35,057 nt of DNA, taken from Coriobacteriia bacterium. GTDB lineage: Bacteria; Actinomycetota; Coriobacteriia; WRKU01; WQUG01. Each line of letters begins with the position of its first letter. The stretch's first letter is position 1. Below the pieces are notes generated by a model, which was not told the DNA's origin, made no database searches, and was given only the letters and a program-made list of their open reading frames with translations. Shown here piece after piece: positions 1 to 35,057 of the stretch. The position numbers and the translations under genes are program-made. The DNA lies in the NCBI GenBank assembly GCA_009785795.1, contig WQVN01000008.1, forward strand, positions 1 through 35,057, written 5' to 3'.

Positions 1-1759
1 AGCCCAGACTATCTGCTAGTTCTTGCATGTTTTCCACTGCAAGATTTTGACTGTTAATGCGATGCAGTAGGGCAGCAGCAAGTTCCTCCTGAGCTGCTTG
101 AACTGCCGACGCAGATTCTGGATGCTGCACACGTCCATTACGAAAAACAATGATTTCTGCATCATGCATTTGTTCAAGAATTGCTTCAAAGCGTGAATCG
201 TTCCAGGTGAAAACTTGAGCACTGCTTGATTTCCACAACAAGTCTTGCAAAGCACCAACGCTTATATCGAGAGCCTGTGGATTTGCTTGATGGTAGTCTA
301 GTAGCTTGGACAGAATGCGGTCTTTGAGCTTGTTGAGCGCAGTGTGTGACAGGTAGAAACTCTCTATGTCGCTCTTAAAGCGAACAAGGCCCGATGCCTG
401 ATTAAGGATTGCTGCAACCTGCCTCTTTGGCACATGCAATGATTGTGCAATCTGCTCTGAATTGTAGGGGAGAGCACTTAGCTCGAACAGGGCATCTATA
501 GCCTGATTGTAAGATTTGTCACGTAACAATTTGAGAAATCGCAGTTTTGCAGGACTAAGCTTAACGCGTGGACTGGCATCAGCCTCGCACTCAAGCACTG
601 TTCCTCCGGCGATAGTAAAAGCAGGAGAGATACTGCGCACAATGAAGTGGTCATTTACCGATACGGGCAGTGCATTATCCAATCGAATTTGAACAAAAGC
701 TGCCGTACCGCGCTCGAGGATTTTTGGACGCTCTTGTTTGTCCATGTCCTCTGAATAAAGCAGTCTGACACGTCCTGTGGTCTCGCGTGTTGCATGATGT
801 ATGTGGACAGACATGCCATCCTTTAATCTGAATTGTTCCGCAGAGTATGCATCTTTCTGCGGTATGCCTACATAGTGCAACCATGCATTAAAGCGCGTAC
901 TTTCAGTAAGCGTGCCAGGACTTGCGATAATATCACCACGTGACACCTGTTCGCGCTTGATCCCTGCAAGGTTCAGTGCAACTCGCTGGCCACATCGAGC
1001 CTTTGAATATTCGACTCCATGCACCTGAATGGAGCGCACTCGTGCGTTTAATTTTGAACAGTTTACTTCAAGCATGTCATCGCGCTGAATAGAGCCTTCC
1101 CACAAGGTGCCCGTTACAATCGTGCCAGATCCCTCAATTGAAAAGACGCGGTCAACAGGTAATCGTACTGCTGCATCCAATGCCTTTTTGTCGATACCAC
1201 TAACAGCGCGCTCGATAGCTGCAAGTAGTTCTGGCACACCTTGTCCGGTGCTGCCAGAAACTGGCACAATTTCTGCATCTGCAAATGGCGTGTCGTGGAG
1301 TAATTCGGCGACGTCCAAAACAGCAAGTTCTGCCAAATCGGCACCAGTCAAATCCACTTTGCTGACGGCAACTACTAAGTGACGTATGCCTAGCAGTTCA
1401 AGGATTGAGACATGTTCACGTGTCTGGACCATAACTCCATCATCTGCAGCTACCACCAGTAGTGCTACATCAATTCCTGTTGCTCCTTCAACCATGTGGC
1501 GCACAAAACGCTCGTGTCCTGGAACATCTACAACACCTAGCTGCGTGCCATTGGGTAGGACTAACTGGGCAAATCCTAGCTCGATAGTAATACCACGCCG
1601 CTTTTCTTCTGCAAGTCGGTCAGGATCAACGCCAGTCAGATAGCGAACAAGGGTTGATTTGCCATGATCGATATGACCCGCCGTACCCAACACAAATGAG
1701 GGAGCAGAGGGCGAAAATGCGTCTATGTTATTTGCTTGTGTGAAGCTGCACCTGCCCAT
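1..1759 (-). CDS. selB: Selenocysteine-specific translation elongation factor SelB (3' end truncated by window edge)
   Basis: Minus-strand frame read through by hand from 1759 to position 2 with no stop codon. N-terminus reads ...[44 protein letters not shown], then [20 protein letters not shown], which are SelB-type GTPase motifs. It is missing from the ORF track because its stop lies outside the window. Start is ATG at 1759 (overlapping tupC) or GTG at about 1693. Confidence 0.95.
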
Positions 1760-2324
1760 CACTACTAAAGAACAGACAGTATTCGCCGAGGATGTCGCGG
1801 TGTTCTTGTGCATTGACTGCTGCCATAAGAGTGCGACCTTTCTCTTTGCAGTGTGCAAGAGTAAAGCGTACTATTTCATCTGCACAATCTGAGTCAATTG
1901 CAGCAAAGGGCTCATCAAGCAACAGCAACTCGCTATTGCCAAGCAAGCTGCGTGCAAGAAACATTCGCTGTAGTTGTCCACCGGAAAGGGAGGTTGCACT
2001 TGCATTGATTTGTCCTGCCAGTCCCAAACAGTCAAGCATTTCGCAAGCATCATTTTCTCGATCTTCATGCAATCCCAGCATGACATTTTGCAAGCAACTC
2101 ATCTTGAAGATGTAAGGATGTTGTGGTTGGTAGCTAATTGAAAGCGGATCTTCAATTGTTCCTGAGTCAGAAGTCAAAATACCTGCGAGCAGGCGCAAAA
2201 AGGTTGATTTTCCTGTTCCGTTTGCTCCCCACAACACATAGCTTGCACCAAGCTCAATAGCAAGTGATGGTATATCAGTTACGATTTTTCCATCAAACTG
2301 TTTTTGTAAATCTGTTATCTGCAT
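1728..2324 (-). CDS. tupC: ABC transporter ATP-binding protein, tungstate-type
   Basis: 198 aa; Walker A GANGTGKST, signature LSGGQLQR, Walker B LLLLDEP. Abuts and overlaps the TupB-like permease gene. Confidence 0.85.
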   Translation of the reverse strand: MQITDLQKQFDGKIVTDIPSLAIELGASYVLWGANGTGKSTFLRLLAGILTSDSGTIEDPLSISYQPQHPYIFKMSCLQNVMLGLHEDRENDACEMLDCLGLAGQINASATSLSGGQLQRMFLARSLLGNSELLLLDEPFAAIDSDCADEIVRFTLAHCKEKGRTLMAAVNAQEHRDILGEYCLFFSSDGQVQLHTSK

Positions 2325-2965
2325 TAGCCTTTTTCCTTTACGCGGCTTGCGAGAATGTTAGCAAAAAGAACTATTGCAATCAGTATGCCAGCCATGACAA
2401 ACGCCTGCGTAAACTCACCCTGATGTGTTGTTGTCATGATGGCAGTAGTAAGTACGCGAGTTTGTCCCTTGATGTCGCCACCTGCAAGACTTACTGCGGC
2501 AACTTCTGCCATTGCCCTGCCAAATCCAATTAGAACTGCAGATAGGCATAGGTACTTGCATTCGCGAAAGAGCAATGTATATATTTTTACTGTTCGCAAG
2601 GGAATGCCCTTACATGTTTCTAGGAAATCCCCGCGCATTTCAAGAAAGGCAGGAAAGAGAATTGAAGCCATCAGAGGAGTTATTACCATGACTTGTGCCA
2701 CAACCATTGCAGTAATGCTAAATCCTATTCCCAGCCATCCCAGTGGACCATCAGAATTGGTAAGCATAAATACAAGTAGCCCTGCAACAACAGGCGGAAT
2801 ATTGCTGAGCGCAGTCACAACGGTACGCAATGCTTTTACCTGTCGACCATCACCCATACCCAGCAGTAAAGAGAGGGGAGCAGCAAGGGCAGATGCAATC
2901 GCGGTACTCGATATGCAAACTACAAGGGTTATCCCAATTATATGGATAAGTTCTACTGCGTCCAA
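2324..2965 (-). CDS. tupB: Tungstate ABC transporter permease
   Basis: 213 aa membrane protein with ALSNIPPVVAGLLV and GRAMAEVAAVSLAGGDIKGQTRVLTTAIM, resembling TupB. Confidence 0.85.
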   Translation of the reverse strand: MDAVELIHIIGITLVVCISSTAIASALAAPLSLLLGMGDGRQVKALRTVVTALSNIPPVVAGLLVFMLTNSDGPLGWLGIGFSITAMVVAQVMVITPLMASILFPAFLEMRGDFLETCKGIPLRTVKIYTLLFRECKYLCLSAVLIGFGRAMAEVAAVSLAGGDIKGQTRVLTTAIMTTTHQGEFTQAFVMAGILIAIVLFANILASRVKEKG

Positions 2966-3123
2966 ACGAATTTGCTCCCTCTCTGTCTAATGCATGCTAG
3001 GCACACTCTAAGATAACAGAATAGCAAATATTTACTCGAAAACAAGGTGTTGGCAATTGCGATGCTGGATACTTGATAGACAGGTATGCTAGCTCATTAG
3101 ACAATTGCCAGTAAGGAGCGCCA

Positions 3124-3924
3124 ATGCTACAAGCAATGAACTTGAGTAAGACCTTTGATGGATCTACAGCTCTTAATGAATTGAACTGTACCGTCCCGAC
3201 AGGAGCCATTTATGGAGTTGTCGGAAGTAATGGTGCAGGAAAGTCAACCTTTTTGCGCCTGCTTGCAGGCATTTATCGACCCGACAATGGGCGTGCAACC
3301 TTAAACGGTGTTGATATTTACGAATGCGTCCAAGCAAAAGAACAGATAGTTTTGGTACCAGACGAACTGTACTTTTTACCACAGGCAACATTGCAACGTA
3401 TGGCTGCACTGTACCATCGCAGCTTTCCACATTTTTCTCTTGATCACTTCAATGCATTGGTTCAATTATTTCAGTTGAATCCAACAAAGCCTATTCGAAC
3501 CTTCTCAAAAGGAATGAAGCGTCAGGCAGCTATTATTTTGGCACTGGCAGCAAAGCCGCGCTACTTGCTACTAGATGAAGCATTTGACGGACTGGATCCT
3601 TTAATGCGTGATGTTGTGCGCAGGATTCTTGTGCATGATGTTGTTGCACGAGAAACGACAATCGTCATCTCGTCTCATAGTTTGCGCGAACTTGAAGACA
3701 CCTGCGATTGGCTTGCACTACTACATAGAGGTACGCTGGTTTTAGAAAGCACAAAAACAGCATTGATTGAGCAGGCACCAAATGGCTTGGAAGCGCTGTT
3801 TGTCGAACGCTTAAATCAGGTTGGCTATACTTTTGACGATGCGCTTGCAACGCTCTATGCGCAACAGAGCGTACAAGCAAGAGCCGAAACACAAGAGGGA
3901 ATGCAGGAGGTGACCGTAGCATGA
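3124..3924 (+). CDS. ABC transporter ATP-binding protein (YtrB/bacitracin-type)
   Basis: 266 aa; GSNGAGKSTFLRLLAGIY, FSKGMKRQAAI, YLLLDEAFDGLD. SD-like AAGGAG just upstream of the ATG. Confidence 0.9.
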   Translation: MLQAMNLSKTFDGSTALNELNCTVPTGAIYGVVGSNGAGKSTFLRLLAGIYRPDNGRATLNGVDIYECVQAKEQIVLVPDELYFLPQATLQRMAALYHRSFPHFSLDHFNALVQLFQLNPTKPIRTFSKGMKRQAAIILALAAKPRYLLLDEAFDGLDPLMRDVVRRILVHDVVARETTIVISSHSLRELEDTCDWLALLHRGTLVLESTKTALIEQAPNGLEALFVERLNQVGYTFDDALATLYAQQSVQARAETQEGMQEVTVA

Positions 3925-5450
3925 AGCAGCTTTTTGATTCTGTGTTTTCTTGGAAGTTGTACAGAGAGGCTTTATCGCAGCTGCGATTGATGGGCTTTCT
4001 GACCAGTGGTGCGCTGCTAATATTTATGGCCGTACTTCCGATTCTTGACGCAACAGCATGGTCTTGGCATGGGCGAAATTTCGCACGCGATGCAAGTATG
4101 ATTGATTTTTCAGTACTTTTGTACCTGTACGTATGGATTGCTCCTTTTATCTTGACCTTTGCACTATTTGGCTTTTTGAACAGTCGCAAAAAATCTGACT
4201 TCTATCATTCGTTGCCTGTTACGCGACAGGCATTGTTTTTGAGCTTTGTAAAGGCGGTGTTGACCTGGCTGCTCGTAACAGTAGTGCTTGCTGTCCTAAT
4301 ACCTGCAACAATTTATGCACTGCTTGGTGCTCCACGCGTATTTTCTGAGGTTGGACCATTATTATTGCTGCTGATTCCAGCATTGTCATTTGCCGTTGCA
4401 GTGGCAGCACTTGTTGCCAGTGTGAGTGGTACGCGCTTTACTAATCTGTCACTGGCTGTAGTTATTATTGCTATTCCGCCACTACTGAGCGAGTTTTTGA
4501 GAAATGCTGTTGCAGATAGCGTTCCGACACTTGCTCCGAGTGGTGTTGGCCTTTTTGGTTTGCAGCTAAGTAATACCTATTACACCTTTGACATGTGGTC
4601 CATTCTTGACACTATAGGGCGCGAAGGAGGCAGATGGCTTCAAGAAATGCTCCTTAATGCTGGATTTACTGCAGTTGTGGCACTGGTATTGCTACTTTGC
4701 GCTGGAATATTCTTTGTGAGACGACGCAGTGAAATGGCAGGAAATAGTGCACCGAATCAATGGATGCAGTGGATGTATCGTATTTCAATTGCGTTTTTAC
4801 CATTATTAGTGTTCTTCATGCAAGACTTCATGTTCTTTCATATTGCAGATTTCATTTCAGGTCTTATGGTGACACTGATTATCTCGATTATCCTGGTCTG
4901 CGCCTTTGACCTGATCAGTACCAAGGCTTGGAAAAATCTGCTCTATGCAATTCCTGCTGTGGGAATAGCTAGCTTAATTATGATTTTGCTTGTTACCCTA
5001 ATTTGGGGTGTCGCGTTGTCCGAGTCAACCTTTTCGCCCAAACCAGAGCAGATTCAGTCAGTTAGAGTGGTCAACGCACGAAATCCTGCATGGGGATGGG
5101 ACTTTATCACGCATGGCAATACGACAGAAATGCAAGCCCTACAGAGACTTCGTGATGACAGAGTTCGCATTACCGATCCTGAAGTTAACAACCAGGTGGT
5201 AGAACTACTTGATGATATGCGCATTCAACCTACATGGGGCAATTTGGGCAGACTCAATAATTCGTGGGATCAATGGTCTGGCACAGACAATACAATTGAT
5301 GCTCAGATTGAAGTTATCCTGACAAGTGGACAACGAAAGAATCTCATGTTGCCTGTTGCAGCAGAACGATGGGGTAGTGGTGCCATGAACCCAACAATTT
5401 CCCTTAATGATTTGGGTGAAGCGCTTGTAAGGGTCGACAGCAACAGGTAG
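3921..5450 (+). CDS. ABC transporter permease (multi-pass membrane protein)
   Basis: 509 aa with many hydrophobic segments; its start overlaps the upstream ATPase stop (ATGA). Confidence 0.85.
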   Translation: MKQLFDSVFSWKLYREALSQLRLMGFLTSGALLIFMAVLPILDATAWSWHGRNFARDASMIDFSVLLYLYVWIAPFILTFALFGFLNSRKKSDFYHSLPVTRQALFLSFVKAVLTWLLVTVVLAVLIPATIYALLGAPRVFSEVGPLLLLLIPALSFAVAVAALVASVSGTRFTNLSLAVVIIAIPPLLSEFLRNAVADSVPTLAPSGVGLFGLQLSNTYYTFDMWSILDTIGREGGRWLQEMLLNAGFTAVVALVLLLCAGIFFVRRRSEMAGNSAPNQWMQWMYRISIAFLPLLVFFMQDFMFFHIADFISGLMVTLIISIILVCAFDLISTKAWKNLLYAIPAVGIASLIMILLVTLIWGVALSESTFSPKPEQIQSVRVVNARNPAWGWDFITHGNTTEMQALQRLRDDRVRITDPEVNNQVVELLDDMRIQPTWGNLGRLNNSWDQWSGTDNTIDAQIEVILTSGQRKNLMLPVAAERWGSGAMNPTISLNDLGEALVRVDSNR

Positions 5451-5505
5451 TTCGTGCTTGCTAATTATCTGTATTGCAGATTGTGCACAACAACACGGTA
5501 AATTG

Positions 5506-5541
5506 ATAGAGGTGAGTGGTCACAGGATCACTCACCTCTAT
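5506..5541. terminator. Hairpin between convergent genes, possible bidirectional terminator
   Basis: ATAGAGGTGAGTG / CACTCACCTCTAT perfect 13-bp stem with a 10-nt loop; no strong U tract. Confidence 0.55.
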
Positions 5542-5566
5542 TCGTGCCTTATGGCTGTACTGGTCT

Positions 5567-6940
5567 CTATGACTTGCCAGCAGCACGCATTTCTGCAAGT
5601 TCGACATCTCTATCTTTGAGAGCTTTCTTTAGCAGTAAAGTTAGTCCAATGGCTACAACCATCATTGCCGCACATACCATATAGGTAATAAAGAAGTCTC
5701 CTTGAATTCCAAAGAGTATGTCAGCAATATTTGGTGCAAGCAGACCGGCAACGCCGTATGCCATGTACATGATTCCGTAGTTAAACCCATAATTCTTCAG
5801 TCCAAACTGATCACCTGTTAACGCGGGGAACATGGTCAAAAATACTCCAAAGCATGTTCCAACTAAGGCAAATCCTAAGATTAGCAGTGGAACACTATTA
5901 AAGGTGATAAAGGCAAGCATGGTAGCCATCTGCAATACTATTGCGATTAGCAAGGTGTTCGTACGTCCGATTCTATCTGAAAGACTGCCACCTGCAATAC
6001 GGCCTGCAGTGTTGACCACTGCAACAAAGCTGATAAGGAAAGCGCCAATGCCAATTCCAACAATCGTTGTAGTTTCTGCTGCGCCAGCAGGTAGCAGCTG
6101 TTCGCTGGTTATATTTGCAATATTTCCAATCATCATAAGACCGATAGATGCGACGAGGGCAAAGGTAGCAAACATTAAATAAAAGACGCGCGTCTTGAAC
6201 ATTTGCTTGAAGTCAAAGTCGAGCGGAGCTTCAGTAACCGCAGCATTGGCAAGATCCTTTGGCTCAGGAGCCACATAACCTTCAGGGGGATTTCTTACGA
6301 ACTGCGCGACAATGAAGCTGACTGTCGCAACGCCAATACCCAAAATGAGGAAGGTGTGCTCGATGCTTCCACCAGCTCTTCCTAAGAGCCATCCAGTGAT
6401 TGGTGCATAAATTACAGATGCAAGGGCAAAGCCACCTAGAACCATGCCTCCAATAAGACCTTTTTTGCTGGGATGATACCACTTAAGTCCGCAGGGAAGT
6501 ACACTGCCATAGCCAAAGCCAATACCAAGACCCGTCAGTACGCCAAAGGCAAGCGCGATACCTATGGGACTGCCAAGTATGGGCATATAGCCCAAGCCTT
6601 CAATGTAATTATATCCTCCTGTGGCCGCAGGTCCACCAGTAAATACTCCAGACAAAATTCCCGATATTATGAGTCCTGAACCAACCATCAGTCCTCCGGC
6701 AGCAGCTACCCAACGTGGACCAAATTTGTCCTGCAGTCTGCCACCAATAAGTGCGCCCGTAGCAAAAAACACTAAGACTAAATTGAAGGGCATTCCTGCT
6801 TGAATAGATGTCCAATTCCACTGCTCAAGTAACTCAACTCTGAGCAAGCTCCATACATATAAAATTTGTATGGTTAGGTTTAACAGGACGCATGCTGCCA
6901 GCACGATAGGTGCCTTCATAAGCCCCTTTGTATTTGTCAT
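5567..6940 (-). CDS. MFS transporter, oxalate/formate antiporter (OxlT)-like
   Basis: 457 aa; about 12 hydrophobic segments, GGRLQDKFGPRWVAAAGG and GGSLSDRIGRTNTLL MFS loop motifs. Confidence 0.8.
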   Translation of the reverse strand: MTNTKGLMKAPIVLAACVLLNLTIQILYVWSLLRVELLEQWNWTSIQAGMPFNLVLVFFATGALIGGRLQDKFGPRWVAAAGGLMVGSGLIISGILSGVFTGGPAATGGYNYIEGLGYMPILGSPIGIALAFGVLTGLGIGFGYGSVLPCGLKWYHPSKKGLIGGMVLGGFALASVIYAPITGWLLGRAGGSIEHTFLILGIGVATVSFIVAQFVRNPPEGYVAPEPKDLANAAVTEAPLDFDFKQMFKTRVFYLMFATFALVASIGLMMIGNIANITSEQLLPAGAAETTTIVGIGIGAFLISFVAVVNTAGRIAGGSLSDRIGRTNTLLIAIVLQMATMLAFITFNSVPLLILGFALVGTCFGVFLTMFPALTGDQFGLKNYGFNYGIMYMAYGVAGLLAPNIADILFGIQGDFFITYMVCAAMMVVAIGLTLLLKKALKDRDVELAEMRAAGKS

Positions 6941-7133
6941 GTCTTAATCCCTCTCGTGTTCAATCGTGAATGACAACTTATAGTATACTAGACAAGTTGT
7001 TTTATTGGTTGCCCCTCACTTGGGTGCTTGGCTTAACACCAGCGGCATTCTCGGTTTGGGGTGGATGACTTGACTGGATGAGTGTGTCCATGTGTAAATG
7101 GCACCCTGTCAGCAAGCAGAAAGTAGGTGTATT

Positions 7134-7403
7134 ATGCCTTTGACAAAGGATGTCAAAACAGCAATTATTGCCGAGTACGGAAATGATGCAAAAGATTCGG
7201 GCTCAACAGAAGTTCAAATTGCATTGCTGACACAACGCATTAAGGATTTAACCGAACATCTCAAGACGCACAAGGGCGATCATCACACACGTCGTGGTCT
7301 GCTCAAATTGGTAGGTCAACGTAAAAGACTGCTGAACTATCTGAAGGCAAAGGATATCGAAGGGTATCGCGAACTTATTGCAAAGCTAGGCATTCGCGGA
7401 TAG
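7134..7403 (+). CDS. rpsO: 30S ribosomal protein S15
   Basis: [71 protein letters not shown]. Start placed at 7134 rather than the track's 7098. Confidence 0.98.
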
Positions 7404-7419
7404 CAAAATGGTAAGACGA

Positions 7420-7446
7420 GGGAGCGCGTCCATTAGATGTGCTCCC
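7420..7446 (+). other. Hairpin in the rpsO-pnp intergenic region
   Basis: GGGAGC...GCTCCC inverted repeat immediately after rpsO. Confidence 0.5.
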
Positions 7447-7510
7447 TTCTGTTTATAAATGGGAATGGGCGGGGGCCTGTTCTTGAAGTAGAAGAGGTAG
7501 GAGATTTATT

Positions 7511-9736
7511 TTGACTAAGATAGTCGAGACATTTGAACTGTTTGGCAAGGAATATACTCTGGAAACAGGTCAACTTGCTAGGCAGGCAGGTGGTGCCGTA
7601 TTGGTACACCAAGGTGACACCGTTGTATTGGTAACGGCAACTGCAAGTAAAGAGGCAAAAGACTTTGACTTTTTTCCGCTGACCGTTGATTTTGAAGAGC
7701 GCATGTATGCGGCAGGCAAAATTCCTGGCGGCTATATTAAGCGCGAAGGTCGTTCCAGTGAAAAGGCAACTTTGACTGCGCGCATGATTGACCGTCCAAT
7801 CCGTAGTGCTTTTGCAGATGGATTCCGCAATGAAGTACAGATTATTGCAACGGTATTGTCGGTTGATCACGTGCATCAACCTGATGTAATTTCAATTATG
7901 GGCGCGAGTGCTGCCTTGTTGGCAGCAGGCATTCCTTTCGAGGGGCCACTTGCTGGTGTACGCATTTGTCGTGATGCTGATGGCGAATTCATGGTTAATC
8001 CAACATTCGAAGAAGCCGCTGGTAGTGACCTTGATTTGATTGTTGGCGGATCCAAAGATGCAGTGTACATGATCGAGGCAGAGGCTGCTGAAGTCAGTGA
8101 AGAAGACATGTTAAAGGCTCTTGTCTTTGCACAAGATGCCATTGCAGAGTTCTGCGAAGTGCAAGAGCGCTTTATTGCTACAGTTGCACCAACAGCACTT
8201 GAATTTGCCATTGATGCTGCGCCTGAATGGATTGCACCCCGTGTAGAAGCAGAGGGACGTGCAAAGATGGACGCAGCTTTGCGCAATCCCGATAAGCATG
8301 CTCGCATGGACAGTGTTGCTGCTGTCAAAGATGAGTTAATGGAATTGTTTAGCGAGGAAGAAATTGCTGAAAGTGGCAAGTACATCAAAGGTGCACTAAA
8401 ATCACTCGAGAAAGAAACTATGCGTGCCATGGTGTTGGATGAGGGCGAACGTGCAGACGGTCGCAGAACTGACGAAATTCGTCAAGTCGACTGCATTGCA
8501 GGCTTTCTGCCACGTAGTCACGGTGACGGCCTATTCACTCGTGGACAGACTCAGGTACTCTCAATTGCTGCATTAGGCATGCTTTCAGAAGGACAGCGTC
8601 TGGACACCATTGATCCAGAGGAAAATAAGCGCTACATTCACCATTACAACTTCCCACCATACAGCACAGGCGAAACTGGGTTTATGCGTGGACCAAAGCG
8701 TCGTGACATTGGGCATGGCGCACTTGCAGAAAAGGCAATTCTGCCAATACTGCCAGATGAAGAGACCTTTCCTTATGCTATTCGCATTGTGTCGGAAGTA
8801 CTCGAGTCAAATGGCTCGTCGTCGATGGGTGCAGTATGTGGCTCAACTCTTGCACTAATGGATGCTGGCGTGCCGATTGGTGCACCAGTATCTGGTATCG
8901 CCATGGGTCTGATCAAAGAAGGTGAGCGCATGGCAATCCTTTCTGACATTCAGGGTCTTGAAGATTTTCTGGGTGACATGGACTTCAAAGTAGCTGGTAC
9001 ACCCAACGGCATTACTGCGCTACAGATGGACAACAAAGCAAAAGGTCTCTCGCTCGAAATCTTGACAAAGGCAATTAATCAAGCAAAAGATGGACGTGCT
9101 CACATTCTGGACAAAATGCTTGAAGCTATTGAGGTGCCGCGTGAAGAGATGTCAGAATTTGCCCCGCGCATTATCACCATTAAGATTCCTGTTGACAAGA
9201 TTCGTGACGTTATTGGTAGTGGTGGTAAGGTCATTCGTGCAATTCAAGAAGAAACGGGCGCACAAATTGACATTCAAGAAGATGGCGTCATCTTTGTTGC
9301 CAGTAAAGATTTGGGTGGCGAAGAAGCATGTCGTCGCATTAACGCCATCGTAAAAGATCCTGAAGTTGGTGAAGTTTACGACGGTCGTGTTGTAGCGATT
9401 CAGGCTTTTGGAGCTTTTATTGAATTGCTTCCAGGGAAAGACGGCCTGCTGCATATCTCACGTATTGCCAATGGGCGTGTTGATAAAGTTGAGGACATGC
9501 TTGAAGTTGGTGATGAGGTCAAGGTTGAGGTTCTGGAAATTGATGACCGTGGCAAGATTTCACTTGATCGCTTAGAAAAGCCAGATGCGCCACCCAGTAG
9601 CGGTGGAGGTGCTGGCAGAGACCGCGACAGCAAAGGCGGGGGAGGCAGACCCAGTAATCGTGACAGGGGAGGTCGTGATGATCGTCGCGGTGGTCGTGAA
9701 GGCAATCGGGAAGAACGTCGCCCGCGCAGACGATAA
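7511..9736 (+). CDS. pnp: Polyribonucleotide nucleotidyltransferase (PNPase)
   Basis: 741 aa; two RNase PH domains (MIDRPIRSAFADGF, SSSMGAVCGSTLALMDAGVP), KH domain (IGSGGKVIRAIQEETGAQIDI), S1 domain (GRVVAIQAFGAFIELLPGKDGLLHIS). TTG start after AGGTAGGAG. Confidence 0.97.
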   Translation: MTKIVETFELFGKEYTLETGQLARQAGGAVLVHQGDTVVLVTATASKEAKDFDFFPLTVDFEERMYAAGKIPGGYIKREGRSSEKATLTARMIDRPIRSAFADGFRNEVQIIATVLSVDHVHQPDVISIMGASAALLAAGIPFEGPLAGVRICRDADGEFMVNPTFEEAAGSDLDLIVGGSKDAVYMIEAEAAEVSEEDMLKALVFAQDAIAEFCEVQERFIATVAPTALEFAIDAAPEWIAPRVEAEGRAKMDAALRNPDKHARMDSVAAVKDELMELFSEEEIAESGKYIKGALKSLEKETMRAMVLDEGERADGRRTDEIRQVDCIAGFLPRSHGDGLFTRGQTQVLSIAALGMLSEGQRLDTIDPEENKRYIHHYNFPPYSTGETGFMRGPKRRDIGHGALAEKAILPILPDEETFPYAIRIVSEVLESNGSSSMGAVCGSTLALMDAGVPIGAPVSGIAMGLIKEGERMAILSDIQGLEDFLGDMDFKVAGTPNGITALQMDNKAKGLSLEILTKAINQAKDGRAHILDKMLEAIEVPREEMSEFAPRIITIKIPVDKIRDVIGSGGKVIRAIQEETGAQIDIQEDGVIFVASKDLGGEEACRRINAIVKDPEVGEVYDGRVVAIQAFGAFIELLPGKDGLLHISRIANGRVDKVEDMLEVGDEVKVEVLEIDDRGKISLDRLEKPDAPPSSGGGAGRDRDSKGGGGRPSNRDRGGRDDRRGGREGNREERRPRRR

Positions 9737-9757
9737 ACACTATATGTCTTTAACATC

Positions 9758-9785
9758 AAAAGAGGATGCTTGCAAGCATCCTCTT
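9758..9785 (+). terminator. Intrinsic terminator of pnp
   Basis: AAAGAGGATGCTTGCAAGCATCCTCTTT perfect palindrome followed by further Ts. Confidence 0.9.
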
Positions 9786-9813
9786 TTTGTATCACATGGG
9801 ATAAAATAGTTGC

Positions 9814-10320
9814 ATGAGGAATCCCTTATACATATTGCAAATGGCACAACTAGTTGAAGTCTTTAACGAGATTGATATTGAAGTTGATCGCATTGTTGAT
9901 AATCACGGTTCTTTAGAATTACTTGCAATGCAAGAGTTGCGTGATCGACTCATATTGCTGTTGCCTTTTGCAGACAGTGTTGCCCTTCCCAGGTCAGTTC
10001 TAAAAGCAGGTCGCGACGTAGGGGATTTTTTCTACTTATTACTTGCAGTAATTAATGCAACATTAGAGGATGCCGAGGAAGTGGTATTGCCTACCGCACG
10101 AGAGGCAATAAAGTATGCAGAAGATGACTCAATGTCTGAAAATCTAATCACAATAGACGTGAATGAATTAGATGATGTGATGACTTATCGCGCAAAGGCA
10201 CGCGAGACCTTGCGCAGGCCCGCACATCGCTATGGGCTATCGGTTGAAACCAGCTTTGAAGCTTTCGATGCTGAAGAGGTTACAGAAGAACCCTCAGCAA
10301 AGACTACTTCGGAAAATTAG
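9814..10320 (+). CDS. Hypothetical protein
   Basis: 168 aa acidic ORF; alternative start at 9841. 3' end overlaps the convergent purK end. No family recognised. Confidence 0.6.
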   Translation: MRNPLYILQMAQLVEVFNEIDIEVDRIVDNHGSLELLAMQELRDRLILLLPFADSVALPRSVLKAGRDVGDFFYLLLAVINATLEDAEEVVLPTAREAIKYAEDDSMSENLITIDVNELDDVMTYRAKARETLRRPAHRYGLSVETSFEAFDAEEVTEEPSAKTTSEN

Positions 10321-11443
10321 TGAGAAATGCTGCAACTTTAGCTTTCAGCGCAGTTGCATCCTTCTCTAAGAAAGTTAAATGACCAACTTTTCGGTCACGC
10401 TTGTTCTCTTCTTTGCCATACATGTGCAGATAGCCATCCGCGTAGGCTGATGTTTGCCACATTTCCATGGCGTAGTCTACGTGTTGTCCCAACAAGTTGA
10501 CCATGGTTGCAGGTTGCAATATTTCTGGCTCAATTAAAGGTAGACCGCACACTGCGCGAATGTGTTGTTCAAATTGTGAGACATTGCAGCAGTCTATAGT
10601 TAAATGACCTGAATTGTGTGGTCGAGGAGCAAGTTCATTGACAAGCAGCTCACTGCCAACTACAAACATCTCAATGGCCAGTGTACCAACCAAATCAAGT
10701 CGCTCAATTAGATTTTCTGCAAGATCTTGTGCCTTTGCGGCAAGAACTGCATCTACATTTGCAGGCAAGGTACTGGTGTGCAAAATTGAATTGAAGTGGA
10801 CGTTCTCGACAACGGGGAAGGCGCGAGTCTCACCTGTTGTACTTCTGGCAACAATTACTGATGCCTCTTTATCGAAAGGCACAAAACCCTCGATAATGCA
10901 ATGATGTTCTTTGACTACTGCCAAGGCTTGAAGCAGATCTTCGTCGGACTTCAACGACCATTGACCTTTGCCATCATAACCACCGCTCACGGTCTTCAAG
11001 ACGGCAGGATAGCCTATTTCGCTAATAGCAGTACGGAACTTCTCTTCGGTTGAAACATCTGCATAAGGAGCAGTATTAAAGCCCGCCTCATTAATGGCAT
11101 CCTTTTCGCGCAGACGGTTTTGTGCAATCATCAAAGGGCGATGACCCTGCGGGATGTATCCTACATTCTCTACTGCTTGAACCGCAGCATAAGGGATATT
11201 TTCAAACTCATAAGTCACGACATCGCAGATTGCAAGTAGATCTGCAAGAGCCACTTCATCGTCATAGGCGGCATTAATTTCAATGTCAGAAATTTGTGCC
11301 AGGGGAGAGTCTTCACCAGGTTCTAGCACAGCAATCTTGTAGCCCATTTGGCGAGCCGATATTGCCATCATGCGCCCCAGTTGTCCACCACCGATAATTC
11401 CAATTGTGGCAGGGGGGAGGATTATCTTAGTCATTGAGGTCAC
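10304..11443 (-). CDS. purK: 5-(carboxyamino)imidazole ribonucleotide synthase
   Basis: [42 protein letters not shown]-grasp motifs; [31 protein letters not shown]. Confidence 0.95.
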
Positions 11444-11939
11444 TACCTTCGAGAACGGTTGCGGTTATATCTGCACGGTAGCCTGCAAGGCGTTGTGCAA
11501 CCTCAGGAATAGATGTACTGAGAATTGATGCTGCAAGCAGTCCTGCATTTTTTGCACCAGCACTGCCAATGGCAACAGTTGCAACAGGGATTCCGCCAGG
11601 CATTTGCACAATTGACAACAGGGAATCCATGCCATTGAGAGCCTTTGACTGCACGGGAACACCAATGACAGGCAGGGTAGTTTTAGAGGCAGTCATGCCA
11701 GGCAAATGAGCAGCTCCACCAGCTCCAGCGATTATAACCTGTATGCCACGATCTCGAGCATTTTCAGCATATTCAAACATCAGATCAGGAGTACGATGTG
11801 CAGAAACAACTTGTGCCTCATGGGATATCTGCAGGGCACTGAGGACGTCGATGGCTTCCTGCATGGTAGGCAAATCTGAGCGACTGCCCATAATTACTCC
11901 AACAAGGGGAGTGTCTGACATGGGGTAGAGAGTTTTCAT
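11427..11939 (-). CDS. purE: 5-(carboxyamino)imidazole ribonucleotide mutase
   Basis: [50 protein letters not shown] at 11939 preceded by AGGAGG on the minus strand. Confidence 0.95.
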
Positions 11940-12040
11940 TTTCCTCCTATGATGTTTTAGGACTAGGCTCATATTATAATATATGCAGGAATGTAAAATG
12001 GATTAAAGTACGCTGTGCTAACTCTGGAGGACACGAATAC

Positions 12041-12718
12041 ATGTCAAAAGCAATACGAATAACACTGTTGGTAGTTTCACTTACCGTGATGGTGATATCT
12101 GCATGGCAGCTGGGTACGATTTTATGGAATCGCTACATGGATCAAATGGCAAACGAAGAGATTGCAGAGATTGCCTATTATCCGAGTGAAGATATTCCAG
12201 AACTTGAGCCATGGCAGACACGTCGTATCAATTTCACGGCATTGCAAGAGCGCAACCCCGAGATTATAGGATGGATTCATATACCTGGTACTGAAATCGA
12301 TTATGCGATTACGCAGGGCAGTAATAACGAATTCTATTTACGCCACGATGCCTTTGCGCGTCCCAGTATCGCTGGTGCAATCTTCCTTGACTATAGCGCC
12401 ACAGACGACTTCAGTGATGAAGATACCTTTGTCTTTGGACATCACCAATTAGATGGCACCATGTTTGGCACCTTACATGACTTCTTTTTAGAGGATGACG
12501 AGCCTGAGGGTGGTTATCCGCCCATTATAATCTATACGCCACGCGATACACGCATGTATGAGTTTGTAGAGTCATTTATGACTCAATCAAATTTGGAGCA
12601 CCAGATAGACAGAGATCCTCACATCATAACCCTTGCAACATGTAATTACACGGATGGATACAGTCATTTTGCCGTACGTGCAGAACTAGCATTGGTAAGA
12701 CCTCCAGGTGGACGCTAG
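12041..12718 (+). CDS. Class B sortase
   Basis: 225 aa; N-terminal TM; IIGWIHIPGTEIDYAI, FVFGHHQLDGTMFGTL (catalytic His), ITLATCNY (TLxTC Cys), conserved downstream Arg. Confidence 0.9.
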   Translation: MSKAIRITLLVVSLTVMVISAWQLGTILWNRYMDQMANEEIAEIAYYPSEDIPELEPWQTRRINFTALQERNPEIIGWIHIPGTEIDYAITQGSNNEFYLRHDAFARPSIAGAIFLDYSATDDFSDEDTFVFGHHQLDGTMFGTLHDFFLEDDEPEGGYPPIIIYTPRDTRMYEFVESFMTQSNLEHQIDRDPHIITLATCNYTDGYSHFAVRAELALVRPPGGR

Positions 12719-12751
12719 ACTGGATACTGTTATATAAATGTCGGATAATAT

Positions 12752-12792
12752 ATATTATGTCTTTTTTGCCATATACGAAAAAGACATAATAT
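12752..12792. repeat. AT-rich inverted repeat between convergent genes
   Basis: ATATTATGTCTTTTT (12752-12766) and AAAAAGACATAATAT (12778-12792): perfect 15-bp arms, 11-nt spacer. Confidence 0.8.
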
Positions 12793-12833
12793 CAGCCAGA
12801 GATAAAACATGGCATGTGGGATAGATAGTTTCT

Positions 12834-13094
12834 CTACGCAATGCCCAAGAAGGTTGCAACAGTGCTGCATAGAAAAATCAGGCAGAAAACGATTAGGCAG
12901 CCACAAATTGTTGCACAGCCATTCTCGTCATCCCCGTCCTCTTCTTTAGTGCTTTCTATAGGAATTTGCTCTTGCACAACAGTTGGCTGATCTGACTTTA
13001 ACAAGCCCCTGCAAAATTTGCACTGAGTGCCCGCATGACCAGTTGCTCCACAGCCATCACAGCGCACGATATGTGTATGATTAATGCTGGACAT
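12834..13094 (-). CDS. Small zinc-ribbon membrane protein, hypothetical
   Basis: MSSINHTHIVRCDGCGATGHAGTQCKFCRG (CxxC...CxxC) followed by a C-terminal hydrophobic, Cys-rich segment. Start chosen at MSS (94-aa ORF in track). Confidence 0.6.
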   Translation of the reverse strand: MSSINHTHIVRCDGCGATGHAGTQCKFCRGLLKSDQPTVVQEQIPIESTKEEDGDDENGCATICGCLIVFCLIFLCSTVATFLGIA

Positions 13095-13121
13095 TCCCAT
13101 CCCTTCGATTCGCTGCAACTA

Positions 13122-15215
13122 TTAGAACGTATCGGTAGGATTTACGTCAACACTTAGTTTGACGTCTGCGGGCTTTGAAAGCTCTTTAAGCACATCTTGA
13201 ATCATTGGACCCAGCTCTGTATCAGCTGAAGCCTTTAGCAAGATATGATGTCTGTATTGTCGTGATTTCTTTGACAAGATGCAAGGTGCGGGACCCAGCA
13301 GAGTTGCACCAACACTGCGCAAATCATCACTTTTGCGCAGAACATCTTGTAGTCGTGCAGAAAACCTCTCAACCTTTTCCTCGGTGCTGCTGCTAATTAC
13401 AATATTGCATAGGCTGCCATAAGGCGGATAACCAAAACTCTTGCGCATTATACGTTCATTTTCGAGCAATATCTCGCTATCATGCGCTGCCACGGCACGA
13501 CAAGCAGGATTTTCTGGACTGTAGGTCTGCACAATCACCTCGCCAGGCAGCTCTGCGCGTCCTGCGCGTCCTGCTACTTGCTCAAGCAATTGGTAGCCAC
13601 GTTCCGCCGCACGAAAGTCTGGCAAGTTCAGCGTTACATCAGCATTGATGACTCCCACTAATGTTACGTCAGGAAAATCATGACCTTTTGCCACCATTTG
13701 CGTACCCAGCAAAACGGCTGATGGATGTTGGGCAAATTCCTCTAGTAGACGTCCATGCGCACCTTTTTCTGCGGTAGTATCTGCATCCATGCGCACCAAT
13801 GGCCAGTCCTCGAAATAATCGCGAAAGTCTGAAGCAACCCGCTGTACTCCCCCGCCAAATTGACGCAGATAGGGGCTTTGACATTCCGGACATTGATCAG
13901 GAACAGGTTTAATGCAATTGCATTGATGGCAGCGTAAGTGATGCTGCGTCTGGTGATAGGTCAGTGATGTCGAGCAAGATTCACAGCCTGGCACGTAAGA
14001 ACATTCGCGACATAGTAAAAAATTGGCAAAACCACGACGATTCATCAAGAGAATTGCCTTTTCATTGCGTTCGCGAACCTGGCTAAGTGCGTCCAACAGT
14101 TTGCGCGAAAACATCGAGCGATTGCCCTCTGTAAATTCACGCCTTAGGTCAACAAGTGTAACTTGCGGCAAAGGATGCTTGTTCACTCGCTCAGGAAGCT
14201 TGACCATGCGATACGCCCCTATTTCTGCTGCATGTAGGGCTTCCATGCTGGGAGTGGCTGATCCCAAAACAAGCAGAGCACCGGTGAGCTCGCACAGCTT
14301 TTCTGCTACTTCACGTGCGTGGTAACGCGGTGAGTTATTTTGTTTATATGAAGAATCATGTTCTTCGTCGACTATAACTAATCCCAGATTGGACAATGGT
14401 GCAAACAATGCTGAGCGTGCACCTATCACTACTCCACAGTCACCAGTTCGTGCTTTTTCCCATTGCGTGTAACGCTCACCATCTGAAAGGCCCGAGTGAA
14501 GCACTGCCACATCATCGCCAAAGCGCGAACGAATGCGTCCCACAGTCTGTGGAGTTAGAGAGATTTCTGGAACTAGCATTATTGCAGTCTTGCCTATCTG
14601 TCGTACTGCTTCAATAGCTTGCAGATAGACTTCTGTTTTGCCAGAACCGGTAACCCCCTCTAGAACAATGGGCTTGCTGGAAGTGTTTCTCGGAGCAGAA
14701 TCTTGAATGACTGCGGTGAGAGCCTCTCTCTGGCCTTCTGTTAATTTTTCGGGTTTATGGTGGAGATCATTAAGCTGTGTATTATCTGTGGCATCGTGGG
14801 TTTTTCGTGGTCTGCGAACAGGCATCTTTACTTCACCCGTAGCACTATAGTTCGAAAGTGCCTTCTTTAGTCGCACAGCAAGCCCTATTGGTAGGAAGAG
14901 CTTTAGAGATTCCGACAAAGGTGCGGCGTAGTAACGTGCAATCCACACCGCAAGTTCATAGGAATATGATGTAAAGAATGGACCTGGAATATGTGCAAGG
15001 ATGGGCTTTAAATCGATAACTTTGCCAGACTTTGCATCGACATAGGCACCTTCTTTCTCCCAGCCAACAACAAAGCCTAACACCGTTTGAGCACCCAGCT
15101 CCACTATAACTGCATCGCCTATTTCAACTTGCATATCATTGGGAACGACATAGGCAAAGGGTGCATCAATTGCACGAGTGGCAAGACTTATTACTATCTG
15201 TGCTACCCCACTCAT
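13122..15215 (-). CDS. priA: Primosomal protein N' (replication restart helicase PriA)
   Basis: 697 aa; GVTGSGKTEVYLQ, VDEEHDSSYKQ, zinc motifs CRECSYVPGCESC and CHQCNCIKPVPDQCPEC, QVAGRAGR. Confidence 0.95.
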   Translation of the reverse strand: MSGVAQIVISLATRAIDAPFAYVVPNDMQVEIGDAVIVELGAQTVLGFVVGWEKEGAYVDAKSGKVIDLKPILAHIPGPFFTSYSYELAVWIARYYAAPLSESLKLFLPIGLAVRLKKALSNYSATGEVKMPVRRPRKTHDATDNTQLNDLHHKPEKLTEGQREALTAVIQDSAPRNTSSKPIVLEGVTGSGKTEVYLQAIEAVRQIGKTAIMLVPEISLTPQTVGRIRSRFGDDVAVLHSGLSDGERYTQWEKARTGDCGVVIGARSALFAPLSNLGLVIVDEEHDSSYKQNNSPRYHAREVAEKLCELTGALLVLGSATPSMEALHAAEIGAYRMVKLPERVNKHPLPQVTLVDLRREFTEGNRSMFSRKLLDALSQVRERNEKAILLMNRRGFANFLLCRECSYVPGCESCSTSLTYHQTQHHLRCHQCNCIKPVPDQCPECQSPYLRQFGGGVQRVASDFRDYFEDWPLVRMDADTTAEKGAHGRLLEEFAQHPSAVLLGTQMVAKGHDFPDVTLVGVINADVTLNLPDFRAAERGYQLLEQVAGRAGRAELPGEVIVQTYSPENPACRAVAAHDSEILLENERIMRKSFGYPPYGSLCNIVISSSTEEKVERFSARLQDVLRKSDDLRSVGATLLGPAPCILSKKSRQYRHHILLKASADTELGPMIQDVLKELSKPADVKLSVDVNPTDTF

Positions 15216-15235
15216 TTGTAACAGTGTGCGACCTA

Positions 15236-16000
15236 CTACACTGCGTCGCCAGCAGCATTTAGTAGGTCACTTACAACCATGCCTACTGAAGCACCAAAAA
15301 GATGTCCCTTTTCAGTGTCAGACCTCTTTTTATCTGCTGCAACAAACAACTCTTTAAGTTCGCACAGAGATGCGCAGACAGTAAAATCTAAGTCATTGTC
15401 AACTTCTCCTGCGGGTATCAGGTCGGGAATCATCATCGTCTGCATGCCTGCCGCATTCGCAGCACGTATGCCATTAACAGAATCTTCAATAACCAGACAT
15501 TGATTTGGACGCATCTTTAAATACTCTGCACATTTCAAAAATATATCGGGTGCTGGCTTTGCATTTGGCACGTAGTCGCCACCGACTACTGCCTTGAAAT
15601 AATCACGTAGACCATTCACGCGCAATCGCTCTTCAACTTCATCATGATAGGTTGATGATCCAACAGCACAGGGAATGCCCTGTTGTTGCAGATAGTTAAG
15701 AATTTCTGCAACACACGGTTTCTGCTCGATGCTACCTTGTGTCGCCTCTTGCCACAGAACATCTTGCTTTACCGACATTTCATCCATAGGCAGCTCTGGA
15801 CCATATTCATCAATCAGGATCTGAAAAGCTGCTTCCATGGTTCGTCCGATAACCTTCTTGTAGGTCTTATCAGTGAACTCAAAGCCATATTTTTCAAATA
15901 CTGTGCGCCACGCTCGACGCGCAATCACTTCGGTGTTAAAAATCACACCGTCCATATCAAAAATAACAGCCTTAAATTCAATAGAGGCTAAAGAATTCAT
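15236..16000 (-). CDS. HAD-superfamily hydrolase, beta-phosphoglucomutase-like
   Basis: AVIFDMDGVIFNTE, VGSSTYHDEV, KPAPDIFLKCAEYL, IEDSVNGIRAANAAGM. Confidence 0.9.
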   Translation of the reverse strand: MNSLASIEFKAVIFDMDGVIFNTEVIARRAWRTVFEKYGFEFTDKTYKKVIGRTMEAAFQILIDEYGPELPMDEMSVKQDVLWQEATQGSIEQKPCVAEILNYLQQQGIPCAVGSSTYHDEVEERLRVNGLRDYFKAVVGGDYVPNAKPAPDIFLKCAEYLKMRPNQCLVIEDSVNGIRAANAAGMQTMMIPDLIPAGEVDNDLDFTVCASLCELKELFVAADKKRSDTEKGHLFGASVGMVVSDLLNAAGDAV

Positions 16001-16008
16001 GATAAGTG

Positions 16009-17256
16009 TTACAGCCCTACAGCAGTTCGCAATTCATCTACACGATTAGTCTGTTCCCAAGTGAAATCAGCATCATCACGCCCAAAGTGACCATAGGCAG
16101 CTGTCTTGCGATAAATGGGACGCAGTAAATCAAGGTCACGCAAGATCGCACCTGGACGCAAATCAAATACTTCTAAAATCGCCTTTTCAATCAAGTCGCG
16201 ATTAACCTTTTCAGTTCCAAAAGTATCGACCATAATGCTGAAGGGTTTCGCAACACCAATAGCATAAGCAATCTGTACTTCTGCGCGGTCGGCCAAACCG
16301 GCGGCGACAACATTTTTCGCCACCCATCGCGCAGCGTAGGCACCACTACGATCAACCTTAGTGCAATCCTTGCCACTGAATGCTCCTCCACCGTGACGAC
16401 CGGTACCGCCATAGGTGTCAACGATAATTTTGCGTCCCGTTAGACCAGAATCTCCCATCGGACCACCAATCACAAAGCGACCAGTAGGATTAATATATAT
16501 TTCTGCGCCTTCGAATGCGAGCGACTCCTGCTCAAATACGGGACGAATAACCTTCTCAATCAGGTCGCTGCGCATTTGACCCTCAATGTCAATACCATCA
16601 GCATGCTGACTTGAGATTAGAATTTTTTCAACTGCCACAGGTTTACCATCTGCATAGCGAACCGATACTTGCGTCTTACCGTCAGGACGCAGGTAGTCGA
16701 TTTCGCCCGACTTGCGTACTTTCGTTAGTCGTTCGGCCAAACGATGGGCCAAGTACACAGGCATCGGCATCAGCGATGAAGTCTCATTGCAAGCATAGCC
16801 AAACATCATACCTTGATCTCCTGCACCAATCAGGTCAAGAGGGTCGACATCACCACGCTGTGCTTCAAAGCTTTGATCAACGCCCTGTGCAATATCGGGA
16901 CTTTGATTGTGAATCGCGTTAATTACACCACAGGTTGCTGCATCAAAGCCAAAGTCACTATGCGTATAACCAATATCAGCAATGACGCCGCGCACTACAC
17001 TATCGACATCCACATATCCATTGGTGCGAATCTCGCCTCCCACAACAACTAAGCCTGTTGTCACAAAGGTCTCGCATGCACTGCGCATGCTGCTTAAGTC
17101 GCCACGTCCCTCGTCTTCAAGACGCATTTCGACGCGGATTAATTCATCAAGCAAAGCATCAGAAATCTGGTCACAAATTTTGTCAGGATGGCCTTCAGTT
17201 ACGCTCTCAGAAGTAAACAGGAAACTCGACGCACCATCAGCAATATTCTTCGACAT
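16009..17256 (-). CDS. metK: S-adenosylmethionine synthase
   Basis: [60 protein letters not shown]. Confidence 0.98.
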
Positions 17257-17353
17257 TCATAGTCCTCTCAACTCTTAAATCAACCTATCAAATATACCAT
17301 GATTAATGCTATTCTTGTTGCTGGCAACGATACTGAAAATCAGCAGGAGGAGC

Positions 17354-18886
17354 ATGTCCATGTCAGATACAAATACCCAATCCGCAGACACACCAGCATT
17401 GGCAGACAAGCCTGTCCGTGTGCGCTTTGCACCCTCCCCTACGGGAACATTACATTTGGGTGGTGCGCGTACTGCGATTTACAACTGGGCATTTGCACGC
17501 AAACATGGTGGTGATTTTATCCTGCGCATTGATGACACTGACAAAAAGCGCTCAACGCCAGAAAATGTTGCACAAATTCTTGAAGCCCTCAGCTGGTTAG
17601 GCATTGACTGGGATGAGGGTCCGCAGGCTGACGGAAACATTACGGGTGATTACGGTCCCTACTATCAAACACAACGCGCTGACAGCTATCGCAAAGCTCT
17701 TGACAAAATGATCAGCTCTGGTGCCTGCTACCGCTGTTTTTGCACCGCAGAGGAACTCACCACAAAACGTGACGCTGCACGTAAAGTAGGTGGTAATCCT
17801 GGCTATGATCGCACGTGTCGCGACATTGATTCTGTGATCTCGCAAAGTCGTGCAGATAATGAAGAGTCCTTTGTTTGGCGCCTGCGCGTCCCTAAAGACC
17901 GCACGTCAGTAATCGTCAACGATCTAGTCAGAGGCAAAATCGAATTTCCTATAGAGGCAATCGATGATCTCGTTCTTGCACGCACAGATGGTACGCCACT
18001 CTACAACTTTGCAAACACCGTAGATGACCTGGATATGGGAATTACACACCTTATTCGCGGTGATGACCACCTGTCAAACACGCCAAAGCAAATCCTCATA
18101 TTCGAGGCACTTGCAGGACCAGAATCGGTACCAGAATTTGCTCATCTATCCATGATTTATGGCAGTGACGGTAAAAAGCTTTCAAAGCGTCACGGAGCAG
18201 TAGGTGTCGAAGAATATGCTACGCTTGGTTTTTTGCCAGATGCCCTATTGAATGGACTGGCTCTGCTCGGCTGGTCGCTTGATGCAGAAACAACTATCAT
18301 CAGTCCAGAAACTCTCAAATCCGAATTCAGTCTTGAGCGAGTATCAAAAAATCCTGCACGCTTTGACATGGCAAAACTTGAACACGTCAATAGCGTTTAC
18401 ATTCAAGAAATGTCTGCAGACAATTTCACCCAGGCAATGCTACCCTGGCTAATTAATGCAGATTTAACTACTCAAGAGGATTATGAATCACGTCCAGAGT
18501 GGTATCTGGAGCTTGCGCCGCTGATTTCAGAACGTATCAAGTTAATGACAGAAGTAGTACCCTTAGCTCACTTCCTCTTTCTCGATGACATCGAAATCGA
18601 TGAAAAAGCCCGCTCTAAGGCACTGGACAAAGATCCAGAAACAGTACGAACTATACTTATTGCAGTGCAAAATGCGCTGGAAAATCTCGACGACTTCAAT
18701 CTGGAAAACATTGAAGCAGCACTCAAGGATTTGCCAGTTCAGCTAGACCTCAAGCCACGTGTGGTATTTCAGGCACTTCGAGCAACAATATCGGGCTCGC
18801 TGGTTAGTCCTCCCCTGTTCGAATCCATAGCTCTCCTTGGCAAAAAACGCACATTGCAGCGCCTCTTTGCAGTACTGAATGCCTAG
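17354..18886 (+). CDS. gltX: Glutamate-tRNA ligase
   Basis: VRVRFAPSPTGTLHLGGARTAIYNWAFAR; KKLSKRHGAVGV. AGGAGG precedes ATG 17354; track start 17306 lacks this. Confidence 0.97.
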   Translation: MSMSDTNTQSADTPALADKPVRVRFAPSPTGTLHLGGARTAIYNWAFARKHGGDFILRIDDTDKKRSTPENVAQILEALSWLGIDWDEGPQADGNITGDYGPYYQTQRADSYRKALDKMISSGACYRCFCTAEELTTKRDAARKVGGNPGYDRTCRDIDSVISQSRADNEESFVWRLRVPKDRTSVIVNDLVRGKIEFPIEAIDDLVLARTDGTPLYNFANTVDDLDMGITHLIRGDDHLSNTPKQILIFEALAGPESVPEFAHLSMIYGSDGKKLSKRHGAVGVEEYATLGFLPDALLNGLALLGWSLDAETTIISPETLKSEFSLERVSKNPARFDMAKLEHVNSVYIQEMSADNFTQAMLPWLINADLTTQEDYESRPEWYLELAPLISERIKLMTEVVPLAHFLFLDDIEIDEKARSKALDKDPETVRTILIAVQNALENLDDFNLENIEAALKDLPVQLDLKPRVVFQALRATISGSLVSPPLFESIALLGKKRTLQRLFAVLNA

Positions 18887-18917
18887 TTGACACAATCAGG
18901 CCAAATCTCTACCATTA

Positions 18918-18941
18918 GACCTGCTCAACCGAGCAGGTCTA
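18918..18941. repeat. Perfect hairpin between gltX and tRNA-Gln
   Basis: AGACCTGCTC-AACC-GAGCAGGTCT, 10-bp stem, 4-nt loop, no U tract. Confidence 0.8.
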
Positions 18942-18948
18942 TGCATGT

Positions 18949-19022
18949 TGGGGTGTCGTCTAATGGTAGGACAGCGGTTTCTGGTGCCGTATGTGGGGGT
19001 TCGACTCCTCCCACCCCAGCCA
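18949..19022 (+). tRNA. tRNA-Gln (CTG)
   Basis: Folded by hand: acceptor TGGGGTG/CACCCCA-G-CCA, D-arm GTC...GAC, anticodon loop TTCTGGT (CTG), T-arm GGGGG-TTCGACT-CCTCC. Encoded CCA. Confidence 0.95.
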
Positions 19023-19222
19023 ATCAGCTATGTGTTTTACGAGTCGAGCCCCGCGAGGGAAAAATAGCACTAAATGTGCTATGTTACGTAAGCTTGCTAA
19101 TATTAGAATATTGTATTACCTAACGTAACGTTCAAGTGATTTTTCAAATATTTATGAAATTTTTTTGTATGGCAGGAATTTGCCTCTTGCTGATGTCTTC
19201 AAAGATGAAATCTGATAATTGC

Positions 19223-19252
19223 TTGACAGTCACTTATTTCTCGTAGTAGGAT
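19223..19252 (+). promoter_or_regulatory. Putative sigma70-type promoter for the T-box transcript
   Basis: TTGACA (19223-19228), 18-nt spacer, TAGGAT (19247-19252). Confidence 0.6.
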
Positions 19253-19262
19253 ACTGAGCAAC

Positions 19263-19589
19263 TAAAGGCGATGACAGAGAGAAAGATGTCTTACCCTTGC
19301 ATGCTGAGCAGGCGAAGCCTAGTCAGCAAGGAGAGATACTGCGGTTGGTGCAAGCAGGTGCAAGCGGACATGCAATATACACTCTTGAGCTGATGTGCTG
19401 AAATGGTCAGACTCCTCCACAAGAAGAGCTTGCCCGCAATAGGTGCATTCGGAAGCCCACCGTTATTGGGTACGGGGTTGCTTGACCCCAAACGAAGCGG
19501 CGACCTGCGTTACTGGTCGCAATCAGGGTGGTACCGCGGGAACCTTTCTCGTCCCTGGGCAAGTTCAGGCTTGTTCAAGGACGTTTTTT
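19263..19589 (+). promoter_or_regulatory. T-box riboswitch leader, predicted Tyr-specific (UAC specifier at 19378-19380)
   Basis: Stem I 5' GACAGAGAGAAAGATGTC pairs with GGACATGCAATATACACTCTTGAGC (AGAG:CTCT and ATGTC:GACAT). Apical GGTTGGTG; Stem III GCGACC...GGTCGC (19500-19520); T-box AGGGTGGTACCGCGG (19525-19539). Confidence 0.92.
19550..19589 (+). terminator. T-box-controlled intrinsic terminator
   Basis: CGTCC-C-TGGGCAAG / CTTGTTCA-A-GGACG stem followed by TTTTTT (19584-19589). Confidence 0.9.
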
Positions 19590-19644
19590 CGTTTTTGGAC
19601 AAGAAAGCGACAGGTCAAAATGGCCTAAGAAAGGAAGTACCAGC

Positions 19645-21093
19645 ATGACGAAAGTAAAGTTCCTATCGGGAGAATCTATCCCCCTCGAGATGCACAAAGT
19701 GCGCATGGTGCAAAAGGTTAATCTGCATCCTATTGAGGATCGTTTGGATGCAATGCAAGGAGCGGGCTTCAACACCTTCCTGTTAAAAAACCGCGATGTC
19801 TACCTAGATATGTTGACTGACAGTGGTGTTAACGCCATGAGCGACAATCAGTATGCTGCGATGTTTCAGGCAGATGACAGCTACGCGGGCTCAGAGACAT
19901 TCTACCGCCTAGAGGCAACGTTACAAGACATGTTTGATGTGACACACTTCTTGCCGGCTCACCAAGGGCGTGCCTGCGAAAGTATCATTTCAGAAATTTT
20001 AGTACAGCCTGATTCAACCGTACTAATGAACTATCACTTCACTACGTCGAAAGCACATATTACCTTGCGTGGTGGCAAAGTTGAAGAAATTATCATTGAT
20101 GAGGGTCTTAGCATCACCAGCGACCACCCCTTCAAGGGCAACATGGACATCGACAAGCTAAATGAGGCAATTAATCGACTGGGTGCTGACAACATCGCCT
20201 TTGTTCGCCTAGAGGCTGGAACCAATCTTATTGGTGGACAACCAATCTCATTGCAAAATATGCGAGAAGTAGCCAAAATTTGCCGCGATGCAAACATCAC
20301 CACTGTATTTGACGCAAGTCTTTTGGCAGATAACCTGTACTTCAATAAAGTGCGTGAAGCAGAATTTGCTGACGCTGACCTGCGTGATGTCACTCGCGAA
20401 ATGGGCAGACTCATGGATATCACCTACTTCTCTGGACGCAAACTAGGCTTTGCGCGCGGTGGTGGAATTCTGACAAGTGACGATACACTATTTACAAAGA
20501 TGCGCTCCCTAATTCCTTTGTACGAGGGCTTTCTTACCTACGGAGGAATGTCAGTTCGCGAAATGGAAGCTATGTCAGTTGGTCTTGAGGAGACTCTCGA
20601 CTTTGATGTGATTAGTCAGACTCCTATTTTTGTTGAGGCATTTACTGAGGAGCTCACTGCACGTGGCGTTCCCGTAGTGACGCCCCCAGGCGGTCTGGGT
20701 TGTCACGTAGATGCAACAGCGTTTTGCGATCATTTGGCACAACCTGAGTATCCTGCAGGTGCACTTGCTGCTGCTTTATTTATTTGTAGTGGTGTGCGTG
20801 CTATGGAGCGCGGTACCATGAGTGAAGAGCGCAGATCAGATGGTACAGAGCCTATGGCAGAAATGGAGCTAGTACGCCTTGCACTCCCCCGTCGCGTATT
20901 TACTCTGTCGCAGGTTAAATATGCAGCGGATCGTCTAGCCTGGCTGCACCAGAACCGTGAACTAATTGGCGGACTTGAGTTCTGCGAGGAACCAGAAGTG
21001 CTCCGCTTCTTCTTTGGTCGCCTGAAAGCTACGAGCGACTGGCCAGAAAAACTAGTCACAGCCTTCCGTGCCGACTTTGGAGATAGTCTATAA
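19645..21093 (+). CDS. Beta-eliminating lyase, tyrosine phenol-lyase/tryptophanase family
   Basis: 482 aa from ATG 19645 (SD-like AAGGAAG). LLTDSGVNAMSDNQ, SYAGSETFY, PAHQGR, FTTSKAH, GGQPISLQNMR, FSGRKLGFARGGG, SGVRAMERGTM, VRLALPRRVFT, LRFFFGRL. Track start at 19528 lies inside the T-box and is rejected. Confidence 0.88.
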   Translation: MTKVKFLSGESIPLEMHKVRMVQKVNLHPIEDRLDAMQGAGFNTFLLKNRDVYLDMLTDSGVNAMSDNQYAAMFQADDSYAGSETFYRLEATLQDMFDVTHFLPAHQGRACESIISEILVQPDSTVLMNYHFTTSKAHITLRGGKVEEIIIDEGLSITSDHPFKGNMDIDKLNEAINRLGADNIAFVRLEAGTNLIGGQPISLQNMREVAKICRDANITTVFDASLLADNLYFNKVREAEFADADLRDVTREMGRLMDITYFSGRKLGFARGGGILTSDDTLFTKMRSLIPLYEGFLTYGGMSVREMEAMSVGLEETLDFDVISQTPIFVEAFTEELTARGVPVVTPPGGLGCHVDATAFCDHLAQPEYPAGALAAALFICSGVRAMERGTMSEERRSDGTEPMAEMELVRLALPRRVFTLSQVKYAADRLAWLHQNRELIGGLEFCEEPEVLRFFFGRLKATSDWPEKLVTAFRADFGDSL

Positions 21094-21121
21094 CAATCAG
21101 TTTAATAATGGCTTTCGAACA

Positions 21122-21157
21122 AGTAAAAAGCTCCCGAATATTCGGGAGCTTTTTACT
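21122..21157. terminator. Bidirectional intrinsic terminator
   Basis: AGTAAAAAGCTCCCGAAT/ATTCGGGAGCTTTTTACT perfect inverted repeat between convergent genes, T tracts on both strands. Confidence 0.92.
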
Positions 21158-21173
21158 GTCCTCACGTAAGGCA

Positions 21174-22007
21174 TCACTCTATTTCAAGTGAGTCATTTTT
21201 ATTGCGGTTCATTCTTGAGAAATCCAAGCGTATAAACGAAATGGTAGATAGAAGCAGAAAAAGTACCCCAAATGCTGCAAGGATGAGAGCTGCGTGGACA
21301 GGCTCTATTGTGAAATCACCAACCTTGAAAGCCAATTCCTGCATGATGAGCTGTTCAGTTGGATCGCCCGTGCGCTCTAGCACGATTGACCTGAACAGGA
21401 TCACCGCGTACGTCATTGGATTAAAGTAGGCAACCGTTGTCAGAAAGTCATTGAGCATTGATAGAGGAATATAAGCTCCCGACAGAAACGTCATAGGCAT
21501 GGTTATTGCCATACTGACTGCTTGAAAAGTTTGTATGTTTTTAGCGCGCGTTGCAAGAAAAAGTCCGAAGCCTGCAAAAACCAATCCAACAAAAAGCATT
21601 GCAAGCAGTGCGTACAATATAGTTATAGGTGAACTAATGCGCAATCCAATAGCAAAGCCAACAACAAAGATGATAATTCCCTGCAAGGTTGCAACAGTTG
21701 CTGATGAGGCAAATTGTCCTATTGCTATGGTTAGTCGAGATACAGGCGAAACAAGAACTTCCCTCATAAAGCCTGAAGTCATATCATCAATTGTGTTGCT
21801 TGAGATACGTATTGCTGAGTCAAAAACAACAGCAATGATAATACCTGCCAACATAAATGAGATGGCATTTTCGATATAGTCGTTACGGAAAATTTCTGCA
21901 AAGACAAATATGAAGAAGAATGGAAACACAAGGTTGAAAATTAGTGCTGGCTTGTTGCGCCAAAAAGCTCTAATGTTGCGCTTCCAAAGGGCGAAGATGA
22001 CGGTCAT
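21174..22007 (-). CDS. ABC-2 type transporter permease (DrrB-like)
   Basis: 277 aa; multiple TM segments; FMREVLVSPVSRLTIAIGQ and MPMTFLSGAYIPLSMLNDFLTTVAYFNPMTYAV motifs. Confidence 0.88.
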   Translation of the reverse strand: MTVIFALWKRNIRAFWRNKPALIFNLVFPFFFIFVFAEIFRNDYIENAISFMLAGIIIAVVFDSAIRISSNTIDDMTSGFMREVLVSPVSRLTIAIGQFASSATVATLQGIIIFVVGFAIGLRISSPITILYALLAMLFVGLVFAGFGLFLATRAKNIQTFQAVSMAITMPMTFLSGAYIPLSMLNDFLTTVAYFNPMTYAVILFRSIVLERTGDPTEQLIMQELAFKVGDFTIEPVHAALILAAFGVLFLLLSTISFIRLDFSRMNRNKNDSLEIE

Positions 22008-22954
22008 CAGGCATCGCCTCCTTCCCTGATTTCGCGTCCTGTTATTTCCAAAAAGACATCATTGAGGGTGCCTTTACGTATTTCAATATCAGTAATATCT
22101 TTTCTGCATTCTGCAAGAACATGCAATAGACTTGCATTATCATCAACATCAATTCGATGGAATTTTTCTTTGACAGCAAAAGTCATTTCGTGCTGAGTGA
22201 GTAATTTTTCAAGAAACGCAGGGTTGCTTGTTGTCACATAGGCACGATCCTTTGTATATTGTTTTTTGAGGCCAAATGGCGTGTCATGAGCGATGATTTC
22301 ACCATGATCCATAATGGCAACTGAATCACAAATCTCGGCTTCATCCATGTAGTGTGTTGTCAAAAACATGGTGATATTCTTTTCTTTTTGCAGCTGCAGA
22401 ATATATTCCCATACGTGAGCACGTGTTTGCGGATCAAGGCCTGCAGTAGGCTCATCCAAAAACAATACGCGAGGATAATGAATCAGTCCGCGTGCGATTT
22501 CAACACGTCTCTTCATACCGCCAGAAAGTGCTGATACTGAGCGTTTGCGCCAGTCAAGCAAATCAACTAAAGTTAGAACAAATTCGATACGCTCTTCAAT
22601 TTCTGCACGCGGCACACCATAAAAGACGCAGTGCATACGCAAGTTTTCCTCTATGGTCATTTTTAGGTCAAGCGTACACTCCTGAAAGACGATGCCAATG
22701 TTTGAGCGAACAGCGCTCTTCTGTGTGGCGACATCATTTCCTCCGATGTATAACTCTCCATCATAACCGTCATAGATGGTACAGAGCGTATTAATTGTTG
22801 TCGATTTGCCAGCTCCATTTGGTCCAAGGAATGCAAAAATTGATCCTTCGGCAACATCAAAGCTAATATCTCGCACCGCAGTAAAATTGCCGTAGCGTTT
22901 CGTAAAGTTCTTAACCTCAATTATTGGTCGCTTTGCAGCATTTTCTGTCATCAT
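22007..22954 (-). CDS. ABC transporter ATP-binding protein (DrrA-like)
   Basis: 315 aa; FLGPNGAGKSTTINTLCTIYDGYDG, LSGGMKRRVEIARGLIHYPRVLFLDEPTAGLDPQTR. Confidence 0.92.
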   Translation of the reverse strand: MMTENAAKRPIIEVKNFTKRYGNFTAVRDISFDVAEGSIFAFLGPNGAGKSTTINTLCTIYDGYDGELYIGGNDVATQKSAVRSNIGIVFQECTLDLKMTIEENLRMHCVFYGVPRAEIEERIEFVLTLVDLLDWRKRSVSALSGGMKRRVEIARGLIHYPRVLFLDEPTAGLDPQTRAHVWEYILQLQKEKNITMFLTTHYMDEAEICDSVAIMDHGEIIAHDTPFGLKKQYTKDRAYVTTSNPAFLEKLLTQHEMTFAVKEKFHRIDVDDNASLLHVLAECRKDITDIEIRKGTLNDVFLEITGREIREGGDA

Positions 22955-22997
22955 AGGTGATTCTTCCCTATTTCCTTTCTTGGCACGAATTTATAAA

Positions 22998-23013
22998 GCC
23001 CTCTGTCGAGGGC
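22998..23013 (-). terminator. Hairpin terminator downstream of tRNA-Glu
   Basis: Minus strand GCCCTC-GACA-GAGGGC followed by TTTATAAAT. Confidence 0.7.
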
Positions 23014-23022
23014 ATTATAGAC

Positions 23023-23099
23023 TGGTACCCCGTATGGGATTCGAACCCACGATCTCCGCCTTGAGAGGGCGGCGTCCTAAACCGCTAGACTAACGGGGC
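23023..23099 (-). tRNA. tRNA-Glu (CTC)
   Basis: Minus strand GCCCCGT...ACGGGGT-A-CCA; anticodon arm CCGCC-CTCTCAA-GGCGG gives CTC; T-loop GTGGG-TTCGAAT-CCCAT. Confidence 0.95.
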
Positions 23100-23135
23100 C
23101 TTTAGAATGTGCGTTACAAACAACGCCAATGCAAC

Positions 23136-23366
23136 CTACGGCCAGATCATCATAAGAACAAGTAGCGAAAGAATGAAAACAATCGCTGCAACAATCGTTG
23201 CACGATTAAGGTTCTTTTCAATAATGCCTGTTCCCACAGATGATTGGATGCCACTAAAAGCATCAGATAAACCTGTTCCTTTGCCAGAATGCATCAATAC
23301 CAAAATTATCAGAGCGATTCCAGAAATCGCCCAAATTGCAATTACTATACCTAGTAGTAGACTCAC
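23136..23366 (-). CDS. secG: Preprotein translocase subunit SecG
   Basis: 76 aa, two TM segments, LMHSGKGTGLSDAFSG motif. Confidence 0.93.
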   Translation of the reverse strand: MSLLLGIVIAIWAISGIALIILVLMHSGKGTGLSDAFSGIQSSVGTGIIEKNLNRATIVAAIVFILSLLVLMMIWP

Positions 23367-23409
23367 GTTTTACTCCTCAAAAGTGTTACAAAAACCAATT
23401 GGCAACTTA

Positions 23410-24969
23410 CTAGTTTACCACCAAATTTTGCCCTGTCCACATTTTAGACGGTTCAATACCTAAGATGTGTGCAACTGTGGGTGCAATGTCAGCCAAAGTG
23501 CCACCATCTTTCAGTGATTGCACATTACTGTCAGCAACAATTAGGGGAACAGGATTCGAAGTGTGTGCAGTATAATCGCCGCCTTGATTATCGCGCATTT
23601 GCTCGGCATTTCCATGATCGGCAGTAATCAGCAAAGTACCACCTGCAGCACGAAAGGCATCAGCAACTCGTCCCAACTCGCGATCAACAGCTTCAATGGC
23701 TGTCACCGCAGCATCAAAGTCACCCGTATGTCCCACCATATCTCCGTTTGCATAGTTGACAATGTAGACGTCAGCGGCATCTGCCTGCACAGCTGCAATT
23801 AGAGCACCAGTAACTTTAATGGCACTCATTTCAGGCTGCAGGTCATACGTTGCAACGTATGGAGATGGAATCAATACACGCTCTTCACCAGCTTTCGAAG
23901 CCTCTACTCCGCCATTGAGAAAAAAGGTTACATGAGCATATTTTTCCGTTTCTGCGATTTTCATCTGACGCAAACCCGCACCCGACAATATATCAGACAG
24001 AGTGTCTTGTACGTAGGTTTTTGGAAAGGCGATGGGCAAATCAAGAGAGGCATCATATTCAGTCATGCAAACTGCATTAATCGTGGGATGTGTGTCTCCC
24101 CTATCAAAACTGTCAAAATTTGCATCTGCTAGGCTGTGCATAATTTGACGCGCTCTGTCAGGGCGAAAATTGAACATAGTCAAGCAATCGCCACTTGAAA
24201 GTTGTGCGACATTGCAAGATTTGCCAGCGGCAGGTTCGACAACAATGATAGGTTCGACAAATTCATCAGTAATACCACGCACGTAGCTGTCTTGAATGGC
24301 TGCAACAACACCAACAGGTTCTACTTGCTGACCCTCACCCAAAACTATCGCACGATACGCACGTGCCGTCCTATCCCAACGCTTATCACGATCCATGCCA
24401 TAATAACGTCCCATCACAGTGGCAAGATAGACATGGACATCTGTAAAGTTCCTTATAAAATCTTGCAGGTCAGTTAAATAGTTAGCACCTGATGTTGGGG
24501 AAACATCGCGTCCGTCAAGCAGTGCATGAATAGCAACATCTTTTGCACCGCGATTTATCGCCAGCTCGATCAAAGCCTTCAAATGTGAAATATGGCTGTG
24601 AACACCACCATCTGACAGCAGGCCCAACAGATGGATAGTTGCACCTTGCGTCGCCGCAGCGTCAAAGGCCTCAATCAGTACTTGGTTTTCAAATAATGAG
24701 CCATCTGCAATGGCGCGATTGATGCGTGATAACTCCTGATATACGCAGCGCCCTGCCCCCAGATTCAGGTGCCCCACTTCAGAGTTGCCCATCTGTCCTT
24801 CAGGCAAGCCAACCGCTTCTCCGCTTGCTGCAAGTGTTGTGTGAGGCTGTGTTTTCCATAGGTTGTCAAGAACAGGGGTGTGTGCTGCCAAAACGGCATT
24901 GCTGCGCAAATTGTCACAGCCTGCCCCGTAGGCAAACCCATCCATAATTATTAGACCAAGCGGACGCAC
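23410..24969 (-). CDS. gpmI: 2,3-bisphosphoglycerate-independent phosphoglycerate mutase
   Basis: LIIMDGFAYG, QMGNSEVGHLNLGAGR, LLSDGGVHSHISHL, HALLDGRDVSPTSG, ITADHGNAEQM. Confidence 0.97.
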   Translation of the reverse strand: MRPLGLIIMDGFAYGAGCDNLRSNAVLAAHTPVLDNLWKTQPHTTLAASGEAVGLPEGQMGNSEVGHLNLGAGRCVYQELSRINRAIADGSLFENQVLIEAFDAAATQGATIHLLGLLSDGGVHSHISHLKALIELAINRGAKDVAIHALLDGRDVSPTSGANYLTDLQDFIRNFTDVHVYLATVMGRYYGMDRDKRWDRTARAYRAIVLGEGQQVEPVGVVAAIQDSYVRGITDEFVEPIIVVEPAAGKSCNVAQLSSGDCLTMFNFRPDRARQIMHSLADANFDSFDRGDTHPTINAVCMTEYDASLDLPIAFPKTYVQDTLSDILSGAGLRQMKIAETEKYAHVTFFLNGGVEASKAGEERVLIPSPYVATYDLQPEMSAIKVTGALIAAVQADAADVYIVNYANGDMVGHTGDFDAAVTAIEAVDRELGRVADAFRAAGGTLLITADHGNAEQMRDNQGGDYTAHTSNPVPLIVADSNVQSLKDGGTLADIAPTVAHILGIEPSKMWTGQNLVVN

Positions 24970-24987
24970 GGTAAAAGCAGCGCTTGA

Positions 24988-25758
24988 TTAGCGCATTGCT
25001 GCAGCAATGATAGGGATAAAGCTGTCTGCTGAAATTGCCGCACCGCCCACTAATGCTCCATCAATATTTGGCTCGGCAAAAATCAGCTCAGCATTGTCAC
25101 CCTTAACAGATCCACCGTACAGAATTCGAGTCTGTGCTGCAACGCTCTCGAGGCCAAACATATCATCTATAACATGACGAATGTGAGCACATACTTCTTC
25201 TGCCATGCGCGGAGTTGCCACTTTGCCCGTACCAATTGCCCATATTGGTTCATATGCAATTGTTACTTTTGACATGTCAGTTACATTCACACCTTTGAGT
25301 CCTGCACGAATCTGCTCTTCGATATATTCGAGTGTTTCTTCATCCTCGCGCACTTCAAGGCTCTCACCGCAACACAGAATGGGCAACAGATCGTTCTTTA
25401 GTGCAGCTCGCAGCTTCTTGCTGACGACCACATCATCCTCATCAAAGTATTCACGACGCTCACTGTGACCCAAAATCACATAATTAACTCGTGCAGCTTT
25501 AAGCATTGTGGGTGAAATTTCACCCGTGTAGGCACCAACATCCTCCCAATACATATTCTGTGCACCCAGCCCAATGCGCATCTTGTCAAAGTCAATCACC
25601 GTAGCAACACTGTGTATGGCTGTAAACGGCGGAGCAACAACAACCTCGACATTGTCAGAACCTCTGAAAAAATCATCAAGTCCCTGCATCAGTTGCACAC
25701 CCTGTGCGGCTGTCAGGTTCATTTTCCAATTGCCCACTACAAGTAGTTTACGTGACAT
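24988..25758 (-). CDS. tpiA: Triosephosphate isomerase
   Basis: MSRKLLVVGNWKMN; YVILGHSERREYFDE; IAYEPIWAIGTGKVA; ILYGGSVKGDNA. Start placed at 25758, not 25809. Confidence 0.97.
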   Translation of the reverse strand: MSRKLLVVGNWKMNLTAAQGVQLMQGLDDFFRGSDNVEVVVAPPFTAIHSVATVIDFDKMRIGLGAQNMYWEDVGAYTGEISPTMLKAARVNYVILGHSERREYFDEDDVVVSKKLRAALKNDLLPILCCGESLEVREDEETLEYIEEQIRAGLKGVNVTDMSKVTIAYEPIWAIGTGKVATPRMAEEVCAHIRHVIDDMFGLESVAAQTRILYGGSVKGDNAELIFAEPNIDGALVGGAAISADSFIPIIAAAMR

Positions 25759-25768
25759 GTCTGCTCCT

Positions 25769-26956
25769 TTATTTGTTGTCGAGTGCGTCCAAACCAGGCA
25801 GTACTGCACCCTCTACCAATCGCATGGATGCACCTCCACCTGTTGATACAAAAGTGACCATGTCCTCACAGCCAAACTTCTTCAACGCTGCCACGCTGTC
25901 GCCACCACCAATAACTGACACTGCACGATTATTGCGTCCAACAGCACGTGCCACATCACGCGTACCCTGCTCAAAAGGTCCAACTTCAAATACGCCCATG
26001 GGACCGTTCCAGTAAATAGTTCGTGCTCTGGCGATTTCTTGCTGGAACATCGCTCCTGTAGCAGGACCGATGTCTAGCCCCATCAGACCATCAGGAATCT
26101 CTTCGCGACCCACAATGAATGTCGTTGCATCCTCTGCGATTTCTGCAGCAACAACCAGATCAATCGGCAGTAGCAAATCACAGCCACACTCACGTGCCTT
26201 TTCAAGCATTTGACGTGCCTCATCAATCCATTCGTGTTCGACCAATGAATTGCCCACACCCAGACCTTTGGCTGCAATAAAGGTAAAGGCCATGCCACCG
26301 CCAATCAGCAGCTTGTCACAGGTTTCAAGCAATTTATTAATGATGCCAATCTTGTCAGATACTTTCGATCCGCCCAAAATCCCCACAAAGGGCTTCTCGG
26401 GCACAGCGAAAATATCGGTCATCATCTCGACTTCTTTTGCCAAGAGCAACCCAGATACCGCAGGTAGCAGTTCTGCAACCCCAACGGTTGAGGCATGGTC
26501 ACGGTGAGCTGTGCCAAAAGCGTCATTGACATAAATATCTGCCAGATTTGCCAATTTACGCGCAAACTCAGGATCCTTACTTTTTTCACCCGGATTAAAA
26601 CGTAAATTTTCTAACATTACAACATCGCCATCATTCATCGCCTGGGTAACTTCGTATGCTGCATTGTCAAGTTCGCCACCAGCAAAGGTGACTTTACGTC
26701 CCAACAAGCGTGACAAAGTTCCACAGATAGGCTCAAGTGAAAATTGCGGATCAGGTGCATCTGCAGGACGACCTAAATGACTGCATAGGATTACGCGGGC
26801 GTGATGGTCTGCCAAATAGCGAATCGTAGGTAAGGCTGCTCGAATACGTGTATCATCAGCTACCACGCCATCTGCAATGGGCACATTGAAGTCCACACGT
26901 ACCAATACGTGTTGTCCCGCTACTTCGATATCTCTTACGGTCTTTTTAGTATTCAT
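25769..26956 (-). CDS. pgk: Phosphoglycerate kinase
   Basis: HVLVRVDFNVPIADGVVADDTRIRAALPTI; LGGSKVSDKIGII; GGGDSVAAL; FVSTGGGASMRLVEG. Confidence 0.98.
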   Translation of the reverse strand: MNTKKTVRDIEVAGQHVLVRVDFNVPIADGVVADDTRIRAALPTIRYLADHHARVILCSHLGRPADAPDPQFSLEPICGTLSRLLGRKVTFAGGELDNAAYEVTQAMNDGDVVMLENLRFNPGEKSKDPEFARKLANLADIYVNDAFGTAHRDHASTVGVAELLPAVSGLLLAKEVEMMTDIFAVPEKPFVGILGGSKVSDKIGIINKLLETCDKLLIGGGMAFTFIAAKGLGVGNSLVEHEWIDEARQMLEKARECGCDLLLPIDLVVAAEIAEDATTFIVGREEIPDGLMGLDIGPATGAMFQQEIARARTIYWNGPMGVFEVGPFEQGTRDVARAVGRNNRAVSVIGGGDSVAALKKFGCEDMVTFVSTGGGASMRLVEGAVLPGLDALDNK

Positions 26957-27073
26957 AAGCCCGACCCTTCTTTTCTGGCATTACCCTGCACGTGATGCGG
27001 AGCTTCAATGCAATAAGTAGACTTCTGTCCAAATAACTAAACCCAAGTTAATCCTAGAGATAGTCAGAATGAT

Positions 27074-28081
27074 CTACTTCATCATCAACTTCGCCAAATC
27101 AATAACACGACAAGAATAGCCATATTCATTGTCATACCAGCTTACACATTTAACAAAAGTACCCGAACCGCCACCCATGACCATAGTCTGCAGCGAGTCA
27201 AATACAGAACTTGCAGGATTACCGACAACATCAATGGATACGATGGGATCCTCACAGTACTCCAGATAGCCCTTCATGGGCCCCTCTGCCGCTTCTTTCA
27301 TTGCCGCGTTGATTTCCTCACGTGTCGCAGGCTTATCTAAAATGCAGACCAAATCCACAACAGATCCATCAGGAGTCGGCACACGCATCGACATGCCATC
27401 CAACTTGCCCTTCATGTCTGGCAGTACCAGTCCGATAGCCTTTGCAGCACCCGTTGATGTTGGAATGACAGACACAGCTCCTGCACGTGCTCGGCGTAAA
27501 TCACTATGTGGTGCATCCAGCATGACTTGGTCATTGGTATAGGAATGAATAGTGTTCATAAAACCTTCGCGCAAACCAAATTTATCACGCAAGACTTTTG
27601 CAAAAGGCGCTAAGCAATTAGTGGTACACGATGCATTCGATACAATGAAGTGCTTTTCTGGATCATACTCGTTCTCGTTTACACCTAATACAACAGTAAG
27701 ATCTTCATTTTTCGCAGGTGCAGAAATTATGACACGTTGCGCGCCAGCATCAATATGAGCACGTGCCTTGTTGGCATCAGTAAAGAATCCTGTAGATTCA
27801 ACAACTAGCTGGACGCCATCTGCACCCCAACTCAAATCAGCAGGGTTACGTTCAGCACTCACTTTTACCAGTTGGTCATCAACAGTAAATCCACCATCAA
27901 TTACCTGAATCTCTTTGTCGAATTTCCCATGGACTGAATCGTATTTTAACAGGTGAGCAAGAGTAGTTGGGTCAGTCAAGTCATTGACCGATACCACCTC
28001 TACCTCTGGATCATCCCACGCTACACGAAACGCTAAACGTCCAATTCTCCCAAAGCCGTTGATGCCAATTTTGATTGCCAT
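27074..28081 (-). CDS. gap: Glyceraldehyde-3-phosphate dehydrogenase, type I
   Basis: IKIGINGFGRIGRLAFR; SNASCTTNCLAPFAKVL; SWYDNEYGYSCRVIDL. Confidence 0.98.
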   Translation of the reverse strand: MAIKIGINGFGRIGRLAFRVAWDDPEVEVVSVNDLTDPTTLAHLLKYDSVHGKFDKEIQVIDGGFTVDDQLVKVSAERNPADLSWGADGVQLVVESTGFFTDANKARAHIDAGAQRVIISAPAKNEDLTVVLGVNENEYDPEKHFIVSNASCTTNCLAPFAKVLRDKFGLREGFMNTIHSYTNDQVMLDAPHSDLRRARAGAVSVIPTSTGAAKAIGLVLPDMKGKLDGMSMRVPTPDGSVVDLVCILDKPATREEINAAMKEAAEGPMKGYLEYCEDPIVSIDVVGNPASSVFDSLQTMVMGGGSGTFVKCVSWYDNEYGYSCRVIDLAKLMMK

Positions 28082-28168
28082 TAATAGATCCCTTCACGAA
28101 AAAAGAAAGCGGTGACCGTCCAGCAGTCAACCACGCTCAACAATACCCCTTGAGTATACCAAACAAGA

Positions 28169-29215
28169 TTACTTTTGAGTGTCCTTATCGTCAGCCTTCA
28201 CAACAACGGGCATTCCTTCAAGGGCAGGTACTAAATCCTCTTCGTTGTCACCATTAGAGCGTCGTGTAGCAATGGCTTCTGCTGAAATCATGCCACCAAT
28301 AAGCAATACTGCACCCAGCAGTTCACGTCCAGGAACCGTTCCTGCAGCAGACCATCCAAAAATACCACCAAATACAGGTTCAAGTACCAAAATCAGAGCA
28401 ACGCGCGCAGGCGAAAGAAGCTTTTGTGCCCAAGTCTGCACGACAAATGCCAGTGATGAGCCCAAAATACCCGTAACCAGTATTGCAAACCATACCATCT
28501 GTCCCTGTGGCAATCCTGCAGCTTCACCCGTAATTATTGATCCAAAGGCCGACACCATCGCAACAACACCCAATTGAATCACGGCAAGTGTCGTAGTCGA
28601 ATGTTTTCGACTCGTAAGGCCAAGAATTATCATGTGCGCAGTATAGGCAAAGGCAGCCATTAGCACTAAGGTATCTCCCAGTACCCAATCAACGAGCCCA
28701 CCATCACTTAGATTAAGCCCTGACAGTGCCCACAAGCCTCCCACCGCAAAGATGACACCAAGACGAACTCCCCAGTTTGGAAGTCTTTTTCGCATTGCAG
28801 ACTGAGCGATGGGAACTAATATTACGTAAACACCCGTAAGGAACGCACTTCTCGCAGGTGTTGTACCACCCATTTCCGCAGGCAATAAACTTGCTGTTTG
28901 CAGTATGTAACCTAATGCCAAAAAGATGCTTGCACTCAGCCCCAACTTTACATTTTCTGCAGTCATTTTGCGTAAAATGTCAGGACGCAACAAGACGAGT
29001 ACTATAGTCGCAATGCCAAAGCGCATCGCAAGAAATGCATACATGGGATACTGCGCGATAGCATCAGCCATCAAAACAAAGGTGGAACCCCAAACAACGG
29101 CAATTAACAATAGAGCAAGTGCTGGTGCCACAGAGCTAAAACGCGGATGCCTTTTTGTCTTGTGCGCAAGTAGACGCACATATCGCGCCCGTGCCTGTAA
29201 GGTGTGCTTTGGCAT
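28169..29215 (-). CDS. EamA/DMT-family transporter
   Basis: 348 aa; about 10 TM segments; VVWGSTFVLMADAI and C-terminal LILVLEPVFGGIFGW motifs. Confidence 0.88.
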   Translation of the reverse strand: MPKHTLQARARYVRLLAHKTKRHPRFSSVAPALALLLIAVVWGSTFVLMADAIAQYPMYAFLAMRFGIATIVLVLLRPDILRKMTAENVKLGLSASIFLALGYILQTASLLPAEMGGTTPARSAFLTGVYVILVPIAQSAMRKRLPNWGVRLGVIFAVGGLWALSGLNLSDGGLVDWVLGDTLVLMAAFAYTAHMIILGLTSRKHSTTTLAVIQLGVVAMVSAFGSIITGEAAGLPQGQMVWFAILVTGILGSSLAFVVQTWAQKLLSPARVALILVLEPVFGGIFGWSAAGTVPGRELLGAVLLIGGMISAEAIATRRSNGDNEEDLVPALEGMPVVVKADDKDTQK

Positions 29216-29228
29216 TACATGCTACTAA

Positions 29229-29675
29229 TTAGCCGGCATTGTCAACAGTATCAGTCTTGCTGCTATCAGTACTGTCAGTGGATAAATCGGTACCCACATC
29301 ACTGTCGTGTGTCTCTCCTGCATCCGCACGCAGCTTCGCTGCCTGCGACCAAAGATCTTCTATGCGATACTCGTCGCGATAGTCTGGCTGGAATAAATGC
29401 ACCACGATACTGCCATAATCAAGCAATACCCATTGAGCTTCACGGATTCCTTCGCGATGTGTTGGCTTTATGCCAAACTGCTCACGCAGCTCATGTTCAA
29501 TTTCTTCGGCAATGGCAGCAACTTGACGATCAGTATTGCCCGTTGCGATTACGAAGTAATCGGTTACGACTAGCAGCTCTGCCATATCTAGAGCCATGAT
29601 ATCGGTTGCTTTCTTTTCGAGCGCAGCCTCAAATGCTGCTCTGACTAAATCCTTGCTAGTAAAAGCATCGCTCAT
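29229..29675 (-). CDS. rsfS: Ribosome silencing factor RsfS
   Basis: KKATDIMALDMAELLVVTDYFVIATGNTDRQVAAIAEEIE; EAQWVLLDYGSIVVHLFQPDYRDEYRIEDLW. Confidence 0.95.
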   Translation of the reverse strand: MSDAFTSKDLVRAAFEAALEKKATDIMALDMAELLVVTDYFVIATGNTDRQVAAIAEEIEHELREQFGIKPTHREGIREAQWVLLDYGSIVVHLFQPDYRDEYRIEDLWSQAAKLRADAGETHDSDVGTDLSTDSTDSSKTDTVDNAG

Positions 29676-30301
29676 TGCTCATCCATTTCTTTCATAATAA
29701 GGGCATTCCAAACACGTGTCGTATCAAAGTGCATAACCTTTCGGTTCTTAACCAAGTGCATGACTGTTGCCTGATATGCCTGCAAGAAGAGTGTGTCCAA
29801 ATCAACAACACCTACCACGTCTCGGAGCATTGTCACAGCTTCACTGCTACGGCTAGGCTCTATCATGTCAGCAATGTAGACCACCTTATCTAAATCGCTC
29901 ATGTCACGCGAACCAACCGTATGGTGCCTAATGGCTGTTATCACACTGTCTGGCAAATGTGGAAAGATTTTGCGCACGTCAGCAGCACCTGTATGGGCGT
30001 GCAATATTTGCGGTGCAGCCATGACTTCTGGAGTAATGTCAAAGCCAATGTCACGTGCACGTGCAATCAGCTGGTCACGCGCATGTCCACGATCCCAGTC
30101 ATGTAGCAATCCTGCGATAAAAGCTTCACCAGAATCAACCTGATACAAGCCAGCCAGATATTCAGCAGTTTCCGCAGTATTGCAACTATGCATATACCCG
30201 TACTCATCAAGCCGTTCCCTCAGCAGAGGCAGAGCCTGTTCATGCACCTTGCTTACTGCAGCCTTGCAAAAAACATCAGTAGAGTTCACGTTGTTGCACA
30301 T
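29672..30301 (-). CDS. yqeK: HD-domain protein, YqeK-like (Ap4A hydrolase family)
   Basis: HSCNTAETAEYLAGLY, AGLLHDWDRG, AIRHHTVG, DMIEPSR; located between nadD and rsfS. Confidence 0.9.
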   Translation of the reverse strand: MCNNVNSTDVFCKAAVSKVHEQALPLLRERLDEYGYMHSCNTAETAEYLAGLYQVDSGEAFIAGLLHDWDRGHARDQLIARARDIGFDITPEVMAAPQILHAHTGAADVRKIFPHLPDSVITAIRHHTVGSRDMSDLDKVVYIADMIEPSRSSEAVTMLRDVVGVVDLDTLFLQAYQATVMHLVKNRKVMHFDTTRVWNALIMKEMDEQ

Positions 30302-30878
30302 AGTGCTCTACCTCCTCGGAGACCAGATAATGAATCGACTGTCCATTGCGCACGCGCTCTCGAATGTCAGATGACGCAACCTCGAGATTTGGCAGAATAA
30401 TCAGATCAAAGCTGAAATTGGGTAATCTGTCCAGCACAGTTGCGCGTGCAGCCCTCACATCAGTTCCAGGTCTGGTTGCTACCACAAAGGTAGCATACTC
30501 CCCCACCCTGCGGGCATCTTTCCATTGTGGAACCTCACGTAAGGCGTCAGCTCCCATAATGAAGAACACTTCATCGCCATCATCAATTTGTTGGCGTAGT
30601 TCGCGCAAGGTGTCAACCGTATAGCTTGTGCCAATGCGATCAACTTCAATGCGTGAAACCTCAAATGCAGGATTATCTGCAACAGCCAGACAAGTCATCC
30701 AGTATCGATCTTCAGCTGTTGCAATAGCAGAAGAGTCTTTCAACGCCGGCTTGCCACAGACCATGAATATCACACGATCCAGGTCAAGTTGCACTAAGGC
30801 CTCTTGCGCACAAACCAAATGTCCTATATGGGGCGGATCAAACGTTCCTCCCAATATTCCGATTCTTTCTGCTGGCAT
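30276..30878 (-). CDS. nadD: Nicotinate-nucleotide adenylyltransferase
   Basis: RIGILGGTFDPPHIGHLVCAQEAL; FIMGADALREVPQWKDARR. Confidence 0.95.
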   Translation of the reverse strand: MPAERIGILGGTFDPPHIGHLVCAQEALVQLDLDRVIFMVCGKPALKDSSAIATAEDRYWMTCLAVADNPAFEVSRIEVDRIGTSYTVDTLRELRQQIDDGDEVFFIMGADALREVPQWKDARRVGEYATFVVATRPGTDVRAARATVLDRLPNFSFDLIILPNLEVASSDIRERVRNGQSIHYLVSEEVEHYVQQRELY

Positions 30879-30994
30879 TTCCCTGTCTTTCAGCTAGCCA
30901 CATTTAATGAATGCGCGCAGATTATGCTGAAGTGCAAAGTGGAGCAACTTTACATAAACATCTCAACACAATCCTTACGTGTCACTAAGGTAGT

Positions 30995-32269
30995 CTAGCG
31001 AATCTGACCATTACCTTCCAAGATAAACTTCGTTGATGTTAGGGCGGTCAATCCCATTGGACCACGTGCATGAAGCTTCTGTGTGCTGATGCCAATCTCT
31101 GCACCTAATCCAAAGACGCCGCCGTCACTAAAGCGTGTCGAAGCATTTACATATACTGCTGCACTGTCAACACCACTCGTGAATTTTTGTGCTGTTTCAA
31201 AATCACTGGTAACAATGGCATCAGAGTGCATGCTTCCATATTTGTTGATATGCGCAACTGCCTCATCGACACCATCTATCAGCTTAATGCTAATCTGCAT
31301 ATCAAGATATTCTGTGCCCCAATCCTCATCAGTTGCCTCACGCAACATATCATCTGTGACGCCAGCAGCGCGCGCAATGCGCAGAGTATCTTGGTCACAA
31401 ATCAGAGTAACACCTGCCGCAACAAGTTCTGGAGCAATTTGTGCTAGCAGCTCCTCTGCGACACTATAGTCAACCAGCAGCGATTCTGCAGCGTTACATA
31501 CGCTAGGGCGCTGACATTTTGCATTCATGACAATATTGTGCGCCATTGTTGGGTCTGCAGCAGCGTGCAGGTAGATGTGACAGTTACCGCTTCCCGTCTC
31601 GATTACGGGAACTTTTGAATTTTCGACAACTGTCTTGATGAGCCCCGTACCACCGCGTGGAATCAATACATCGACTAATCCATGCAATTTCATCAATTCG
31701 TTGCCTGATGCACGATCAGTTGCATCTAAATTCTGAACCGAATCCACAGGCAATCCAACGGTCCTAAGTGCCGCTTGTAGTGCTACCGTAATTGCTTCAT
31801 TACTGCGTTGTGCAATCTTGCCACCACGCAACAGGATGGCATTACCCGTCTTTACTGCAATGCTTGCAGCATCAATAGTCACATTGGGACGTGCTTCATA
31901 AATCATGCCAACAACGCCGAGAGGCACACGGACTTCTTTCATGTGAATACCTTGCGTAATAGTACGTCCGCAGATAACCTCACCCAAAACATCAGGAATG
32001 GCACATAATTCTGCAAGCGCCTGCCTGCAACCTGCAAGTCGTTCACTATTGAGCATCAGACGATCCAGTAAAGCCTCACCTGTGCCGTCAGCACGTGCAG
32101 ACTCAATATCAACAGCATTTGCAGCAAGAATTGCATCTTCATGAGCAATTAATTCTGCTGACATTTCCTGCAGTGCCGCATTGCGCTGCTCCAAAGAGGC
32201 TGTTGCCAGTACCTCAGCAGCCTCTTTTGCTGCCTGTGCTTGTGTCCTTGTCTGCTCTGCTACATTCAT
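30995..32269 (-). CDS. proA: Glutamate-5-semialdehyde dehydrogenase (gamma-glutamyl phosphate reductase)
   Basis: VPLGVVGMIYEARPNVTIDAASIAVKTGNAILLRGG; VNASTRFSDGGVFGLGAEIGISTQKLHARGPMGL. Confidence 0.97.
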   Translation of the reverse strand: MNVAEQTRTQAQAAKEAAEVLATASLEQRNAALQEMSAELIAHEDAILAANAVDIESARADGTGEALLDRLMLNSERLAGCRQALAELCAIPDVLGEVICGRTITQGIHMKEVRVPLGVVGMIYEARPNVTIDAASIAVKTGNAILLRGGKIAQRSNEAITVALQAALRTVGLPVDSVQNLDATDRASGNELMKLHGLVDVLIPRGGTGLIKTVVENSKVPVIETGSGNCHIYLHAAADPTMAHNIVMNAKCQRPSVCNAAESLLVDYSVAEELLAQIAPELVAAGVTLICDQDTLRIARAAGVTDDMLREATDEDWGTEYLDMQISIKLIDGVDEAVAHINKYGSMHSDAIVTSDFETAQKFTSGVDSAAVYVNASTRFSDGGVFGLGAEIGISTQKLHARGPMGLTALTSTKFILEGNGQIR

Positions 32270-33087
32270 GCCTCGCTCCTCTTCTCTTCCGACTGAAAAT
32301 TTCGCAATTGTTCCTGCGTGCAGATAACGGTCCCATGAGGATAGCCCTCAACTGCATCTATGACTACATTTGCCTCGCGTCCGCCAGATAACACCGTTAC
32401 AATATCTGCTTTAAGCAAAGCTTTTGCTGCCTGCAATTTGCTGTGCATCCCCCCGCTGCCTAAGCTGGTCGCGTCAGATTCTGTCGAAGTACTCGCAAGC
32501 AGTTCGTCATCTATCTCTGTTAGGTAGGATACCACGCGCGCATTCGGATCTTTATTGGGGTCAGCATCATACAGTCCTTCAACATCAGTTAATATTACGA
32601 CCATGTCTGCCTGTATCATCAATGCAACTAAAGATGCCAAAGTGTCATTATCGCCAAAACAAATCTCATCAATTGCTACCGTATCATTTTCATTGACAAT
32701 AGGAATCGAACCCAGTTCCAGTAGTCGCTCAAAAGTATTCTTTGCATGTCCATAACTAACGGGGTTTTCTGTATCGGCGCGTGTCAATAGAACCTGTCCA
32801 ATACTGCAGCGGCATCTGCCAAATTCGCTTGAATAGGTCTCAATTAGTCCAACCTGTCCAATACTTGCTGCAGCCTGCAAGGTTGCCATATCGTCTGGTC
32901 TACGATCCAGCCCTAGCATTTCGCGACCTGCAGCAATTGCTCCAGAGGATACTAAGACTACCTGATGACCATCACGTGTCAGCTCTGATAACTGATCAAC
33001 CAAACTTGCAATGTAGCGACGATCAATCGCACCAACATCATTGGTCAATGTGTTTGATCCTACCTTAACAACAATGCGCTTAGTCAT
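32266..33087 (-). CDS. proB: Glutamate 5-kinase
   Basis: RIVVKVGSNTLTND; VLVSSGAIAAGREMLG; PIVNENDTVAIDEICFGDNDTLASLVA; GSGGMHSKLQAAK. 273 aa, appears to lack a C-terminal PUA domain. Confidence 0.95.
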   Translation of the reverse strand: MTKRIVVKVGSNTLTNDVGAIDRRYIASLVDQLSELTRDGHQVVLVSSGAIAAGREMLGLDRRPDDMATLQAAASIGQVGLIETYSSEFGRCRCSIGQVLLTRADTENPVSYGHAKNTFERLLELGSIPIVNENDTVAIDEICFGDNDTLASLVALMIQADMVVILTDVEGLYDADPNKDPNARVVSYLTEIDDELLASTSTESDATSLGSGGMHSKLQAAKALLKADIVTVLSGGREANVVIDAVEGYPHGTVICTQEQLRNFQSEEKRSEA

Positions 33088-34414
33088 CGTCTGTTGCTCC
33101 TACCTCGAATTCGAATTCTCTGTCTAATATGCGAACGGTATCTCCAACGCCTGCACCAGCCTCAATCAAGGCCTTTTCCAGTCCCACCTTTGCTAATCGA
33201 CGCTGCAAGTACAAAATAGCCTCTTCATTTTCCCATTCGGTTTGCACAACCATGCGCTCGACCGCATCTCCCCTTACCTGATAGGTACCACCACCCAAAT
33301 CCGTAACGACAAAAGGCTCTGCATCACGCCTTGCCACAAGACGTTCACGGTGAATATATCGCGCCTCAAATTCTTGATTTTCGCGCAATTTCGCCTCGGC
33401 AGCTGCAGCGGCAATGCGCAATTCATGAACCATGTTTGCAGTAAAGTGCAGCAGAGTGTCAATTCCTTCACCAGTCAAGGCTGAAATCTCAAAATAAGGC
33501 AGATCGAATGCTTCTACGTGTTGACGCATCTGCGCAGATCTCGCATCTGCACCAGGTGCATCCAACTTGTTGCCCACAATAATGCGTGGTCTGTCCGCAA
33601 GTTCTTGTGCATGTTGAAGCAACTCGTTCTCGATAATTGCATAATCATTGACTACGTCACGATCTTCAAAACCGCCAGACAAATCAACAATGTGCATAAT
33701 AACTGCACTACGTTCAATATGACGCAGGAACGCATGTCCTAATCCTTTGCCTTGATGAGCGCCCTCAATCAGTCCCGGCACATCAGCACAGACAAATGAT
33801 TTGTCTCCTACTTTTACGACCCCTAAATTTGGAATCAGTGTGGTGAAGGGATAATCTGCAATCTTTGGACGGACGGCACTAATGCGTGCTATCAGCGAGG
33901 ACTTGCCCACGCTAGGCATTCCCACCAGTGCAACATCTGCAAGTAGCTTTAATTCTAAGCGCAACGATTGTTCTTTACCGGGCTCACCCAGTTCTGCGAA
34001 AGCAGGAGCACGTCTTACACTGGTAGTAAAGTGAGGATTGCCGCGACCACCGTGCCCTCCTTCAACAATCAGAAGCTCCTGTCCGTCAACAACTAAATCG
34101 CCCAAAACCTCATCTGTATCCAAGTCATGCACGACAGTGCCCACTGGCACAGGTAAGCGTAAATCCTCACCTCGTGCACCGTGCATATTTGAACCCTTGC
34201 CATGGGTGCCACGCTGAGCCTTAAAGTGATGTTTAAAGCGATAGTCAACAAGTGATGATAGACCTGCATCAGCAACCAGATAGATGCTGCCACCATCGCC
34301 ACCATCGCCGCCATCAGGACCGCCCTTTGGCACATGCTTTTCACGACGAAAAGACTTGCAGCCTGCCCCGCCATCGCCGCTTTTCAAATAGAGTGATACC
34401 TGGTCTAAAAACAC
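33080..34414 (-). CDS. obgE: GTPase Obg/CgtA
   Basis: FLDQVSLYLKSGDGGAGCKSFRREKHVPKGGPDGGDGG; LVGMPSVGKSSLI; ADVPGLIEGAHQGKGLGHAFLRH; C-terminal OCT domain. Confidence 0.98.
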   Translation of the reverse strand: MFLDQVSLYLKSGDGGAGCKSFRREKHVPKGGPDGGDGGDGGSIYLVADAGLSSLVDYRFKHHFKAQRGTHGKGSNMHGARGEDLRLPVPVGTVVHDLDTDEVLGDLVVDGQELLIVEGGHGGRGNPHFTTSVRRAPAFAELGEPGKEQSLRLELKLLADVALVGMPSVGKSSLIARISAVRPKIADYPFTTLIPNLGVVKVGDKSFVCADVPGLIEGAHQGKGLGHAFLRHIERSAVIMHIVDLSGGFEDRDVVNDYAIIENELLQHAQELADRPRIIVGNKLDAPGADARSAQMRQHVEAFDLPYFEISALTGEGIDTLLHFTANMVHELRIAAAAAEAKLRENQEFEARYIHRERLVARRDAEPFVVTDLGGGTYQVRGDAVERMVVQTEWENEEAILYLQRRLAKVGLEKALIEAGAGVGDTVRILDREFEFEVGATDDD

Positions 34415-34447
34415 GTCGTAGTTCCCCTTATCTCAAACAATACAAAA

Positions 34448-34472
34448 AGCCCCTCGCTATACGCAAAGGGCT
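34448..34472 (-). terminator. Intrinsic terminator/attenuator downstream of rpmA
   Basis: Minus strand AGCCC...GGGGCT followed by TTTTTG, with an inner CGC/GCG stem. Confidence 0.75.
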
Positions 34473-34511
34473 CTGTAATCGTGGTGCCAATTAGCTGCGT
34501 ACAGTCAGTCG

Positions 34512-34775
34512 TTAGGCCACTGCCTCTTCAACCGGTCGTACGTGTACGCGGCGCTTTTTGCCATGGCTAAACTCTACAATACCGTCACTTTTTGCAAACA
34601 GCGTATCATCGTTTCCGCGACCTACCAAGTCACCTGGATGAAAGCGAGTTCCGCGCTGACGCACCAAAATTTCACCACAGTTAACATATTGTCCCGCAAA
34701 ACGCTTCACGCCCAAACGCTTCGAGCGCGAGTCACGACCATTGCGTGTTGAACCAAGTCCTTTTTTATGTGCCAT
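34512..34775 (-). CDS. rpmA: 50S ribosomal protein L27
   Basis: [31 protein letters not shown]... Confidence 0.98.
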
Positions 34776-34777
34776 TG

Positions 34778-35057
34778 TTACGCCTCACTTACCTTTACTA
34801 CTTCGATGCGTGTCAAGTTTTGACGATGACCGCGCTTACGTCTATACCCTTTGCGTCTTTTAAACTTAAAGACAATGACTTTTTTGTCCTTAAAGTGCTC
34901 GACAACTTTCGCACTAACTTTAGCTTTCGCAAGTGCCTTAGGATCAGTTATCGTTTTATCATCATCGGACAGCAGCAAGACATCTAAGTCGATTTTCTTG
35001 CCAGGCTCAACGTCAAGCTTTTCAACGTCTAGTACGTCACCTGCAGCAACCTTGTAC
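34778..35057 (-). CDS. rplU: 50S ribosomal protein L21 (5' end truncated by window edge)
   Basis: Frame is open to the window edge: [35 protein letters not shown]...[27 protein letters not shown]. Confidence 0.96.

Follow-up and report, generated by a model that had tools for sequence, protein, structure and literature searches.

T-box leaders belong to a family in which the uncharged cognate tRNA stabilises an antiterminator. Tyrosine T-boxes are known for tyrS, the tyrosine biosynthesis operon, phenylalanine-4-hydroxylase in the B. cereus group and NhaC-type transporters (PMC2494555), and the words "lyase" and "phenol" are absent from the text of that survey. Canonical tpl, encoding tyrosine phenol-lyase (TPL, EC 4.1.99.2), is under the control of TyrR and CRP, as stated in a title cited in PMC11259132. 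In TPL, Thr124 and Phe448 are required for activity with tyrosine and Arg381 for phenol elimination (PMC5805759 and references therein), and Thr124, Met379, Arg381 and Phe448 together set phenol specificity and elimination (PMC5805759). The routes to tyrosine listed in a gut-microbiome survey are of the PheA/TyrA type only (PMC9026213). Here we analyse a stretch of 35,057 nucleotides from a Coriobacteriia bacterium (contig WQVN01000008.1), referred to as the window, in which a T-box leader precedes a gene of the TPL/tryptophanase family (Table 1). Like the known tyrosine T-boxes (PMC2494555), the window leader is of class I, has a Tyr specifier and a terminator/antiterminator switch, and is expected to be turned on in tyrosine starvation. 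Unlike those, it lies in front of a TPL/tryptophanase-family gene and its stem I has an extra arm. A literature search for T-boxes together with tyrosine phenol-lyase or tryptophanase yielded no description of this pairing, although an earlier mention in T-box surveys is possible.

The leader of the window lyase

The preliminary description had reported a full transcriptional T-box ahead of the lyase ORF with UAC as specifier codon, and both observations are confirmed. A cmscan of the region recovers RF00230 over model positions 1-219 of 219, including stem I, stem III and the T-box sequence, with 84.3 bits (E=8.1e-19), and the Rfam alignment gives the same codon within the loop ..GCAAUA-UAC-A-CUCU..; the register 2 nt upstream, which had been noted as well, is UAU and likewise Tyr. 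The Rfam gathering threshold of RF00230 is 93 bits, so that the window leader is missed at the curated cut-off, unlike the leaders of most relatives, which score above it. Both stem I pairings proposed before were located, namely AGAG (19276-19279) with CUCU (19382-19385) and AUGUC (19286-19290) with GACAU (19367-19371). The UGGU bulge is complementary to a tRNA with an A73 discriminator; tRNA-Tyr was not found in the window's genome, whose assembly is 60% complete. The stability of the terminator was matched by none of 200 shuffles, and since antiterminator and terminator both need positions 19550-19554, the two structures are mutually exclusive. Plain minimum-free-energy folding was uninformative, both for the whole leader (z -1.2) and for stem I (z -0.1). 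The promoter that had been suggested upstream could be located, but it has to be regarded as a candidate, as chance alone would yield 0.9 sites of this kind. A Trp T-box in the window is ruled out by codon and bulge.

Table 1. Features of the T-box/lyase locus, in window positions.
Feature	Position	Strand	Basis or remark
Candidate sigma-70-like promoter, TTGACA-18-TAGGAT	19223..19252	+	10/12 matches
T-box leader, RF00230, transcriptional	19262..19559	+	cmscan, full model length
Stem I with extra arm of ~28 nt absent from the Rfam consensus	19264..19389	+	Rfam alignment
Specifier codon UAC (Tyr), followed by A19381	19378..19380	+	Rfam alignment; also by inspection
Intact conserved T-box sequence AGGGTGGTACCGCGG, UGGU bulge at 19529-19532	19525..19539	+	sequence and Rfam alignment
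Antiterminator, -12.9 kcal/mol	19524..19557	+	folding
Intrinsic terminator, hairpin 19550-19583 and T6 19584-19589, -18.5 kcal/mol, z -4.5	19550..19589	+	folding
Candidate Shine-Dalgarno sequence AAGGAA	19631..19636	+	by eye
PLP-dependent beta-eliminating lyase, third TPL/tryptophanase-family branch, 482 aa	19645..21093	+	profiles, tree, residues, model
Hairpin followed by T-run 3' of the lyase; candidate terminator, single-gene unit	21125..21155	+	by eye

It is highly improbable that the T-box of the window lacks function, whether through degeneration or through a specificity other than Tyr. The score under the gathering threshold, the insertion in stem I and the existence of close relatives without a T-box would fit such a decay, but the full-length match, the intact T-box sequence and the strong, exclusive terminator argue against it. 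The same holds for the similar T-box of an Oscillospiraceae locus (L002), which agrees with the window leader in the specifier loop (AATATACACTCT) and in much of stem I, and for the fact that both registers specify Tyr. We consider the window leader almost certainly to be a Tyr T-box. Assuming that it responds to tRNA as is usual for the T-box family, charged tRNA-Tyr would leave this class I (transcriptional) T-box in the state that keeps the lyase off. During tyrosine shortage, uncharged tRNA-Tyr would pair with UAC and with the UGGU bulge, the latter through its ACCA end, and in the tRNA-bound leader the antiterminator would be stabilised, whereupon transcription would reach the lyase gene.

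Placement of the window protein in the TPL/tryptophanase family

The window ORF, starting with ATG at 19645, matches the profile PF01212 (Beta_elim_lyase). Its earlier designation as a TPL/tryptophanase homolog is correct at the level of the family, but does not extend to TPL itself: the protein reaches 432.6 bits with the TPL profile TIGR02618, which is below the equivalog cut-off of 720.7, and 315.8 bits with the tryptophanase profile TIGR02617, again below the cut-off (825.8). It passes the broad "tryptophanase" subfamily model NF009709/PRK13238 with 571 bits, a label that is probably misleading for this protein. Searching 85,462 genomes, one per species, yielded 80 loci; about 60 of them group at 50% identity or more and span Coriobacteriia, Bacillota, Spirochaetota, Bacteroidota, Verrucomicrobiota and others. 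When 154 sequences were placed in a tree, every complete member fell into a single branch (support 100) apart from TPL and tryptophanase, with a long stem of 0.8 changes per column. Judged from profiles and tree, the window protein is a member of the TPL/tryptophanase family, but neither a canonical TPL nor a canonical tryptophanase. Members of the third branch, which occur in Bacillota, Coriobacteriia, Bacteroidota, Spirochaetota and other phyla, are liable to be annotated as tryptophanase. This annotation is carried by a member with 66% identity that lies on a Rhodobacter megaplasmid (L214, NZ_CP023549.1, 232892-234337), where it adjoins an Rrf2 regulator and is located near an ABC transporter cluster.

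The three groups are cleanly separated by six positions (124, 217, 256, 343, 381 and 448), which read T/L/R/L/R/F in all 92 complete branch sequences, T/R/K/H/R/F in 37 TPLs and D/R/K/H/[ILV]/H in 31 tryptophanases. The residues Thr124, Arg381 and Phe448 of the TPL phenol pocket and the acid Tyr71 are kept and are invariant in 58 sequences where aligned, and Met379 and Lys257 of TPL are also present in the window protein. The changes in comparison to TPL are Arg217Leu, Lys256Arg, Asp258Leu, His343Leu and Phe346His, among which Arg217, Lys256 and His343 are invariant in the compared 37 TPLs and 31 tryptophanases, the branch having Leu, Arg and Leu instead. As both Arg217 and His343 are lost, the branch reaction may differ, or phenol may be no substrate. 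The AlphaFold model of the window protein (pLDDT 85) has TPL as best PDB match, with a TM score of 0.90 and an rmsd of 2.4; a comparison with the PDB revealed no solved structure of any branch member, and no enzymology on any member was found in the literature. Thus, the window protein resembles TPL with about 40% identity, the same fold and the retained pocket residues, but differs from it by its separate branch, a score below the cut-off and the tyrosine-starvation leader. With tryptophanase (EC 4.1.99.1) it shares the family, the fold and the match to the broad subfamily model, but not the equivalents of Asp137 and His463, which are Thr and Phe in the branch.

The window's genome is available as an assembly of 856 kb, in which one T-box was detected. 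By lyase similarity, a termite-gut-type Coriobacteriia MAG is among its nearest relatives, and the lyase is 83-86% identical to those of family relatives without a T-box, several of which adjoin transporter genes. Genes from two spirochaete MAGs and one Oscillospiraceae MAG cluster with the window lyase in the tree (support 100), the Oscillospiraceae gene being that of L002 with the similar T-box. The lyase was likely exchanged between bacteria of one habitat, perhaps the insect gut, as the sample names suggest. T-boxes as such are normal in the window's bacterial family, since further T-boxes there (L190-L198) lie, as judged from the sequence, ahead of a leuA-like gene, of trpB-like genes (with UGG) and of genes for TrpX-like ABC binding proteins.

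Leaders of branch genes in other genomes

The pairing of a Tyr T-box with a branch lyase recurs, with 29 loci found in addition to the window. T-boxes, each matching RF00230, are located upstream of 30 distinct branch members, which comprise the window, 14 of the first loci and 15 from a sample of 399 Bacillota genomes. Of these 30 loci, 29 have UAC as specifier (28 of 29 without the window); codons were assigned with a simple regular expression, and several loops misassigned in this way were re-read from the Rfam alignments or the loop. The exception, L105, has the specifier UGC (Cys) and an unchanged UGGU bulge, which still suits a tRNA with A73. This T-box (- strand, 2997-3217) represents either a recent specificity change or a sequence error. 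Within the Bacillota sample, T-boxes occur at 18 of 30 branch loci, whereas the 40 TPL/tryptophanase genes taken from it have none (Fisher p=4e-9). In each of two genomes, G245 and G169, a branch lyase with T-box coexists with a canonical TPL that has none. The well-supported branches of the tree require the T-box state to have changed at least six times, and outside Bacillota most branch members are without a recognised Tyr-sensing leader. Locus L085 has a second T-box (3211-3540) downstream of its T-box-led lyase.

These data bear on the regulatory logic, which had been described as paradoxical. The paradox presupposes a tyrosine-degrading TPL, for which the sequence gives no support in view of the cut-offs and of the separate branch with its invariant residues. 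An ordinary TPL whose T-box would bring about a truly paradoxical, starvation-induced catabolism, for example for pyruvate/ammonia or for phenol signalling, is improbable: the TPL-like pocket, the fold and the nearest PDB matches are in line with it, and TPL is reversible, but the score is far under the TPL cut-off, the branch is separate and has invariant changes, and no sampled TPL/tryptophanase gene carries a T-box. Moreover, some neighbouring genes of the branch lyases are tyrosine-supply genes and a canonical TPL coexists in some genomes. As the leading view, an ordinary TPL under paradoxical control was rejected on the basis of the family cut-offs, the separate branch and the 40 controls.

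Besides T-boxes, 6 of about 92 branch loci have a leader ORF with a Tyr run ahead of the lyase, compared to 1.5+-1.1 in dinucleotide shuffles; among the amino acids tested Tyr has the largest excess, followed by Phe. In a Bacteroidales genome (L043) the leader peptide MKAMNSYCYYYCYCLQ... is followed by a strong intrinsic terminator, an arrangement like the leader-peptide attenuation of amino-acid genes, which is not seen in the window. A spirochaete (L054) has the Tyr-rich leader MFFMFDSDYFCYRYTYLSPSN, and a member from the window's own genus without T-box (L115) has the leader MFRFRQQCRYYY, ending in a stop codon that overlaps the ribosome-binding site. In L019 and L060 a Tyr-run leader (DSDYYY) is located between T-box and lyase, and L086 and L093 are similar; these short ORFs (e.g., MDSDYYY...) end at or overlap the lyase start region and possibly provide a second, translational control by tyrosine. 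Six loci without T-box (L005, L017, L050, L051, L082, L100) contain tandem 8-nt units upstream, such as GGTAGGAC GGTAGGGT GGTAGAAA. Some copies are imperfect, and in most of these loci an intrinsic terminator follows the units. Leaders of this GGTAGG type, searched in four members without T-box, gave no credible Rfam match and possibly represent an undescribed attenuator.

Proposed role in tyrosine supply

In several lineages the lyase genes have leaders that would respond to tyrosine shortage, and the p-hydroxyphenyl pocket is retained; therefore, the simplest reading is that of a tyrosine-supply enzyme. Some operon partners are of the same kind. At L008 the T-box and lyase are followed by tyrS, 25 nt downstream of the lyase, at L014 by a DAHP synthase gene after a gap of 61 nt, and in the Coriobacteriia loci L001 and L115 the lyase adjoins a TrpX-like ABC transporter. 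A neighbour conserved across the branch was not found, and informative partners are few. From regulation and partners a role of the lyase in tyrosine supply is very likely. In a more distant member of the Coriobacteriia (L117, lyase 60% identity) the gene 12 nt after the lyase resembles metA. This neighbour, the Cys specifier of L105 and the lack of a neighbour conserved over most loci would fit an unrelated substrate, with tyrosine control serving a non-supply role such as an undescribed tyrosine-homeostasis or interbacterial circuit. This is quite unlikely as well, because tyrosine is sensed by T-boxes and leader peptides in several lineages, operons with tyrS, DAHP synthase or TrpX-like genes exist, and the pocket is kept.

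If the lyase supplies tyrosine, it would most likely do so via C-beta-to-aryl bond formation. In the synthetic direction, TPL chemistry yields tyrosine from phenol, pyruvate and ammonia, or from phenol and serine. Of the explanations offered earlier, a lyase running in reverse is the best supported, because the pairing recurs with UAC and is joined by Tyr-rich leaders and tyrosine-supply neighbours (tyrS, DAHP synthase, TrpX-like). The reaction itself can be proposed from the pocket residues, which suggest, tentatively, that the lyase may make tyrosine from phenol. Alternatively, tyrosine might be formed by amination of 4-hydroxyphenylpyruvate or be released from another beta-substituted amino acid. 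The regulatory and operon evidence fits any tyrosine-forming step, the loss of Arg217 and His343 together with Lys256Arg and Phe346His suggests an altered chemistry, and PMC11259132 cites a reference with a side transamination by TPL in its title. Furthermore, those T-box-led members in whose genomes chorismate synthase was not found (L007, L019, L020, L034) would need a shikimate-independent precursor, but this gap could reflect incomplete genomes. We regard such other chemistry as unlikely, since Tyr71, Thr124, Arg381 and Phe448, which are used in phenol elimination and addition, are all invariant.

A replacement of a missing TyrA by the lyase was considered, but is not supported. TyrA is absent from 16 of 40 branch genomes versus 42 of 93 genomes with only TPL or tryptophanase (p=0.70), and from 31 of 261 genomes without a homologue. 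The absence thus tracks lineages with any family member and is not specific to the branch, so that the lyase seems to provide a further or salvage route to tyrosine rather than to substitute for TyrA. The four genomes without a detected chorismate synthase gene would fit salvage, with the reservation that they may be incomplete.

Taken as a whole, the proposal of a Tyr T-box that switches on a third-branch tyrosine-supply lyase, which likely uses synthetic TPL chemistry, is in our view somewhat favoured by the evidence. With more caution, the entire third branch might be an anabolic tyrosine synthase, providing a TyrA-independent route that is induced by tyrosine starvation via T-boxes or leader peptides. 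Lyase chemistry of this kind has long been in industrial use for the synthesis of L-Tyr and L-DOPA, and the proposal, if true, would give it a testable role in vivo. In that case a widespread gene labelled "tryptophanase" would serve tyrosine supply and neither indole- nor phenol-producing catabolism, annotations of indole and phenol production in gut and environmental genomes would need correcting, and predictions of auxotrophy would change. Beyond this family, T-boxes combined with comparative genomics can point to the direction in which a reversible enzyme operates.
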